Below, in pieces: positions 1-64,000 of a stretch of 64,000 nt of DNA. Numbering within the stretch: the stretch's first letter is position 1; each line of letters starts with the position of its first letter. The notes beneath the pieces are model-generated. The model was given only the letters and a program-made list of their open reading frames with translations. It searched no databases and was not told the origin of the DNA. Source of the stretch: Alteromonas macleodii ATCC 27126 (GTDB lineage: Bacteria; Pseudomonadota; Gammaproteobacteria; Enterobacterales; Alteromonadaceae); contig NC_018632.1 in the NCBI RefSeq assembly GCF_000172635.2, positions 3,100,001 to 3,164,000 on the forward strand. The letters are read 5' to 3'. Made by a program: the position numbers and the translations under genes.

Positions 1-522
1 CTTTCACATTGGCAGTTCAAACCCGGTCTCGCAATGTCGATAAATGTATCAGTCGCGCAGCTGCTCGATGACAGCTTCTTTAAAGTTTTAGACAATGCCC
101 TCAGCACAACTAAAATTTCACCAGAACGTCTCTATCTAGAAATAACTGAAAGCGTATTCGCTATTGATAAAGATCTAGTGACTAAACGAGTGAGCGAACT
201 CGTAGCCCGCGATGTCAAAATATCAATTGATGACTTTGGTACAGGTTATTCATCTTTAAACCGTCTTCAATCTATGCCATTCAATTTTATTAAAATTGAC
301 CGCTCTTTTATACAGAATAGCTCTGAAGAGAGTGATACCATAATAAGAGCGACACTTTTAATGGCTAAAGAGTTTGGCTGTAAAACCATTGCAGAGGGCA
401 TCGAAACTGAGCAGCAAAGGCAACACTTGTCCCAGCTTGGAACCGACTATTTGCAAGGCTTTTACTTCGCTAGACCAATGAACGCCAACGACCTTATTTC
501 TTGGTATAACGAAAACTACTAA
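1..522 (+). CDS. EAL-domain protein, C-terminal part (5' end outside window)
   Basis: The reading frame is open from base 1, so the gene begins upstream of the window; the ATG at 34 is internal. EAL domains hydrolyse cyclic di-GMP to pGpG. The visible part covers the second half of the domain: EITES (about residue 42 of the visible part), then the metal-loop motif [10 protein letters not shown], the lysine/aspartate segment [16 protein letters not shown], and the closing [11 protein letters not shown]. All of these are intact, which fits a catalytically competent enzyme, but the EAL signature itself and any GGDEF, PAS or membrane part lie outside. It ends 5 bases before tdk. The family assignment is certain; activity is inferred. 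Confidence 0.93.
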
Positions 523-527
523 TAACC

Positions 528-1106
528 ATGGCTCAACTTTATTTTTATTACTCTGCAATGAACGCAGGGAAGTCTACATCACTCCTCCAATCAGCTTATA
601 ACTACCGTGAACGCGGTATGCATTCCGTGATTTATACCGCAGCGCTAGATGATCGGTACGGCGTTGGGAAAGTCACTTCTCGTATCGGCTTACAAGCAGA
701 TGCCAAGCTATACGCAAAAGGCGATGATTTGTTTGCCTCAATAAGCAAAGACTGCGAAGCGTTAAAGCCCGACTGCATTTTTATTGACGAAGCACAGTTC
801 TTAACAAAGGCACAAGTAAAGCAGCTAGTGGACGTAGTTGATGAACTTGATGTGCCGGTACTAGCCTACGGCCTGCGTACCGACTTTTTAGGTGAAACCT
901 TTGAAGGCAGTCACTATTTGTTGGCTTGGGCAGATAAACTATCTGAACTAAAAACCGTTTGCCATTGCGGCAAAAAAGCAAGTTTCGTGGTGCGTTTAGA
1001 CGAAAATGGCAATGCAGTAAAAAATGGTGATCAAGTACAAATTGGCGGCAACGACACCTATGAATCAATGTGTCGCAAGCACTTTAAAGAACTCGTTTGG
1101 GACTAA
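528..1106 (+). CDS. tdk: Thymidine kinase (type II, TK1-like)
   Basis: Phosphorylates thymidine to dTMP with ATP in the cytoplasmic salvage pathway. The 192-residue length is typical for bacterial TK1-like enzymes. The P-loop near residues 8-16 (SAMNAGKST), the Walker-B-like FIDEAQF near 86-92, the lasso segment after it, and the zinc-binding cysteines in CHCGKKA (about 145) and MCRKH (about 182) are all present. The start codon follows the upstream stop by 5 bases; no strong Shine-Dalgarno sequence is visible, so translation may be coupled to the EAL gene. The upstream gene is functionally unrelated, so co-transcription is only an inference. Confidence 0.97.
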
Positions 1107-1348
1107 ATCCAAACGTCGAGTAACCTAACTAAAATAAGCGGTCACTGAACCTCATATCTGTTGCGGGCTATAGCATTTATTGTCCGCTTCTCATTCTCTA
1201 AAAAATTTGCCACTCCCCCTTCTGCTCTTTGCCAGATTTCAATCGGCGTTATCCAAACTTTCTCGGTACTATCTAGAGGTAGTAAGAAAAAGCATTAAGC
1301 ATTCTTGCTAGCCAAGAATAACCGTTTATGACCTGTATTTAAAAACAC

Positions 1349-1370
1349 TTTTCTTAAACAATTAAGAAAA
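1349..1370. promoter_or_regulatory. Inverted repeat upstream of TonB receptor
   Basis: Arms TTTTCTTAA and TTAAGAAAA are perfectly complementary and separated by four bases, ending 87 bases before the receptor start codon. The size and symmetry fit a dimeric repressor site. The binding protein is unknown; the LacI regulator at 6030-7055 is one candidate. Confidence 0.4.
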
Positions 1371-1401
1371 CACTTGCGTATGAGTAAAACAACTACTATT
1401 G

Positions 1402-1415
1402 TTAAAACGTTGTAA
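1402..1415. promoter_or_regulatory. CG-centred LacI-type half-palindrome upstream of TonB receptor
   Basis: The sequence TTAAAACGTTGTAA has the AACGTT core typical of LacI-family operators and resembles the perfect TTAAACGTTTAA found at 7153-7164 upstream of the lacI-type gene. It lies 43 bases before the receptor start. The assignment is by similarity of two sites in one locus only. Confidence 0.35.
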
Positions 1416-1457
1416 ATAATAAAACCTTTGTTTAACACACTCAGCAAGGTATGACTC

Positions 1458-4361
1458 ATGAAGCACACCAGTACGTTTAAACCTGCGTTAATCGCTATTT
1501 CAATTACCGCCGCCCTTAACAGCGGTTCAGTAGTAGCACAAGACACACCAGACGACGAACAAGTAGAAATTATTCAAGTTTCGGGTATTCGAGGCTCTTT
1601 GATGCGCGCCCAAGCGGTGAAAATGGACAACGATTCCATTGTTGAGGCCATTTCCGCAGAAGACATCGGTAAGCTTCCAGACTCTTCAATCGCAGAATCA
1701 CTTGCCCGCTTGCCAGGCCTATCAGGTGAGCGCGTAGGCGGACGAACGTCGGGTATTTCGGTACGTGGCTTCAAAGAAGACTTTACCGGCACCTCACTGA
1801 ACGGACGAGAACTTATTGGTATTGGCGACAACCGTGGCGTAGAGTACGACTTATACCCTGCTGAAATCATGACAGGCGCCACTATTTACAAAACCTCTGA
1901 CGCGTCGCTTATTGTCCAAGGTATTGGCGGTACAGTAGACTTGCAAACAGTACGCCCTCTAGCAGCCCAGGAAACCCTTACCGTCACTGGGGTCTACGAA
2001 CTTGGTGGCAACGATTCAGATAATCCAGAATTCGACAATAGCGGCAACCGTTTTGCCCTTTCCTTTGTAGAAAAGTTTGCCGATGACACGGTAGGTCTCG
2101 CACTTGCCATTGCATCAACGGAGTCCCCCAGAAACGAGAGAAAATACGGTGTTTGGGGTTATGGTGAGAATGACGATGGCCAAGTGCTTCCGTTTGGTTT
2201 AGACACTCAGGCTATTAGCCGCGTGCTAGAACGCGACACGATTTCAGCCATTCTTCAATGGCGTCCCACCGATAGACTAGACATTGTTTTTGATGCGCTA
2301 GATATTGATTATTCCGACTCAGGTGTTATTCGCGGTTTCATCGAACCCTTCGCTGCGGCAAATGTAAGTGGTACAGGCATTAACAACTCGGGCACGCAAG
2401 TTAACGCGAATCCAGTACTGCGTACAGATCCCGCGCAAAAAGATGGCGAGCTTCAAACCTTCGGTTTAAATATCAAATACGACATAACCGATGAGTGGTC
2501 TCTTACTTTAGACGTGGCGGACAGTGAGTCGAACAAACGTGACTTGCGTGGTGAATCATACGCTGGTTTAGCGCGTTCTGGTGCGCTCGGCGAAGGGCAA
2601 TTAGGTTCACGTCAATTCGAAATGAGCACTGATGGTATTTACTTTACCGGCAGTAGCGGCCTTGATGCATTCTCTGATCCCACCATGTTACAGCTTGCGG
2701 GTCCTCAAGTTTGGGGGGGCGGTATGGCTAACATTGCCGATCAGTTTACCACCGATGTTCTACAGGCAAATGGTCAACCTTACAGCTATTTCAACGCCCA
2801 AGATGGCTTCCTGAACTTTGCTGATTTTGAAGAAGAGCTGACCACAATACGTTTTGAGGCAGTTGGTTATGTAGATTGGGGAATCTTCAACACTTTTACG
2901 GCCGGCGTAAACTATAGCGACCGATACAAAGCAAAAGATAACAAAGGTTTCTTCGCAACCGCATCATCTTATCCATTTTCTGAAGCGATCCCTGAGCAGT
3001 ATCTGTACAACGGCTTAGCTGACTTAACCTGGGCTGGCATGGGTTACGTTGTAGCCTACGACGGCTTTGCCCCTTACAACGATGGTGAATATACGCTTAA
3101 TGATGCAGGGCTTCTAGAGCCTGATCGTTTAGGTGATACCTACACCATTGATGAAGAAGTAACTACATTGTACGCCCAGCTAGACTTTGAGACTGAAGTT
3201 CAAGGTTTCAATGTAAAAGGTAACGTGGGTGCACAATATGTACAAACGGACCAAAGCTCAACGGGTTTCATTGGTATTGTAGGCCCGAACTTTGCCGTGT
3301 GTGACGACGATGGCAACCAAGTGGTCGATGCGGACTGTATTATTACCGATGGCGACGATTACTCTCACTTCCTGCCTAGCCTGAACGTAAGTGTCGAACT
3401 TAATGAGAATCGCTACCTGCGCTTGGCGGCATCGAAAACCATTAGTCGAGCGCGTATCGACCAAATGAAAGCATCGGGCTTTGTTAAGTTTGATCAAAAT
3501 ATTGAGCTGATTGCCACAGAGAATTCTGAGGCGGCGGTGAGAGAGTTCGGGTCACCTTGGTCTAAATTTACAGGTAACCCAACCCTTCGTCCGTTAGAAG
3601 CCAACAACTTTGACATTTCATTTGAAAACTACTTCGAGGAAGAAGGTTATGTCTCGATTGCGCTTTTCTATAAAGATTTGGTCAATTGGACCCGCGACGG
3701 TAACCAGCTTATTGATTTCACGAATGACGTGACCAATGACGGTGCTAACTACTTCATCCCTGGATTCCATGACAGGATCGTGGATGTTGCTGGTAACTAC
3801 GGCCCGCAAGACACGCCTTACGAAGTGGGCGATTTAGTAACTCCGCCAGACCAAGGCTTCTATTCATTCTTCGAAGATGGCCTAAAAGGTGAAATGAAAG
3901 GGGTTGAGCTAACGGCCAATGTTCCTTTGAGAATGCTCACTGACTCTCTGGATGGATTTGGTATTGCCGCTTCTGCAACAATCCTAGATGCGGAGCTTGA
4001 AGATGGAACAGCCATTCCAGGCCAATCAGACAATACGTACAGCATTACAGCGTACTATGAGATGAACGGCTTTGAGATTAGGGTTGCGGCAACCGATCGT
4101 TCTGAGTTCCTCACATATCAGCGTGGAGGTTCAAACAAAATTGAGCCAGCAACTCGTAACGCCGTTACCCAAGTCGATGCTCAAATTAGCTACGATTTTG
4201 CAGATAGCGGAATTGAGTACTTGGAAGGGCTAAGAGTATCGTTACAAGGCGTCAACCTGACTGATGAGAAAGAAGAAACCATTGATGATGCGGGCATTGT
4301 TACGCTCCGCCGCGAGTTTGGTCCTTCTTATATGCTAAACCTCAACTATTCGTTCTATTAA
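1458..4361 (+). CDS. TonB-dependent receptor (Caulobacter type)
   Basis: A 967-residue outer-membrane receptor that imports a bulky substrate using TonB energy. Residues 1-27 form a signal peptide ending in SVVAQD. A TonB-box-like stretch (EIIQVSGI) follows near residues 35-42. The plug domain is near residues 55-165, with IGKLPDSSIAESLARLPG and the VRGF motif, and the protein ends in the aromatic residue of LNLNYSFY, as expected for a beta-barrel. The plug is of the type annotated as Caulobacter-type receptors, often sugar-linked. An AAGG ribosome-binding site lies 8-9 bases before the ATG. The halogenase-like gene follows in the same direction. The substrate cannot be read from sequence; a plant or algal glycan is inferred from the LacI neighbour. 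Confidence 0.95.
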   Translation: MKHTSTFKPALIAISITAALNSGSVVAQDTPDDEQVEIIQVSGIRGSLMRAQAVKMDNDSIVEAISAEDIGKLPDSSIAESLARLPGLSGERVGGRTSGISVRGFKEDFTGTSLNGRELIGIGDNRGVEYDLYPAEIMTGATIYKTSDASLIVQGIGGTVDLQTVRPLAAQETLTVTGVYELGGNDSDNPEFDNSGNRFALSFVEKFADDTVGLALAIASTESPRNERKYGVWGYGENDDGQVLPFGLDTQAISRVLERDTISAILQWRPTDRLDIVFDALDIDYSDSGVIRGFIEPFAAANVSGTGINNSGTQVNANPVLRTDPAQKDGELQTFGLNIKYDITDEWSLTLDVADSESNKRDLRGESYAGLARSGALGEGQLGSRQFEMSTDGIYFTGSSGLDAFSDPTMLQLAGPQVWGGGMANIADQFTTDVLQANGQPYSYFNAQDGFLNFADFEEELTTIRFEAVGYVDWGIFNTFTAGVNYSDRYKAKDNKGFFATASSYPFSEAIPEQYLYNGLADLTWAGMGYVVAYDGFAPYNDGEYTLNDAGLLEPDRLGDTYTIDEEVTTLYAQLDFETEVQGFNVKGNVGAQYVQTDQSSTGFIGIVGPNFAVCDDDGNQVVDADCIITDGDDYSHFLPSLNVSVELNENRYLRLAASKTISRARIDQMKASGFVKFDQNIELIATENSEAAVREFGSPWSKFTGNPTLRPLEANNFDISFENYFEEEGYVSIALFYKDLVNWTRDGNQLIDFTNDVTNDGANYFIPGFHDRIVDVAGNYGPQDTPYEVGDLVTPPDQGFYSFFEDGLKGEMKGVELTANVPLRMLTDSLDGFGIAASATILDAELEDGTAIPGQSDNTYSITAYYEMNGFEIRVAATDRSEFLTYQRGGSNKIEPATRNAVTQVDAQISYDFADSGIEYLEGLRVSLQGVNLTDEKEETIDDAGIVTLRREFGPSYMLNLNYSFY

Positions 4362-4380
4362 AAGGGACTATCCCTTTTGA
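4360..4380 (+). terminator. Hairpin at the stop codon of the TonB receptor gene
   Basis: AAAAGGGA (4360-4367) pairs with TCCCTTTT (4371-4378) across a three-base loop, starting inside the stop codon. The 3' arm ends in four T. It looks like a weak intrinsic terminator that could lower expression of the halogenase-like gene relative to the receptor. Confidence 0.55.
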
Positions 4381-4428
4381 ACGTACGAAAATAATGGCAC
4401 GCATCTTTAGATAGTGGATACGTGCCTT

Positions 4429-4461
4429 GCATTACTGCCATGTAAAGTGTGGCAGTAATGC
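4429..4461 (+). other. 12-bp perfect hairpin between receptor and halogenase-like gene
   Basis: GCATTACTGCCA (4429-4440) and TGGCAGTAATGC (4450-4461) form a perfect 12-bp stem with a nine-base loop. No T-tract follows, so it is not a standard intrinsic terminator. It could be an mRNA processing or stability element, or a protein-binding site for a second promoter 50 bases before the next gene. Confidence 0.5.
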
Positions 4462-4511
4462 GCAACTCTGATACTGTTTAATTTCACCCTTCTTTTATTG
4501 CAGAGCCTTTA

Positions 4512-6014
4512 ATGACAACACCACACCGAATTGTTATTGCTGGAGGCGGCACAGCAGGTTGGATGGCTGCCAACCTTTTAGCTCACCGCTGGGCTAATCA
4601 AGCTGTGACCATCACACTCATAGAATCAGAAGACATTGGCACAATAGGCGTAGGCGAAGGCTCGACACCTACTCTCAAGCGTTTCTTCCAAACTCTTGAT
4701 ATTCCCGAGTATGATTGGATGGAAGAGTGCCAAGCAACGTATAAAGTTAATATCAAGTTCACGGGCTGGAATGGCAATAATTCACACAGCTACTCTCATC
4801 CCTTTATTAGCCAGCTAGATGTTTTTAGTGAACGGGCATTTCACGTTAATGCCTTAACCAGAAGGCTGGGTCTCGATGTTGAAACTCGACCTGATAAGTT
4901 TCTTATGGCGGGGTATTTGGCAAAGAAAAACCTTGCCCCTCTTCCCTCACATAATTTTCCATTCGATATAGAATACGGCTACCACTTTGACTCTCTAAAA
5001 CTTGGACGATTCTTACGCGAGCTCGCTAAATCAAAAGGCGTATATCACGTTGTTGGTAATATTGAATCGGTGCATACCTCACCATCTGGCGACATTTCAC
5101 ATCTCGTTTGTCAAGACGGACAAAAACTTGATGGAGATCTGTTCATAGATTGCACGGGTTTTTCAGGACTCCTTTTACAAAAGACGCTAGGCGTACCGTT
5201 TAGGGACTTTAGTGACAACCTATTCAATGACTCGGCCGTTGTGTTGCCTACACCAGCATGCGCTAATTTACCGGTTGAAACCGAGTCGGTTGCCATGTCG
5301 AACGGTTGGCGTTGGCAGATACCGCTTCGCAACCGCACGGGAAACGGATATGTGTATAGTCAGCAGTACCAAGAGAAAGACGCTGCAGAATGTGAATTGC
5401 GACGCGCATTGGGGATGGAAAATACCGACGTTGAAGCAAAGCATTTATCTATGCGTGTAGGTCAATGTGAAAGACACTGGGAGAAGAATTGTCTTGCACT
5501 AGGCTTATCGCAAGGGTTTATTGAGCCTTTAGAAGCAACGGCACTACACCTAGTTCAAACGAGCATCGAGCTTTTCGCGGACAACTATTCTTTCAACGAA
5601 ACAAGTGCTCAACAGAGACAGGCGTTTAATCGGGAAGTTTCAGAGCGCTTTGAACGCGTCCGAGATTATATCGTGTGTCATTACAAGCTAAACGGGCGCA
5701 ACGACAGTGACTATTGGAGAGACAACAGAGCTAACATGAAGCTGTCCGAATCACTGCTTAGTTTACTTGATGTGTGGTACAGAAAAGGGGATATTGTTGA
5801 GGAAATAAAGCGGCAAGGTATTGGTCGACATTTCAGCACTACGTCATGGCACTGTTTGTTGTCTGGCTATGGTGTATACCCGCCACCGGCACTCAATCAG
5901 CCCGCTTCTTTGAAGGAAAGCGGCGATCTTTTTGAAGAAAAGAAACTTGCCGCATTTTTTAATCGCTGCTCGTTAAACTTTGATAAGCAATCTGCCTTAT
6001 TTAACGCGGGCTGA
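4512..6014 (+). CDS. Flavin-dependent tryptophan halogenase family protein
   Basis: A 500-residue FAD protein of the tryptophan halogenase (PrnA-like) family. An N-terminal dinucleotide fold (GGGTAGWMAA, residues 11-20) is followed by GVGEGSTPTL (about 46-55). The lysine that matches the catalytic Lys79 of PrnA is present in YKVNIKF (K82). The family signature WRWQIP is at about residue 265, and the segment holding the active-site glutamate, FIEPLEAT, is near 337. All key motifs are therefore intact. Genes of this family commonly sit beside TonB-dependent receptors in sugar-utilisation loci of Alteromonadales, Xanthomonadales and Caulobacter, where no halogenated product is known. Real halogenation is possible but not shown. 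It converges on the LacI-type gene, 15 bases away. Confidence 0.9.
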   Translation: MTTPHRIVIAGGGTAGWMAANLLAHRWANQAVTITLIESEDIGTIGVGEGSTPTLKRFFQTLDIPEYDWMEECQATYKVNIKFTGWNGNNSHSYSHPFISQLDVFSERAFHVNALTRRLGLDVETRPDKFLMAGYLAKKNLAPLPSHNFPFDIEYGYHFDSLKLGRFLRELAKSKGVYHVVGNIESVHTSPSGDISHLVCQDGQKLDGDLFIDCTGFSGLLLQKTLGVPFRDFSDNLFNDSAVVLPTPACANLPVETESVAMSNGWRWQIPLRNRTGNGYVYSQQYQEKDAAECELRRALGMENTDVEAKHLSMRVGQCERHWEKNCLALGLSQGFIEPLEATALHLVQTSIELFADNYSFNETSAQQRQAFNREVSERFERVRDYIVCHYKLNGRNDSDYWRDNRANMKLSESLLSLLDVWYRKGDIVEEIKRQGIGRHFSTTSWHCLLSGYGVYPPPALNQPASLKESGDLFEEKKLAAFFNRCSLNFDKQSALFNAG

Positions 6015-6032
6015 ACCTCTTGGCTCAGCCTA
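6009..6032. terminator. Short hairpin between convergent halogenase and lacI-type genes
   Basis: GGCTGA at the end of the halogenase gene pairs with TCAGCC about ten bases later, filling the space between two convergent stop codons. The stem is short (6 bp) and lacks a T-tract, so termination strength is doubtful. Confidence 0.35.
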
Positions 6033-7055
6033 TACCGTCTCGCCGACTTGCAATTCAAAAGGCAGCGTACTCTTTGCTGTTACTTGATTAAGCAATGCTT
6101 TTGTTGCTTCTACGCCTTTGCCACTGCTGGATTGGCAAACTGTAGTAAGACGCGGGCGCGCACGCTCGGCTTCCCCAATACCATCAAACCCTGTAATTTT
6201 CAGCTCTTCCGGTACCTTAATATTCATATCCAAGGCTAAGTGAAGTAGCTCAAGTGCTATAATGTCACTCATACACAAAACCACATTAGGTCTTGGAGAG
6301 CTGGTCAGTACTTCTTTGGCTGCCTGTCTTGCAAAGTGTCTGTCACTTTCTGGAAGGTGCCAAATACGCTCATTGCTTACCGTGATGTTCTTTTCTTCAG
6401 CGGCCCTTAAATAACCATCAAGTCGACGGTGAGCAATTGAGCTGTCTACGTCAATCAACGGACTATCGTAAATACGACATGTAGAAGGCGAGTCAATCAG
6501 GCGAAGCCCAAAGATTGCCACATTGTCACCTTCATTTAACGCATGAGACGCAACGCGATAGGCCGCCTCTTCGTTATCAATATTAATAGATGGCTTGTCT
6601 TCGATATCAAAGTCAACGGTGACCACAGGTTTTGGCGACACTGCCAACTCCGCTACCAAGTTGCTGTTGCGCGGTTGTCCGTAACAGATAAAACCATCAA
6701 CAAAATCTACAACATCAAGAATGCTGTCAGAGTCGCCCGCGTACAGTAACAAATGCTTGCCATTTTCTTGAAGCGCAGAAGAAACACCTTTAATAAAAGT
6801 ACTCGCGACGGGGTCACTCACCATATATGAAATGCTGTCGGCTAATACTAAAGCCACAATATTTGATGTGCCCTTTCTGAGGATCTGTGCTGCTTTATTG
6901 GGGCCGCTGTAACCAATCTTTTTGCACTGCGCTAAAATCTCTTCGCGCTTCGCTTTTGATAATTGGTCCGGGCGGTTAAATGCATTTGAAATGGTTGCCG
7001 TTGAAACGCCCAACTGTTCAGCAACATCTTTTAGGGTAAGTTTTGTTTTATTCAT
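6030..7055 (-). CDS. LacI-family transcriptional regulator
   Basis: A 341-residue repressor with an N-terminal LacI helix-turn-helix (LTLKDVAEQLGVSTATISNAF, about residues 6-27) and the hinge region, followed by a periplasmic-binding-protein-like effector domain (about 60-330) with the usual TGFDGIGEAERARPRLTTV segment. It probably represses the neighbouring receptor and halogenase-like genes until a sugar inducer binds. A perfect CG-centred 12-bp palindrome upstream (7153-7164) suggests autoregulation, and a related site lies in front of the receptor. The effector is unknown. It is transcribed in the same direction as upp, but a terminator-like hairpin separates them. Confidence 0.94.
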   Translation of the reverse strand: MNKTKLTLKDVAEQLGVSTATISNAFNRPDQLSKAKREEILAQCKKIGYSGPNKAAQILRKGTSNIVALVLADSISYMVSDPVASTFIKGVSSALQENGKHLLLYAGDSDSILDVVDFVDGFICYGQPRNSNLVAELAVSPKPVVTVDFDIEDKPSINIDNEEAAYRVASHALNEGDNVAIFGLRLIDSPSTCRIYDSPLIDVDSSIAHRRLDGYLRAAEEKNITVSNERIWHLPESDRHFARQAAKEVLTSSPRPNVVLCMSDIIALELLHLALDMNIKVPEELKITGFDGIGEAERARPRLTTVCQSSSGKGVEATKALLNQVTAKSTLPFELQVGETV

Positions 7056-7105
7056 TATTTTTAGCTCTTTTCACGAAACTAACTACCCAGATTTAAAAAC
7101 AAAAA

Positions 7106-7135
7106 AGGGTAGCAAGCGTGCGCTCTGACTACCCT
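7106..7135 (-). terminator. Intrinsic terminator between upp and the lacI-type gene
   Basis: On the minus strand AGGGTAG (7135-7129) pairs with CTACCCT (7112-7106), followed by a T-rich tract at 7105-7096. It would terminate upp transcription. A third segment, GGGTAG on the minus strand at 7088-7083, could instead pair with the middle segment, giving an alternative fold in the leader of the lacI-type gene. Confidence 0.6.
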
Positions 7136-7152
7136 CTGACTATATCATTAAC

Positions 7153-7164
7153 TTAAACGTTTAA
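7153..7164. promoter_or_regulatory. Candidate LacI-family operator (perfect 12-bp palindrome)
   Basis: TTAAACGTTTAA is perfectly symmetric around a central CG, the standard form of LacI-family operators. It lies about 100 bases upstream of the lacI-type start codon. The likely ligand is the adjacent regulator itself. Confidence 0.5.
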
Positions 7165-7240
7165 CGCGTGAAATTTAGCGCTAATTCGATGAGTTGTGTA
7201 ACAAATTGCTCAATGGCTTAATTTTTAGAGATTTTCGCTC

Positions 7241-7870
7241 TTAGCGCGTGCCAAAGATTTTGTCTCCAGCATCTCCTAATCCCGGTAGGATATAGCCTTT
7301 CTCATTCAATCTATCATCGATTGCGGCGGTAAAGATATCAACATCAGGGTGTGCTTCAACAACGGCTTTAATGCCTTCAGGCGCAGCAACAAGGAATAGT
7401 CCCATTATTCTTCGACACCCTTTCTTTTTCAGAAGGTCGATTGTTGCAATCAACGTACCGCCTGTTGCCAGCATGGGGTCAACAATCAGTGCGGTACGTT
7501 CATCAATGTTTTTTACTACCTTGTCAAAATAGGCAACTGGCTGCAGTGTATCTTCATCACGGTACAGACCGACTACACTAATCTTCGCATTTGGAATAAG
7601 TTCCAGTACGCCTTCAAGCATACCTAAGCCAGCACGAAGAATAGGGACAACAGTAATTTTCTTACCTTTAATTTGTCTTACTTCTACCTCATCCCCCGAC
7701 CAGCTTTTAATCGTCGCTCTTTCAGTAGGCAGTGTTCGCGTTGCTTCATAAGTCAGAAGGTTCCCTACTTCAGAGGCAAGCTCGCGAAAATCTTTGCTGC
7801 TAATTTTAGCGTATCGCATAAGCCCTAGTTTGTGCGCAATAAGCGGGTGGGTAATTTCGTGAACGGCCAT
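7241..7870 (-). CDS. upp: Uracil phosphoribosyltransferase
   Basis: Converts uracil and PRPP to UMP in pyrimidine salvage. The length (209 residues) is standard. Visible hallmarks are [16 protein letters not shown] (about 78-93), the PRPP-binding loop [22 protein letters not shown] (about 128-149, with the acidic residue before PMLATGGT) and the C-terminal uracil-binding stretch [17 protein letters not shown]. An AAGGAGTC ribosome-binding site is visible before the ATG on the minus strand. It is a housekeeping gene; no uracil permease lies beside it here. A terminator-like hairpin follows at 7135-7106. Confidence 0.97.
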
Positions 7871-8198
7871 GTAAGACTCCTTGTAATCGATTTAGCTATA
7901 TTTTAACCCAGAAGTATTTTAGTTAAAGCGATTAGTCGTAAAAATATGTTTATTCAATGCTTTAAAACTCCACATCAACGCTAGACAGAGTGGATAAATG
8001 CTATAACCTAGTGCGTAGGCTATAGCCACAGTTCGTGGCGCAATTCACGATCATGAATGTATAGCGCTCGCTATGAATTGTCGTAGTTACGCGCTAATGA
8101 GATCGATTGAGAAAGTTTCAGGAAGTTCAATTTTCTCATAACAGCCGAATCAAACTTACTATTCAAACCATGTTTATCTATGTCAAAAGGAATTGTTT
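7871..8198. other. Intergenic region between divergent upp and pectinacetylesterase-like gene
   Basis: About 330 bases with no credible open frame. It must hold the promoters for both divergent genes. Several short dyads (for example around 8010-8030 and 8055-8095) are visible, none strong enough to name. Confidence 0.5.
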
Positions 8199-9482
8199 AT
8201 GCATTCTTACGCTAAACGTTTTCGCTATTTTGCTGTAATGGCACTGAGTTTCTGTGCCCATAATGCCTTTGCACAATGGGAGCAAATCACTCCTGAAAAT
8301 GAGGTGGTGGTATCAGTACCTGGCGGCGGTGAAAAAACCGTTTACCCATCATGTTCTCTTCCTGCTTTACCGGGACCAGAGGGGTTAGCACCCAACCCAT
8401 TCTCGTTTTATTTCGAAAAAGGAGAAAGTGATAACCTACTTATCTATTTTAATGGTGGTGGCGCCTGCTGGGACAGTGCCACTTGCTTAGCGTCAATGCA
8501 GCTTGAGTTTGACGACAACCCGATGTCGCGAGCCGCTTATAACCCATCAGCCGTAATCGAAAATACGCCATTTATTTCAGGCGGAATATTTGAAGATACA
8601 CAAGAGAACCCTTTTCAAACTTGGTCAAAAGTTTTCATTCCCTACTGTACTGGCGACCTACACTTAGGCTCAAAAGACACGCAGTACGTTGACGAGCTTG
8701 GTATCGTTACAGGTCTACCTGGTGCCGAAGTTACTTTAAAGCACCGTGGTCACGACAACGCGCTAGTTGTTATGCAGTGGATTAAAGAAAAACTGAACAA
8801 CGATGATTTATCACCCAACAAAGTGCTACTCAGTGGAAGCAGTGCGGGCGGTTATGGTGCAACGTTCAACTTCCCCTACTTTCAATCGCTGTTTGGTCGC
8901 ACAAAGGTTGCCCTCTTCGCTGATGCGTCGCTTGGTGTTATATCCCGAGGCTTTACGCAAACAGTACTAAACTATCAAGGGCCATGGGGGATAGAAGATA
9001 CACTACCACGTAATTTCCAATCACTGATTGGCAATTTTAACCATCTAATGCTCAATAAGCAGGTGATGCTGCGATTAGCTTATCAGTACCCTTGGAACCG
9101 TTTTGCGCAATATTCAACAGGAACCGACATTGTTCAAATTCAGTTTTCTAAAATCTCTGATCAGGTCTCTAGAGGTAATTTAGACCCAACGACATGGGGT
9201 GTAACAGAATCTGATTTAGGCTACATACTTGGCTGGCAGCTTCAGGCTAATGCGTCACTTCATGCGCTGTCAGCTTTCACATGGAATTATCAATTTTACC
9301 TTGGTGAAGGCACCTGCCACATGGTGCTAAACGATTTTTGTGAAGATAATGCCTTCCCAGTATCCTCACCTAGCCCATTTTATAATGAGCAGAGTGCGCG
9401 GGGTATTTCCTTTAACGAATGGCTACACACGTTTGCTACGTCACGCCGCTTTAGAGAAAATAGCGCGGCATACTATCACTAG
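8199..9482 (+). CDS. Secreted pectinacetylesterase/Notum-family hydrolase
   Basis: A 427-residue protein with a signal peptide ending near residue 26 (CAHNAFAQ). It matches the pectinacetylesterase/Notum fold: LLIYFNGGGACW (oxyanion-hole region, about 82-93), the conserved cysteines, IPYCTGDLHLG (about 148), the nucleophile motif SGSSAGGYGA (about 210-219) and a late catalytic histidine in EGTCHMVL (about 373-380). The ATG at 8199 is chosen because AAAAGG lies 8 bases before it; a TTG two codons earlier is less likely. The probable role is deacetylation of acetylated polysaccharide or related esters outside the cytoplasm. The 3' 378 bases and the following 146 bases are exactly repeated immediately downstream. 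Confidence 0.85.
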   Translation: MHSYAKRFRYFAVMALSFCAHNAFAQWEQITPENEVVVSVPGGGEKTVYPSCSLPALPGPEGLAPNPFSFYFEKGESDNLLIYFNGGGACWDSATCLASMQLEFDDNPMSRAAYNPSAVIENTPFISGGIFEDTQENPFQTWSKVFIPYCTGDLHLGSKDTQYVDELGIVTGLPGAEVTLKHRGHDNALVVMQWIKEKLNNDDLSPNKVLLSGSSAGGYGATFNFPYFQSLFGRTKVALFADASLGVISRGFTQTVLNYQGPWGIEDTLPRNFQSLIGNFNHLMLNKQVMLRLAYQYPWNRFAQYSTGTDIVQIQFSKISDQVSRGNLDPTTWGVTESDLGYILGWQLQANASLHALSAFTWNYQFYLGEGTCHMVLNDFCEDNAFPVSSPSPFYNEQSARGISFNEWLHTFATSRRFRENSAAYYH

Positions 9483-9628
9483 GATACGTAGTGCGAACTT
9501 GTATTAAAAAGTAATCAATAACATGGCAAGTCCAACCCAGCAGTGGTTGGATTAGCCATATTTATACCTGCGGTAACACGCAGCGATTACGAACATTTTA
9601 AGTCTCGCTGAGTGGGTAATTATCTATG
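9105..9628 (+). repeat. Tandem duplication, copy 1 (524 bp)
   Basis: Covers the end of the pectinacetylesterase-like gene and 146 bases of 3' flank. By eye it is identical, base for base, to 9632-10155 (offset 527), with only three bases (CGG) between the copies. The unit contains a hairpin downstream of the stop codon (TCCAACC pairing with GGTTGGA). Confidence 0.95.
9519..9556 (+). terminator. Hairpins 3' of the pectinacetylesterase-like gene
   Basis: TCCAACC and GGTTGGA form a 7-bp stem with a loop of about seven bases some 48 bases after the stop codon. A second small stem (CTGCG/CGCAG) follows at about 9569-9584. There is no T-tract. The same elements recur in the duplicated copy. Confidence 0.4.
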
Positions 9629-10009
9629 CGGGCGCAATATTCAACAGGAACCGACATTGTTCAAATTCAGTTTTCTAAAATCTCTGATCAGGTCTCTAGA
9701 GGTAATTTAGACCCAACGACATGGGGTGTAACAGAATCTGATTTAGGCTACATACTTGGCTGGCAGCTTCAGGCTAATGCGTCACTTCATGCGCTGTCAG
9801 CTTTCACATGGAATTATCAATTTTACCTTGGTGAAGGCACCTGCCACATGGTGCTAAACGATTTTTGTGAAGATAATGCCTTCCCAGTATCCTCACCTAG
9901 CCCATTTTATAATGAGCAGAGTGCGCGGGGTATTTCCTTTAACGAATGGCTACACACGTTTGCTACGTCACGCCGCTTTAGAGAAAATAGCGCGGCATAC
10001 TATCACTAG
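9626..10009 (+). pseudogene. Duplicated 3' fragment of the pectinacetylesterase-like gene
   Basis: An open frame of 127 codons whose residues 4-127 are identical to the C-terminal 124 residues of the upstream hydrolase. It holds the histidine region but lacks the signal peptide, oxyanion loop and nucleophile serine, so it cannot be an active hydrolase. Its ATG arises only at the duplication junction, and no ribosome-binding site is evident. The perfect identity at third codon positions and in non-coding flank shows a very recent event. Confidence 0.9.
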
Positions 10010-10155
10010 GATACGTAGTGCGAACTTGTATTAAAAAGTAATCAATAACATGGCAAGTCCAACCCAGCAGTGGTTGGATTAGCCATATTTATACCTGCGG
10101 TAACACGCAGCGATTACGAACATTTTAAGTCTCGCTGAGTGGGTAATTATCTATG
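9632..10155 (+). repeat. Tandem duplication, copy 2 (524 bp)
   Basis: Second exact copy of 9105-9628. The right boundary is clear: after TATCTATG the first copy continues into CGG and the repeat, while the second continues into unique sequence (AGGACTGG). Confidence 0.95.
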
Positions 10156-10227
10156 AGGACTGGTATTACAACTAGGATTTGTCGTTCCTTGCTGTGCATT
10201 TATGCAGCAACAAATTAACACGCCCTA

Positions 10228-10449
10228 CTACCCTACTTGTAAAGTAGCGCCATCAGGCATAGTTACTTCAATTTTCATGTTCCCGCCAACCGCAGCTAAA
10301 TATGCAGCCGCACGTTGAAGTGAAACGTCCTGAATACGTTTTGATTCCAACTTACTTACACCAGAAGCTGTGACCGATAACGCCATTGCTACTACTTCCT
10401 GTTTAACTCTGTGCTGCTTTCTGATGTCACCTAGTGTGATTTCTTTCAT
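10228..10449 (-). CDS. Small XRE-type helix-turn-helix protein
   Basis: A 73-residue protein that is almost entirely an XRE/HTH_3-like domain: LGDIRKQHRVKQEVVAMALSV forms the first helices and SGVSKLESKRIQDVSLQRAAAYLAAVGG the recognition and following helices, with a short beta-like end (MKIEVTMPDGATLQV) as seen in HigA/HipB-like antitoxins. No toxin gene is visible on either side, so it may be a solitary regulator or orphan antitoxin. It lies about 28 bases downstream of an intrinsic-terminator-like hairpin, itself preceded by a short aromatic-rich leader frame, so its expression could be set by attenuation. Confidence 0.75.
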   Translation of the reverse strand: MKEITLGDIRKQHRVKQEVVAMALSVTASGVSKLESKRIQDVSLQRAAAYLAAVGGNMKIEVTMPDGATLQVG

Positions 10450-10476
10450 TGTCTTTTACCGAGAATTACGGGCATT

Positions 10477-10512
10477 AAAAAAGCCCAGATGGTGATACCT
10501 TCTGGGCTTTTG
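10477..10512 (-). terminator. Terminator-like hairpin in the leader of the small HTH gene
   Basis: On the minus strand AAAAGCCCAGA pairs with TCTGGGCTTTT (11 bp, ten-base loop), followed by a run of T. It sits about 28 bases before the HTH start codon. A competing 9-bp pairing is possible: CTTCTGGGC (minus strand, at about 10541-10533) with GCCCAGAAG in the 5' arm. This is the terminator/antiterminator arrangement seen in amino-acid attenuators. It may alternatively end the GH97-cupin transcript. Confidence 0.6.
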
Positions 10513-10578
10513 CAAAACGTTCTACCTGCAGTGCCCAGAAGCCAATACTTGCCCCTGAACACCGACGGTCAGGTGCAA

Positions 10579-10623
10579 TCAGTAATTAAAATTATAAAAA
10601 TAACCAGTTGAAACGTTTTGCAT
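10579..10623 (-). CDS. Candidate leader peptide, aromatic-rich
   Basis: A 14-codon frame, MQNVSTGYFYNFNY, followed by a stop. Five of its last seven residues are Tyr or Phe. A purine-rich AAGAG lies seven bases before the ATG. Immediately after the stop comes a dyad (TTGCACCTGA/TCAGGGGCAA with one mismatch), then the antiterminator and terminator segments. The order resembles pheA-type attenuators, but AT-rich DNA yields Tyr, Phe and Asn codons easily, so the peptide may be coincidental. The downstream gene is a small HTH protein, not an aromatic-pathway gene. Confidence 0.4.
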   Translation of the reverse strand: MQNVSTGYFYNFNY

Positions 10624-10815
10624 GATAATTCTCTTTTCACAATGTGCTTGTACAATCGGCCCTTTGCCGCGACTAAGCTAAATGTATTGGCCTCGGTGCT
10701 TTTTAAATATATAGCAGCGGCCTTCTGTCACTTATCCTTAACCATACCATGTAGATAAGCAATAGCAATGACTTTCCAAAAAGGAAAGTGCCGAAAGCCG
10801 GCTATAAGCGCTTTA

Positions 10816-11328
10816 TTAGGCAAGTAGAGGCTTTAAAAAACGTACGTTATCACCCACCGCCGCTTGCTTAAGTGATGCTAGAAAATTGGGGACCTGATCG
10901 CTTCCTTCTTCAGGAGACCAGCTTGCAAAACCTTTATCATCGGTGACTTCGTAAGGCCCTTGTTTAACTTCCATGAAAACTACTGGGCTATGACACACCG
11001 TTGCGTGCCAGGTATTAGGTGGAATCTCAATTCCGCAGGTCTCTCCACGAGCGGTTAGCGTTACTCTGTTTTCGACTTCGCCATCGTCGCTGAAGAATAG
11101 AATGTCTAATTCGCCCTCTACCACCATGAAGAACTCCCACTTATGAGACTGTACATGTCGATGAGGCCGCACGTAGGAGTCAGGCATCATTGCAATAAAC
11201 AAACGCTGTACCATGTCGGTATAAGATTTATGTACGTTCAAATTAGCCCGTCGGCGAGGACTTTCCTCAGCCGACTGTTTAAGCGTTTCAAACAACGCTT
11301 TATCAAAATACTGAATCTTATCCAACAT
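10816..11328 (-). CDS. WbuC-type cupin metalloprotein
   Basis: A 170-residue cupin of the WbuC family. The metal-binding motif is visible as RPHRHVQSHKWEFFMVVEGELD (about residues 55-76; His, His, Glu), and the second histidine motif as IEIPPNTWHATVC (about 106-118). WbuC proteins often accompany surface-polysaccharide genes and their chemistry is not established. The ATG at 11328 is chosen over a GTG one codon earlier, because AGGG precedes it with better spacing. It follows the GH97 gene by 13 bases and is probably translated from the same mRNA. Confidence 0.85.
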   Translation of the reverse strand: MLDKIQYFDKALFETLKQSAEESPRRRANLNVHKSYTDMVQRLFIAMMPDSYVRPHRHVQSHKWEFFMVVEGELDILFFSDDGEVENRVTLTARGETCGIEIPPNTWHATVCHSPVVFMEVKQGPYEVTDDKGFASWSPEEGSDQVPNFLASLKQAAVGDNVRFLKPLLA

Positions 11329-11341
11329 CACACCCTGTCTA

Positions 11342-13405
11342 TTATTGCGCTAGTAATTTAAAGCGTATCGCTCCTCCCCCCGATGGCGCAAGCTTTAATG
11401 ACAAGACATCGGCAGATGTGACTACCTTTTTCTCAATGTTCATTGCGTAGGGGTTTGATTTCCAATGCGCTTTCTCTCCATCTAGATAGAGCTGCGCTTC
11501 ATACTGCTGACCTTCCTCTAGAAAGGTTAGCGGTAGTGATAACTCTCTGGCTTCTTCATTCGTAATTGCACCAACATACCAATCGTTTCCAGAGTAGGAT
11601 TTGTGCTTGCTCGCTTTACGCGCCATTACAATATATTCGCCCACTTCCCCTTGAAGCGCTTTACTATGAGACCAGTCTGTAGGGACGTCTTTGATAAACT
11701 GAAACGCCGGTAAATTATTCTCATAATTACGAGGCAAGTCTGCAGCCATTTGGATAGGGCTGTACAGCACTACATATTGGGCCAGTTGCTTGGCAAGTGT
11801 TGTTTGAGGGCGCATAACCTCTCCTTTGCCCCACTCTATTCCGCCGTCATTTTTCCGAACATAGTCAAAGTTGAAAATGCCAGGTGTGAAATCCATAGGA
11901 CCAGCGAGCATGCGAGTAAACGCCAACATAGGAATATGGTTGGGTGGATTAGGTGCCGCCCACCCTGAGTTGTATTCCTGACCTCGAGCGCTTTCTCGCG
12001 ATATCCAGTTCGGATAAGTACGGCGAAGGCCAGTATCTTTTACCGACTCATGAGTGTTGATAGACAACTGATATTTCGCAGCGGTTGTGACGTTTTTAAT
12101 AAAATGGTTTACCACGTCCTGGCTGTCGGTATATTCATAGCGCAGTACGTTGTTGTCGTCGCGCACTTTGAGATTTTGGCCATGGGCAACATAGCCCGTT
12201 TTAATTTGAGAAACCCCCAGCTTGTTGTACAGGGCAAAACCGTCTTCCATCTGCGCTTCGTAGTTGGTTATTCCTCCTGATGTTTCATGGTGTCCTATTA
12301 ACTTCACGCCAACTTTATCGCCGTAGCTGGTCACCGCTTCAATATCAAAGTCTGGATAGCTTTCTGTGAAAGAAAATAGCTCTGAATTCGCTATCCAATC
12401 ACCATCCCAACCTTTATTCCAACCTTCAACCAATACACCATCAAAACCGTGTTTAGCGGCGAAGTCCATGTATTGCTTTGTGCGCTGAGTAGTAGCACCA
12501 TGCTTATCTCCAGAGCCCCACGTATACTCATCAATGTGCATTCCCCACCAAATACCTATGTATTTGCCTGGCTCAACCCAGCTCACGTCACCGAGCTTAT
12601 TTGGCTCATTAAGATTCAAAACAAGGTACGAATTAATCAAATCCGTTGCGTCATTTCCTAACGTAATAGTGCGCCATGGGGTAACAAAACTACCAGTTTT
12701 ATGCACCAAACTCCCGTCGTGACGAGGTGCCAGCGACGCTGTAAAACGCCCTAACTCTTGCCTTTTAAGGCTCATACCCGCGTAATCAACAAGGGCAGCT
12801 TCATGGATAGCGACATGAGTGCCATTTTCATATTTCACTGTGAATGGCGTGTGAGCGGTGTGAACGTCTTGCAGGTTCGTGGCTTGATACACATACTCAT
12901 ATCTATCTCGACCATGGGCGGGGATCCAAAACGCTTTGGCTTGATGAGAGTTTACCAAGTTGAATTCAGTTAGCTCTCTAGTAATTATTCGATTACCGCT
13001 TGTTGGCAACTCATAGCGAAAGCCGATGCCATCGTTAAAAACTCTTGCCCTTACAAGAAAAGTGCGGTCTTTGTCACTTGGGTTATAGAACTTGACCAAA
13101 AGCTCATTGTGATTGTCGCGAATATCTCGCTGCTCTCCCCACGGCTGCTGCCATGTTTGATCTACAGAGTGCCTGCTCACCTCTTCTACCTCGAAGTCGC
13201 GGTATAAAGGAGGAGCTTTTGCAAAAGTGAAACCAAGCTTACCGAGCCCTAAAACGGGTTCCCCGTTAAATGACACACGATATTGCGCGAGTTCGCCATC
13301 ATCTGTAAACGATAACTTTACTTTTTTATCTGGGGAGAGAACCGATAACTCATTAGCAATTGAAGGCAAGGAGACGGCCAATAGAAGGAGCAAAAATACG
13401 CGCAT
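11342..13405 (-). CDS. Glycoside hydrolase family 97 (alpha-glucosidase-like, secreted)
   Basis: A 687-residue GH97 enzyme with an 18-residue signal peptide (ending SIANE). The N-terminal beta-sandwich (about 20-270) precedes the catalytic barrel with WGMHIDEYTWGSG, GFDGVLVEGWNKGWDGDW, VKLIGHHETSGG and the block SINTHESVKDTG (Glu near residue 453), then RESARGQEYN. In SusB, an inverting GH97, a glutamate occupies the NTHE-type position, so the inverting alpha-glucoside type is favoured over the retaining alpha-galactosidase type. It probably releases glucose from alpha-glucans in the periplasm. It heads a two-gene unit with the WbuC cupin. A perfect 14-bp palindrome lies upstream (13474-13487). 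Confidence 0.92.
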   Translation of the reverse strand: MRVFLLLLLAVSLPSIANELSVLSPDKKVKLSFTDDGELAQYRVSFNGEPVLGLGKLGFTFAKAPPLYRDFEVEEVSRHSVDQTWQQPWGEQRDIRDNHNELLVKFYNPSDKDRTFLVRARVFNDGIGFRYELPTSGNRIITRELTEFNLVNSHQAKAFWIPAHGRDRYEYVYQATNLQDVHTAHTPFTVKYENGTHVAIHEAALVDYAGMSLKRQELGRFTASLAPRHDGSLVHKTGSFVTPWRTITLGNDATDLINSYLVLNLNEPNKLGDVSWVEPGKYIGIWWGMHIDEYTWGSGDKHGATTQRTKQYMDFAAKHGFDGVLVEGWNKGWDGDWIANSELFSFTESYPDFDIEAVTSYGDKVGVKLIGHHETSGGITNYEAQMEDGFALYNKLGVSQIKTGYVAHGQNLKVRDDNNVLRYEYTDSQDVVNHFIKNVTTAAKYQLSINTHESVKDTGLRRTYPNWISRESARGQEYNSGWAAPNPPNHIPMLAFTRMLAGPMDFTPGIFNFDYVRKNDGGIEWGKGEVMRPQTTLAKQLAQYVVLYSPIQMAADLPRNYENNLPAFQFIKDVPTDWSHSKALQGEVGEYIVMARKASKHKSYSGNDWYVGAITNEEARELSLPLTFLEEGQQYEAQLYLDGEKAHWKSNPYAMNIEKKVVTSADVLSLKLAPSGGGAIRFKLLAQ

Positions 13406-13473
13406 AAAACATCCAACAAAAGTTGTTAACCTAATGTTAGTATCAAGTAATGCCGAATTTTTGCAACCTTTTT

Positions 13474-13487
13474 CTTAATCGATTAAG
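13474..13487. promoter_or_regulatory. Perfect 14-bp palindrome upstream of the GH97 gene
   Basis: CTTAATCGATTAAG is fully symmetric and lies about 70 bases before the GH97 start codon, between it and the YlqF stop codon. It shares CTTAA/TTAAG arms with the dyad at 1349-1370 and has the central CG of LacI-family sites. A sugar-responsive repressor site is the simplest reading. Confidence 0.45.
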
Positions 13488-13499
13488 TCTATTCTTGGG

Positions 13500-14504
13500 T
13501 TAGCGCTTGTTTTTCTTCATTCTACGGCTTTGTTCTTGACGTTTCTCTTCTCGTTTTTCTTTCCGATCTTTCTTATCTGGCGTCAACGAACCTGTTTTGA
13601 ATTTTGCTTTACGCTTGGCTTTCGCTTCAGCTTTCTTCGCCGCTTCGAGTGCCATTTCTTCTTTTTCAACTTCCAGCATTTCCGGAGTCTCTAGGGTTAT
13701 TCGCCCCAACTTGCCCGACTGCAGTTCTTTAAGCAGGATCTCACATATTTTATGAAGATTAACGCGGCCCCCCGCTTGAATTGCTCCGCGCGTTTTAGCG
13801 GCGGCTTCTAAAAATTCAATTTCAGTGTCGGGCAGCTCGTCCAGCTTATAGCGCTCTTTCATTACCTCTGGATACGCTTTGATTAGATAATCGGCTGCAA
13901 AAAAACCGACATCGTCGTATTCCATCGCGGTGTTTTTAACAGCACCCGATGAAGCTAACCGATAAATTGAATGTGGGTTTTCAAGCTTAGGCCACAGTAC
14001 TCCCGGTGTATCAAACAAGATAATACCGCTGCCCAAATTAATGCGCTGCTGGCTTTTCGTTACAGCTGGCTCGTTGCCAGTTTTCGCAATGATTCGCTCG
14101 GCCAAAATATTTATTAGCGTCGATTTACCCACGTTAGGAATACCCGTGATCATAGCTTTAATTGCTTTGGGCTGACCTTCTTTATACGAACAAATGCTTT
14201 TAACCAGCTGCATAATTTGCTTGCTATTTCCCGGGTTATCGCTAGAAGTCGTAATCGTCTTCACGCCGCGCTCTTTCTCTAAGCTTTCCTGCCAGCGCGC
14301 GGTAATTTCTGGGTCTGCCAGATCGTACTTATTAAGAATTTTAATACAGGGCTTGTCGCCGCGTATTTTTGCTATCTCTGGATTTTCACTGGAATATGGA
14401 ATACGTGCGTCAAGCACCTCAATAAGAATGTCTACTTGATTAAGCGACTCTTTAATTTCTTTCAGGGCCTTGTGCATATGCCCTGGGAACCATTGTAATG
14501 CCAT
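13500..14504 (-). CDS. ylqF: YlqF/RbgA-type ribosome biogenesis GTPase
   Basis: A 334-residue circularly permuted GTPase of the YlqF/YawG family, which assists late large-subunit ribosome assembly. The permuted order is visible: the family start WFPGHMHKALKEI (residues 5-17), the G4 motif ILNKYDLAD (about 55-63), then G1 GIPNVGKSTLIN (about 123-134) and G3 FDTPGVLWPK (about 174-183). The C-terminal 70 residues are strongly basic (AKRKAKFKTG, then KKNKR), consistent with rRNA contact and longer than in RbgA itself. It is followed 38 bases upstream by a TrmH-type methyltransferase in the same direction, a natural RNA-metabolism pair. Confidence 0.94.
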   Translation of the reverse strand: MALQWFPGHMHKALKEIKESLNQVDILIEVLDARIPYSSENPEIAKIRGDKPCIKILNKYDLADPEITARWQESLEKERGVKTITTSSDNPGNSKQIMQLVKSICSYKEGQPKAIKAMITGIPNVGKSTLINILAERIIAKTGNEPAVTKSQQRINLGSGIILFDTPGVLWPKLENPHSIYRLASSGAVKNTAMEYDDVGFFAADYLIKAYPEVMKERYKLDELPDTEIEFLEAAAKTRGAIQAGGRVNLHKICEILLKELQSGKLGRITLETPEMLEVEKEEMALEAAKKAEAKAKRKAKFKTGSLTPDKKDRKEKREEKRQEQSRRMKKNKR

Positions 14505-14542
14505 GGTTGTTTCCTATCGTAATCGAGTTGAGGGGAGTGTGC

Positions 14543-15331
14543 TTAACGGGTTAATTCATAAGCGCAGATATTCACAGCGCTGGCTAAGTTTAACGAGTCA
14601 ATCTTACCGCTTCCCGCAATGGTATACGCCGTTGCGTTTAGCTTTGATAGTGCGTCAACAGGCACGCCACGGGCTTCGTTACCAAACAGATAACACTGAT
14701 AATCACCAAAGGTGTTAGAGGTGATATTACTACCATTCATATCCAAGAAAGCGAAACGTTCGAACCGCTCGCCTAGGCTTTCAAGCGCTACGTTTAATTC
14801 CATGTTCACATGGAAAATAGCCCCCATACTTGAGCGTACAGCTTTCGAGTTATAAGGGTCCACACTGTTCGGGCTTAGTAATAGCGTAAAATCACCAAGC
14901 CACGCTAGCGTTCTTAGTATGGTGCCTAAGTTGCCGGGGTCTTGAACTTCATACAAATAAATGTACTTTTCGGCACTGGATTTGTTTGCTGAAATGCTGG
15001 TTTGTGACCGCTCTGAATATAACGCGGAGTTAGGAAGTGGAACGCGAGCAATAATACCTTGAGGTGACTTAGTATCGCTGAGTTGCTGCATTTGTTGAGA
15101 CGATACCGTTTCTACCTTCATATTAGAGACTGAAGAATCAAGTTTTTCTTTCAGCCACGCCTCATAATCAGCTGTCACATAAAGGGTTATATCACCTAAT
15201 GTACTGCTGTCATGCTGAGCAACATTAATTAACTCTAAAACTAAGTGCTCTCCTTCCACCAAATAGAATCCGAACTGCGTTCTAAATTTCTTTTGATGAA
15301 GCTTTTTCACGTCACTTAGTTTCATTTGCAC
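14543..15331 (-). CDS. TrmH/SpoU-family RNA methyltransferase
   Basis: A 262-residue SPOUT-class RNA 2'-O-methyltransferase. The N-terminal substrate-binding part (KKLHQKKFRTQFGFYLVEGEHLVLEL, residues about 9-34) is typical of the TrmH group. The knotted SAM domain carries YEVQDPGNLGTILRTLAW (motif 1, about 132-149), FGNEARGVP (motif 2, about 211-219) and the closing SLNLASAVNICAYEL (motif 3). It could modify 23S rRNA or tRNA; the target cannot be fixed by eye. It lies directly upstream of ylqF on the minus strand and is probably co-transcribed with it. Confidence 0.9.
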   Translation of the reverse strand: MQMKLSDVKKLHQKKFRTQFGFYLVEGEHLVLELINVAQHDSSTLGDITLYVTADYEAWLKEKLDSSVSNMKVETVSSQQMQQLSDTKSPQGIIARVPLPNSALYSERSQTSISANKSSAEKYIYLYEVQDPGNLGTILRTLAWLGDFTLLLSPNSVDPYNSKAVRSSMGAIFHVNMELNVALESLGERFERFAFLDMNGSNITSNTFGDYQCYLFGNEARGVPVDALSKLNATAYTIAGSGKIDSLNLASAVNICAYELTR

Positions 15332-15462
15332 TGCCCTTTTTATAACTTTCGGCGCAAGTGTAAGGTATGAAACCCAAAACGCAAAGCGGCAACGCTTAAT
15401 AGCGAAACAAATAATGAGAGAAAAAGATTGTAGTGGAGAAATACAGGATAAAGGAGAGTATC

Positions 15463-15499
15463 AAAAAGGCGTTTCAAATATACTTGTAAACGCCTTTTT
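15463..15499 (-). terminator. Strong terminator after the double-glycine peptide operon
   Basis: AAAAAGGCGTTT (15463-15474) and AAACGCCTTTTT (15488-15499) form a perfect 12-bp stem with a T-run on either strand, three bases past the stop codon of the 101-residue gene. It can end transcription in both directions. Confidence 0.88.
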
Positions 15500-15501
15500 A
15501 A

Positions 15502-15807
15502 TTACCGAGATACCAAGACACCTAAAGCGTTCCAACGTTTGCGTGGCTCACCAATTGGAATACATAAGCAGGCCTCTTCTTTTTCACTTGGTAAAATCTG
15601 ACATACAACATTTGCACTTTTAAACTCGTGAGCAAGTTCTGTTGCAAATATTTCCGTCACACCTTCCACCAGCACAAACTCGTTTTGCTTTTTCAACGCT
15701 GTAGCCAACTCTTCTACCGCTTTTAGTGAAAGCGGCCATAAAGTACGCAATACTCTTAACGATGCAACTGAGGTGATATCGCCACCAAGAATTTGTACTT
15801 TAAACAT
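15502..15807 (-). CDS. Unrecognised 101-residue partner of the double-glycine peptide
   Basis: The frame begins four bases after the stop codon of the 93-residue peptide gene and ends at a strong terminator, so the two genes form a closed two-gene unit. There is no signal peptide or membrane segment, so it is not a typical membrane-anchored bacteriocin immunity protein. The stretch PLSLKAVEELATALKKQNEFVLVEGVTEIFATELAHEFKSANVVCQIL recalls the alpha/beta pattern of the ribosomal L7/L12 C-terminal (ClpS-like) fold, but this is a weak visual resemblance. Two cysteines occur near the end (EEACLC). Function unknown; immunity, chaperone or maturation roles are all possible. Confidence 0.7.
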   Translation of the reverse strand: MFKVQILGGDITSVASLRVLRTLWPLSLKAVEELATALKKQNEFVLVEGVTEIFATELAHEFKSANVVCQILPSEKEEACLCIPIGEPRKRWNALGVLVSR

Positions 15808-15811
15808 TGAA

Positions 15812-16093
15812 TTACTCGTCTAATGTTGTTGCTTCTTGAGTATCATCACTCGTTGACGCTAATGACGTGCCAGCGGCAAATCCACCTGCGCCTGCTAAAC
15901 CAATACCAACGACACCAACTCCGATTTCACCAAGCGTTGCAGCGCCCGCAAGAGCAATGGGCACAGTTGCTAACCCTGCTGTGCCAACAATGGCAATACC
16001 CAAACCAATCATAGCAATGCCAACGCCTAGCTGCTCCCAACCATCAAAGCCGCCGGACACCATTTCAATTTCACTTGTATTTAACTCTTTCAT
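15812..16093 (-). CDS. Double-glycine-leader, Gly/Ala-rich bacteriocin-like peptide
   Basis: A 93-residue precursor. Residues 1-15 (MKELNTSEIEMVSGG) match a double-glycine leader, with the expected E-L, E-I and V-S-G-G positions. Cleavage after GG would release a 78-residue peptide made of Gly, Ala, Ile, Val and Leu with GxxxG-type spacing (GVGIAMIGLGIAIVG and GVGVVGIGLAGAGG), no cysteine, and an acidic Ser/Thr-rich tail (STSDDTQEATTLDE). This is the design of class II microcins and two-peptide bacteriocins, exported by peptidase-containing ABC transporters. AAGGAAATGTAA gives a good ribosome-binding site. No exporter gene is nearby, so export would rely on a transporter elsewhere. Confidence 0.8.
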   Translation of the reverse strand: MKELNTSEIEMVSGGFDGWEQLGVGIAMIGLGIAIVGTAGLATVPIALAGAATLGEIGVGVVGIGLAGAGGFAAGTSLASTSDDTQEATTLDE

Positions 16094-16114
16094 TTACATT
16101 TCCTTGTTTTATTA

Positions 16115-16131
16115 GGCTTCCATTCGAAGCC
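16115..16131 (-). other. Leader hairpin of the double-glycine peptide operon
   Basis: GGCTTC and GAAGCC form a 6-bp stem with a five-base loop, ending about 20 bases before the start codon on the minus strand. It is too close to the gene to be an upstream terminator and may affect mRNA stability or translation. Confidence 0.35.
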
Positions 16132-16237
16132 AAAAACAGGGTAAAAAATGGAATAACAAATAGAAACTGTTCGATGGACGGGTTTTAACACTTAAGAGCT
16201 AAAGCACCGTCCAAACTGGTTTGGTTCGCTTTTTTTC

Positions 16238-18271
16238 CTACTGTTGGTCAGCTACAACATAAATTTCACCGTCGTAAATACCTTGGACGGTAAGCTTCTG
16301 GCTTGCCAGTGCCTGAAGGTAATCAATATGCGCTTGTTCCACTTTCTGTCCAGGAACAATAAGCGGAATACCAGGCGGATACGGTGTAATTAAACCTGCT
16401 GCAGTGCGTCCAACGCTGTTTTGCCATGGAATGGCTTCCCTAGGGCTGAAAAACGCTTTTGACGGAAGGTCGTCTAAATGAATTGGCGGAATGTCTGCCG
16501 GTAACGGACTCTTGCTCTTGCGCTTGCTTAGGTTAACGGCGCCATCATCAAGACGTTTTAACGCGTTGTATAGCCTTACAATTTTAGAGCGCATTCCACC
16601 TAGCGTAAGCAGTACTAGAATAGTGCTATGAGTAAACTTCTCGATTTCTAAACCAACTTCGTCCATTAAGAAACGATGTATTTCTTGGTTTGAATAATCA
16701 AGCGCCGATACGTCAATTAAGATTTTAAGCGGATCATGCCCAATGTTGTCACTTTCAAAGTGAGAAAACATATTCGCAAAGTCACTAGGCGAAAGTATTT
16801 TAAGTCGCTTAAACTTGGCCATTTGCGATTTGAGTTCGGCAACATTGCTCAATAGCTCATTAAGGATTTTGTAGCCTTCCATTTCCAGCTGCTGACGACA
16901 TACATCAAGCGAAGCAATGAGTTGATACTTGGGCGAGGTACTGGTGTGAATTGCAAACACTTCTTTAAAAAAGTCTTTATCGAAATCTGGATCGTTTACA
17001 TGAATAAAGGATGCTTGCGAGAACGCCGACACCACTTTGTGCGCAGAGTGAGTAATATAGTCTGCCCCAGCGGCGATAGCCGAGTAATCACGCAATGCAG
17101 GATGGAACAAGGAATACGCAAACCATGCTTCGTCAATGAACACTTTAATGCCATGCTCGTGGGCTAAATTTACGACTTGCTTAAGGTCAGTCAATAACCC
17201 GTCGTAGGTACAGCCCGTCAGTACGATAAGTTTAGCGTCAGTATTTTCTTCAATAAGCTGCTTAATTTGCGCCATTCTAGGCGGTGAGAAAATACCGTAT
17301 TCAGGGTTAAATACACTGTCTAAATACACCGGCATGGCTCGCGCCTGAATAATGCCGTAGTGCACTGACTTGTGGCAGTTTCTGTCGGCAATTACTTTGT
17401 CGCCTTCGCGCAACAGCGTCTGCAAAATGATTTTGTTTGATGTCGAAGAGCCGTTCGTGACGAAATAGGAATGACGAACTTCAAATGTATTCGCAACAGC
17501 GGCTTGCGCTTTACCAATAGCGTGAGTGCCATCTGATAGTGAGCCCAGCGAGTCTACGCTTACCGATAAGTCACTAACAAACACGTTACGCCCAAAGAAA
17601 CGATAAAAATCACTGATATAGGGTGAATTTCTAAAGCTTGCGCCACCGCTGTGACCTGGCGTATGCCACGAGTCATTAGACTCTACCACATAGTCTTTAT
17701 ATTCAGTCCAAAACGGCGTTTCGTTTCTATCATCAAAGTCATTGATGATATAACCCAAAATAGACTCTGGGTCTGAAATAATGTCGTTACGATAGAAGAA
17801 CGATTCAATGCCATTGGCTTGGTTTACAATATCCAACCCTTTTACTGCATCGCCTAAGACATACACGGGGAGTTCAGGGCGAATGCGTTTAATGGCGTCG
17901 ATAACTCTGGCGTTATTATCAATAACAGCGTTGCGTGCAGACGACTTTTCGCTTGTAGTTTTCTCGTTCGCGTTTTGTGAACTAACGCTTTCGGCTGCGG
18001 GGCTCGTATTTTCATTAAGTACGCCATTTAATGGCACAACGTCTGTCAGCTCTTTAACCTTCGCCACCACATCCCAGCTAAATACCACAGCTTGAATGTC
18101 ACCGTCTTCACGAACAAATTGTAGTGCCTTTGCAACAGAGTTCGCTTCAAGCAGGCTTATTTCAACGTCACTTCGGTCAAAGTAAGTGACGGTGTTGCCT
18201 ATACTCGAAGTGATTTGTTCCAATAAATCAACAGCATCTTCTATAACAAGAATTTTTAAATGAGGGCGCAT
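16238..18271 (-). CDS. Orn/Lys/Arg decarboxylase-family PLP enzyme
   Basis: A 677-residue fold-type I PLP enzyme of the ornithine/lysine/arginine decarboxylase group. The N-terminal about 165 residues resemble the receiver-like wing domain of this family (ILVIEDAVDLLEQI at 9-22), with a Ser/Thr/Asn-rich insert near 95-115. The PLP domain shows FVTNGSSTSNK (about 271), DRNCHKSVHYG, FIDEAWFAYS (PLP-ring aspartate) and SAHKVVSAFSQ with the Schiff-base lysine at residue 412. The C-terminal domain includes AAGLITPYPPGIPLIVPG. Such enzymes make cadaverine, putrescine or agmatine, consuming protons. The substrate cannot be set by eye. It is transcribed alone and ends about 145 bases before the bacteriocin-like operon. 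Confidence 0.88.
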   Translation of the reverse strand: MRPHLKILVIEDAVDLLEQITSSIGNTVTYFDRSDVEISLLEANSVAKALQFVREDGDIQAVVFSWDVVAKVKELTDVVPLNGVLNENTSPAAESVSSQNANEKTTSEKSSARNAVIDNNARVIDAIKRIRPELPVYVLGDAVKGLDIVNQANGIESFFYRNDIISDPESILGYIINDFDDRNETPFWTEYKDYVVESNDSWHTPGHSGGASFRNSPYISDFYRFFGRNVFVSDLSVSVDSLGSLSDGTHAIGKAQAAVANTFEVRHSYFVTNGSSTSNKIILQTLLREGDKVIADRNCHKSVHYGIIQARAMPVYLDSVFNPEYGIFSPPRMAQIKQLIEENTDAKLIVLTGCTYDGLLTDLKQVVNLAHEHGIKVFIDEAWFAYSLFHPALRDYSAIAAGADYITHSAHKVVSAFSQASFIHVNDPDFDKDFFKEVFAIHTSTSPKYQLIASLDVCRQQLEMEGYKILNELLSNVAELKSQMAKFKRLKILSPSDFANMFSHFESDNIGHDPLKILIDVSALDYSNQEIHRFLMDEVGLEIEKFTHSTILVLLTLGGMRSKIVRLYNALKRLDDGAVNLSKRKSKSPLPADIPPIHLDDLPSKAFFSPREAIPWQNSVGRTAAGLITPYPPGIPLIVPGQKVEQAHIDYLQALASQKLTVQGIYDGEIYVVADQQ

Positions 18272-18323
18272 TAACCAACCATGTAATTAATAATGAGCAT
18301 TTAGCGCTAGGCTAAAACTCACA

Positions 18324-18350
18324 AAACTAAGAATCAATAAACTAAGAATC
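18324..18350. repeat. Short direct repeat upstream of the decarboxylase gene
   Basis: Two exact copies of AAACTAAGAATC (18324-18335 and 18339-18350) with a 15-base period, in the divergent promoter region between the decarboxylase and the 121-residue gene. It could be a regulator site with two half-sites per helix face, or chance in AT-rich DNA. Confidence 0.35.
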
Positions 18351-18469
18351 TATAAACGAAAACAGTAAAACTAAAAATAGTGTAACTCTGAATTTCACTG
18401 GTGTCGTGTAAACTCTTGCTATGTCGTAATAAAAGTGCGTAAACGAATTGGACGAGGGCTAAATCACGC

Positions 18470-18835
18470 ATGCACACACCTTCCCTTCAGAACCAATTCC
18501 CACACGCTTATCTCTCAAAATCAACGGAGCACACGAAGAACCTACGAGAATTTCTACACTACGCGAAAAATGTGCTCCCTTCTATTGCATCTGCAAAGAA
18601 AAACGCCTGGCCAATACATCATGACCACTGCTTTATGCGGGTGATTTTAGACAATATTGTCGGCTGTGCGTGGTATGAGGTCATTCCCTCGCCGGCCTAT
18701 AACAACCTGACCGACGAGCAAGCCAGCGCAGCATTAAACCTTGCCAGACAGATAGCCACTGAGAATGTTTCGCTTCACGTACTCAACCAACGCTCAAAAC
18801 AATGGCGCAATAAGCAGCTAAAGCTGGAGTTTTAG
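18470..18835 (+). CDS. Conserved-looking hypothetical protein (121 aa)
   Basis: A soluble 121-residue protein with no signal or membrane segment. The core CFMRVILDNIVGCAWYEVIPSPAYNNLTDEQASAALNLARQI, rich in aromatic and conserved-looking positions, and the basic end NQRSKQWRNKQLKLEF suggest a real small protein, possibly nucleic-acid linked. I do not recognise the family. The stop codon is one base before the start of the next gene, so the two are translationally coupled. The start codon used is the first ATG; a later one is possible. Confidence 0.7.
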   Translation: MHTPSLQNQFPHAYLSKSTEHTKNLREFLHYAKNVLPSIASAKKNAWPIHHDHCFMRVILDNIVGCAWYEVIPSPAYNNLTDEQASAALNLARQIATENVSLHVLNQRSKQWRNKQLKLEF

Positions 18836-18836
18836 T

Positions 18837-19043
18837 ATGACAAAACGAACATCCATTAACGACGCAATTTTAATAGAGGTTGGCCAAGACCTAGAGCGAA
18901 TTGTGAAAGACAAACGTGCGCAATGGCGGGCTAATAACGCGAAAGCGCGTCGCAGACAACGCCGATATAAAAAGAAGCTTATTGCAGAACTTCCGCGAAT
19001 TATCACCGATATTCATAGCACATATCCCGAAGATGAAGCCTAA
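18837..19043 (+). CDS. Small basic hypothetical protein (68 aa)
   Basis: A 68-residue, highly basic and probably helical protein (VKDKRAQWRANNAKARRRQRRYKKKLIAELPRI in its middle), with an acidic end. It starts one base after the stop codon of the 121-residue gene, so both belong to one transcript. The charge pattern fits RNA or DNA binding, but no family is recognised. The partner gene also ends in a basic stretch. Confidence 0.65.
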   Translation: MTKRTSINDAILIEVGQDLERIVKDKRAQWRANNAKARRRQRRYKKKLIAELPRIITDIHSTYPEDEA

Positions 19044-19149
19044 AGCACTATCATAAAAAAAATCAATTACCTACAATCACTGCTAGAAAGTTGCGCTTAA
19101 CAGAGCGTAACGTAAATTAATTCCTACTAAGAAAGTGACAGGACATACC

Positions 19150-19806
19150 ATGGCGTTTAATTTAGCTATTAATAACGATATTGCTGTAATCACCTTTGAC
19201 GACGGAAAAGTTAACGCCGTTGGGTTTGAGCTTATTCAGCAGTTTAACGATGCCTTAGATGAAGCAGAGCAAAACGCAAAAGCGGTTGTATTACACGGTG
19301 GTGAAGGCAAGTTTTGCGGCGGGTTTGATTTATCGGTAATGAAAGCCGACGACAAAGCAAAACAACACGAGTTGGTGTCAAAAGGCGCTGAGTTAATCGT
19401 ACGTCTTTATAGCTTCCCACTACCTGTAGTCGTTGCTGCAGAAGGTCACAGCATTGCAATGGGCGCAATTATGCTTATGGCTGCTGACCTACGCATTGGT
19501 AAAGACGCAGATACTAAGTATGGTCTTAATGAAACCGCCATTGGTATGGTACTGCCGCCTTTCGGTATGGAACTAGCCAAAGCTAGATTAGCAAATACGT
19601 CTCAAACTGAAGCTTTACTTTTCTCACGTATTTATCAAGGCAGTGAAGCGGTAAAAGCGGGCTTTTTAGATGCTGCAGTACCTCAAGAGCAGGTATTAGC
19701 GACAGCCATGGGTTATGCAGAAAAGTTGAAGATGTTGCCTAGACAGTCTTTTGCTGAGTCTAAAATTCAGTTGCGTAAAGAGACAATAGCCAAGATGCAA
19801 GCCTAG
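19150..19806 (+). CDS. Enoyl-CoA hydratase/isomerase (crotonase) family protein
   Basis: A 218-residue crotonase-fold protein, short for the family. The oxyanion-hole motifs are present as GGEGKFCGGFDLS (about 50-62) and EGHSIAMGAIMLMAADLRIG (about 97-116), followed by the trimer-forming C-terminus. The glutamate positions of classical hydratases (Glu144/164 in the rat enzyme) are not clearly matched: the region reads YGLNETAIGMVLPPFGMELAKARL, with one Glu and a Pro-Pro. It could act as a hydratase, isomerase or thioesterase on a CoA ester. The ATG at 19150 is preferred to the GTG at 19135 because AGGA lies 7-8 bases before it. Confidence 0.88.
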   Translation: MAFNLAINNDIAVITFDDGKVNAVGFELIQQFNDALDEAEQNAKAVVLHGGEGKFCGGFDLSVMKADDKAKQHELVSKGAELIVRLYSFPLPVVVAAEGHSIAMGAIMLMAADLRIGKDADTKYGLNETAIGMVLPPFGMELAKARLANTSQTEALLFSRIYQGSEAVKAGFLDAAVPQEQVLATAMGYAEKLKMLPRQSFAESKIQLRKETIAKMQA

Positions 19807-19864
19807 GCCCTAGTTTGTAATAACGCGTTGAGACTTGTTACTTCAACGCGTTGTTTAGAAGTGA

Positions 19865-20380
19865 TTACTTTACAGGGCCAGAACGGCGCTCTATCTCTTC
19901 TTTAAGTGCGCTTCTAAGGCCTAGCTCAAAGCTTAATTCTGCAAGCACAAATAGTGGTCCTATTGCCAGCCCCATTATGTCGTCGACAAACGCAGGCTTT
20001 TTACCTTCATAGTGATGACCAATAAACTGAAGCACCCAACCACCAATAAAAATGCCAAGTGAGATAGCAAGCCATGTTCCCACTTCATTCTGTGCGATGG
20101 GTTGAGCGAAATAGACCATAGCCCCCGTGATAAGCGTCATCACTATGCCAAGTTTTATATCTAACTTAATGTAGAACGCATTACCAATTGCCCAAACAAA
20201 GAGCGCTGGGCTTATGATCATTTCCCCAAAAATTGGCGCGCTAACTAGAAACGCAGGCTTACTTAGTAGACAGAAAACCGAGAAAACAATTAGCGGAATA
20301 CCGACATAATGGGTGTATATGTTTCTTTGATCTCTGTGGTACTTGGCGTACTCACTCAAGTGCTGTTCTAAATTTTTCAT
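19865..20380 (-). CDS. Mpo1-like/DUF962 membrane protein
   Basis: A 171-residue integral membrane protein of the DUF962 (yeast Mpo1/YGL010w-like) family. It begins LEQHLSEYAKYHRDQRNIYTHYVGIPLIVFSV, with the conserved His of the first conserved block, has four to five hydrophobic helices, and carries the second block FIGHHYEGKKPAF (about 121-133). Mpo1 is an Fe(II)-dependent dioxygenase that alpha-oxidises 2-hydroxy fatty acids; the histidines proposed to bind iron are present here. The function in bacteria is inferred. It converges on the crotonase gene, whose possible fatty-acid role could be related. Confidence 0.85.
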   Translation of the reverse strand: MKNLEQHLSEYAKYHRDQRNIYTHYVGIPLIVFSVFCLLSKPAFLVSAPIFGEMIISPALFVWAIGNAFYIKLDIKLGIVMTLITGAMVYFAQPIAQNEVGTWLAISLGIFIGGWVLQFIGHHYEGKKPAFVDDIMGLAIGPLFVLAELSFELGLRSALKEEIERRSGPVK

Positions 20381-20567
20381 ACTGCGTCACCCATAAGTTA
20401 TATCAAGGTGTTAGTTTACTCCCTTCTTTCGCTTACAAACTGTCGTTTTGACGACAAAGTGGAGGTATAGTGGTACTCTTCGTGCTATTTGAGCTCAACG
20501 ATTAAAGATGAACTTAGTTGGCTATCGCGAATCATAGTGAAATTGATTAAAAACAATTGGAGTTTTC

Positions 20568-21431
20568 ATGACTTACAGGAAGTACCTTTGGGCTTTGACA
20601 GGTTCTGCGCTTCTTTCTTTAACAGCGTGCAGCTCGGTCTCCTCTCTCTATTCAAATGAAAGTGAAGGTAGTGAAAAGCGTACCGAAGGCAAACCACTTA
20701 CGTTAGCAGACAGTCATTGGCAGGTTGAAAGTATAGACCGAGCAGGAATTATCGATTTCAGCCATGTTACGCTTAACGTAAATTCAAACGGAGACACTAG
20801 CAGAGTAAGCGGCAGTACAGGTTGTAATCAGTTTACCGGAGCGCTAGATGTTGATGAAGCCGATACGGTATTTAGTAATAAAAGCTCAGCTGAATCCTTT
20901 TCCACTGATAAGCTCATTCTCACTAAAAAGGCATGTGCGCCTGCACTGATGAAACAAGAGCAACGCTTCATCGAAATGTTGGCCGCATCGGCAAGTTATT
21001 CGATAGTGGAAAATACTTGGTTGGTGCTTTACGACAGTAGTGATAATGAAACGATTAGAGCGATTGCTGCACAGATTTCTCAATCGACGACAAACAAATC
21101 GGCAAGTGCGACAAAAAGTAATGTAGATACGAAATTGTCTGACCTGGCGTCATCGCAAAAACAAGATGTAGTTGGCTCAAATGAACAAGAGTCGACCAAA
21201 ACGTACAAATGTGAAACGCCTAATGCCAATCTCGCTACTTTACGTGTAAATACGCTGGGGCCTGACACATTGGCTTTATCATTAAACAACACCCATCACA
21301 TTGTGCAGTTATCACGTTCAGCATCGGGGGCAAAATACACCAACAACAAGAACGTAGTGTTTTGGAATAAAGGTGATGTTGCTACCCTATCGATCAACTC
21401 AGGTTATTACCATTGTAGTTTAAGCACCTAA
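20568..21431 (+). CDS. Lipoprotein with META and MliC domains
   Basis: A 287-residue lipoprotein: signal sequence and lipobox LTAC (Cys about residue 21). Residues about 45-170 form a META (HslJ-like) domain, with the typical GSTGCNQFTG core and LILTKKACAPALMKQEQRF. After a Ser/Lys/Gln-rich linker, residues about 215-287 match the MliC fold (YKCETPN, then LSRSASGAKYTNNKNVVFWNKGDVATL and a final YHC), the membrane-bound inhibitor of C-type lysozyme. The Cys pair expected in MliC is present. The combination suggests an envelope-stress protein that blocks lysozyme. TTGGAG precedes the start codon. Confidence 0.87.
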   Translation: MTYRKYLWALTGSALLSLTACSSVSSLYSNESEGSEKRTEGKPLTLADSHWQVESIDRAGIIDFSHVTLNVNSNGDTSRVSGSTGCNQFTGALDVDEADTVFSNKSSAESFSTDKLILTKKACAPALMKQEQRFIEMLAASASYSIVENTWLVLYDSSDNETIRAIAAQISQSTTNKSASATKSNVDTKLSDLASSQKQDVVGSNEQESTKTYKCETPNANLATLRVNTLGPDTLALSLNNTHHIVQLSRSASGAKYTNNKNVVFWNKGDVATLSINSGYYHCSLST

Positions 21432-21495
21432 AGCGAAATCGACGCTTACTTGTCTGTTTTAGGCTTAGTCTCTACCTTAATATTTACCTCACATG

Positions 21496-21520
21496 ATGAA
21501 AGGGCCTAAGCTGCCCTTTT
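21496..21520 (+). terminator. Terminator after the META-MliC lipoprotein gene
   Basis: AAAGGGC and GCCCTTTT pair across a seven-base loop about 65 bases past the stop codon. A second, weaker stem (AATTGC/GCAATT) follows at about 21544-21560. Confidence 0.6.
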
Positions 21521-21983
21521 AACTTCTCTTTTCAACAGTATCAAATTGCGAAGAGCAATTGCTTTTAGCCCCGCAAGGTTAACCCTTACCTCCAACTCAA
21601 TTAGTTTCAGTTAAACATTTTCGCACCTTTAATTGGTCAATCAAAAACGAATTAAGCATGGGGATAGCTAATTCTTTATATTTTTAATGATTACACTTTT
21701 TACTGTTTAAAATCATTCACTTACCAGCAAGCTTCGCAGGTTACTCCTAGCCATTCCGCTTCTGTAACAATGCTCACAAGTTGAAACAATAGTTAGAACA
21801 CTATACAATTTATTTTTATTGAACGGCCAATTAAAATAAAAACATCAGTAAAAAGACGTGCGACATTACGTCCTAAAACCTTCAATAATGCGCCATTGGC
21901 GCAGTAGGTAATGATGTTTTTTACAGGGTGACTTTTACAAAGCGAAAGTGTTCTATTCGAGCAAGTTAGCACTTCAATAAAGA

Positions 21984-22021
21984 AAATAGTTTCAACACTA
22001 TTCATCATTTTGAAACTATTT
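21984..22021. promoter_or_regulatory. 12-bp inverted repeat upstream of betB
   Basis: AAATAGTTTCAA (21984-21995) and TTGAAACTATTT (22010-22021) are exact complements separated by 14 bases, ending 89 bases before the betB start. The spacing fits a dimeric regulator binding two adjacent turns, perhaps a choline-responsive repressor encoded elsewhere, since no betI is in the window. A hairpin in RNA is the alternative. Confidence 0.5.
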
Positions 22022-22110
22022 CTACGTATTAGGTATTTGTAATAGAAGTTAATTCGCAGTACCCGCAAATTGGCGAAAGTTTTAGTCCTTTTAAAAGTAG
22101 GAGTTTATGC

Positions 22111-23577
22111 ATGTCATTACCGACTTATCAGAATTTCATTCACGGCAAGCCGATGGCAAACAAAAGCAAAGAAACCTTTGCTGTAACCAACCCCGCAACC
22201 GGTGAGGTAATTTACCACGTAGAAGTGGCTGATGAGTTTATTCAACAAGAAGCAATTAAAAGCGCTAAAGAAGGTTTTTCAGTGTGGTCAGCAATGATGC
22301 CAATTGAAAGAACCCGCATTCTTAATAAAGCGGTTGCATTGCTTCGTGAGCGTAATGACGAACTCGCTAAACTTGAAGTACTCGATACCGGTAAGCCTAT
22401 TCAAGAAGCCGACTGTGTTGATATTGAAACTGGCGCTGATGTCATTGAGTACTATGCCGGCCTAGCTCCTACTCAACTAGGTACCCAGCAACCTGTGGGT
22501 GGCGATTTCTTCTACACGCGCAAAGAAGCGCTAGGTATCTGTGCCGGTATTGGCGCATGGAACTACCCTATTCAAATCGCTTGCTGGAAATCAGGCCCCG
22601 CCCTTGCCGCAGGTAATGCGTTTATATTTAAGCCGTCAGAAGAAACCCCGATGGGTGCGCTTAAACTGGCTGAAATTTTCACCGAAGCTGGCGTACCTGA
22701 CGGCGTATTTAATGTGGTTCAAGGCGCAGCACAAGTAGGCCAGTGGCTTACAAACAGCCCTGACATAGAGAAAGTATCGTTTACTGGTGAAGTAGGCACA
22801 GGTAAAAAAGTGATGCAAAGCGCCGCTGCGTCGAACTTAAAAGACGTGACAATGGAGCTTGGCGGTAAATCACCGCTTGTGGTATTCGAAGATGCCGACA
22901 TTAGCCAAGCTATCAGCGCCGCTATGCTTGGTAATTTTTATACCCAAGGTGAAATCTGCACTAACTGCACCCGTGTTTACGTTCAACGTTCTGTTTATCA
23001 AGCCTTTATTGATGAGCTTAAAGCCCGTACCGAAAACAATATTGTTATGGGCGATCCGCTTGACCCTAACGTAAACCTAGGCGCACTTATTTCTAAAAAG
23101 CACCAAGAGCTGGTACTTGGCTATATTGCCAAAGGAAAAGAAGAAGGCGCAACGCTGTTAACCGGCGGGAACGCCGCCTCTCCGGCATCTGCGCCAAATG
23201 GCTATTTTGTTGAGCCAACAATTTTCACTGACTGCACTGACGATATGACTATCGTTAAAGAAGAGATCTTCGGACCAGTAATGAGCGTGTTAGTTTTCGA
23301 TGATGAAGACGAAGTGATCGCACGCGCGAATGACACTGAGCTAGGTTTAGCTGCCGGTGTATTTAGTAAGGATATCCAGCGTGCGCACCGCGTTATCCAC
23401 CAACTTCAAGCCGGTATTTGCTGGATAAATGCATATGGAAACTCTCCGGCTGAAATGCCTGTAGGCGGCTACAAACAGTCTGGCATTGGACGTGAAAACG
23501 GCGTTGAAACGCTTAATAGCTACACACAAACCAAGTCGGTTTATGTAGGTATGAGCCAAATTGAGAGCCCGTTTTAA
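22111..23577 (+). CDS. betB: Betaine aldehyde dehydrogenase
   Basis: A 488-residue NAD(P)-dependent aldehyde dehydrogenase that oxidises betaine aldehyde to glycine betaine in the cytoplasm. The cofactor and active-site motifs are present: [23 protein letters not shown] (about 146-168), FTGEVGTG (about 229), the catalytic-base segment [17 protein letters not shown] (about 247-263) and the nucleophile in [11 protein letters not shown] (Cys about 289). The N-terminus [10 protein letters not shown] is BetB-like. TAGGAG precedes the ATG by seven bases. betA starts 18 bases downstream, which fixes the substrate with good confidence. Confidence 0.95.
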
Positions 23578-23595
23578 GCCGCAGTAGGAGTACAT

Positions 23596-25248
23596 ATGCA
23601 GACATTTGATTACATTATTGTTGGAGCTGGTTCTGCCGGCTGCGTGCTAGCGAACCGCTTATCAGAAAACCCAAAGCACAAGGTGTTGCTGCTGGAAACC
23701 GGTGGCTCAGATAAAAGCATTTTCATCAAGATGCCAACGGCACTGTCTATTCCTATGAATACCGACAAGTATGCGTGGCAATTCAACACTGAAAAAGAGC
23801 CATATTTAAACAACCGTGAAATGCACTGCCCACGCGGTAAAGTGTTGGGCGGCTCGTCATCCATTAACGGAATGGTATACGTACGCGGCCACGCTAAAGA
23901 CTTTGATGAATGGGAAGCTCACGGCGCAGAGGGCTGGAATTATCAGGCGTGCCTACCCTATTTCCAAAAAGCTGAAACCTGGTACAAAGGTAACGACGCT
24001 TACCGAGGTGGCAATGGTGAACTCGGCGTTAACAACGGTAACGAAATGAAGAACCCGCTTTATACGGCCTTCATTAAAGCCGGCGAACAGGCGGGCTACG
24101 ACATCACTAGCGATTACAATGGCAAGCAGCAAGAAGGCTTCGGCCCTATGCATATGACCGTTAAAGATGGTGTACGCAGTTCAGCAAGCCGTGAATATCT
24201 TGACCCGGTAAAATCGCGTAAGAATTTAACTATAGTTACTGGCGCGCTGGTTACTAAAGTCGTGCTGGAAGATAAAGTCGCAAAAGGCGTTGAATATGTA
24301 GTTAACGGTAAAACCGAGACTGCTGCCACATCTAACGAAGTGATTTTAAGTGCCGGCTCTATTGGCTCACCACATATCCTGCAACTTTCTGGAATTGGCG
24401 ACAAAGATATTCTTGAAAAAGCAGGTGTCGATGTTAAGCACCACCTGCCGGGTGTGGGTCAAAATCTGCAAGATCATTTGGAGTTTTATTTCCAGTACAA
24501 GTGCAAACAGCCAATAACGTTAAACCGCAAACTGGGCTTAATTTCAAAAGGGTTGATCGGCGCTCGCTGGTTGTTAAACCGTTCTGGGTTAGGCGCTACG
24601 AATCACTTTGAGTCTTGCGCCTTCATTCGCTCAAAAGCAGACGTAGAGTGGCCTGACATTCAGTACCACTTCTTGCCTGCCGCTATTCGATACGACGGAA
24701 AGTCCGCGTTTGATGGCGATGGCTTTCAAGTGCACGTAGGTCACAACAAACCTAAAAGTAGAGGTAGCGTAACCCTACAGTCGGCTAACCCGACAGTTCC
24801 GCCTAAAATCCTGTTTAACTACTTGCAGCATCCAGATGATATCGAAGGGTTTAGAGCATGCGTAAGACTTACACGAGAAATCATCGCACAGTCAGCATTT
24901 GACGACTTCAGAGACGGTGAAATTCAGCCTGGCGAGCACATTCAGACGGATGAAGAAATAGACGCTTTTGTGCGTGAAGCCGTTGAGAGCGCTTACCATC
25001 CATCATGCTCTTGCAAAATGGGTGAAGATGAGATGGCAGTGGTAGATTCTCAAACCAATGTTCATGGCATTGAAGGATTGCGAGTGGTGGATTCTTCTAT
25101 CTTCCCCACAATTCCAAACGGAAACCTAAATGCGCCAACCATCATGGTGGCGGAAAAGGCGGCAGACATCATTCTGGGTAAACCCGCTTTGCCACCACAA
25201 AATGTGCCCGTGGATATTCACCCGCATTGGCAAACAGAGCAACGCTAA
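23596..25248 (+). CDS. betA: Choline dehydrogenase (GMC oxidoreductase)
   Basis: A 550-residue FAD enzyme that oxidises choline to betaine aldehyde. The N-terminal ADP-binding fold [20 protein letters not shown] (residues 4-23), GMC signature 1 ([22 protein letters not shown], about 75-96), signature 2 ([20 protein letters not shown], about 250-269) and the C-terminal catalytic block [10 protein letters not shown] (about 468) with [17 protein letters not shown] are all intact. AGTAGGAG lies before the ATG. It follows betB by 18 bases and precedes a BCCT-like transporter, giving a choline uptake and oxidation unit. The membrane association usual for BetA is not visible in the sequence. Confidence 0.95.
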
Positions 25249-25418
25249 ATTTTTAGACTATCTCGCACCAGTGTGCTTGTTGTTAATACAAGCGCACCTT
25301 CCACAGTGCCTACATGCCGCCTTTACTATAAGGCTTTAATGTGTAGTTGGGTGGACTGTTTAATAACGAAAAAAAGGAAAAAACATGTTTCATTTTTATC
25401 AATATTGGGAGGGTGATA

Positions 25419-26636
25419 ATGACAGTATGGCTTAGTGCAGGCATTATTTTCACTCTACTTTCTGTAGCCTATATTTTGTTTAAATGGGGCAACATGAAAG
25501 TGGTCGGCGTAACGCCAGTTAGAACCTTTACCTTTATTGCCATTCTCTTTACCTCAGGTTTGGACGTGGGCCTTATTATGTTCCCGCTCACTGAATTTGC
25601 TGGTTATGCTGACATAAGCGCAAGTCCTGAATATGCCTTCACCAATCCGCTCGCCATTGAGTTTGGGTTCTGGGGATTCTTAATTTGGGGATTCTACTTT
25701 CTTACTTGTTTTTATTTCTGCGTAATCGAACCGAAAGTAAAGTTCTTCGAGCTTCCCGTTGTTAAGTTCGTAAACAACGTTGTAATCATCGGAACCTGTG
25801 CTTTCACGGCGTTTCTATTACTGTCTAACCTTCCGTGGTATTTACCGTCGATAGGCGACGGAGAATCTGTCGTGCCTGCGTTCTACCTGATTGTGTTTGC
25901 AGCTATTGCTTTTGCCGTATATTCGAGCACTAGCATTAAATACGTGCGTATTTTAAGCCTAACAACCACATGGGTATTCATCGCCCTCATTGTTGGCATG
26001 TGGGCGGCAGCATTTGTATTTGGCGAAAGTGAGATAACGGCTTATTTTACCAACCTAGGTCTTATTGGCGGGTACTTTGCGAACATCGATAACTTCGTAT
26101 TGCCCATTAATGAGTATCACGAGTTCTATCTATTCTGGTGGTTCAGCTGGAGCATCATGATTGGTCAGTTTACGTCTCGTTTCGTGGGCGGTCTTAAAAC
26201 TTATCAAGTCATGTTGGCTATGATGGTCATTCCATCTATTCCCATTGCGGCTTGGTTTTCAGTTCTGTACCACTATCACAGTGCAGGTATTCCTACTGAG
26301 GGGATAACCAATTTAGCCATGGTGTGTGTGGGTGTCGTCTTTGTGATCAACTCACTTGATTCACTGATTAGACTTTACACAGATAATCTAAACATGACCG
26401 TTGAACGCATCGGTAAAGGCAATTACATTGCTCTCAATATCGTGGCGCTTTCGCTACTCACGCTACTGTTCAAACTAGACTTCTTGCAAATTCAGTGGGT
26501 GGGTGCGTTAGTTATCGCTATCTTCTTTAGCTGCTTTGCTTTCATTCTAAGTCAGAAGTTTAAATCGGTGACGGCCATCAAAACATCGCCGAAAGAAAAC
26601 AAAATCGACTTTACCAAGATAGAAAATCTCAACTAA
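25419..26636 (+). CDS. Divergent BCCT-family (choline/betaine-type) transporter
   Basis: A 405-residue membrane protein with about ten to eleven hydrophobic helices. The segment FYLFWWFSWSIMIGQFTSRFVGG (about residues 242-264) matches the tryptophan-rich signature of betaine/choline/carnitine transporters, where the substrate-binding aromatic box lies. The protein is about 100 residues shorter than usual BCCT members and lacks their long termini, so it is a divergent branch. The start at 25419 is chosen because GGGAGGG lies 5-6 bases before it; the upstream ATG-like codons have no such site. Placement directly after betBA makes choline the likeliest substrate. Confidence 0.82.
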   Translation: MTVWLSAGIIFTLLSVAYILFKWGNMKVVGVTPVRTFTFIAILFTSGLDVGLIMFPLTEFAGYADISASPEYAFTNPLAIEFGFWGFLIWGFYFLTCFYFCVIEPKVKFFELPVVKFVNNVVIIGTCAFTAFLLLSNLPWYLPSIGDGESVVPAFYLIVFAAIAFAVYSSTSIKYVRILSLTTTWVFIALIVGMWAAAFVFGESEITAYFTNLGLIGGYFANIDNFVLPINEYHEFYLFWWFSWSIMIGQFTSRFVGGLKTYQVMLAMMVIPSIPIAAWFSVLYHYHSAGIPTEGITNLAMVCVGVVFVINSLDSLIRLYTDNLNMTVERIGKGNYIALNIVALSLLTLLFKLDFLQIQWVGALVIAIFFSCFAFILSQKFKSVTAIKTSPKENKIDFTKIENLN

Positions 26637-26664
26637 TTAAATCAATCACTTCTTACCTCATTAA

Positions 26665-26687
26665 CATTGGCTCACTTTGAGCCAATG
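26665..26687 (+). terminator. Hairpin after the BCCT-like gene
   Basis: CATTGGCTCA and TGAGCCAATG form a perfect 10-bp stem with a three-base loop, 28 bases after the stop codon. There is no T-run, so it may be a processing or stability element between the transporter and porin genes rather than a full terminator. Confidence 0.45.
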
Positions 26688-26774
26688 GGGGTAAGTGTTG
26701 CCCGAAACCGGCGTAAAAGCGCATTAACTAGAAAGCGGGCCAAATAAAACAACGATAAAAACAGGTGTTTAACA

Positions 26775-27497
26775 ATGAAAAATTTGAATTCTTTTTTTAC
26801 ATCCACGCATATTTTCACAGTGGCTATTGTCGCAGCGTTATATTCTTCAGCTTCATTCGCTGATTGGAGCGCCAATATCTCTGCGGTTTCAGATTATACC
26901 TTCAACGGCGTTAGCCAAACGCAAAACGACCCTGCACTACAAGGCGGTGTTGATAAAGCATTTGATAAAGGCACTTATGCAGGCACGTGGGCATCAAATG
27001 TAGATTTTGGTGGCGATACAAACCTTGAATGGGATTTTTACGTAGGTCGTTACCAAATGCTAACCGAAACGGTGAGTTTGGACTACGGCATCGCTTATTA
27101 TTCTTATCACGGTGGCGATGATTCAAGTGATGGCAATTACCCAGAGGTGTATACCAAGTTTGGTTATGCCAGTGACTACGGTAGCTCAGAACTAAACTTC
27201 TGGTACACGTGGGATTACTTTGGAACCGGCGCAAAACACGCTATCGCAATGGTAGCTCATACCTTTGAACTCGCACCCAACCATCATTTACGTGCAAGCT
27301 TTGACGTATCTAACTCACTAGACAGTGACAAGTGGCTGTGGAATGGTGATGACACCTCTTTCTACCACTACCGTTTGGCTTACCAAACGAGTTATGAAGG
27401 GTTCGATTTCGAAATTGCTGCTGAAAACACAAATCTTGATTTTGATACCGCCGATGAGCGCATTGTGTTTGGTGTGTCAAAAACCTTCAGCTTATAA
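26775..27497 (+). CDS. TorF-family putative outer-membrane porin
   Basis: A 240-residue beta-rich outer-membrane protein with a signal peptide ending near residue 29 (SASFADWS). It matches the TorF/Gcw_chp putative porin family: ISAVSDYTFNGVSQTQNDPALQGGVD just after cleavage is the family's most conserved part, followed by alternating aromatic strands and a final aromatic residue region (VFGVSKTFSL). It lies in the same direction as betBA and the transporter, so a role in choline or betaine passage across the outer membrane is reasonable but inferred. Confidence 0.88.
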   Translation: MKNLNSFFTSTHIFTVAIVAALYSSASFADWSANISAVSDYTFNGVSQTQNDPALQGGVDKAFDKGTYAGTWASNVDFGGDTNLEWDFYVGRYQMLTETVSLDYGIAYYSYHGGDDSSDGNYPEVYTKFGYASDYGSSELNFWYTWDYFGTGAKHAIAMVAHTFELAPNHHLRASFDVSNSLDSDKWLWNGDDTSFYHYRLAYQTSYEGFDFEIAAENTNLDFDTADERIVFGVSKTFSL

Positions 27498-27507
27498 ACG
27501 TTGAATT

Positions 27508-27541
27508 GGAAGGTGGTTCTTCAGAACAAGAGCCACTTTCC
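27508..27541. terminator. Bidirectional hairpin between TorF and rlmF genes
   Basis: GGAAGGTGGTTCT and AGAGCCACTTTCC pair over 13 positions with two G-U wobbles on the plus strand. It lies between convergent genes, ten bases after the porin stop codon. The T-run is poor. Confidence 0.5.
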
Positions 27542-27615
27542 TTAGCAAATGCTATGCGTGCTCGCACTACGCTGTTTCAACTGTACTCGGTCAATTTAAC
27601 TTAGCGATAAGACGG

Positions 27616-28596
27616 TTAAAAAGTCCACGCAACAAAACGACTCAATTTACTTCCCTGCCCCATATCAATCACTTTACACTGCGCAGCACCGTAATAATCA
27701 ATACTGGTTTTAATTGGTTTCAAATGGGCACTCTTCGACACCAAGCAGGTGAACCATTCTACATTGTCTTTTACAGAGACACTCTCTTGAACCATGCGCT
27801 GAATAAAGGCAAGTTCACCCCCTTCGCACCACAGTTCATTCGCTTGGCCCGCAAAATTTAAGTTTGCGTCCTTACCTTGGTAAGCGGCATTTTTACCTTG
27901 TAGCTTGGATGTACGATGCCCAAAACCTTGCTTACGATTATCGGTGAACTTTGTACCACTTCGTTTCTGTTTATTGCGGGTTAAATTAGATGTCTTCCTT
28001 CGCGTGCCTGACAGTGCCTCTTGCGCAGACTTATGAAACGGAGGATTGCACATAGTAAACGTAAATCGTTCATTTGCTTCAATCACGCCGTTGAAAATAC
28101 TTGCTCTATTCAATTGTTTACGCACTTGGAACTTATGGGCTAACACACTATTTTTACTAGCAATAGCTTTAGCACTTTTTACTGCGACGTCGTCAACATC
28201 ACTCCCTACGAACGACCAGTCATAGGATGTAACGCCGATAATAGGATAGATAGCATTTGCGCCCACGCCTATATCAAGCCCACGAACGTTTTGATCTTTC
28301 CCCTGTTGACTCTGCTCACCCTGCGCACTGCTTTTTAATAAATCAGCAATACCGTGGATATAATCTGCTCTTCCAGGTACAGGGGGGCATAAGTAGCCAT
28401 CAGGAATATCCCAATATTCAAGGCGGTAGTAGTGATGAAGTAAGGCCGCATTAAGCACCTTCACCGCTTTTGGGCTGGTGAAATCTATACTGGTATTGCC
28501 GCTTTTAGCACGAACGAGAAAAGACTTGAGCGCTGGGTATGTCTGGCACAGCGTATCCATAGGATAGCCGTTCTTGTGAAGATTTTTTGGGTGCAT
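27616..28596 (-). CDS. rlmF: 23S rRNA (adenine-1618-N6)-methyltransferase
   Basis: A 326-residue SAM-dependent methyltransferase that modifies A1618 of 23S rRNA. The N-terminal block MHPKNLHKNGYPMDTLCQTYPALKSF matches RlmF. The SAM-binding motif is LDIGVGANAIYPIIGV (about 108-123), and the N6-adenine catalytic motif is NPPF (about 193-196). A lysine- and arginine-rich insertion follows (SGTRRKTSNLTRNKQKRSG), as in other RlmF proteins. It ends seven bases before soxR's coding region would begin on the same strand, so soxR and rlmF may share a transcript, although their functions are unrelated. Confidence 0.94.
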   Translation of the reverse strand: MHPKNLHKNGYPMDTLCQTYPALKSFLVRAKSGNTSIDFTSPKAVKVLNAALLHHYYRLEYWDIPDGYLCPPVPGRADYIHGIADLLKSSAQGEQSQQGKDQNVRGLDIGVGANAIYPIIGVTSYDWSFVGSDVDDVAVKSAKAIASKNSVLAHKFQVRKQLNRASIFNGVIEANERFTFTMCNPPFHKSAQEALSGTRRKTSNLTRNKQKRSGTKFTDNRKQGFGHRTSKLQGKNAAYQGKDANLNFAGQANELWCEGGELAFIQRMVQESVSVKDNVEWFTCLVSKSAHLKPIKTSIDYYGAAQCKVIDMGQGSKLSRFVAWTF

Positions 28597-28602
28597 GAAG
28601 CG

Positions 28603-29079
28603 CTACTTTTTGTGTGAAACTAAGAACTGGGATTGCACGTTTTCATCGAGCAACTGGGCACCGCTACCTTGGGCTGCCACTTTATCGTCGGTATTGTAAA
28701 GCCTACAGCGGTCTAATGACAAACACCCACAGCCAATACAGCCTTCTAACGACGTCTTCAAACTGGTCAGCGCTGCAATTTTGGCTTCGATATGCTGATT
28801 AATCACCGTGCTTAATTTTGCCCAATCAGCTTGTGTTGGCGTTCTGTTGTCTGGAAGTGTAGACAACAGACTCTTTATCTCAGCAAGGGAATACCCCATA
28901 TTTTGCGCGATCAAAATAAAGGAAACTCTACGAATGACAGAGCGAGGAAATGCTCTATTTCCGCCATTTGTGCGCACAGAAGGAATAAGCTCTTCGTTGG
29001 CATAATAGCGAATTAATGAAACAGCATTGCCAGTACGTTTAGCAATAAAGCCAATGCTTACCATAGGTTCTGGTGCCAT
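28603..29079 (-). CDS. soxR: Redox-sensitive regulator SoxR
   Basis: A 158-residue MerR-family regulator with the SoxR [2Fe-2S] cluster. The winged helix is IGFIAKRTGNAVSLIRYYANEELI (residues 8-31), followed by the dimerisation helix and the cluster ligands in CIGCGCLSLDRC (four cysteines in the C-x2-C-x-C-x5-C pattern, about 115-126). In SoxR, redox-active compounds oxidise the cluster and switch on target promoters with an overlong spacer. A near-perfect SoxR-type dyad lies in the divergent promoter region (29123-29142), facing the VOC gene, which is the predicted target here. Confidence 0.96.
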   Translation of the reverse strand: MAPEPMVSIGFIAKRTGNAVSLIRYYANEELIPSVRTNGGNRAFPRSVIRRVSFILIAQNMGYSLAEIKSLLSTLPDNRTPTQADWAKLSTVINQHIEAKIAALTSLKTSLEGCIGCGCLSLDRCRLYNTDDKVAAQGSGAQLLDENVQSQFLVSHKK

Positions 29080-29122
29080 AACGCCCCTTTTCCAATTTCC
29101 AAATAGCGGTAAAAAACGCTTG

Positions 29123-29142
29123 ATCTAAAGTTAGCTTTAGAT
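29123..29142. promoter_or_regulatory. SoxR-type operator in the soxR/VOC divergent promoter
   Basis: ATCTAAAG and CTTTAGAT form perfect arms around TTAG. The core CTAAAGTTAGCTTTAG closely resembles the Escherichia coli SoxR site (CTCAAGTTAACTTGAG). On the plus strand it lies between TTGATC (29120-29125) and TAAGCT (29145-29150), which would be -35 and -10 elements with the 19-base spacer typical of SoxR-activated promoters. The element calls are by eye. Confidence 0.72.
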
Positions 29143-29184
29143 ATTAAGCTGTTTTTCGTTGATTATCTACACAAGGAAAAACAC

Positions 29185-29565
29185 ATGACAATTGCATACT
29201 TAGAGCACGCGAATATCACCGTTGAAAACCCAGATGAGCTAGCCAGCTTACTTTGTACGCTATTTGGTTGGAAAGTACGGTGGAGCGGCGGCGCCAAAAA
29301 TGACGGCTACACGGTGCACGTAGGAAACGATAAAGACTACCTAGCCCTTTACAGACCTAAAATTATCAATGATATAGAAAGCGATTATAAAACCCTCGCC
29401 AATATCAACCACATCGGTATTGTTGTGCCTAATTTAGACGAAACAGAGCAGCGGGTTCTGGCACTAAATTTCAATACTTTTAGCCATGGCGATTATGAAC
29501 CAGGTAGACGCTTTTATTTCATGGCTCAGCAAAACATAGAGATTGAAGTCGTTTCATATAACTAG
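29185..29565 (+). CDS. VOC-family (glyoxalase/bleomycin-resistance fold) protein
   Basis: A 126-residue single-domain VOC protein. It starts with LEHANITVENPDELASLLCTLFGWKVRW, ends with FYFMAQQNIEIEVVSYN, and has the paired beta-alpha-beta units and possible metal ligands (His in LEHANIT and NHIGIVVP, Glu in EIEVVSY). The function may be detoxification of electrophiles or binding of redox-active compounds. The SoxR-type operator 43 bases upstream indicates that it belongs to the SoxR regulon. AAGGAAAA precedes the ATG. Confidence 0.86.
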   Translation: MTIAYLEHANITVENPDELASLLCTLFGWKVRWSGGAKNDGYTVHVGNDKDYLALYRPKIINDIESDYKTLANINHIGIVVPNLDETEQRVLALNFNTFSHGDYEPGRRFYFMAQQNIEIEVVSYN

Positions 29566-29725
29566 GGCTATTAAGTGATACGCCTAGCTGAACTTTCAAA
29601 TTTAGTGTTAGATTGACGTTACCTCACTCGTGCGCGTTTTACTTTATATTTTTGTTTGCTAAGTTTGTTTACTAAAAATGAACGCGCACTATGATCATTT
29701 TAATAATAATAGACAGGAAACATGG

Positions 29726-31069
29726 ATGAGAAAGTTACTAGCGATAAGTTTAGGTTTAGTAATGTTGTCCCTATCGGCAAACGCATGGGCGAATAACATT
29801 CTTAGTATGAAACAGCGAAGCGAGCTGATTGATAAGATCACCGTTGAACGCTTCAATTCTGTGCTGCCCCAAATTATGGAGCGTGAAGGCATCGACATGT
29901 GGGTGTTAATGTCCCGGGAATACAACGAAGATCCCGTTTTAAAAACCATGTTACCTTCTACTTGGATTTCCGCACGACGTCATACCATGTTAGTCATTTA
30001 TAACCCCGGCAATGGTCAACCGCTAGAACGTTTGGCCGTTGCAAGATATGCGGTAGGGTCACTATTTAAAAAAGCGTGGGATAAGGAAGTACAACCCGAC
30101 CAGTGGGAGGCATTGAAACACATTATCGAAGCCCGGAATCCCGCTAAAATTGCCATTAATACGTCTGATTCATTTGCACTCGCTGATGGCATGACCTCTA
30201 CCGAACACGATAAATTTATGGCCGTACTTCCTGAAGCGCTGAAAAGCCGCGTTGTAAGTGGCGAAAGACTCTCAATCGGTTGGCTGGAAACGCGCAGTGA
30301 CCTTGAAATGCAATATTATCCGGTACTTACTCAAATTGGTCATTCACTGATAGCAACGGCATTTTCAAATGAAGTTATAACCCCTAACGTGACAACTACA
30401 GACGATGTGGTGTGGTGGCTGCGTGATCAAACGCGCGCTTTAGGGCTGACCAACTGGTTTCATCCTACTGTCTCAATTCAACGTAAAGACAGTGAAGTCT
30501 TCGACCAAATTACCGCGTTTAGCAAGCGTCCTGGTGAAAACATCATTCGGCCGGGCGATCTCATTCATGTCGATTTCGGCATTACTTACCTTCGACTTAA
30601 TACTGATCAACAGCAGCATGCTTACGTGTTAAAGCCTGGTGAAAAAGACGCGCCAGCTTCACTTAAGGAAGCACTTAAATCTGGAAACCAGTTGCAGGAC
30701 ATTCTGACCGGTAATTTTAAAGTAGGCAGAACAGGTAACACTATTTTGAGTATGTCGCGACAGCAGGCTATCGAACAAGGCATTACGCCCGCTATTTACA
30801 CCCACCCGCTTGGTTTTCATGGGCACGCGGCAGGTCCAACGATAGGAATGTGGGATGCACAGGAAGGAGTGCCAGTTCAAGGTGACTATCCAGTGTTTGC
30901 ACAAACGGCTTATTCGATAGAACTCAATGCAGCAAGCTTTATTAAAGAGTGGAACAAAGAAATTAGAATTATGCTGGAAGAAGATGCATTTTTTGATGGT
31001 CAGTCAGTAACCTATTTAGATGGCAGGCAAACTGAGTTTCATTTGATTCATTCAGATGAAAACCAATAA
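29726..31069 (+). CDS. Secreted M24-family (Xaa-Pro aminopeptidase-like) metallopeptidase
   Basis: A 447-residue protein with a signal peptide (MRKLLAISLGLVMLSLSANAWANN). The ATG at 29726 is chosen because AGGA lies seven bases before it and the signal peptide begins there; an ATG 16 codons earlier would bury it. The pita-bread domain is recognisable: the first metal aspartate in LIHVDFGITY, the histidine in GFHGHAAGPTIGMWD and the glutamate in AYSIELNAA. The second aspartate of the classical DxxG...D pair reads LRLNTDQQ, so metal binding may be modified. It probably degrades proline-containing peptides in the periplasm. Confidence 0.85.
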   Translation: MRKLLAISLGLVMLSLSANAWANNILSMKQRSELIDKITVERFNSVLPQIMEREGIDMWVLMSREYNEDPVLKTMLPSTWISARRHTMLVIYNPGNGQPLERLAVARYAVGSLFKKAWDKEVQPDQWEALKHIIEARNPAKIAINTSDSFALADGMTSTEHDKFMAVLPEALKSRVVSGERLSIGWLETRSDLEMQYYPVLTQIGHSLIATAFSNEVITPNVTTTDDVVWWLRDQTRALGLTNWFHPTVSIQRKDSEVFDQITAFSKRPGENIIRPGDLIHVDFGITYLRLNTDQQQHAYVLKPGEKDAPASLKEALKSGNQLQDILTGNFKVGRTGNTILSMSRQQAIEQGITPAIYTHPLGFHGHAAGPTIGMWDAQEGVPVQGDYPVFAQTAYSIELNAASFIKEWNKEIRIMLEEDAFFDGQSVTYLDGRQTEFHLIHSDENQ

Positions 31070-31195
31070 CTATGGGTGGAGCGTTACGCCTATTTTAAGA
31101 CCTATACGAAATGAAAAAACTGAACGGTGCGGCTAAAGGTTGGCCGATGCGAGAAGACTTACGTAGAATTAAATTAAGCGAAGCGTAAAGTGTCA

Positions 31196-31223
31196 GGCCT
31201 TTCGCCCTTTCAAGCGAAAGGCC
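31196..31223. terminator. Hairpin between the M24 peptidase and the secreted two-repeat gene
   Basis: GGCCTTTCGC and GCGAAAGGCC form a perfect 10-bp stem with an eight-base loop between convergent genes. No T-run follows on either strand. Confidence 0.45.
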
Positions 31224-31273
31224 ATGAAACTGTACTAAATATTAGCAGTAGGTTGCTATCCTAAAACGCAGTC

Positions 31274-31741
31274 TTATTCAGCAGCAGTGCGAACAACTAC
31301 GTTCTCTGCACTGTATTCGCGAACGAAATCAGACATTGTTTTGTGGTTACAAATAATGTTCTCACCTTCCAAACCAAACTTCGCTAGTGCCGCTTCTTTA
31401 CCTACTGAAAGCGCTTCTAGACAAGCCTGTGACGCAACATCTTGGTTTTTAGCAACAAGTGCTACAGTTTTCGCGTTTTCAGTCGCCTTGTTGTTTTTGT
31501 ACATGTAAGCAAAAGTGCGAAGTGATTCGCCGTTGCAACGTACAGATGCACTGAACTCTTCTGCGTTAAAACCTTTTGAACGGATAAGACGCAATGCAGG
31601 ACCAAAACCATCTTCAGCAGCAGTTAAACATGCTTGTGTTTCGATGTTGTCGTTAATTGGCTTTAGTACGACATCTTTTGCGAAAGATTGAGTGGCAGCA
31701 ACAGATAATGTTAGAGCAATAGCGAAAGTAGACAGTTTCAT
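31274..31741 (-). CDS. Secreted two-repeat protein (DUF3718-like)
   Basis: A 155-residue exported protein with a signal peptide ending AATQSFAKD (about 1-22). The mature part has two related units, ETQACLTAAEDGFGPALRLI...VRCNGESLRTFA and VASQACLEALSVGKEAALAKF...IICNHKTMSDFVREY, each with a pair of cysteines, one early (QAC) and one late (RCNG or ICNH). This matches the pattern of DUF3718 proteins in marine gammaproteobacteria, whose function is unknown. It is probably periplasmic with two disulfides. The gene is monocistronic, preceded by an AT-rich region. Confidence 0.72.
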   Translation of the reverse strand: MKLSTFAIALTLSVAATQSFAKDVVLKPINDNIETQACLTAAEDGFGPALRLIRSKGFNAEEFSASVRCNGESLRTFAYMYKNNKATENAKTVALVAKNQDVASQACLEALSVGKEAALAKFGLEGENIICNHKTMSDFVREYSAENVVVRTAAE

Positions 31742-32060
31742 TTTTGAATTCCTATTTTGTAACTAAATTAGATATCACCTGAGTGATGAATACATTATGA
31801 ACAATACTTTCAAAAAATAAAGCAATTTTCGTAATTTAATTACAGAAATAGCAATATAAACAGACAGATCACGACAAAACTGAAAGTTATTTACAAAAAC
31901 AAACATATTTTATATAAAATTTTACATATAAGTCTTTTTAGTTACAGAATGACTTCAGAAGGAATATAAAAAAGCGCGCATGAAATTGCTTTCAGCGCGC
32001 CTAGCCTTGTGAACGATATGAAATAAAATTGGACAGTAGAGTAATCTTAAAAGTTTAAAC
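31742..32060. other. AT-rich region upstream of the secreted two-repeat gene
   Basis: About 320 bases, very AT-rich (31790-31960), without an open frame. It holds the promoter of the minus-strand two-repeat gene and, at 31966-31999, the terminator of the next gene. Confidence 0.5.
31966..31999 (-). terminator. Terminator of the 370-residue gene
   Basis: GCGCGC arms separated by 15 bases (with TGAAA/TTTCA extension inside the stem), followed on the minus strand by a run of six T. It lies about 60 bases past the stop codon of the minus-strand gene at 32061. Confidence 0.7.
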
Positions 32061-33173
32061 CTATAAAATAAGATCGTGCATCCAATTTAGTGAAGGCAAC
32101 TGCTGCTCTGGTTGGTAAAAGAGTCGATTTAGTCTACCTAATAAATTAACCGAACGGCTGGGATCGTGCGCTTTAACCCTATGCTCACTTTCGGTTAGCA
32201 TGAACTCCCAAGGCTGAAGATTGAGTTCGTCTACTTCTTCCTGCCTAACGCCCAGTGATTGCAATGTTGACAAAATTCGCTCCGTTTTACTTTCGGCAAT
32301 AGGAATGATTTCGTTGCCGTATAAATCATCGAGCGGCGCATTGATAGCTTCTAACGTGTGATTTATTGCTGCCCACACTTCATCGTGGTCAAACGCCCAG
32401 CCTCGCGGAGCATAGTACCCCTCTATTTCCCACTCAAACTCTGCGTTGCTTACAGCAATAGAGCTTTCTGCTTCAGGAGAATAAGCTAGATCAGGTTTAG
32501 CGCCAATGTTGTAGGCGTCTACACTCATGGCGACGCAAATGATCAAATCACCACAATGTTGCTTGTTTGTGTAAAGCGCTTCAAATGCTGCCCGCTTAAC
32601 CCCCATCCAACCGTGTACTCTTGAGGGTTGTTCAACAAAGTGTCTTACATCATCGGGTAAGTCTTCGCCATAGGCATTGATGAGCAAAGGAAGCGGATTT
32701 TGATCTGGCGCTTCATCTGGCATCCACACTTCGTATTCTTGTCGGTTGTCAGCTTTTCCGCGACTTTTAATTCCGAACGACAAATTCACAGGGCGGCAAA
32801 TACTTCTATCTTCATCCACTTTGTGAAAATACTCAGAACGCATACGTTTAATAAATGGCGCGTCTAGCCCAGCCAACGCTGCCGTTGGGTAGCGATAGCC
32901 TATTTCGCTATGCTCAACCATATGTAACGTGGGAATAGCCTGTGTCAGCTTATTCTTCAAGCCCGACAACGCATGAACTTTAGGCAGTACAATGCTTCTC
33001 TCTGGCTCTATGGTAAGCCGACTTCCATCTTCGGTTACGAACTTTGGCGTTTTATGAAATTCATACCCCGTAAACCCTAAGGTATCTACAGCGGCGTTTC
33101 GATACTGAGAAAGCTCATTGAAAAGCGCTGTATGATTGCGAATATGCTTAAATAACGGTCTTGATGCGGTCAT
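32061..33173 (-). CDS. Hypothetical protein (370 aa), unrecognised
   Basis: A soluble 370-residue protein without signal peptide or membrane segment. I do not recognise a family. Visible features are a conserved-looking N-terminus (LFKHIRNHTALFNELSQYRNAAVDTLGFTGYEFHKTPKF), a tryptophan-rich stretch in the second half (EFEWEIEGYYAPRGWAFDHDEVWAAINHTLEAINAP) and an acidic linker. GGAGAGAAG directly before the ATG supports the start. It is transcribed alone, downstream of the frameshifted PaaX-like gene and ending at an intrinsic terminator. Confidence 0.75.
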   Translation of the reverse strand: MTASRPLFKHIRNHTALFNELSQYRNAAVDTLGFTGYEFHKTPKFVTEDGSRLTIEPERSIVLPKVHALSGLKNKLTQAIPTLHMVEHSEIGYRYPTAALAGLDAPFIKRMRSEYFHKVDEDRSICRPVNLSFGIKSRGKADNRQEYEVWMPDEAPDQNPLPLLINAYGEDLPDDVRHFVEQPSRVHGWMGVKRAAFEALYTNKQHCGDLIICVAMSVDAYNIGAKPDLAYSPEAESSIAVSNAEFEWEIEGYYAPRGWAFDHDEVWAAINHTLEAINAPLDDLYGNEIIPIAESKTERILSTLQSLGVRQEEVDELNLQPWEFMLTESEHRVKAHDPSRSVNLLGRLNRLFYQPEQQLPSLNWMHDLIL

Positions 33174-33358
33174 CTTCTCTCCATTTACGCTACTTCCATT
33201 AGAGCTAATTACACTTAGCGTTCTATGCGGCCAAATAATTACTTACCGTCTCATCTTTCTGACTGTTCTTACACGATACATCTATATGTGAAATTTACGC
33301 TCAACTGTGTGTAACGTATCTGTAACCCTCTTTTTGAGCTGTTTACCTTTAATCTCGC

Positions 33359-34158
33359 TTAGTTTTGATTTAAAAAGCGGTGCCAAATTTGTGCGCCAGC
33401 ATCATCGTACCGTTTTACTAGATTACGGTAGCGCTCACGCATTGCTACATCTGCAAGTGGCGATGGCAATAAGGGGTCAAACACCAAGTGGTATAACGCC
33501 CTGTCTCCTATCACATAAGATTCTTTGGTTGCTTCTTCAAGGGGTAAAGACGTTAATCGAGAAGAGATTCCTCTATTTCGATGCATCCGTCTTTATAAAG
33601 TGCCTCTAATTTTAGGTAGCTCCATAATCCCATCGCCCTGCTGTGTGCTTTAGTGTCAAAGTCGCTGGCACTAAACACGAGCGCCTTTCTCGATAGACCA
33701 AGCGTGTAAAGTTTGTCTCTTACTTCGCCTGCTCCGCCTGAGAAATTGTTCGGTCTGAGGTAAACGTCGTTTGTCAGCTTTCTCATCCCCAAAAGCTTCA
33801 GCGCTCGTTCATTATTTCTGAGCTGCTTTTTATCACTTTTAGGAAGCGTGCTGGTTTGAGCGACAACCCAATCGTTTTGCCAGGGTACAAGCCCATCCTC
33901 ATCCTCTCGCCACTGATGAATTTCCTTTGCAAAACGAATGCCTTTGTCGCCCAGCTTGTAAAAACCGCGTTCAACCAAGGTAATAAGCTGTGCAGACTGT
34001 AAACGCGTGAGCGTTACCCGAATGTTATTTTCAGAAATACCAAACAGCGCCCCTACGCGAACAGCTGCGCTGGCATTCATTTGAATATTGTCACGGGAGC
34101 CCAATAGCTTTAGCAGTAGCTTTCTTGCATTGGGCTTTTTCTGTTTTTCTAATTGCAA
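33359..34158 (-). pseudogene. PaaX-family regulator, frameshifted
   Basis: Two overlapping minus-strand frames form one PaaX-like protein of about 266 residues. The first (34158-33553) holds the winged helix (AAVRVGALFGISENNIRVTLTRLQSAQLI, residues about 29-57) and the middle domain. The second (from about 33586 to 33359) continues with the C-terminal family block (ESYVIGDRALYHLVFDPLLPSPL, then RYDDAGAQIWHRFL). One missing base between 33553 and 33586 separates them. PaaX-type repressors respond to aryl- or acyl-CoA. It faces the AidB-like acyl-CoA dehydrogenase, its probable target. Sequencing error, true inactivation, or a functional split protein cannot be told apart here. Confidence 0.78.
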
Positions 34159-34407
34159 ACTCTATTTACTTCTTTGTCTCAGATAGGACGTAATTTTAAT
34201 TAAAATATAAGTTGGCTTAAGGCCAAACATATACGCATTCATCATTATATAAACACGCGCCGCGCACAAACATTACATGAAATACCAATTTACAACTATT
34301 AATGTAATGTTTTAAGGTAGTACTTGGAGATAGTGCTTTAACGTAGCCCTTTAAAGTAAAAGCCCATTTCAAGGGTACACCTTGTATATTCACCAAGTGG
34401 AAATGCC
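34159..34407. other. Divergent promoter region between PaaX-like and AidB-like genes
   Basis: About 250 AT-rich bases with two dyads: a perfect 14-bp palindrome ATTTTAATTAAAAT at 34193-34206, next to the regulator gene, and an 11-bp inverted repeat at 34268-34312. Confidence 0.5.
34268..34312. promoter_or_regulatory. 11-bp inverted repeat upstream of the AidB-like gene
   Basis: AAACATTACAT (34268-34278) and ATGTAATGTTT (34302-34312) are exact complements with 23 bases between them, about 96 bases before the AidB-like start. The half-site spacing of about three helical turns fits a dimeric repressor. The adjacent PaaX-like protein is the obvious candidate. Confidence 0.5.
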
Positions 34408-36084
34408 ATGACTTCATCAAATCGATTTGTTACGCACGTTGTAGAAAACCAACCCACCATTTCCACGCCCTACAATTTGTGGCGTGATGACACCTTACTG
34501 CGCGTGTTAGTCGTTCAGCATTTGCCATCATCCCACCAGCATGACGAAGGGTTATTAGGCCAGTATGGTCAAATCGCGGGGGATGCACTTATGGCTCACG
34601 GAGAGCTTGCTAATAAGAATAAGCCAACTCTCCACACATTCGACCGCTATGGCCGCCGCATTGACGATGTTGAGTTTCATCCCAGCTATCACGCGCTTAT
34701 GGAAAGTGCGATGCAGCACAATGCACACAACTATTCGTGGAAGCATGAAGGCATTGAAGGCGCACACACCTTCAGGGCAGCGCTAATGTATATGCATTAT
34801 CAGGCTGAGTCTGGCACGTCTTGCCCGCTGACTATGACCCACGCAGCTATTCCGGCCATGCGGTATGGAAAACAGCTGCCGCCCGTATACCTAGAGAAAA
34901 CCATTAATGGTGTTTATGATCCTCGTTCCCTGCCTGCTAGTCAGAAACATGGACTGACTATTGGTATGGGGATGACTGAGAAACAAGGTGGGTCGGATGT
35001 TAGGCGTAATACCACTACAGCGGTGAAACAGGCTGATGGAAGTTACCATATCGTAGGGCATAAATTCTTTTTCTCAGCCCCCATGTGCGACGCTCATCTT
35101 ATACTTGCGCAAGCCGAAGGCGGACTAAGCTGTTTTTTGCTACCAAGGTTGTTGGAAAATGGTGCACTCAATAACGTGCGAATTCAGCGTTTGAAAGACA
35201 AGCTGGGTGACTGGAGCAATGCATCGTCTGAAGTTGAATTTCAGGAAGCCACGGCATATTTGATTGGCGAAGAAGGCCGTGGTGTGCCGGTGATCATAGA
35301 TATGGTGTCGCTTACGCGGTTAGACTGTATGATTGGCTCATCAGCACTTATGCGACAATCACTGATTCACGCCTTACACCACGTAAGTCATCGCGACGCA
35401 TTCGGCAAGACATTAGTCAATCAGCCTTTAATGCAAAATGTGTTGGCAGACCTCACCATTGAATGTGCGGCTGCTACTGCACTCACTATGCGCGTTGCCA
35501 AAGCGGTTGATAGTGCATCGAGCGATAATCATGAAGCTGCACTGGCAAGGCTGGCCACCGCCATTGGAAAATACTGGGTTTGTAAACGCACGCCTATGTT
35601 TGTTAACGAAGCTCAAGAGTGTTTAGGCGGTATTGGTTACGTTGAAGAAAACCCCATGCCACGATACTATCGCCAAGCGCCTCTGAACTCTATTTGGGAA
35701 GGAAGCGGAAACGTACAATGTTTAGATGTACTGCGCGCACTCGCCAAAGAGCCCAGTGTAAAAGAGGCTTTGTTTAGTGAGCTTAAAACACAAGCAGGCA
35801 AAAACAAGCACTATGATATTCATCTTAGTAAGCTATTTGACGAGCTATCAAACACGCAGAATATGGAAACGCGCAGCCGATATTTAACAGAACAAATGGC
35901 GCTAGCGCTACAAGCATGTTCACTTCTTGCTACGTCACTTAATAACGACAACGCCCTTATCGACATTGCCCACACCTTCTGTGAATCAAGGCTTGGCAAT
36001 GCATGTGGTTTTGCCTTAGGTACATTACCCGACACCACACCGTTTGAGAAAATTATTGCGTTTGGGCAGGTATCGTCTAGCTAG
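34408..36084 (+). CDS. aidB: AidB-like acyl-CoA dehydrogenase
   Basis: A 558-residue flavoprotein of the AidB branch. It starts with the branch-specific NQPTISTPYNLWRDDTLLRVLV (about residues 13-34), has FAD/substrate motifs GMGMTEKQGGSDVRRNTTTA (about 187-206) and a C-terminal AidB-type extension. E. coli AidB binds DNA and takes part in the adaptive response to alkylation, with weak isovaleryl-CoA dehydrogenase activity; a catabolic role is equally possible here. The active-site base expected in ECLGGIGYVEENPMPRYYRQAPLNSIWEGSGNV is present in that block. Start at 34408 keeps the N-terminus aligned to AidB. It faces a PaaX-like regulator. Confidence 0.9.
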   Translation: MTSSNRFVTHVVENQPTISTPYNLWRDDTLLRVLVVQHLPSSHQHDEGLLGQYGQIAGDALMAHGELANKNKPTLHTFDRYGRRIDDVEFHPSYHALMESAMQHNAHNYSWKHEGIEGAHTFRAALMYMHYQAESGTSCPLTMTHAAIPAMRYGKQLPPVYLEKTINGVYDPRSLPASQKHGLTIGMGMTEKQGGSDVRRNTTTAVKQADGSYHIVGHKFFFSAPMCDAHLILAQAEGGLSCFLLPRLLENGALNNVRIQRLKDKLGDWSNASSEVEFQEATAYLIGEEGRGVPVIIDMVSLTRLDCMIGSSALMRQSLIHALHHVSHRDAFGKTLVNQPLMQNVLADLTIECAAATALTMRVAKAVDSASSDNHEAALARLATAIGKYWVCKRTPMFVNEAQECLGGIGYVEENPMPRYYRQAPLNSIWEGSGNVQCLDVLRALAKEPSVKEALFSELKTQAGKNKHYDIHLSKLFDELSNTQNMETRSRYLTEQMALALQACSLLATSLNNDNALIDIAHTFCESRLGNACGFALGTLPDTTPFEKIIAFGQVSSS

Positions 36085-36091
36085 ACAATGT

Positions 36092-36116
36092 ACAGGAGCT
36101 ATAGTTAAGCTCCTGT
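36092..36116. terminator. Hairpin between AidB-like and DsrE genes
   Basis: ACAGGAGCT and AGCTCCTGT form a perfect 9-bp stem with a seven-base loop between convergent genes. No T-run is present. Confidence 0.45.
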
Positions 36117-36140
36117 GCGCAAGAGGAATTAACTCACCAC

Positions 36141-36692
36141 TTAAAAAGGGTTAACCGAATACCCTTTTTGTGCCAGGCGCGCGTGGGCTGTCATGGCTGA
36201 CAAATCCATATTCACTCCGTCTATCAACGCATTTTTTTCAACGCCATGGGCAGCGGCAGACTGCCCACACACTATTACGTCTACACCTTTCTCCATCAAC
36301 GCTACAAGTAGCGTTTCGTTTCCATTAGGTAAGCCCTTACGCTCTTTGAAGTTTGCAGTTTTAAGCACTTCTTCTGTGGCAGAGCCGTGAACGACAAGCG
36401 CAAGCGAAAGATTTTCCTGCTTAACGCCGTTGGCTACGTGCATATTGATAAACCGTGCCAGCGACTCAAACTTGCGGTTTACCTCACCAGGGCTTGCCGC
36501 TTTGGCTACGTCAAACGCAACCTTGAACGTCTGATTTTCAGGAAAACTTACGCCCTCAACATGAGCATGCTTGCCGAAAGTGTCAAACACAGGGCCATAA
36601 TCAAAATCTGATTTAGCTGAAGCTTGCCCGGCTACTAAGAGTGCTGCTGCAAACCCCAGTGACGCGCTGCCAATCCCTTTTGTGATGCTCAT
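36141..36692 (-). CDS. Periplasmic DsrE-family protein
   Basis: A 183-residue protein with a signal peptide ending AGQASAKSD (about residue 27). The remainder has the DsrE/DsrF-like fold: NQTFKVAFDVAKAASPGEVNRKFESLARFINMHVANGV, LALVVHGSATEEVL, and VALMEKGVDVIVCGQSAAAHGV with one cysteine at the position seen in sulfur-relay relatives. Exported DsrE-like proteins are of unknown function. The gene begins 17 bases after the corrected end of the upstream royal-jelly-family gene, on the same strand, so they form a two-gene unit. Confidence 0.85.
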   Translation of the reverse strand: MSITKGIGSASLGFAAALLVAGQASAKSDFDYGPVFDTFGKHAHVEGVSFPENQTFKVAFDVAKAASPGEVNRKFESLARFINMHVANGVKQENLSLALVVHGSATEEVLKTANFKERKGLPNGNETLLVALMEKGVDVIVCGQSAAAHGVEKNALIDGVNMDLSAMTAHARLAQKGYSVNPF

Positions 36693-36709
36693 TGCTAATT
36701 CCTCGAACT

Positions 36710-37770
36710 TTAACGCGCAGGTAGCGCTGTCTTATACACTTCAAATGTCATGTCGCTAACATCACTACCCGCATCTTGTATTTTGCTATTGGTATAGTAA
36801 AGCGCATTGTTGTAGATACTAAAGGTATCAGCCCAATTCACCACATCACCTTTCACAAGGGTGCGAAGGTCTAGACTTGGCGTGAGGTACTGTACTTCTT
36901 GCTTTTCCAGGTCAGCTAAATAAACATTACCTTGATGAAAATCATGCCATCTGGTGCGCCTGTCGTCGCTACTTTTCGCACTTTTTCTGCCAACACGTCG
37001 TTTGACGATTTCTCGATGTCTGATGTGTTGATGGCATACAGCGAATAACCAGACAATGCGTGAAAATATAGTGTGTCGTTTAACGTATCTAGCGCGATCC
37101 CGTCAGACTGAACAGGCATAGTAAAGGGTTTGCCCTGAATACTTAACGCATCGACTTCAGCTTTAGTGGTTTTATGGTTATCTAAAATACGATAGCTGGT
37201 ATTGTCATCAAGGTTATATACCACTAAACCCGCGTGAGCCGAGTCGGTCATATAAATGCGATTCGTTTTTTCGTCTACTCGCAAGTCATTAATATACGAA
37301 TCAGGATGGTAAGCGTCTTCGCTAAGTATCAAGGTTCCTTCTATCTCGTTTGAGGCTAAATCAACAACAAATAAGCGAGGTGCATCCACTACACCTTTAA
37401 ACTTAGGGTTTCGGGTGTCCAACACATACAGCTTATCCTTGTGCGCAACCACTGACTGCACCGCTAAAAAGCAGTCTTTTCTTACTTCGCTTTGTGCCAC
37501 ACATTCATTTGTTTGGCTATTAGGGTAAGCGACAAATTCTCCGGTGTCGGTAACCTGAGCTACGGAAAAGCGAACGCCGTCACGCCAGTTGGGCGCATTC
37601 ACAAATACCCGTCCATCATTACTTACCGTAACACCGGTAATTTGCGTGCCCTTTATGTCGCCCACTAATTCAACATTCGCGTCTGATGAATGTTGCGCGA
37701 TTGCATTTACAGAAAAAAGTGCGGCGACACTGGTGGCAAGTACCCCTTGTTTTATACGCGTTGTATTCAT
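36710..37770 (-). pseudogene. Major royal jelly/Yellow-family secreted protein, frameshifted
   Basis: A signal-peptide-bearing (residues 1-25, ending VNAIAQHSS) beta-propeller-type protein of the royal jelly/Yellow family: SYINDLRVDEKTNRIYMTDSAHAGLVVYNL and QSDGIALDTLNDTLYFHALSGYSLYAI are typical. The frame from 37770 stops early at 36916. Adding one base in the A-run at 36938-36941 (plus strand) restores it: after GAPDGMIF comes HQGNVYLADLEKQEVQYL, and so on to a stop at 36710, giving about 353 residues. Homopolymer error or a real frameshift are both possible. The restored gene ends 17 bases before the DsrE gene. The role may be binding or oxidation of small molecules. Confidence 0.82.
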
Positions 37771-38007
37771 GTCCTTTTACCTTTAATTAGTGGCTTAGCT
37801 TGTCAGCACACACCACAAAGCGGTGCGCATTAACAAAACTGAATGGAATAAAGCATACGGTCTTATTGTGAATGTGGAACACCTTTTAGCGGCTTATCTA
37901 TGCAGGCTGACGAAAATCAGGCGGTGAAACTTGCTTTACCGCTTATGAGATCCAAAACACGCTATGCTCTCGTTTAAGTTAAGAGCTAACAAACTTTACT
38001 GAAAATT

Positions 38008-38598
38008 ATGCACAGCAGTATGATGAAAAAACGTGAAACTGGTTTAATGCAAAAGACAAAGTATTTGAAACAAGTGCTACTTTTAACAGCATGCATGGTC
38101 GTGGTTGCCGCATGCAGTAGCAGTAAGCCTCAGGTAAATATGGATGAAACACAAAACTTTGCCGATATTAAAACGTTCTATATTCAGCCTCCTCTAAACC
38201 CAATCAACGCGACGCTGGCCAATCATCTTTCCTCAGCCATTACCCAGCGGCTCATTGAGAAAGGCCTCACCCCATCTTCGGAGGAGGACGCCGATATCGC
38301 GGTGGGATACCTACCTTCCACCACCACTAAAGAGGATGGCACCACCTTGAATCTAGGGCTGGGCACCGGAAGTTACGGTCGCTCTGGCGGCATTTCATTG
38401 GGCAGCATTTTTAGCATTCCGGTTGGAGAGCAAACCACGCTTCAACAAGGGCTTCAAATTGACATGGTTAAAGACGGTACATTTGTTTACAGCGCGTCGG
38501 GAGCGGTAGAGCTGGAGTCGAAAGACAGTATCAGCATTCAAAATAAACTTGATGAACTCGTCATCAAGCTCCTTGAGCAATATCCGTCTAACAGATAG
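38008..38598 (+). CDS. DUF4136-type lipoprotein
   Basis: A 196-residue lipoprotein: the hydrophobic segment LLLTACMVVVAACSSS ends in a lipobox cysteine (about residue 36 from the first ATG). The mature part resembles DUF4136: NFADIKTFYIQPPLNPINATLANHLSSAITQRLIEKGLTPSSEEDADIAVGY, with a Gly-rich middle and a conserved C-terminal pairing helix. Members are outer-membrane-associated lipoproteins of unknown role. The true start may be the ATG at 38050, giving a more usual signal peptide; no good ribosome-binding site decides it. A GNRA-looped hairpin follows at 38637-38658. Confidence 0.8.
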   Translation: MHSSMMKKRETGLMQKTKYLKQVLLLTACMVVVAACSSSKPQVNMDETQNFADIKTFYIQPPLNPINATLANHLSSAITQRLIEKGLTPSSEEDADIAVGYLPSTTTKEDGTTLNLGLGTGSYGRSGGISLGSIFSIPVGEQTTLQQGLQIDMVKDGTFVYSASGAVELESKDSISIQNKLDELVIKLLEQYPSNR

Positions 38599-38636
38599 CT
38601 CACACCTGGAGCACCAATAAGAACCGACTTCTTCGC

Positions 38637-38658
38637 TAAGGGCTCGCAAGAGCCCTTA
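38637..38658 (+). terminator. Hairpin with GCAA tetraloop after the DUF4136 gene
   Basis: TAAGGGCTC and GAGCCCTTA form a perfect 9-bp stem closed by GCAA, a stable GNRA loop, 39 bases after the stop codon. T-run absent. Confidence 0.5.
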
Positions 38659-38752
38659 CTCCATAAAAACTCTTCATAACGATGAACTTGGCGCTGATTT
38701 TGCGTATGAATGCCTATATTAGGTCCCCCACTTTTATGCCCCACGCTATGAA

Positions 38753-39433
38753 GTGAGCTACACAGAGTCAGAAATGGATACCACATACAGCCACTTGTCA
38801 TCTTCACCTTCACTATTCAATTACTTGGGCGACACAGCAAATGCCCAAAGCGCACTTCAAGATGTTGTAGAAAAATCCAAGCAGGCTAATGCTCTCGGTG
38901 ATGCGTTCAGTGCGTTTAATGGTGAACTACAGGGCAATCAAATTGACACATATCTTGAAAAAATAGAAAGCGGCGAGGCCTCACTCAACGGCAACACAAT
39001 TGCAAACTACCTCGATTTTAATCGGCAAAAGCTTGCCTCGGAATTAAGTGATTTAGCGGCAAAACTTGGTGTTTCAGACGATACAAAGCTAACAGTGAGT
39101 AAAGGTGAGCTGGTGATTGAAAGCAGTCAGGGCGAGCAAGAGTTTGATAAAACCACGTTGCGGCTACAACAGTACCTAGAAAAGGACACCAACCTTACGT
39201 CACTTATTCAACAAACATCTCGTCTGTCTCAGTTCAAAGAATGGGGAGATGCCACGTCATTTGCATCAACACTACAAGAGAAAGGCACTGACGAAGCGAC
39301 TATCCAGTCATTTTTAAAAGAAGCTCGCACGTCAGTGACGTCTGACAATACGCTGATATTCAATAAAAACGGGTTCGGCTTTTCTGCCGATGGTAAAACT
39401 GATGCGCTAATTGATGCATTTGAGAAGCAGTAA
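38753..39433 (+). CDS. Hypothetical protein (226 aa), unrecognised
   Basis: A soluble, mostly helical, acidic protein with no signal peptide and no family that I recognise. It is rich in Ser, Gln and Asp/Glu, and has the pattern of a helical bundle: LFNYLGDTANAQSALQDVVEKSKQANALGDAFSAFNGELQ, then YLDFNRQKLASELSDLAAKLGV. The frame opens with GTG; an ATG seven codons later (38774) is an equally likely start, as neither has a good ribosome-binding site. It lies between a lipoprotein and the adenylate cyclase gene, with no functional clue from either. Confidence 0.7.
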   Translation: MSYTESEMDTTYSHLSSSPSLFNYLGDTANAQSALQDVVEKSKQANALGDAFSAFNGELQGNQIDTYLEKIESGEASLNGNTIANYLDFNRQKLASELSDLAAKLGVSDDTKLTVSKGELVIESSQGEQEFDKTTLRLQQYLEKDTNLTSLIQQTSRLSQFKEWGDATSFASTLQEKGTDEATIQSFLKEARTSVTSDNTLIFNKNGFGFSADGKTDALIDAFEKQ

Positions 39434-39587
39434 GAGCAATCTTACAAAGTGAATAAGTCTCTATTCATTACCTCCCTCTTACACGAGAGCAGATAAGTAC
39501 GGAATATCACAAATTAAGAATCACTTTTTCTGTGCGAAATTAGAGGAAGTCGACGCGAAATAACGCTATGCTTGGCTGCATGATGAA

Positions 39588-41588
39588 GTGCAGATTGACA
39601 TAATGGCAGCGCAACAGCCGCTTTCCGTTCAGCAAAACCTTACCATTAGGTTATTGCGCGTATTGCGATACAACAAAGCACGTATTGAGCGTGCACTTAC
39701 GCTCATGCCTGAAAAGCACAGGCCGCTTTTTCATGTGCTTCCCTTTCTTGTACATGTTAACCACGAAGCCCTTCCAGGATATGTGGCCCCACTCACCTCG
39801 GGTGAAACCGTTCCATTTGGTATCAACAATTACTCGTTTAGACCTGATGTAGAACAAGCTTTGCAGCGCTGTTTTCCTGCACAGAGTCACTTGTTTTCAG
39901 ACATTAAGCAAATTTGGCCAAGACAGCGGGCGGTTGATGCACTGGTTTTAATGGGTAGCGTGGGGACTATTGCTCAGACTGACGACTCAGACTTTGATTT
40001 TTGGGTGTGTATTGACGGTAAATGTTTTTCGACTACTGAGCTGGCTTTACTTCAACAAAAGCTAACAGCCATTGAAAAATGGGCGGATAACACCTTTGGT
40101 ATTGAAGTGCATTTCTTTTTATCTGAAATAGATAAGGTTAAGCAAAACGATTTTGGCGTCGCTGAAGGTGAAAGCGCGGGCTCGGCGCAAGCCCTGTTTC
40201 TAAAAGCTGAGTTTTACAACACCAATATAGTGGTAGCAGGTAAAGCGCCGTTTTGGTGGCTTACTCCAGAGAAAACAACAGAGAAGCAGTATCAGGCTAT
40301 TTACAATAGTTTGGAAAAAGGCGGCTCACCAGACGTAGACTGGTTCATGGACTTGGGTCACCTAGAGCGACTAGACGCAAGCGAACTTTTTGGCGCCGCC
40401 ATCTGGCAATTAGGCAAAGCCATGGACTCGCCATTCAAGTCCGTATTAAAAATGGCAAAGCTTGAAGTATACCTTGCCAATATCTCTCACGGACAACCAC
40501 TGTGCAACCTTTTGAAAAAGCATGTACACCGCGGTGCTGAAGCTCCAGGGCATGTTGCAGATATCGACCCCTACGCACTCATGTTTGACGAACTCATCGC
40601 TCATTACAAAGCCAATGGTCAGGCGGAAGATATTGCTGTATTGCAGCAGTGTTTATATTTGAAATGTGGGTGTACATTGAGCCACCCGCTTGTAGAAGGT
40701 GAGCAAGCGAATTTCAAACGCAAAATTATGGCCTCGTATGCAAAACAGTGGGGGTGGAGCCGCAAACTACTTGCCCACTTGGATAACCAACAAGATTGGA
40801 CATTCAATGAACGTGTGCAGCTGAGCCGTCGAATTCACCGCTTTTTATTAAAGTGTTATCGCCGCATCTCCAAAGAGATTAGTCACCATCAACAGGTGAT
40901 GGATCAAAAAGACATGACCGTTCTGGGTCGCCGATTAAGTACCTATTACGCTAAAAAGCCGGATAAAATTGAGTTTTTGCGACGCGCTTTTGACGAAAGC
41001 CTTTACTGTGAAAAGATCACCATTGCTATGCGTCAGCTCAAAAATGGTGATGAAGTATGGTCAGCTTATGCTGGTGATTTACTGAGTAAATCGGGCATTA
41101 TCGACGATTCGCAAAAAGTTACTCAAGCGGCTAGCGCCATTGCACTGATGGTCTGGCTTGTGTCGAGCAAAATAATAGATACAAACAGTAAGGTTTATCT
41201 CGATTACAATTACGGTGAAGTGAGCGAACTAGACTTGAACGATTTGCTTAAGCATTTGTGCAAGTATTTTCCTCCAGTCAAAGTGTCGTCACTACCGCGT
41301 AATGACTTGCTGGCGCCAGAACGCATAACCGCATGTTTTGCTATTGTGAACTTCCCCACCCTACGCCAAAAAGCCACGGTAGAGAATGTATCTATTCTTT
41401 ATACGACGTCTTGGGGTGAAACCTTTTTGAGACACGGCAGCGACGTGCTTGATACGCTGTGGTACGACTTACAAGAAGTAACCCCAAAGCCGCCGTGCTA
41501 TGTAATGGTGCCACGTGGAAATCAACAAGCACGAATACTCGGCGAGTTCTTAGAAGCTAACGAGCTTAATTTCACCGTTTTATACTGA
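39588..41588 (+). CDS. Short class I adenylate cyclase
   Basis: A 666-residue protein of the enterobacterial-type (class I) adenylate cyclase family, making cAMP from ATP. The N-terminal catalytic region aligns throughout: LLPTLLH-like LPFLVHVNHEALPGY (about 49-63), LMGSVGTIAQTDDSDFDFWVCID (nucleotidyl-transfer motif, about 121-143), KAEFYNTNIVVAGKAPFWW, and LFGAAIWQLGKAMDSPFKSVLKMAKLEVY (about 265-295). It ends near residue 690 of the E. coli enzyme (ILYTTSWGETFLRHG, then a short tail), so about 150-180 residues of the regulatory C-terminal half are absent. The GTG start and the ATG at 39603 are both possible. It may be a paralogue of a full-length CyaA. Confidence 0.85.
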   Translation: MQIDIMAAQQPLSVQQNLTIRLLRVLRYNKARIERALTLMPEKHRPLFHVLPFLVHVNHEALPGYVAPLTSGETVPFGINNYSFRPDVEQALQRCFPAQSHLFSDIKQIWPRQRAVDALVLMGSVGTIAQTDDSDFDFWVCIDGKCFSTTELALLQQKLTAIEKWADNTFGIEVHFFLSEIDKVKQNDFGVAEGESAGSAQALFLKAEFYNTNIVVAGKAPFWWLTPEKTTEKQYQAIYNSLEKGGSPDVDWFMDLGHLERLDASELFGAAIWQLGKAMDSPFKSVLKMAKLEVYLANISHGQPLCNLLKKHVHRGAEAPGHVADIDPYALMFDELIAHYKANGQAEDIAVLQQCLYLKCGCTLSHPLVEGEQANFKRKIMASYAKQWGWSRKLLAHLDNQQDWTFNERVQLSRRIHRFLLKCYRRISKEISHHQQVMDQKDMTVLGRRLSTYYAKKPDKIEFLRRAFDESLYCEKITIAMRQLKNGDEVWSAYAGDLLSKSGIIDDSQKVTQAASAIALMVWLVSSKIIDTNSKVYLDYNYGEVSELDLNDLLKHLCKYFPPVKVSSLPRNDLLAPERITACFAIVNFPTLRQKATVENVSILYTTSWGETFLRHGSDVLDTLWYDLQEVTPKPPCYVMVPRGNQQARILGEFLEANELNFTVLY

Positions 41589-41676
41589 TACACCCAACGT
41601 AACGCTTTCAAAGAAGCGCCAAGCGTAGTACTCCATCTCACACTATCTCTCCGTTTAAAAAATATGCAGAAAAAGC

Positions 41677-41726
41677 TTGCGCTTTAGAATTACAAGTGTA
41701 ATCTAAAAACATGGACTACAAATGTA
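41677..41726 (+). promoter_or_regulatory. BlaI-type promoter with two operators
   Basis: Two TACA-N2-TGTA sites, the BlaI/MecI operator pattern, lie 26 bases apart at 41691-41700 (TACAAGTGTA) and 41717-41726 (TACAAATGTA). The first overlaps the -10 of a promoter visible as TTGCGC (41677-41682), 16 bases, TAATCT (41699-41704). The second lies just past the predicted start site, 25 bases before the BlaI-like gene. This supports direct autorepression. Confidence 0.8.
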
Positions 41727-41750
41727 ATCAAAATAAAAGACGTCGTAATT

Positions 41751-42143
41751 ATGAGTAAAATGTCAGACAAACCCGAAATTTCAAACGCTGAATTTGAAGT
41801 GCTGGACGTACTGTGGGACGACCATCCTGCCACGTCGAACGAGGTTATTGCGCGACTTAATGACAAAAAAGACTGGCACGAAAAAACCGTCAAAACCTTG
41901 TTAGGCCGCTTGGTAAAAAAAGAAGTGTTAGGGTTTGAAAAGCAGCAGCGCCAGTATCTTTATTATCCACTGATTGCTAAAGAAGATTATACAAAGAAAG
42001 AAACTACAAGTTTTGTTAGCCGACTGTTTAAAGGCAAGATCGCCCCTATGGTCGCCGGTTTTGCAAATCAAAACTCGTTATCTAAACAAGATGTGGACGA
42101 GCTCAAAGCCCTTATCAAGAAATGGGAAGAAAACAATGATTGA
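41751..42143 (+). CDS. BlaI/MecI/CopY-family repressor
   Basis: A 130-residue winged-helix repressor: ISNAEFEVLDVLWDDHPATSNEVIARLNDKKDWHEKTVKTLLGRLVKKEVLGFEKQQRQYLYYPLI is the standard DNA-binding domain, and a short C-terminal dimerisation part follows. In the family, cleavage by a membrane sensor protease of the BlaR1 type relieves repression. Its gene overlaps the next by eight bases (ATGATTGA), so sensor and repressor are co-translated. Two matching operators lie directly upstream. No beta-lactamase gene is nearby, so the regulon is probably something other than penicillinase. Confidence 0.93.
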   Translation: MSKMSDKPEISNAEFEVLDVLWDDHPATSNEVIARLNDKKDWHEKTVKTLLGRLVKKEVLGFEKQQRQYLYYPLIAKEDYTKKETTSFVSRLFKGKIAPMVAGFANQNSLSKQDVDELKALIKKWEENND

Positions 42144-43377
42144 TTGGATTATTGCTCAGCAGGGTATTTTTTCGCTAGCGCTTGTTTTACTCATGGTGTG
42201 CGAACACTTTTTCACTAACAGAATTGGGGCTTCGCTTACCTATAAGCTATGGGCGCTGATACCAGCTTGCCTAATAGTCAACAATCTTCCAATGTCGCTG
42301 GTTAACATTCCATCAAATAGCTTTGCTCGCTATGTGGTTGGCGTTAAGCCCACATTAAACACCGTTGAGTTTGAAACCTGGTTTACTGTATGGGCAATTG
42401 GCGTAAGCGCAATTACAGCCTATGTCTTAGCGCATCATCTTAAAATATGGGCATCGATAGGAAAGCGCCACGCTATCCACACCAATGCCTACTATTCCAG
42501 CAAAGCTACCACACCTATGCTATTTGGTTTTATCTTGCCAAAGGTGCTTATTCCCTTCTCATTTAAAAGTGCATTTTCGATTCAACAACAAGCACTGGTA
42601 TTAGAGCACGAGAATGTGCATCGCAAACATTACGATCACCTGTGGAACGCGTTAGCGCTGGTTATCGCTATTGTATTTTGGTTCAACCCACTAGTTTGGC
42701 TTGCGCTAAAACCCTTCAGAATTAATCAAGAACTGGCTTGTGATCACGCAGTACTGAAAGACAAGACAGACAACGAAAAACTTACCTATGCAAAAGCACT
42801 CGTGCAGTGTGCCGAGCATGGTTCAGACGCCCTGCACTTTACACGCGGGCTTTACCCAACCTTTGGAGAAAAAAGGACTATGATCAAACGTTTAAACGCG
42901 ATAAAGCAACCTATGCGTAACAATAAGGTACTGGCTGCAGGCGTACTTTCAATTGCCGCCATGCTCACCATCAACACGGCTTTAGCCAATGCGCCAGTAG
43001 CAGAGACCAAATCTGAAGCTAAGATTAACCAGGCATCGCCGGTTAAACGCGTTCCACCAAGCTATCCAGAAAAAGCAGCACAGCAAAATGTTGAAGGTTT
43101 CGTTGTACTCTCCTTCGATATTACTGAAACGGGCGCTACAGATAATGTAAAAGTAGTAAAATCAGTGCCTGCTGGCGTGTTTGATAAAAGCGCAAAAGTT
43201 GCCCTGAAACAATGGGAATACAAGCCTCGTATTCAAGGTGGCAAAGGCGTGAGGCAGACCGGCCTTCTGGTGCAGCTAGACTATCAACTCGGAGCCTCTC
43301 TTGATACGGCGAGTGTTGAAAAGAATGCTTCCCCTGATGTAGAGCGTATAATCGTTCCACCCAAACAGAGCAAGTAA
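42136..43377 (+). CDS. M56/BlaR1-type membrane peptidase fused to a TonB C-terminal domain
   Basis: A 413-residue membrane protein. The N-terminal part has about three to four helices; the zinc-protease motif is ALVLEHENVHRKHYDH (HExxH at about 157-161) and LACDHAVLKDKTDNEKLTYAKALVQC follows, as in M56 peptidases. Residues about 303-390 form a TonB-like C-terminal domain (RVPPSYPEKAAQQNVEGFVVLSFDITETGATDNVKVV, then ALKQWEYKPRIQGGKGVRQTGLLVQLDY). The start at 42136 overlaps the repressor stop codon. In place of the penicillin-binding sensor of BlaR1, the TonB-like domain may sense a periplasmic or envelope signal. It ends at a strong terminator. Confidence 0.9.
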   Translation: MIDWIIAQQGIFSLALVLLMVCEHFFTNRIGASLTYKLWALIPACLIVNNLPMSLVNIPSNSFARYVVGVKPTLNTVEFETWFTVWAIGVSAITAYVLAHHLKIWASIGKRHAIHTNAYYSSKATTPMLFGFILPKVLIPFSFKSAFSIQQQALVLEHENVHRKHYDHLWNALALVIAIVFWFNPLVWLALKPFRINQELACDHAVLKDKTDNEKLTYAKALVQCAEHGSDALHFTRGLYPTFGEKRTMIKRLNAIKQPMRNNKVLAAGVLSIAAMLTINTALANAPVAETKSEAKINQASPVKRVPPSYPEKAAQQNVEGFVVLSFDITETGATDNVKVVKSVPAGVFDKSAKVALKQWEYKPRIQGGKGVRQTGLLVQLDYQLGASLDTASVEKNASPDVERIIVPPKQSK

Positions 43378-43396
43378 GCCCCAAAATTATCAGAAT

Positions 43397-43430
43397 ACTA
43401 AAAGGAGCGTATCGCTCCTTTTAGTGTTTT
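43397..43430 (+). terminator. Strong terminator after the M56-TonB gene
   Basis: ACTAAAAGGAGCG and CGCTCCTTTTAGT form a perfect 13-bp stem with a three-base loop, followed by G and four T. Confidence 0.85.
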
Positions 43431-43683
43431 GTCTAGTTGACTTAGTTCCTGCCTACTGCACACTACCACTCGATCACCCAAGTCTCTTATAAAATGTAAA
43501 GTGCCTTTACAATTTCTATAGAGAATTTACGACCTCACTACGTTAGAATGTGAGTATTTACACACCTGAAAACTTCTAATTTATGGAAGGTTTAAATAGT
43601 CGATAGCGCAATTGCTATGGTTATTTTCAATCAAGTTACTCCAGACGGGCTTTCGCTGCTGGTGTACAAAAAGGAAATCTATA

Positions 43684-44274
43684 ATGAATCGTATCGTTTT
43701 AGCACCTACAGTGCTTGCCCTTACTTTTTTTACTACTTGTGCTAATGCCAATATTGATCAGCTTAAAGGTCTGTTAGGCGGTAAGAAAGCGGAATCGACA
43801 GTTACTTCCAGTAGCCTAACTGAAATGGCAACCAGCGCAGCATCTAATATCGACTTGGCTAGCTTAGTGAGTTCAGTTGCAGGTAACCTTAACGTGTCTG
43901 AAAACCAATCGGAAGGTGGCATAGCGTCAATTATGAACTATGTACAAGGCAACCTTTCAGGCGCTGATTACGCCCAGTTGGCAAGCAGCATTCCAGGTAT
44001 TGATAGCCTGCTTGAAGATGTTCCCTCTCTTAGTGGTAACTCAGCAGCAAGCTCAAGCTCTTCACTATCAGGCTTACTCAACAAGGCCTCTGAGTACAGC
44101 TCTACGCTTAAGTCGGTAAACGACCTAAAGCAACAATTTGAAGCGCTAGGCCTTTCAACCGATATGATTGCCAGCTTTGTCACTCAAATCAGCTCGTATT
44201 TAAATGTAAATGCAGATGAAGAAACACAGGCGTTGTTTAAATCTGGCCTAGATAATTTGCTAACCGCTCTGTAA
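43684..44274 (+). CDS. Secreted DUF2780-family protein
   Basis: A 196-residue exported protein: signal peptide MNRIVLAPTVLALTFFTTCANAN, then a Ser/Ala/Leu-rich helical body with the repeated pattern of DUF2780 (VcgC/VcgE) proteins: LASLVSSVAGNLNVSENQSEGGIASIMNYVQGNLSGADYAQLASSIPGIDSLL, and a C-terminal LKQQFEALGLSTDMIASFVTQISSYL. The family is common in Vibrio and Alteromonas and its function is unknown. The ATG at 43684 is chosen because AAGGAA lies about nine bases before it and the signal peptide starts there. It is transcribed alone. Confidence 0.85.
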   Translation: MNRIVLAPTVLALTFFTTCANANIDQLKGLLGGKKAESTVTSSSLTEMATSAASNIDLASLVSSVAGNLNVSENQSEGGIASIMNYVQGNLSGADYAQLASSIPGIDSLLEDVPSLSGNSAASSSSSLSGLLNKASEYSSTLKSVNDLKQQFEALGLSTDMIASFVTQISSYLNVNADEETQALFKSGLDNLLTAL

Positions 44275-44407
44275 CCTGTCTAAGGCGTATTAATTCTCTT
44301 CTACAATCCAAATTAATACGCTTTAACTTTTTTGCAGGGGCTTTTAGCTTGGTGAAATAGCAACTCCTGTTTATCTTTTTACACTCAAATACACAGCCTA
44401 ATCGCCT

Positions 44408-47400
44408 ATGCAAAATGCAATGTCTCGGTTTTCTACGCAGCCCAAATGGTTTCGACTATCCACTTATCTTGTTCTCATCTACCTTACTTACGCGCTTCTT
44501 ATCGGCGTAGTTACGCCTGCGGTATTAAAGGCAAAGTTACCCAACATAGTGAAAGAAAACACTGGAAGAGATGCTGCTGTTGAAGATATTGCAATCAACC
44601 CTTTCTTGCTAAAAATAGAAGTGACTAATTTTGTTATCTATCCAAATATACACTCTTCAAATGAAAGCGAAGATAACGCCGTAATCCAGAACCAAGAAAA
44701 TCATTTCTTTAGCGTAGGCAATGTTTCACTGGACGTTGGATTCTGGCAATCACTTTTCACCTTCACTCCTGCCGTTGAATCGCTAACCATAGACGAACCT
44801 TTTGTTTCCATTGCACGTTTAAGCGAAAGTGAAGACACACAAATCTTCAACTTCTCTGACATTCTTACCCACGTAGAGAAACGCAGTACAAAAGCACCTG
44901 AAGAGCCTAATGACACTAGCGAAGGGCAAATTCCCCGAATTACGTTACGTGATTTTGCACTTAACGAAGGGCGAGTGGTTATTGAAGACAAGGTGACCAA
45001 CACCCTACTTGATTACCCAGAATTGAGCGTTGACTTGCAAGATTTGGATACTCACGCTTTGATCAGTTCAAGCAGTGTTGGCAACAAAAACGCTAACCCT
45101 AAAAGCGATAAAAGTGAGAGTGCTCAATCAAAAGGTAAGTTAGCGTTCAACCAATATCAATTTAACTTGCTCACCGCAGAGAAAGGTAACATCGCCATTG
45201 ATGGCGAGTTTCAATTATCTCCACTAAAAGTTACGACAGACATCACGATAAACGATGTAGCGCTTACGCCGCTTTGGTCACTTTCGAAAGATTTGATAGA
45301 AGCAGATTTAGTAGACGGCAAGATTAACTTAAGCTTACATGCTGAAGTTTTTGAACAAGATACAGCCTTCCAGTTTATTCTAGAGCGTGGCGAATTTGGT
45401 GTTAACAACCTTGTGTTTAACGCTGATTCTTCGCCAGCCACAACAGGCACCGCCAAGAGTTCGCAAGAGATCATTGCCATACCCGCGTTTGCCATACACG
45501 ATATAAACGTAAACGCATTAGAACAGCAAGTTAGCATTGCTGAAGTTGCTTTTGACAACGTTCGAGTGTCGGGTCTATTTGACAAGTCAGGGCTTGATTT
45601 ACAGCGTCTGTTTACCCCAAAAAGCCCAGCGGCAGATGCTACATCAGCTAACGCTAACCCCAGCGCAGCGCAAGAAGGAAATAGCGCAGCGCAAAAGGGA
45701 AATAGTGAAACAGAAAATGAGGACGTTTCCAACGTAGCAACCGGCAGCACAGAAGAACTAGCACATGAGACCTCGTGGTATGTTGAGCTTCACCAGTTTG
45801 CATTTAATGACGGTAGCATTGACCTTATAGAGCGTAGCGTAAGTGACGGTACTTACTACAGCATCAGCAACCTCAATATTAAAAGCGGAAAAGTCACTAC
45901 TGACTTATCTAAACCTATTTCCTACACCACCAGTTTACATGTCTCTGCCGACCCACAGACGTTTAGCGACACATCCAAAGGTGCACTAAGCAGTAGCGGC
46001 AGCGTAGTTATTGCAGAACAAACTGTGCAGGGTAAAGCAGCGATTGAACAGCTGGTGCTAAGTCAGTTCCAGCAGTACGTTTCTCCCCACGCAAATGTGA
46101 CCCTTGAAGATGGGCTATTTAATTTAAACATTGAGTTTGATGGGGCATTTAAGAACGCCGCTGATAAAGACGATATAGACTCATTAAACGTTAAGGCGAG
46201 TACTAGCATTGATAATTTAAGTGTATTGGATGACGCCAGCTCTCCCCTACTACAATGGCAGTCTTTAAATGTAGACAACATTGAATTTGACCACGCATCG
46301 AACCAGCTACGCGTAGACAACATTCACCTACAAGCGCCATTTGCACGACTTATTATTGATGAAGCTAAACAGACCAATGTGAGTAAGCTGATTGTCGCTT
46401 CATCAGACAAGTCCGCTAACAGTGAAAGTGCCAGCGAAAATGGCAGCGCAACCACGTCGAAAGCATCAAACGCAAACGTGCCTGCGGGCACTACAGCTGA
46501 GCCTTCACAAGCCAACGAATTGGCCATTGCCGTTAACACCATATCAATAGAAAACGGCAAAGCGTACTTTGCTGACCATTCATTAACGCCAAAATTTGCG
46601 TCTGCTATAGAAAGTTTAAATGGCAAAGTATTGGGAATTGACTCTCGCTCAACTTCCCCTGCCAATGTTGATATCACCGGAAAGATAGACAACTATGCTC
46701 CGGTCAAACTAGCAGGCACTATTCACCCATTAAAAGATGATATAGACCTTGATTTAGATTTTTCAGTCAAAGGCGCTGAACTCACTTCAGTTAACCCCTA
46801 CTCAGGCACCTACATGGGCTATTACATTGACAAAGGCTTGCTGTCTTTGGCTGTGCAATACAAACTGAATGGTAAAGCACTGGAAGGTAAGAACCGTGTG
46901 GTTATTGACCAATTAACGTTAGGCAAGAAATCGAATTCTGAGCAGGCATTGAGTTTACCACTTGGGCTTGCCATTGCGTTATTAGAAGACAGAAACGGCG
47001 TTATCGATTTGGGTTTGGATGTGTCTGGCGATATCGATAGTCCGGACTTCAGTTTCGGCTCCATTATCCTCAATGCTATTGGCAATATTATTACCAAAGC
47101 TGTTACTGCACCGTTTTCGCTACTTGCGAACCTGGTTGGCAGTGACGACGAACTCGACAACGTTGAGTTTGGGTTTGGAGAGCATTCGCTAAATGCGGAC
47201 GCTCAAGAAAAACTGAATACCCTTGCCAAAGCACTTAAAAAACGTCCAGGACTTAGGGTTAATATCGAAGGTACTGTCAACGCCATGTCTGATGCAAGTG
47301 CCCTAGCGCAACGTCAGTTAAACACTACACTTTTAACAAGAAGCGGCGATGCTGATGCATCTGCTACTTCCGACAACGCTAGCACTAACGAAAATTCTCT

Positions 47401-47875
47401 TGCTGGCGGTGAAAATGAAAGTTCCAACACCCCTGGCAGCGTACAGCGCGACTCAATAAGTGGCAGTAATATCCCACTGGAAGGCCCGTTAGCCGATGCG
47501 CTTTTATCCTACTATGTTGAGGTGTTTACACCTGACCTTAATCAAGAATATGACAACATGGTGGCGCAGCTTTACCCTGAACTCGCAAATTCAGACAATG
47601 AACAGAGCCAAAAGAGTGCTGATAACAATAAGGAAGTCATTAACGAAGAAAATGTAAACCGAGCATTAAGCATTGCCCGATACAACAAACTACGTAACAA
47701 CATTGATATCCCTGAAAGTGACTTAATCCTTCTGGCTGACGCGCGCAGTAAAGCGGTGAAAGGTTATTTGGCAAATGAAGCTGAGGTAGAAGCGAATCGC
47801 TTATTCTTGCTTAATACCCAGCACGACTTACATACCGAATTTAGCGGTGTGGAATTAACGTTAGAAGCGAAGTAA
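44408..47875 (+). CDS. Large DUF748/AsmA-like envelope protein
   Basis: A 1155-residue protein with one N-terminal membrane anchor (YLVLIYLTYALLIGVVTPAVL, about 19-39) and a very large periplasmic part of the DUF748 type, built of beta-rich repeats (VSIARLSESEDTQIFNFSDIL, ITLRDFALNEGRVVIEDKV, VELHQFAFNDGSIDLIERSV, FSVKGAELTSVNPYSGTYMGYYIDKGLLSL). The last 170 residues include an OmpA-like segment (LNADAQEKLNTLAKALKKRPGLRVNIEGTVN). Low-complexity Ser/Asn/Ala/Glu linkers occur at about 405-450, 665-700 and 975-1030. AsmA-like proteins are thought to move lipids between membranes; that role is inferred here. Confidence 0.9.
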   Translation: MQNAMSRFSTQPKWFRLSTYLVLIYLTYALLIGVVTPAVLKAKLPNIVKENTGRDAAVEDIAINPFLLKIEVTNFVIYPNIHSSNESEDNAVIQNQENHFFSVGNVSLDVGFWQSLFTFTPAVESLTIDEPFVSIARLSESEDTQIFNFSDILTHVEKRSTKAPEEPNDTSEGQIPRITLRDFALNEGRVVIEDKVTNTLLDYPELSVDLQDLDTHALISSSSVGNKNANPKSDKSESAQSKGKLAFNQYQFNLLTAEKGNIAIDGEFQLSPLKVTTDITINDVALTPLWSLSKDLIEADLVDGKINLSLHAEVFEQDTAFQFILERGEFGVNNLVFNADSSPATTGTAKSSQEIIAIPAFAIHDINVNALEQQVSIAEVAFDNVRVSGLFDKSGLDLQRLFTPKSPAADATSANANPSAAQEGNSAAQKGNSETENEDVSNVATGSTEELAHETSWYVELHQFAFNDGSIDLIERSVSDGTYYSISNLNIKSGKVTTDLSKPISYTTSLHVSADPQTFSDTSKGALSSSGSVVIAEQTVQGKAAIEQLVLSQFQQYVSPHANVTLEDGLFNLNIEFDGAFKNAADKDDIDSLNVKASTSIDNLSVLDDASSPLLQWQSLNVDNIEFDHASNQLRVDNIHLQAPFARLIIDEAKQTNVSKLIVASSDKSANSESASENGSATTSKASNANVPAGTTAEPSQANELAIAVNTISIENGKAYFADHSLTPKFASAIESLNGKVLGIDSRSTSPANVDITGKIDNYAPVKLAGTIHPLKDDIDLDLDFSVKGAELTSVNPYSGTYMGYYIDKGLLSLAVQYKLNGKALEGKNRVVIDQLTLGKKSNSEQALSLPLGLAIALLEDRNGVIDLGLDVSGDIDSPDFSFGSIILNAIGNIITKAVTAPFSLLANLVGSDDELDNVEFGFGEHSLNADAQEKLNTLAKALKKRPGLRVNIEGTVNAMSDASALAQRQLNTTLLTRSGDADASATSDNASTNENSLAGGENESSNTPGSVQRDSISGSNIPLEGPLADALLSYYVEVFTPDLNQEYDNMVAQLYPELANSDNEQSQKSADNNKEVINEENVNRALSIARYNKLRNNIDIPESDLILLADARSKAVKGYLANEAEVEANRLFLLNTQHDLHTEFSGVELTLEAK

Positions 47876-47898
47876 TGAACGGGTTGGCTTGAAAATAA

Positions 47899-47917
47899 AA
47901 CCCTATAATTTAGGGTT
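47899..47917. other. Small hairpin before the main terminator
   Basis: AACCCTA and TAGGGTT form a 7-bp stem with a five-base loop between the DUF748 stop codon and the main terminator. Confidence 0.4.
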
Positions 47918-47934
47918 CCATAAGGTCACTAAAC

Positions 47935-47972
47935 AAAAAAGGGTAGCTTATTCAGTTAAGCTACCCTTTTTT
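47935..47972. terminator. Bidirectional terminator between DUF748 gene and gloA
   Basis: AAAAAAGGGTAGCTTA and TAAGCTACCCTTTTTT pair perfectly over 16 bp with a six-base loop. The T-runs on both strands suit the convergent genes on either side. Confidence 0.9.
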
Positions 47973-48045
47973 GTAAACAGTGACTTCTGATACTACTTGC
48001 TACTTAAAACCCAGCTAGCAAATGGTACCGTAGTGCGTGCCTCGC

Positions 48046-48594
48046 CTACTTCTTCAAATGGGGCGCGCAAGTTGCGGATACGTTAGACGCGTTGAAAATT
48101 TCGATCCAATAGCCGTCTGGGTCTTTGATAAATGCGATCCCTTTCATAGAACCATCATTAAGCCCTTTCTGAAAAGGAACGTCTAGTGATGCAAATCGTG
48201 CACATGCAGCTTCAGCATCAGGCACATGAAAACCAATATGCCCAAAACCTTTTGGCTCTGTATTTCCGTTATGATAATCAACCGTTTCTGGTGTATCGCC
48301 CCAATTGTGGGTTAGCTCCAACATGGCCGGGCGACCAAAAGTTTGCTGAGTACGTTCGTCTACATCGTCAGAAATATCAGAGAAATCATCACCTGCCGCC
48401 AAAAAATAAAGGCTGAACTTCATTTCTTCAAAATCTAGACGCTTAATTAGCGTCATTCCCATAACTCGCGTATAGAAATCTAGCGAACGCTTGGGGTCGG
48501 CAATGCGCAGCATAGTTTGGTTGAACACAAAACCTTGTGTCGCAGCATCTTTCTCTTCATACAGGCCTTCGGCCTTGTCGAAATGTCGGCTCAT
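48046..48594 (-). CDS. gloA: Lactoylglutathione lyase (glyoxalase I)
   Basis: Converts the hemithioacetal of methylglyoxal and glutathione to S-lactoylglutathione. The 182-residue length fits the longer, plant/Pseudomonas GloA3-like type. Motifs seen: [24 protein letters not shown] (about 24-47, metal ligand Gln or His region), LELTHNWG (Glu ligand, about 92-99), [17 protein letters not shown] (His ligand, about 116-132) and [10 protein letters not shown] (Glu ligand, near 160-169). All four metal-ligand regions are intact. A purine-rich GGAC lies before the ATG. The gene is monocistronic and converges on the DUF748 gene. Confidence 0.95.
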
Positions 48595-48735
48595 AATAGT
48601 CGTCCTTAGCGATATAGATAATTAAGGCAAGGCAATCTTGCTTTGCCTAAAAACGAGTGCATAGAAGTGAGGGGTAATTTTCTTTTCACAACAGCACTTA
48701 GTCTATCCTCTTACGCGCTTTACCTCAGATGCGTT

Positions 48736-49413
48736 TTATACAACGTCTATTTTTACAGCGCTTTTATTTTTTAGGGAGCTTTCCCCAAACCGAACCTGCA
48801 TCACTTTTTTCACTGGCGACACTTTAGAATTGGTGTTTTTGCCAGCCGCTTCTTTTTGTTTACTAGCGCCTTTATTAAATGAGCCTGACTTAGTACCAGA
48901 AGTGCTTGGGCTATCTGATTTTTTAGGCGAAGTTTGTCGCGTGGACTCCGGTCGATATTTTTTCACCATACCTTGCAACAAATTGCGAACCACTTGATCG
49001 CCAGCAGGTTTAAAGTTGCGATGGTCTGGCTTTCTAAAAAACGCCGACAGCTCACCTTTACTCATTCTAAAGTCTGCTAATTTAAGCACCGCTATCATAT
49101 CGTCATCTTTATAACTCATCGCAATACGGATTTTGCGCAGTACTTCATTATTACTTAATCGCTCTTTTGGCCCCAGCTCTTGAGGCATTTGCCCTTCTTG
49201 ACGACCACGATTTTTAATAATCAATCCATCTAGAAACAGCGCAATAATCTTATCGCGACACGGCAGATAGCCCTCTTCGCCTTCCCGCTTCATCACAGCA
49301 TGTAAATAATCAATTTCCATGTCGTAGTTCACTAATTTAAAAATACTTATAGCGGCGGTATCGTTGATAGCTAATGCATAACGAAGGCGACGTAGAACAT
49401 CGTTGTGGATCAT
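48736..49413 (-). CDS. DUF1456 (YehS-like) protein with basic C-terminal extension
   Basis: A 225-residue protein with two DUF1456 units: MIHNDVLRRLRYALAINDTAAISIFKLVNYDMEIDYLHAVMKREGEEGYLPCRDKIIALFLDGLI (1-65) and LSNNEVLRKIRIAMSYKDDDMIAVLKLADFRMSKGELSAFFRKPDHRNFKPAGDQVVRNLLQGM (about 86-150). After them comes a 70-residue Lys/Ser/Thr-rich tail (SPKKSDSPSTSGTKSGSFNKG, and so on) not usual in YehS. The start at 49413 is fixed by the domain start; an upstream frame of 61 codons is not part of it. Function unknown, possibly nucleic-acid binding from the tail. Confidence 0.87.
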   Translation of the reverse strand: MIHNDVLRRLRYALAINDTAAISIFKLVNYDMEIDYLHAVMKREGEEGYLPCRDKIIALFLDGLIIKNRGRQEGQMPQELGPKERLSNNEVLRKIRIAMSYKDDDMIAVLKLADFRMSKGELSAFFRKPDHRNFKPAGDQVVRNLLQGMVKKYRPESTRQTSPKKSDSPSTSGTKSGSFNKGASKQKEAAGKNTNSKVSPVKKVMQVRFGESSLKNKSAVKIDVV

Positions 49414-49656
49414 GAAAATGGGCCTGAAAAGTGGAGTAGCCAATAATTGGTATGGATTACAGTGTAGCGCTACGTGCGCTTTCGCATATTTTACACTACT
49501 TGGCCATTTGCATCTATCGCTGGCTGTCGGGTGCGTAATTTCTACCAACACATAGTGAAACCAAATTAACGTACTTGGCGTAACGACATTGTACATCTGG
49601 TTTCGCTCATTTCATCGGCGTACCGAAATTGAGCTCATTGGTAGAAGGATACTTCC

Positions 49657-50166
49657 ATGGCAACATTAAATCTCAACGGGAAAGACGTCAGTCTTCCCGA
49701 TGATCCACGAACGACTTTGTTAGATTTTCTCCACCAGCATTTATCACTTTTTGGCACCAAAAAAGGTTGTGACCACGGACAATGTGGTGCTTGTACCGTT
49801 ATCGCTGACGGCAAGCGTATTAATGCATGCTTAGTGTTTGCATTCCAGTTAGAAGGCGCTGAAGTCACAACTATTGAAGGCATCGGTGAAGGTGAGAGTC
49901 TTCATCCGCTGCAAAAAGCTTTTATCGAGCGTGACGCTTTTCAGTGTGGCTATTGCACATCTGGTCAAATATGTTCAGGCGTATCCCTACTTAGGGAAAT
50001 GAAAAATGAAGACCCTAGCGCAGTTACTTATAGTCAAACTCGTCACAGTAAAGCTTCATTGAAAGAAGATATCAGCGAACGCATGAGCGGTAACCTATGC
50101 CGCTGCGGCGCCTACCCTAATATTGTGGATGCTATAACCGATGTCATTGCTTTGGAGAGACAATAA
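49657..50166 (+). CDS. Molybdenum hydroxylase, [2Fe-2S] subunit
   Basis: A 169-residue iron-sulfur subunit of an aldehyde/xanthine-type molybdenum hydroxylase. Plant-type ferredoxin ligands are in KGCDHGQCGACTV (about 43-55, with the fourth Cys at NACLVF), and the second cluster is in CGYCTSGQICSG (about 98-109) and GNLCRCGAYPNI (about 145-156). It lacks the Tat leader of periplasmic YagT/PaoA-type enzymes, so the complex is cytoplasmic. GAAGGA precedes the ATG. Its stop codon overlaps the start of the FAD subunit (TAATG). Confidence 0.93.
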   Translation: MATLNLNGKDVSLPDDPRTTLLDFLHQHLSLFGTKKGCDHGQCGACTVIADGKRINACLVFAFQLEGAEVTTIEGIGEGESLHPLQKAFIERDAFQCGYCTSGQICSGVSLLREMKNEDPSAVTYSQTRHSKASLKEDISERMSGNLCRCGAYPNIVDAITDVIALERQ

Positions 50167-51191
50167 TGCAGCCATTCACTCTTCATCATTATAACGGCGA
50201 AAAGCCGTTGAGTAGCCTGCCCCTGGACACAACATCACGTTTTTTGGCCGGAGGTACAAACCTAATAGATTTAATGAAACTACAGGTAGAAACGCCTAAA
50301 ACATTAGTAAGTCTTGCGAAATGGGATAAAGCTAACACTATCAGCGAAGATGACAATTACTATTATATTGGCGCCATGGTGACTAATTCTGACTTAGCGA
50401 AGTTCGCTCACACGCAGCCCAATGTGTCTTTACTTGCGCAAGCTTTATTAAGCGGTGCAACAGTTCAACTTAGAAATAGGGCAACCACTGCAGGCAATTT
50501 GCTACAACGCACCCGCTGTTATTATTTTTACGACACCACAAAAGCCTGTAATAAACGAGAGCCAGGCACTGGCTGTAGCGCATATAACAGCGTGAATAGA
50601 ATTCATGCCATATTTGGCACTAGCGAGAGCTGTATCGCCACACACCCTTCCGACATGGCCGTAGCCATGATTGCGCTTAACGCACAGGTACATACGCAGC
50701 AACCTGATGGCAACACGCGTCAAATCGCGCTACGAGATTTCTACCGTGAACCTGGCGACACGCCGCACATAGAAACCCAATTAGACGAAGATGAACTCAT
50801 TACCCATGTCAGCATAAAGAAAAAAGCAAACGGTACTCAGTACTATCACAAAGTACGCGACCGTTCTTCCTATGCGTTTGCACTCGTTTCTGTTGCGGCT
50901 GGTTCGAAAATTGAAGATGGTCGTTTTAAAGACCTTTCTCTCGCCTTTGGTGGTGTGGGCACCAAGCCTTGGTATCCGCAAAAAGCAATCAGTTTTCTTG
51001 AAGGCGCGGAACCAACCCAAGAAGTCATATTGCAAGCCGCGGAAGCTGAGTTATCCGAAGCAAAAACGTTTGGCAGTAATGACTTTAAACCAGAACTATT
51101 GCGCAGGACGTTAACAAAAGTGCTTTTAGAGTTAGCAGAACATCAGGTAAAGCACCTAGGACATGAAGGAGCTTTATATGACAACGCATAA
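50166..51191 (+). CDS. Molybdenum hydroxylase, FAD subunit (PaoB/YagS-like)
   Basis: A 341-residue FAD-binding subunit. FAD contacts are in RFLAGGTNLIDLMKL (about 21-35) and TTAGNLLQRTRCYYFYD (about 107-123). The cysteines in RTRCYYFYDTTKACNKREPGTGC form the extra [4Fe-4S] cluster site seen in PaoB/YagS-type subunits but not in plain xanthine dehydrogenases. The CO-dehydrogenase-type C-terminal domain is at about 240-340. It overlaps the [2Fe-2S] subunit stop by one base and the large subunit by about 14 bases. Confidence 0.92.
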   Translation: MQPFTLHHYNGEKPLSSLPLDTTSRFLAGGTNLIDLMKLQVETPKTLVSLAKWDKANTISEDDNYYYIGAMVTNSDLAKFAHTQPNVSLLAQALLSGATVQLRNRATTAGNLLQRTRCYYFYDTTKACNKREPGTGCSAYNSVNRIHAIFGTSESCIATHPSDMAVAMIALNAQVHTQQPDGNTRQIALRDFYREPGDTPHIETQLDEDELITHVSIKKKANGTQYYHKVRDRSSYAFALVSVAAGSKIEDGRFKDLSLAFGGVGTKPWYPQKAISFLEGAEPTQEVILQAAEAELSEAKTFGSNDFKPELLRRTLTKVLLELAEHQVKHLGHEGALYDNA

Positions 51192-53388
51192 TGCCAAAAC
51201 TGTAGGGACGCCAGTTAATCGAGTTGATGGTTCAGCAAAGGTGTCAGGTCAAGCAAGGTACGCTGCGGAGCATATGAGCGATCGCACTCCTTTGATAGGC
51301 TGGGTTGTATCAAGTGATACTGCCGTAGGTAAAATCACATCCCTTAATACAGAGCAAGCGGAACAGGCCGAAGGCGTACATGCAGTTATCACGTATAAAA
51401 ATGCAGGTACTCTTAAGCCATTTAGCAAGCCTGCAGATGAAAGCAGGTTTACTCAAAGTCGCGCCGTACTTAATGAACCTCACATTCGTCATTTCGGTGC
51501 TCCGGTCGCTCTAGTTATTGCTGATACGTTGGAGCAAGCACGCTATGCCGCAAGTCTAGTAACCTTCACCATAGACGGTGAAATACCAGATTTGCTGACA
51601 GAATTCGATGATGCAACGCAAAAACCAGCGTCGCTAGATGGTGGGTTTGAGGCAGATGCGTCTAGCGGTGATAAACCGCAGCAAAGTGATATTCAAGCAA
51701 GCATTAACGAAACTTATACTACACCAAGCCAAATCTCTGCCGCTATGGAGCCTCATGCCACGGTTGCCGACTTTAAAGATGGAAAGCTTGAGGTCTATTG
51801 TAGCGTTCAGATTATAGCGACGGCTGTTGAGGCGCTTGCGATTACGCTTGAAATGGATGCAGCAGACATCGTAGTGCAGAGCCCCTTTGTAGGTGGCGGG
51901 TTTGGCTCTAAGCTAGGTCTTCATTACGATGCAACGCTCGCTTGTATAGGGGCCAGGTATTTAGAGCGAGCTGTCAAAGTGGTGTTAAGCAGGCGTCAGG
52001 TCTTTTATAACACCCCTCATCGAGGGCACAGCATACAGAAAATTAGCCTTGCTTCTGGTGATGAGCACGCACTGTTAAGCGTACAACACAAAAGCGCTAT
52101 GCCAAAAGCCAAGGGCTATGAGTTTGCCGAAGCAACAGGGGCTGGCGCACGGGTTACCTATAAATCTCAGTTCATTGAAAGTACGCATAGGGTCAAAGAC
52201 GTAGACCTGCCGCTTATCGACTCTACCCGTTCTCCTGGAGACGCCATTGGCTCCCTTGCTTTTGAATCGGCCATTGATGAACTTGCCCACGAAGCTGGTG
52301 TCGACCCGCTTACGTTTCGCATAAAAAACCTGCCGGTAGTTCACCCTATGAAAGGCACGCGGTTTACCACCCACAACTTAGGTGAGTGCCTTCGTCAAGG
52401 CGCGCAAAACTTCAAGTGGCAGCATAAAACACAGCCCACACCGGGTAAACAAATCGGCCATGGCGTAGCGAGTGCTATGCGTATGAATGTGCTGGTGGAA
52501 AGTTCCGCTGAAGTGGAATTGAGTGCTACCGGTGAGGTAACGGTTCGCACTGATATGACAGATATTGGTACAGGCACCTACACTATTCTCACACAAATTG
52601 CCGCCGATACTTTAAATACGTCGGTAGACAATGTCACAGTAAAACTCGGTGATAGCCGCTACCCTGCTTCATGTGGTTCAGGTGGCTCATTTGGCGCAGC
52701 AAGCTCTGGTTCGGCGGTTAAAAAAGCCTGTGAAGCGCTTATTGCGAATATTAAAAGCTCACTTCCCCCAGCCCTTAGCCAAGCTGAAGTACAAATTTTA
52801 GATGGGCAAATAAAGTTAGTCTCGATTGCACAAGGTGATGATGAAGTAAGTAGTCCGGTATTACTCGCCAACTTTATGTCCGACAGCGACTTCCCCATAA
52901 CAGCAACCGGTAAAGTATCCGAGGATGACACCAGCGATGATGAGCAGTATTCATGTGGCGCTCATTTCGCGGAAGTAGAGGTAGATGAATACACGGGTGA
53001 AGTTAGGCTACTTCGCCAATACGGTATGTTCAGCGCGGGGCAAATCTTGAATATGAAAACAGCTGCATCTCAAATAAAAGGGGGAATGGTATGGGGCGCT
53101 GGCTACGCACTTACTGAAGGGATCCATCACCATAGAGACACGGCAAGCTTTGTAAATCCAGATTTTGGTGAATATCATGTGGCAGTCAATCGGGACATTG
53201 CCGAAGTTAGCCTGGATTTCTTACAAGAGGCAGATTATGCCGCATCGCCAGTGGGTGCAAAAGGTATTGGTGAACTAGGCATTACTGGAGCAGGCGCCGC
53301 CATCGCTAACGCAATTTATGATGCATGCAAAGTGAGAGTACGAGACTTTCCCATTACCATGGATAAAATAATCGCAGGTAAAAACTAA
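51178..53388 (+). CDS. Molybdenum hydroxylase, molybdopterin subunit (PaoC/YagR-like)
   Basis: A 736-residue catalytic subunit that binds molybdopterin cofactor, oxidising an aldehyde or N-heterocycle. Motifs: GTPVNRVDGSAKVSGQARYAAE at the N-terminus, VGGGFGSKLGLHYDATLA (about 234-251), RSPGDAIGSLAFESAIDELAHEAGVDPLTFR (about 344-374), CGSGGSFGAASSGSAVKKA (about 493-511), and the catalytic glutamate in GAKGIGELGITGAGAAIANAI (about 694-714). The ATG at 51178 is chosen because AAGGAG lies seven to eight bases before it. No chaperone of the XdhC/PaoD type is nearby. It ends at a GC-rich terminator. Confidence 0.93.
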   Translation: MTTHNAKTVGTPVNRVDGSAKVSGQARYAAEHMSDRTPLIGWVVSSDTAVGKITSLNTEQAEQAEGVHAVITYKNAGTLKPFSKPADESRFTQSRAVLNEPHIRHFGAPVALVIADTLEQARYAASLVTFTIDGEIPDLLTEFDDATQKPASLDGGFEADASSGDKPQQSDIQASINETYTTPSQISAAMEPHATVADFKDGKLEVYCSVQIIATAVEALAITLEMDAADIVVQSPFVGGGFGSKLGLHYDATLACIGARYLERAVKVVLSRRQVFYNTPHRGHSIQKISLASGDEHALLSVQHKSAMPKAKGYEFAEATGAGARVTYKSQFIESTHRVKDVDLPLIDSTRSPGDAIGSLAFESAIDELAHEAGVDPLTFRIKNLPVVHPMKGTRFTTHNLGECLRQGAQNFKWQHKTQPTPGKQIGHGVASAMRMNVLVESSAEVELSATGEVTVRTDMTDIGTGTYTILTQIAADTLNTSVDNVTVKLGDSRYPASCGSGGSFGAASSGSAVKKACEALIANIKSSLPPALSQAEVQILDGQIKLVSIAQGDDEVSSPVLLANFMSDSDFPITATGKVSEDDTSDDEQYSCGAHFAEVEVDEYTGEVRLLRQYGMFSAGQILNMKTAASQIKGGMVWGAGYALTEGIHHHRDTASFVNPDFGEYHVAVNRDIAEVSLDFLQEADYAASPVGAKGIGELGITGAGAAIANAIYDACKVRVRDFPITMDKIIAGKN

Positions 53389-53813
53389 GCAAAAAAAGCG
53401 GCCTGACAAGGCCGCTTCACATTAAGAAGCTTTTTCATTATTGTTATCCAGTGTGTTTGATAGGGCTCAAAACCCTTTTTTAATTTGTAGTACTATCACT
53501 CTATAGCATTACTAATAAATGCTTAAAGTTACAATGTAACATACGACCAACTGCCCATTACAAAAGTTGAAAATATTGTGCACCGACTTAACATTACTTA
53601 ATATCTTGATGGTCATTAGCCAGTGCATTTTTTCAAAAAGTAGTTTAGCCCTACCGACTCAACCTGTACATTTATTCAACAAATCGTATATTATCCAATC
53701 TGGATCTTTGTTTTACTATTCAGGGCGTCAGCCTAAGAATACTGATACTGATTCACAGGATTCAAATAGACACGAAAAAGCTTAAAGGCTCGAAGGGAAT
53801 ACATAAAAATAAT
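53389..53813. other. Intergenic region between molybdenum hydroxylase and ABC operons
   Basis: About 425 bases, AT-rich after the terminator. A 72-codon frame starting with TTG at 53567 has a vaguely signal-like N-terminus but no ribosome-binding site or recognisable motif and is not called. The ABC operon promoter must lie here. Confidence 0.45.
53396..53417 (+). terminator. Terminator after the molybdenum hydroxylase operon
   Basis: AAGCGGCC and GGCCGCTT form a perfect 8-bp GC-rich stem with a six-base loop, eight bases past the stop codon. The T-run is weak on the plus strand but an A-run precedes it. Confidence 0.65.
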
Positions 53814-55424
53814 ATGCGGATTAGACATCTAACAATTTTACTCGTCGTTGCCAGCGTTCTACTTAGTGCCTGCACACCTTCACAACCTACAAACAAAATT
53901 CTGATCAGTGGTCCTTTTGAACCAGTCAATAACGACCCGGCAAGTACCGGCTACATGTTTACACGAATGCAAATTCTGGAAACTCTCATAGACGTGGATA
54001 ACCAAGGTCAGCTTATCCCAGGACTTGCTAGCTCATGGTCAAATGATGAGGACTTTACTGTTTGGACATTTAATTTACGTCCTGATGTGTATTTTCATGA
54101 CGGCACGTTAATGACCGCCGACGCCGTCTACAAAAGCCTTTCGGTCGCGTTTGGTAAACCAACGCCATTTTCAAAAGATATGATCGCCAACATGGAGGTA
54201 GTATCAGAATATTCTATCAAGTTCACCTTGAACCAAAGTTACCGTCCTTTCCCTTCCCTGTTAAGTAATTATGCAACTGCGATCGTGGCACCTGCTACCT
54301 TCGGCAAGTTCAATCGAATTAAAACCTTAATAGGTACAGGCCCCTATCAGATTACGCACTTTGAACCACCCCACAATATTACAACCACGCGCTTTGACAA
54401 TTATTGGGGCGAGCCCGCTGTTATTGAAAACGTTGAGTACGTAACGGGTCACCGCTCTGAAACGCGGGCGCTTATGGTACGAACGGGGCAAGCAGATATT
54501 GTGTACAACCTCGACCCTGCCGCGGTTAGCATGTTGCGCACTGACTCTAACGTAAACGTGTTTAGCGATAGGATCCCTCGCACCACTTTAGTTAAGTTAA
54601 ATAGCGGCCACCCTATCCTCTCAGATGTAAAAGTAAGGCAAGCATTGAGTTTAGCGATTGACAGAAAAGGCATTGCATCTGGCGTAATGCGTATATCGAA
54701 TATCTCTGCTGATCAGCTATTTGGCCCAAATATTCGAGACTGGCATATTCGTTCTACTGCCACAGATAATGCTACCAATACTATTTCAATGGGTGACGCT
54801 GACAATAATTCAACAATTAAAAATAGCGTTGAAAATGGCGACTTATTATTAAATAGGAAAAAAGCGGCACAGCTGCTAACCGACGCGGGATGGTTAGTAG
54901 GTGAGGATGGCGTGCGCTACAAAGATGGCTCACCTTTAACGCTTGATATGATTACCTATGCCAATCGGCCAGAACTCATTACCATTGCCACGGCAATTCA
55001 AGATCAGTGGGCTAGCATTGGAGTGAAGCTCTCTGTCCATATGGAAAATGTAAGTGCCATTCCTTCAGGGCATGCTGATGGCACATTACAAACTGCACTT
55101 ATGGCGCGTAACTTTGCTAACATCCCAGACCCTCTCGGTATAATGCTGGCTGACTTTTCTTCAAAAGAAGGCGGCGATTGGGGGCCAATGAACTGGCAAA
55201 ATGAAAAAGTGTTTAGCGATTTAAAGACCTTGAGTCACACCACGGATGAACACGCTTACAAATCGTTGATATCATCAATTATGCAAGAAGTTCAGCAAGA
55301 CGTCCCTCTTATCCCCGTTATGTACTATGTGCAGCAAACCGCGACATCTAGCCGACTAAGAAACTTCAGCTTCGACCCTTACGAGCGTTCTTTTCGCGTA
55401 TCTCAAATGAGAATAGCCCCATAA
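53814..55424 (+). CDS. ABC importer solute-binding lipoprotein (SBP_bac_5 family)
   Basis: A 536-residue cluster-C solute-binding protein for peptides, nickel or similar ligands. The lipoprotein signal ends in LLSACTPS (Cys about 20). Family blocks: MQILETLIDVDNQGQLIPGLASSWSNDEDFTVWTFNLRPDVYFHDG (about 52-97), IGTGPYQI (about 172), KVRQALSLAIDRKGIASGVM (about 276-295) and AAQLLTDAGW (about 352-361). The pattern is close to both NikA and DppA; no diagnostic ligand residues can be assigned by eye. It opens a four-gene operon; the next gene starts two bases after its stop codon. Confidence 0.92.
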   Translation: MRIRHLTILLVVASVLLSACTPSQPTNKILISGPFEPVNNDPASTGYMFTRMQILETLIDVDNQGQLIPGLASSWSNDEDFTVWTFNLRPDVYFHDGTLMTADAVYKSLSVAFGKPTPFSKDMIANMEVVSEYSIKFTLNQSYRPFPSLLSNYATAIVAPATFGKFNRIKTLIGTGPYQITHFEPPHNITTTRFDNYWGEPAVIENVEYVTGHRSETRALMVRTGQADIVYNLDPAAVSMLRTDSNVNVFSDRIPRTTLVKLNSGHPILSDVKVRQALSLAIDRKGIASGVMRISNISADQLFGPNIRDWHIRSTATDNATNTISMGDADNNSTIKNSVENGDLLLNRKKAAQLLTDAGWLVGEDGVRYKDGSPLTLDMITYANRPELITIATAIQDQWASIGVKLSVHMENVSAIPSGHADGTLQTALMARNFANIPDPLGIMLADFSSKEGGDWGPMNWQNEKVFSDLKTLSHTTDEHAYKSLISSIMQEVQQDVPLIPVMYYVQQTATSSRLRNFSFDPYERSFRVSQMRIAP

Positions 55425-55426
55425 TA

Positions 55427-56410
55427 ATGAGAAAAATCCTACTTCAACGGCTGCTTCAAGCTGTACTGATGGCGTGGAGTGTAGGCACACTCACATTTAT
55501 TATAACCCGTTCATTACCTGGAGATATGGCTTACAAAATAGCGGCTGGCCGCTACGGTGACGATGCGGTAAGCACAAGTGCCGCTAACGCCGTAGCAGAA
55601 GAACTTGGTCTGCACAGAAGCGCTTTCGAGCAGTACGTCAGCTGGATGACTGATTTAGCCTCTCTGGATTTAGGCAATAGCTTGGTCACGGGTGCCCCCA
55701 TTGTTGTTGAGCTACAAAATCAGCTTTCTTACACCCTTGTTCTCGCTGGACTCGCTATTCTGGTATCCGCATTAATTGCGTTTCCTCTCGGAATTTATAG
55801 CGGCATCAGAAGCGCTCGAAAAAGTGAAAATACTCCTAAGAGCCGTGCTTCTCTTTTTGATAAAACAGCATTAGTATTTTCCACGTTCGTGCGCTCTCAA
55901 CCGGTCTTTTGCTTGGGGCTAATTCTCATCTTTATTTTTGCACTAGAGCTCAACTGGCTACCGGTTGCGGGCTCTTCAGGCTTTGTCTATACCATATTAC
56001 CTGTAATGACCTTAGGGTTAAGCCTGGCGGCTATATCAAACCGCGTAATTCGCAATAGTACTGTTAATGCGGTTCAATCGGGTTACTTCCATTTCGCCAA
56101 GATAAAAGGGTTAAGCGCTCTAGAAGCGTTCAGGTGCCATGCGCTACCTAACATTGTAATACCTGCTCTAGCCTTCATGGGCATACAACTTATCGGGTTA
56201 ATTGAAGGCGTAATTATGATTGAAAGCCTTTTTGCTTGGCCCGGCATAGGACACGGACTTTCCCATGCTGTCTTTGCCCGTGACATCACTATGTTACAAG
56301 GCACAGCTTTGCTGATGGGCACGTTATTCGTATTGGTCAACACACTAGTCGATTTAAGTCAGTATGCACTCGACCCAAGGGTGAGGGAAAATCGAGGACA
56401 TAGCCAATGA
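55427..56410 (+). CDS. ABC importer permease 1 (DppB/NikB type)
   Basis: A 327-residue permease with about six helices. The N-terminal arm (RKILLQRLLQAVLMAWSVGTLTFIITRSLPGDMAY, 2-36) is typical of the first permease of peptide/nickel importers. The coupling EAA loop is AKIKGLSALEAFRCHALPNIVIPALAF (about 223-249). The gene starts two bases after the binding protein and overlaps the next by four bases. Confidence 0.93.
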   Translation: MRKILLQRLLQAVLMAWSVGTLTFIITRSLPGDMAYKIAAGRYGDDAVSTSAANAVAEELGLHRSAFEQYVSWMTDLASLDLGNSLVTGAPIVVELQNQLSYTLVLAGLAILVSALIAFPLGIYSGIRSARKSENTPKSRASLFDKTALVFSTFVRSQPVFCLGLILIFIFALELNWLPVAGSSGFVYTILPVMTLGLSLAAISNRVIRNSTVNAVQSGYFHFAKIKGLSALEAFRCHALPNIVIPALAFMGIQLIGLIEGVIMIESLFAWPGIGHGLSHAVFARDITMLQGTALLMGTLFVLVNTLVDLSQYALDPRVRENRGHSQ

Positions 56411-57276
56411 AGACATTCGCTTTACCTGTTGAAAAAGTGATTGGCTTTTCACTTTTGATGCTGCTCTTATTACTTGCGTTGGGCGAGCCTGTTCTATTGG
56501 GAACAAACGGCAATCAACAAAATTTAAAGCAAGTGCTCGAAGCCCCAAGTGCGCAACATTGGTTAGGTACAGATCAATTTGGACGCGACATGTTGGCCAG
56601 AATCTCAGAGGGTCTGCGCATATCACTTTCTCTCGCTGCACTGTGTGTACTAAGTTCATCAATCATTGGTGTGCTAACGGGCGTAATTGCAGCGTGGTGT
56701 AGAGGTTGGGTAGATACGACGTTGAATTTCATTGCCAATACGATATTGGCGCTCCCCGGACTGGTACTTATTCTTCTTTTCGCGGCGCTAGTACCAGGCT
56801 CTTTCATTATGCTGTATTTAGCCATTTCCTTAGTACTGGCCGTCGAGTACTTCAGGCTGGTACGTGCTATCACTCTACCAGTAGTGACAGGCCCTGCACT
56901 GGAAAACTCTGCGCTAATGGGTTTTCCAAAACGCTATTTATTTAGTAAGCATATATGGCCCGCCATTCGACAAGACGTGTTATCACTTGCTGCTTTTGGT
57001 GCCTCCTCCTCAATTATCGCCATGGCATCGGTGGGCTTCGTTTATGTTGGTTTAAAACCACCCAGCCCTGAGCTTGGGCTGATGATAGTTGAGCTTTTTC
57101 CATACTATCACGAAGCACCTTGGCTGCTCGCACAACCTATTTCCACCCTATTCGTTCTCGTACTGGGCTTTCACTTACTTTCTGCGAAGAGTGACAAAAC
57201 ACCTCGTTTAAATAAGTTCATTTTTGACAGCAGCAGTAGACTATCAAAGAGTGATGCATTGGAGCGCAAACTGTGA
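56407..57276 (+). CDS. ABC importer permease 2 (DppC/NikC type)
   Basis: A 289-residue permease. The segment HWLGTDQFGRDMLARISEGLRISLSLAA (about 51-78) is the standard DppC/NikC signature, with the EAA loop at NSALMGFPKRYLFSKHIWPAIRQDVLSLAAF (about 165-195). It overlaps the upstream permease (ATGA) and the downstream ATPase gene (GTGA) by four bases each, so the operon is tightly coupled. Confidence 0.93.
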   Translation: MKTFALPVEKVIGFSLLMLLLLLALGEPVLLGTNGNQQNLKQVLEAPSAQHWLGTDQFGRDMLARISEGLRISLSLAALCVLSSSIIGVLTGVIAAWCRGWVDTTLNFIANTILALPGLVLILLFAALVPGSFIMLYLAISLVLAVEYFRLVRAITLPVVTGPALENSALMGFPKRYLFSKHIWPAIRQDVLSLAAFGASSSIIAMASVGFVYVGLKPPSPELGLMIVELFPYYHEAPWLLAQPISTLFVLVLGFHLLSAKSDKTPRLNKFIFDSSSRLSKSDALERKL

Positions 57277-58688
57277 GCCAATACATTGCTATTGAACACT
57301 TATCAATTTACGCGCAAGACACCATTATTGTAGAGGATCTATCCCTTAACCTTGAACAAGGCGAGACACTGACTATATTGGGTGAAACCGGGGCAGGTAA
57401 AAGTCTGCTAGCGCAAGCAATTATGGGCGACTTACCACCTGCACTGAGGGTTACGGGAAATGTTCTGGTAAACGGTGTAGATATGCTTCGTGCCAACCGA
57501 CGAGAATGTGAACAATTGTGGGGGCGAGACATTGTTATGCTGCCGCAAGAGCCATGGCATTCTCTAAGCCCAATGATGAAAATTCGCCAGCAAGTCGCCG
57601 AAGTTTTTCGGTTTACATTGGGTAACGGTGCTCGCGAAGCACAAAAGAGTGCGAAGACACAGCTAGACAACCTGGCTCTTAAAGACGACAGTGATAAGGT
57701 ACCTTCTCAACTTTCCGGTGGAATGGCACAGCGTGTCGCTTTTGCCTGTGCATCAGCGACTAATGCACCTTTATTTCTAGCCGACGAACCCACAAAAGGG
57801 CTAGATGCCGGACGCAAACATCATATTATTGAGCAACTAAAGCAAAAAGCTAACGACGGTACGCTACTTACTATTACGCACGATGTTTCAGTGGCAGAGG
57901 CACTGGGTGGTAAATGTATGGTGCTTAAAAACGGGAAACTGGTTGAAACAGGTGATACCCGCAAGATACTGTCCTCCCCGTCTTCAAACTATACCAAAAC
58001 CCTTATTGCGTCGGCTCCGCAACACTGGACGGCTACAGCAAAAAAAACGCATAGGTTTGCACCGCTGGTATCGGTGAATGATCTCACAATTATGAGAGGT
58101 AACCGTACACTATTTACTGGCCTTAGTTTTTCTTTAGGGGAAGGCGAAATTGTCGGGCTTTGTGGTGATAGCGGCAGTGGAAAAACGTCTCTAGGTGATG
58201 CTCTACTTGGGCTTCTACCCTATCAAGGCAATATTGCGTTTCATACGCTTTTACACCGTTATCAAACCCTAAAGCTATATCAAGATCCCCCAAGTTCATT
58301 TGCCCATCACACTACGCTTAATTCATTGATTGATGACGTAATAAAGCTTCACAAGGTGTCTAAAAAGCGTGCTGATTTACTTTCAGCTCAACTAGGCCTT
58401 AACCAGCGATTGTTTGAGCGCAGCGCCTCTGAGGTAAGTGGAGGTGAGCTTCAACGCATTGCATTGCTGCGCGCGCTGCTACTAAAGCCCAAGTTACTTA
58501 TAGCTGACGAGCCAACATCTAGGCTCGACCCCATTACAAGTAAGGCAATTACTCACTTACTTGTCGATCAATGCAGAGAAGAAAATTGCACGGTGCTCTT
58601 TATCAGCCACGATAGAACACAGCTAGAAAAAGTCTGTGACCGCGTCATTGACCTTCAGACTCTCACAACACCAAAAGCCGTTATATAA
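57273..58688 (+). CDS. ABC importer ATPase, fused double domain (DppD-DppF type)
   Basis: A 471-residue protein with two nucleotide-binding domains that are usually separate proteins. Domain 1: Walker A GETGAGKS (37-44), Q-loop LPQEPWHSLSP, signature LSGGMAQR, Walker B LFLADEPT. Domain 2: Walker A GDSGSGKT (about 296-303), signature VSGGELQR (about 393), Walker B LLIADEPT. The second domain is shorter, with a compressed region between Walker A and signature. The start is GTG, overlapping the upstream stop. The last five codons lie inside a perfect 28-bp palindrome that acts as the terminator. Confidence 0.93.
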   Translation: MSQYIAIEHLSIYAQDTIIVEDLSLNLEQGETLTILGETGAGKSLLAQAIMGDLPPALRVTGNVLVNGVDMLRANRRECEQLWGRDIVMLPQEPWHSLSPMMKIRQQVAEVFRFTLGNGAREAQKSAKTQLDNLALKDDSDKVPSQLSGGMAQRVAFACASATNAPLFLADEPTKGLDAGRKHHIIEQLKQKANDGTLLTITHDVSVAEALGGKCMVLKNGKLVETGDTRKILSSPSSNYTKTLIASAPQHWTATAKKTHRFAPLVSVNDLTIMRGNRTLFTGLSFSLGEGEIVGLCGDSGSGKTSLGDALLGLLPYQGNIAFHTLLHRYQTLKLYQDPPSSFAHHTTLNSLIDDVIKLHKVSKKRADLLSAQLGLNQRLFERSASEVSGGELQRIALLRALLLKPKLLIADEPTSRLDPITSKAITHLLVDQCREENCTVLFISHDRTQLEKVCDRVIDLQTLTTPKAVI

Positions 58689-58698
58689 CGGCTTTTGG
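58671..58698 (+). terminator. Perfect 28-bp palindrome at the end of the ABC operon
   Basis: CCAAAAGCCGTTAT (58671-58684) is followed directly by its exact complement ATAACGGCTTTTGG (58685-58698). The stop codon lies in the middle. As RNA it makes a long hairpin with a run of T in its 3' arm, so it can work as a terminator on either strand while encoding the protein's last residues. Confidence 0.75.
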
Positions 58699-58755
58699 AA
58701 GACAAGATTCAGGGCTCTTTCGTGTGTTTATACGCAAACCGTAGCCGCGAATGAA

Positions 58756-59643
58756 CTAAAAAGTCACGATTTCATCATCAATAAGGTGACCAACAGCCTG
58801 ACTCTGCTCAGCATCTACAAAGGCGCTATCAATAGCGCTAAAGCGCGCCGTAGTGACCTTTCGATAATTCGGGTGTGTATAAATATAAGTTTGCTCTGAC
58901 TGAAGCGCCTCTATCACGCGTTCAGCTAGGACAGAGGCATCGATTCCCGACTCTACTGCTTTAGTGGCTGCTTGAGCTCCGGCTTTAAGCTTCTCTTTAT
59001 CAATGCGTTTTTCAGCGGCTACTGCGTATTTTTGCTGTCTATTCCTATACGACTCGTGAATGCGGGTTTTCACAAATGCTGGACACAATACAGAAGTATG
59101 GATTCCAAAAGGTTTCAGTTCTGGTACCCAGCTTTCTGTCATAGAGACAACCGCAGCCTTTGATGCGCAATAGGCCGCCGCATATGGCATGCCCATCATT
59201 CCTGCCATCGACGCCACGTTTAGCACCCAGCCTCCTTCGCCGTGCTCTTTAATAGCTGGCACGCATGCTTGTACGCCATAGAGTACGCCCATAACGTTGA
59301 CGTCCATTACCCAGCGCCAGGTCTCATGCTCCGAATCTTCGACTTTCCCCGGCGTACCGCCAACACCAGCATTATTGATGACCATATGAACCTTGCCAAA
59401 CTTCTCTTTGGCGTTAGCTACAATATCTTCCCACTGAGCGTAATCGGTAACATCAAGGGCGCAAGTCAATACATCGAAACCTTTCTCTCGTAAGTCGTTA
59501 CCCGATTCGGTTAATGCAGCATTATCAATATCGCCCATGACGATATTCATACCCTGCCTTGCCAATGCCTCTGCCAGCGCTAACCCTATGCCGCCAGCGG
59601 CGCCAGAAATAATAGCGGTCTTACCCGTAAATTCGTTAGACAT
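58756..59643 (-). CDS. Short-chain dehydrogenase/reductase (SDR, 295 aa)
   Basis: A classical SDR: cofactor motif GAAGGIGLALAE (about 14-25), acidic MGDIDNAAL suggesting NAD preference, NNAGVGG (about 90-96), the catalytic serine in NVASMAGMMGMPYAAAYCASK (Ser about 142, Tyr about 155, Lys about 159), and CPAFVKTRIHESY. A C-terminal extension of about 50 residues is present. The substrate is unknown. The gene converges on the ABC operon. A CTCTCC complement before the ATG gives a good ribosome-binding site. Confidence 0.92.
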   Translation of the reverse strand: MSNEFTGKTAIISGAAGGIGLALAEALARQGMNIVMGDIDNAALTESGNDLREKGFDVLTCALDVTDYAQWEDIVANAKEKFGKVHMVINNAGVGGTPGKVEDSEHETWRWVMDVNVMGVLYGVQACVPAIKEHGEGGWVLNVASMAGMMGMPYAAAYCASKAAVVSMTESWVPELKPFGIHTSVLCPAFVKTRIHESYRNRQQKYAVAAEKRIDKEKLKAGAQAATKAVESGIDASVLAERVIEALQSEQTYIYTHPNYRKVTTARFSAIDSAFVDAEQSQAVGHLIDDEIVTF

Positions 59644-60056
59644 CTTACTCTCCTGTTATTGTTATTGCGCCGCGGGCCCTTTGGGAAAGCCATTTCAATG
59701 AGGAGTTTGCAATCGCCTATCTCACTCAACTAGCGCTTATCTACACACCTAGATTAGGGGTAACAGGATGGGGAAAATACTTTATTTGGCTAATCTGAAT
59801 AGCTTCATGAAATTAATAAGTCAGGTTAAACGTAAAGGCGGGGCAAATAAAAAAGGGCAGTGACTAACCCTGCCCTTTGCATTACCCCGCTACTATATTT
59901 CTATGTTGAAAACTGTCTCATCCGTTCTACATCAACCTAACCGACTGTTCGATTTTACTCTGGTGCTACTAATCTAATTCTCAACAATGGCTTTTGACAG
60001 AGCGTACTTACAGGAGTCGATATCTTCACGCCTCAGTAAATACTTCCGCTTGTTTG
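59644..60056. other. Intergenic region between SDR and peroxidase genes
   Basis: About 410 bases. The SDR promoter must lie at the left end. At 59852-59878 there is a strong hairpin serving as terminator of the minus-strand peroxidase gene. Nothing else was recognised. Confidence 0.5.
59852..59878 (-). terminator. Terminator of the haem peroxidase gene
   Basis: AAAGGGCAG and CTGCCCTTT pair over 9 bp with a nine-base loop, and a T-rich tract follows on the minus strand. It lies about 180 bases past the peroxidase stop codon. Confidence 0.7.
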
Positions 60057-61448
60057 TTAAGCCGCGAAATCAGTATATTTGATGATGTCAGCCATTTCGA
60101 AAGCTCCAGCGGGTTGACTGCCCTGTACTTTTAGTTCTGGATACCATGAAGGGTTAGATCCTAAGAACGAGTGAGGGTCACTTTCAATCAAACCTATAAG
60201 CACTTCAGCTACAATATAACCTCCAACAGGCCCCAAATGATTGCCTCCTGAGAGGCTTCCCTCGCAAAGAATGTATAACCACAGCGGAGTCGCTTGAGCT
60301 AAGTTGCCCGGCAGTTCGAACATCGACATATCGGGAGAATCCAGGCTTACGCCTAAAACAGACTCCATGTATTTGTGCACTGACTGGCCTGATGGCAGTG
60401 AAAAGCTCTGACCACGTTGCAAATTTCTTACGGCAAGCGATGCCTCAGCATTTTTGATAAACGGCAACTCCAGTAATTCTGAAGGAAGTTTTTCATCGAC
60501 CGCCCCCGCTTTCTGAGCATCTTCTCCAAAAAACCAACTCCAGTTAATCGCTCCTGCCGTATTCTTCTGGAACCCTGTACCTAACTCGCTACCAAACATC
60601 GTTACGCCTTTATGACTTTCGTTAAAGTCTAATGGGTTGGTAACCATTGTATGACCAAAGCGATAGACGGCGACGGAAAATTCAACCGGAATAAATGGAG
60701 AGTTATCTTCAGTAAAAAATCGTCGACCGTTACACATAATATCATCGACGACCGTTTGACCTACTAGCTTGGGTAAAAAGTCATAAATAACGACCCATTG
60801 GTAGTGCCAGGTCACGATCTCTCGCGCCTTTTCGAAAAGAGCAGTTTTCGTCGTATAAGTGCCCTTCGTTAGTAACTCATTGACAACCGTATTATGAAAA
60901 TAGTGCATCAGTAATTGAAGCTGAGAGACTATTCGGTTTTCATCGTTACGTGGATCGCCAATCAACGCCACTTGGTTTAAATGCCCCTGAGGAGTACTCT
61001 CTGCTCTAAGTAAATCATCACCGTTCGTCAGCAGGTGCAACTTGTCTATTTGTTTAGGTTTGCCGGAGGCGTTTGGTGGTGCGTGATAGTAGAGATGCGG
61101 TGTCCCTTCAACACCCGAACCATAGATACAATCCAAATCCAGGGTAGGCGTTCGGATATTATTGATGTCATCAGGGGTATTTCGTGAACTTAAACTCGAT
61201 GTAACATCAAGGGTAATATCATGATCGATGAATTGGCCTAAGAATACGTAACCCAGGTCAATATTTGACAACTTGGCTTCTGCTCCGGAATCCATGGGTC
61301 CGTTCTTTTTACCGCATTCACGAAGATCATGCGAGTTACTGATAAGTCGAGGGAGTTGAGGAAATAGACGCCTGAATCGGCCTTGTGATTGATGATGGGT
61401 GCATTTAGGGGTCATACCGCTAGGTGTATTGATGCCATGATGTATCAT
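60057..61448 (-). CDS. Animal-type haem peroxidase
   Basis: A 463-residue protein of the animal haem peroxidase superfamily, as in bacterial peroxidockerin-like proteins. The distal histidine block is LGQFIDHDITLDVTSS (about residues 71-86, with the aspartate for haem linkage following the His). The covering helices NVVNELLTKG-like YFHNTVVNELL lie at about 188-198. The proximal histidine is in YRFGHTMVTNPLDFNE (about 270). RNLQRGQSFSLPSGQS (about 340-355) is the conserved arginine block. No signal peptide is seen, so the protein may be cytoplasmic or leaderless-exported. It could produce hypohalous acids or oxidise substrates. Confidence 0.9.
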   Translation of the reverse strand: MIHHGINTPSGMTPKCTHHQSQGRFRRLFPQLPRLISNSHDLRECGKKNGPMDSGAEAKLSNIDLGYVFLGQFIDHDITLDVTSSLSSRNTPDDINNIRTPTLDLDCIYGSGVEGTPHLYYHAPPNASGKPKQIDKLHLLTNGDDLLRAESTPQGHLNQVALIGDPRNDENRIVSQLQLLMHYFHNTVVNELLTKGTYTTKTALFEKAREIVTWHYQWVVIYDFLPKLVGQTVVDDIMCNGRRFFTEDNSPFIPVEFSVAVYRFGHTMVTNPLDFNESHKGVTMFGSELGTGFQKNTAGAINWSWFFGEDAQKAGAVDEKLPSELLELPFIKNAEASLAVRNLQRGQSFSLPSGQSVHKYMESVLGVSLDSPDMSMFELPGNLAQATPLWLYILCEGSLSGGNHLGPVGGYIVAEVLIGLIESDPHSFLGSNPSWYPELKVQGSQPAGAFEMADIIKYTDFAA

Positions 61449-61882
61449 ATTCAGTCTCCATTTTAGTTATCACCTTTTCACTGATAAACACTAAAAATGG
61501 GGAAGTTATTGATAATCTATTGCTCGGAAACATCATGAGCATCCATACTCTGCTTTCCCTTTTTGAACAACAAGACCAGCTCAAGGCTTATATTAGACTA
61601 TCTCAATGTGTTCACTTTTTCAACAATTAAGATAACCTTAAGCTGTTATAGAAAATGATCGTTGAGTAAATTCACCAGCGAATACCCCTTCGTTTGTCTC
61701 CGTTTCCTTGGCTCCAAACTCAAAAAAAAGACGGACGGTTTAAACTCAACCGTCCTCTGCATGAGGTTTCACATAGGCCAAAAGCTACATAAAATTCAGT
61801 TCTGACCCATTTGTTAACGTGCTGACGCCAATTAAGAACTGTAAAAACACGGTACATCATTATACTCAACTAGCCTTTTGCT
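61449..61882. other. Intergenic region upstream of the peroxidase gene
   Basis: About 430 bases, AT-rich. It holds the peroxidase promoter region at the left and the terminator of the SDR gene at 61724-61755. No open frame with a ribosome-binding site was found. Confidence 0.5.
61724..61755 (-). terminator. Terminator of the DJ-1/SDR operon
   Basis: GGACGGTT and AACCGTCC form an 8-bp stem with a seven-base loop. On the minus strand it is followed after a few bases by eight T. It lies about 130 bases past the SDR stop codon. Confidence 0.75.
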
Positions 61883-62575
61883 TTACTTCGCCGGCATAAC
61901 ATAAACCTCGCGAACGCAGGCTGACTCTTCTGCGCTTAGGGCAAATAATACCGATTTTGCGATATCCGCTGGCTGAAGCTTATCTTCCTTAGGTTCATCA
62001 AAAAATGGCGTATTCACCATACCAGGGCAGATAGTTGTACAGCGGCCGCCCCACTCGCGCATTTCTTCTGCGAGGTTCTGACCGAAACCATAAGCAAACC
62101 ACTTACTTGCCCCATATACAGAGCCTTTCAGGGCTATTCGACCGGCGACCGAAGACGTAATAATGAAGTGGCCTTGCGTATCGCGCAGGTACGGCAATCC
62201 GGCTTTTGCAGTATAAAGCAGTCCATTTACGTTTGCGCCCAGCATGCCATCCCAGTCATCTACGTCCCCCTTTTCAATGCCGGCGGCTTTCGCGCCACGC
62301 CCGGCATTAGCGAAGATGCCGTCAATGCGACCGAAATGTTCGCTCACCTTTTTAAACGCCGTATCGACATCTTTAAAGTCGCTAACGTCAGTTTTTACAG
62401 CGAACGCAACATCATTGCCAAACTCTTCGACTAAGGCACGCAATTTGTCCTCACTTCTTGCTAAAAGGGCAACATTAAAACCGTTATTTACCAGTTGCTT
62501 TGCTGTTTCTTTGCCAATGCCGCTGGAAGCTCCCGTTATCGCGATAACCTTTTTATCTGTAGCTGAGGTGGACAT
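61883..62575 (-). CDS. Short-chain dehydrogenase/reductase (SDR, 230 aa)
   Basis: A classical SDR: GASSGIGKETAKQL (about 15-28), a basic-type ALLARSEDKL after strand 2 suggesting NADP preference, NAGRGAKAAG (about 90-99), the catalytic serine in FIITSSVAGRIALKGSVYGASKWF (Ser about 142, Tyr about 154, Lys about 158), and CPGMVNTPFFDEP. Resembles YdfG/serine-dehydrogenase-like members. It follows the DJ-1/PfpI gene by 14 bases in the same direction and shares a terminator, so both probably belong to a carbonyl-stress unit. Confidence 0.92.
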   Translation of the reverse strand: MSTSATDKKVIAITGASSGIGKETAKQLVNNGFNVALLARSEDKLRALVEEFGNDVAFAVKTDVSDFKDVDTAFKKVSEHFGRIDGIFANAGRGAKAAGIEKGDVDDWDGMLGANVNGLLYTAKAGLPYLRDTQGHFIITSSVAGRIALKGSVYGASKWFAYGFGQNLAEEMREWGGRCTTICPGMVNTPFFDEPKEDKLQPADIAKSVLFALSAEESACVREVYVMPAK

Positions 62576-62589
62576 ACACTTCCTCCTTC

Positions 62590-63144
62590 TTACTGGGCAA
62601 CCAATTCACTAATTTTGCTTACGAAAGCTGGAATATCATCTGGGTTTCTACTGGTCACCAGTTTTGAATGGGTCACCACTTCCTCATCAACCCAGGTCGC
62701 ACCAGCATTTTTGAGATCTGTTTGGATACTAGGAAACGAAGTGAGTGTTGCACCTTTCGCTAACCCAGACTCCACCAGCAACCATGGACCATGACAGATA
62801 GCACCTATAGCTTTAATACTTGCCGCGCTGTTTGCACTTTTGATGAAGGCAACAGCATCTTCGTTGGTACGCAGCACATCGGGATTGATTTGACCGCCAG
62901 GTAGCACAAGGGCATCGTAATCTTGAGGGTTTACAGACGTAACTTGTTTATCAACGTTAATTTCTTTTCCCCAGTTGTCTTCGTCCCATGCTTTAATGGT
63001 CGTCTGATCATCAATAGATAGCACATCAACTTCAGCACCTTGCTCAATAAACTTGTCTCTTGGTTGAATCAACTCGCTTTGCTCAAAACCATTGGTTGCC
63101 AAAATAGCGATTTTTTTGCCTTTAAGGTTTTGGGTGTTGCTCAT
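62590..63144 (-). CDS. DJ-1/PfpI-family protein
   Basis: A 184-residue type-1 glutamine-amidotransferase-like protein. KIAILATNGFEQSELIQPRD (about 10-29) carries the conserved Glu, and the nucleophile elbow is IGAICHGPWLLVESG (Cys about 109, followed by His). The third residue lies in THSKLVTSRNPDDIPAF. This resembles the YfkM/PfpI subgroup, linked to general stress and carbonyl detoxification. The ATG at 63144 is preceded by AAAGGAGAG; an upstream 19-codon extension is not used. It heads a two-gene unit with the SDR. Confidence 0.93.
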   Translation of the reverse strand: MSNTQNLKGKKIAILATNGFEQSELIQPRDKFIEQGAEVDVLSIDDQTTIKAWDEDNWGKEINVDKQVTSVNPQDYDALVLPGGQINPDVLRTNEDAVAFIKSANSAASIKAIGAICHGPWLLVESGLAKGATLTSFPSIQTDLKNAGATWVDEEVVTHSKLVTSRNPDDIPAFVSKISELVAQ

Positions 63145-63542
63145 AGTGTTCTCTCCTTTTGAAAGACGAAATGTAAAGCTAGTAAAAACAGGGGTCGCCA
63201 CACGACAGGAATAACTGTCCGCCTACCACCTTTAGCAAATCACATCAGGTGAACGCGTTAGTTTGTGCATGGCATAACCTAGCTCTTACTATCTAGCTAA
63301 GATGCTATTGAAGGTGCAAATTACAAACCACCCAAACTGGGAAGCGCAAACCATTGATTCAATTAGAATAAATGCAATACCAACAATTTCACCACCATTG
63401 ATAGCCACGCACATATTCAGATTTTGTGAACGATTTACAGAGCTTGTTTCTCGCTTCTTTTTTAAGGTGATGTAAGCCGACAGCGAAATTTCCATGTATC
63501 AAGCTTTAAGAGTTTTATTGTTTAGGCAAGGCATGAGGACAC
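63145..63542. other. Intergenic region between divergent DJ-1/PfpI and YihY/BrkB genes
   Basis: About 400 bases. A 68-codon minus-strand frame (63289-63495) is not credible by composition and lacks a ribosome-binding site. The region must hold both divergent promoters. Confidence 0.5.
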
Positions 63543-64000
63543 ATGAGCAAGGAACGTTTTAACCACGCTAAATCTGCATTCGAGCTTTCTTTGAAAAGTT
63601 GGTGGAGTATTTCAAAGCGTATTTTCACTAGCCTGCAAAAAGACAACATTCCTCTTATTTCCGCTGGCGTTGCCTTTTACTGCTTGCTGGCTATCTTCCC
63701 CTTACTAGGGGCAACCATTGCCTTGTATGGCCTTGTTGTATCACCCGACGAACTACAAAGTCATATGGCATTGCTGGTAAATGTAGTACCAAATGACAGT
63801 CGCTACATTATTGAAGAACAGCTTAAAAATTTAACCGAGAAGTCGAATACTGCATTAGGCTGGAGTTTTTTATTTACTCTGCTCTTATCACTGTGGAGCA
63901 GCAGCAAAGGCGCTAACGCTCTGATAAAGGCATGCAACATTACCTATAGCGAGGCGGAAGGAAGAGGGTTTCTTAAAGGTATCCTGGCACGCATTACGTG
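63543..64000 (+). CDS. YihY/virulence-factor BrkB family membrane protein (3' end outside window)
   Basis: The frame starts with ATG at 63543, eight bases after a GAGGA ribosome-binding site, and stays open to the window end (152 codons seen). It reads MSKERFNHAKSAFELSLKS, then WWSISKRIFTSLQKDNIPLISAGVAFYCLLAIFPLLGATIALYGLV, the typical start of YihY/BrkB inner-membrane proteins with the conserved AGVAFYCLLAIFPLL segment, and later FTLLLSLWSSSKGANALIKACNITY. The function of the family is unclear. Confidence 0.92.
   Translation, partial: MSKERFNHAKSAFELSLKSWWSISKRIFTSLQKDNIPLISAGVAFYCLLAIFPLLGATIALYGLVVSPDELQSHMALLVNVVPNDSRYIIEEQLKNLTEKSNTALGWSFLFTLLLSLWSSSKGANALIKACNITYSEAEGRGFLKGILARIT

Follow-up and report, generated by a model that had tools for sequence, protein, structure and literature searches.

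A double-glycine-leader peptide gene of Alteromonas macleodii paired with a small soluble partner of predicted L7/L12-like fold

Two short consecutive genes in the genome of Alteromonas macleodii ATCC 27126 (4,653,851 bases, single contig) raise the question whether a peptide with a double-glycine (GG) leader is made here for export, and what the small soluble protein encoded directly behind it does for the producing cell. The pair was analysed within a window of 64 kb, by which we mean the whole stretch of DNA under study, and is listed together with its signals and flanking genes in Table 1. An earlier interpretation made from the letters alone, here called the sequence-only reading, had pointed to the pair. 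Most of what it had observed proved to be real, and its interpretation was supported in part.

Table 1. Features of the peptide-partner unit and its flanks (positions in the window)
Feature	Position	Strand	Basis
GG-leader peptide gene, 93 aa	15812..16093	minus	ORF; homologues in Alteromonas genomes and protein databases; dN/dS 0.02-0.25
Double-glycine leader, 15 residues, MKELNTSEIEMVSGG	16049..16093	minus	read from ORF; GG kept in aligned relatives
Mature part, 78 residues, hydrophobic Gly/Ala core, acidic tail ending DE	15815..16048	minus	composition, glycine spacing
Partner gene, 101 aa, soluble	15502..15807	minus	ORF; hydropathy, predicted fold, profile comparison
Shine-Dalgarno-like AAGGAA of the peptide gene	16100..16105	minus	read from sequence; six bases before ATG
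Intrinsic terminator, 12-bp stem and U run	15463..15499	minus	folding and shuffles
Orn/Lys/Arg decarboxylase-like protein, upstream flank, outside the unit	16238..18271	minus	Pfam-type domain match
SpoU-family RNA methyltransferase, downstream flank, outside the unit	14543..15331	minus	Pfam-type domain match

The ribosome-binding site and the second gene, which follows the first after four bases, were found as the sequence-only reading had described them. The strong terminator it had placed behind the pair is confirmed by folding, as the 56-base stretch reaches -20.8 kcal/mol (z -6.2) and none of 200 shuffles was as good. The hairpin is missing from the list of a simple terminator scan, probably as its arms are farther apart than the loop limit of that scan allows. 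Promoter-like sites occur at chance level (two, with 1.5 expected).

The leader of the peptide is indeed of the double-glycine kind and 15 residues long. Homologues without GG had been named as the finding that would speak against it; all aligned relatives of the window peptide carry the motif. The description of the product as Gly/Ala-rich and cysteine-free is also accurate, with 17 Gly and 14 Ala in the 78 mature residues, which begin with FDGWEQ, and no Cys, and so is that of the acidic tail, which comprises the last 12 residues of a peptide with a net charge of -8. Two hydrophobic segments with a mean KD of at least 1.6 are present. The predicted model consists of two long helices of low confidence (pLDDT 57) and is too poor for interpretation. 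The claimed GxxxG spacing did not hold: the exact motif is depleted, occurring once against a shuffle mean of 3.4, and the label of a glycine zipper was therefore dropped for the window peptide. Glycine at i+5 is enriched in the first 62 mature residues (10 compared with 4.1 expected, a value reached in 0 of 1000 shuffles), this spacing having been chosen after inspection of several. The same enrichment is seen in P0001, P0002, P0005 and L006-L008 (at most 7 of 1000 shuffles) and more weakly in P0007, and by the shuffle test it is absent in P0008-P0010 and L009.

With a GG leader and a mature part below 10 kDa the product resembles the class II microcins. The MccV profile (Pfam PF17508) gives 18.8 bits with the window peptide, which is under the Pfam cut-off of 27 bits; it is stronger in some relatives, five of the ten family members being matched at E <= 1 and the best at 1.6e-6. 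A search of the window peptide against NCBIfam gave no match at E <= 1. For the partner, searches of Pfam, NCBIfam and PHROGs gave no family. The hydrophobic peptide might also act on the membrane of its own cell as part of an intracellular toxin-antitoxin system, its GG motif being without significance. Two short genes that overlap or abut, a terminator and a patchy distribution would fit such a system, but the leader is retained in all aligned relatives and exporter genes lie beside some of them, and we regard it as very improbable.

The pair is found in six Alteromonas genomes (G000, G035, G010, G033, G767 and G797) and in a record of Alteromonas sp. MMG017 (L021). The partner search was positive in 4 of 60 genomes and in 4 of 395 genomes of the family, which makes six different ones, and the partner always lies beside the peptide. 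Five of the 60 genomes were positive in the peptide search, the fifth (G021) with a distant short peptide. The peptide profile identified 17 of the 395 family genomes, among them the four partner genomes at E < 1e-31. Neither the partner nor a close peptide occurs alone among the genomes searched. In the class-wide (369 genomes) and order-wide (394 genomes) searches the peptide profile revealed no further strong member, matches outside the window having E values of 1e-4 or worse. Plasmid records gave no match for the DNA of the pair, the peptide or P0009, and phage records none for the partner. In the protein database the peptide has 11 relatives at E <= 0.001; P0007-P0010 have the core in common with it and lack the -DE end. 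For the partner there are 30 at E <= 0.01, and the entries that name a source are annotated as hypothetical protein or carry nothing but coordinates.

The start of the partner relative to the peptide varies, with an overlap of eight bases in G035 and a gap of eight in G010, G033, G767 and G797. The order peptide-partner is constant in all six genomes and in two different gene neighbourhoods, and this makes it extremely improbable that the two are unrelated conserved genes brought together by chance or linked by nothing but a common promoter. In the window and in G035 the pair has the decarboxylase gene on one side and the methyltransferase gene on the other; in G010 and G033 it is two frames away from the same methyltransferase, with other genes alongside. 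In G001 the two flanking genes are less than 100 bases apart and the pair is absent; in G020, G008 and G019 two other genes (about 412 and 262-294 residues) stand between them. The pair is therefore tied to one variable region, in which its occurrence is patchy. The stretch 15332-16237 of the window and the equivalent place in relatives are variable, and almost empty in G001.

With comparisons of saturated dS set aside, dN/dS is 0.02-0.25 for the peptide (eight comparisons) and 0.05-0.23 for the partner (seven comparisons), values by which both genes are under purifying selection. Because of these low ratios and the same-order pairs in other genomes, the unit is beyond chance. Between lineages the identity of the peptide is 70 and 63-65%, that of the partner 46 and 38-39%. 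The sequence-only reading had expected variable core peptides in related strains; the opposite is seen, as the core is the best conserved part of the peptide (identical positions between window and G035: core 43 of 56, leader 8 of 15, tail 14 of 22). A core strongly conserved across lineages would suit a secreted signal or a surface or matrix component, with the partner sensing or buffering the peptide. A hydrophobic mature peptide of 78-85 residues would be rather long as a signal, however, and no regulator is conspicuous by eye among the neighbouring ORFs, so that a non-toxic role of this kind seems improbable.

The novelty of the unit is the predicted fold of the partner. That it is soluble and not of the membrane type, as had been claimed, is borne out by hydropathy, which shows no hydrophobic segment and a maximum KD of 1.01 in a 19-residue window. 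The predicted model of residues 1-72 resembles the C-terminal domain (CTD) of L7/L12 (pLDDT 89.5) and has the beta-alpha-alpha-beta-alpha-beta order of the bL12 CTD. The profile-profile comparison with the L12 CTD reached a score of 27.1 and a probability of 54%, and 60 column shuffles stayed at or below 15.8; the ranking of L12 and ClpS profiles was not blind, as the ORF set had been enriched for both by targeted searches. PF00542 itself gave no match at E <= 1 in the 16 members of the partner family, which by the Pfam measure lies outside the bL12 CTD family. In the PDB the partner profile matched L7/L12 chains over 65-70 residues with E values of 0.13-1.2, which are not significant alone. 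Together these comparisons point, by modest margins, to the L7/L12 CTD as the fold of the predicted model.

Other candidates were examined. The best PDB matches of the partner profile were entries named Rab family protein (E 1.4e-4, and 0.0026 in another search). They cover a single repeated stretch of some 28 residues that reads like a leucine-rich repeat, and were rejected because the predicted partner fold is not a repeat and the L7/L12 matches extend over a much longer part of the protein. CLP1_N and similar weak Pfam-type matches are at chance level. The N-degron adaptor ClpS (PF02617) scored 17.3 against a shuffle maximum of 15.2 in an alignment of 16 rows and 17.0 against 20.5 in one of 23 rows, and in this larger alignment it does not exceed shuffled columns.

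Compared with bL12 the partner is without the N-terminal dimerisation domain and has an extra C-terminal tail with the conserved positions P84, R89, K90, W92 and L98. An ordinary bL12 and an ordinary ClpS are encoded elsewhere in the source genome. In the L12 alignment R21 and R/K18 of the partner stand opposite R73 and K70, and K65 and K84 are not kept; we take these to be positions of E. coli L12 with a role in the binding of translational GTPases. It is conceivable, and in our opinion quite improbable, that the partner is a captured L7/L12 CTD which still engages the targets of L12, a translational GTPase or the ribosomal stalk. If so, a secreted membrane peptide would be paired with a mimic of the ribosomal stalk, and the mimic would couple the synthesis of a hydrophobic precursor to its export or shield the translation machinery of the producer. 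We know of no bacteriocin self-protection or quality control of this kind, and the literature covered showed none.

Distant relatives of the peptide occur across the Alteromonadaceae, mostly at E values of 1e-3 to 1e-7, and have the 15-residue GG leader and the first helix in common. Of 14 loci scored in 11 genomes, 13 have a next frame with a hydrophobic segment of transmembrane (TM) type, the exception being G732b; the scoring used a 19-residue window with a mean of at least 1.6, all frames are mechanical ORFs, and five of the 13, with fewer than 50 residues each, are perhaps no genes. Dropped from this count were L036 (no peptide parsed), L037 (match inside a large enzyme ORF), L024, L025 and L159 (matches in long frames, internal stop), L009 (the same locus as L035), and L029 and L160, which were read by eye and not scored. 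Short hydrophobic next frames were also read by eye in G684 and G050. In G198 and in G684 the peptide has an HlyD gene next to it, and in G702 an ABC ATPase gene. By its position the partner probably occupies the slot of a putative immunity gene. The acidic -DE end is present in all six peptides with the L12-like partner and in none of the 14 other scored peptides, which counts as a single contrast and not as six, because the six peptides form one clade. The family offers a clean comparison among the scored Alteromonadaceae loci, the same export signal and first helix being combined with different partners, soluble in one clade and mostly membrane-type elsewhere.

Two of these loci are of interest in themselves. 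In G198 (L023, 40-2965) genes for HlyD, an 85-aa GG peptide, a 52-aa TM-type frame and a CAAX-protease-like membrane protein follow each other, and to judge from the gene content this is a microcin-like locus in another genus of the Alteromonadaceae. The Alteromonas genome G777 encodes three different GG peptides of the wider family (L028, L040 and L043), each followed by its own small TM-type frame.

The sequence-only reading had noticed that no exporter is encoded nearby and had proposed one encoded elsewhere. Both points agree with the genome search, in which PF03412 (peptidase C39) has three matches at E <= 0.001, all outside the 64-kb window and none within it. The strongest (125.5 bits) is a C39-ABC protein with HlyD upstream, 0.9 Mb from the unit, so that a C39 ABC exporter as used by class II microcins is present in the genome. 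It adjoins a GG precursor of its own and a RimK-like ATP-grasp gene; the clear exporter being distant and beside its own precursor, the window peptide would have to be exported in trans. Strong C39 matches exist in all six genomes with the pair, and G033 has no C39 match besides the equivalent exporter. Co-occurrence with an exporter was tested as support for the unit and is uninformative, because 37 of the 39 Alteromonas genomes searched contain a C39 match at E < 1e-30.

We tentatively favour, at somewhat less than even probability, a class II microcin-like peptide which is exported in trans, and a cytosolic partner for self-protection. The GG leader would be recognised and cleaved by a peptidase-C39 ABC exporter encoded elsewhere, for which the genome contains a suitable candidate. 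The freed 78-residue Gly-rich peptide, probably two helices, may to judge from its composition insert in or aggregate on the membranes of other cells. The partner would most likely act within the producing cell and shield it by attaching to the peptide or to the peptide's target, with the L12-CTD-like domain and the conserved basic tail at the C terminus as binding parts; this protection, like export and activity, is what we infer. In favour of self-protection are the joint occurrence in six genomes with the partner always beside the peptide, the TM-type next frames at nearly all distant loci and the exporter genes beside some of them. It is weakened by a peptide more conserved than its partner, which is unusual for toxin/immunity pairs, by the lack of an orphan partner among the genomes searched, by the MccV score under the cut-off, and by the solubility of the partner, since class II microcin immunity proteins tend towards the inner membrane according to PMC9746304.

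A close rival, which we consider rather unlikely, sees in the partner a pre-export chaperone or export adaptor that binds the hydrophobic precursor in the cytosol, prevents its aggregation or insertion and hands it over to the C39 exporter. As no exporter is linked to the unit, a delivery factor would be plausible. The partner is soluble, co-occurs with the peptide and is adjacent to it, the core of the peptide is more conserved than the partner, the acidic tail of the peptide could face the basic conserved tail RKRW of the partner, and the related ClpS fold belongs to an adaptor. The distant peptides nevertheless get by without a protein of this kind, the frame at that position being mostly of TM type, and the sequence similarity to ClpS does not rise above column shuffles in the larger alignment. 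Thus the comparison with the TM-type relatives favours immunity and the conservation pattern favours pre-export handling. The unit would represent a second route to immunity or else a protein dedicated to handling hydrophobic precursors, and since the host genus is easily grown both readings of the partner are testable.

With class II microcins and colicin V the unit shares the 15-residue GG leader, the small peptide, the small next gene, and the C39 ABC exporter with HlyD in the genome. It differs in its subthreshold MccV match, the missing linkage to an exporter, the conserved core, and the soluble L12-like partner in place of a membrane immunity protein, which in class II microcins usually has TM helices. 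Immunity proteins of the pediocin-like kind are soluble and cytosolic. A crystal structure of a pediocin-like immunity protein exists (PMC1904221). The closest described system found is Cdz of Caulobacter (CdzC/CdzD/CdzI; PMC5380434), in which small Gly-rich peptides of 84-86 aa leave the cell by type I secretion and an immunity gene is present. The small, hydrophobic, Gly-rich peptide of exported type is common to both, export being predicted here. Cdz has two peptides with GxxxG glycine zippers, exporter genes linked to them and an inner-membrane immunity protein with three TM segments, whereas the window unit has one peptide, a distant exporter, depleted GxxxG and a soluble partner. Another GG-peptide island is that of the Neisseria Nap peptides (PMC11798529). 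PMC8749424 and PMC7680869 are, as far as their available parts go, unrelated to the unit. In the literature covered, which is a part of the whole, no paper describes this unit or reports an L12-like protein as the partner of a GG peptide.

Some further C39 loci were observed on the way. Of the weaker matches in the source genome, L018 (G000:C1:1070000-1085000, 7737-9896; 38.6 bits, frame of 719-721 residues) begins at profile position 15, the first 14 positions being missing, and is perhaps a degenerate C39-like domain; L019 (G000:C1:4580000-4592000, 5660-6589; 21 bits) is a lipoprotein-like protein of 309 aa. L013 (G000:C1:4017000-4035000, 7530-12733) comprises HlyD, C39-ABC, a small LuxR-type regulator, a short GG precursor ending in KEPVYITMAIGEGGGKLPDILS, and a RimK-like ATP-grasp protein. 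An exporter with a similar precursor and an ATP-grasp-sized gene was recognised by gene size in G010, G033, G767, G797 and G020 as well. From their gene content loci of this type are likely modified-peptide clusters, presumably to be called graspetide-like. Another C39 exporter locus, L147 (G035:C5:126000-143000, 6381-12405), in which no ATP-grasp-sized gene was noticed among the listed ORFs between exporter and precursor, encodes a different GG precursor of 57 aa.
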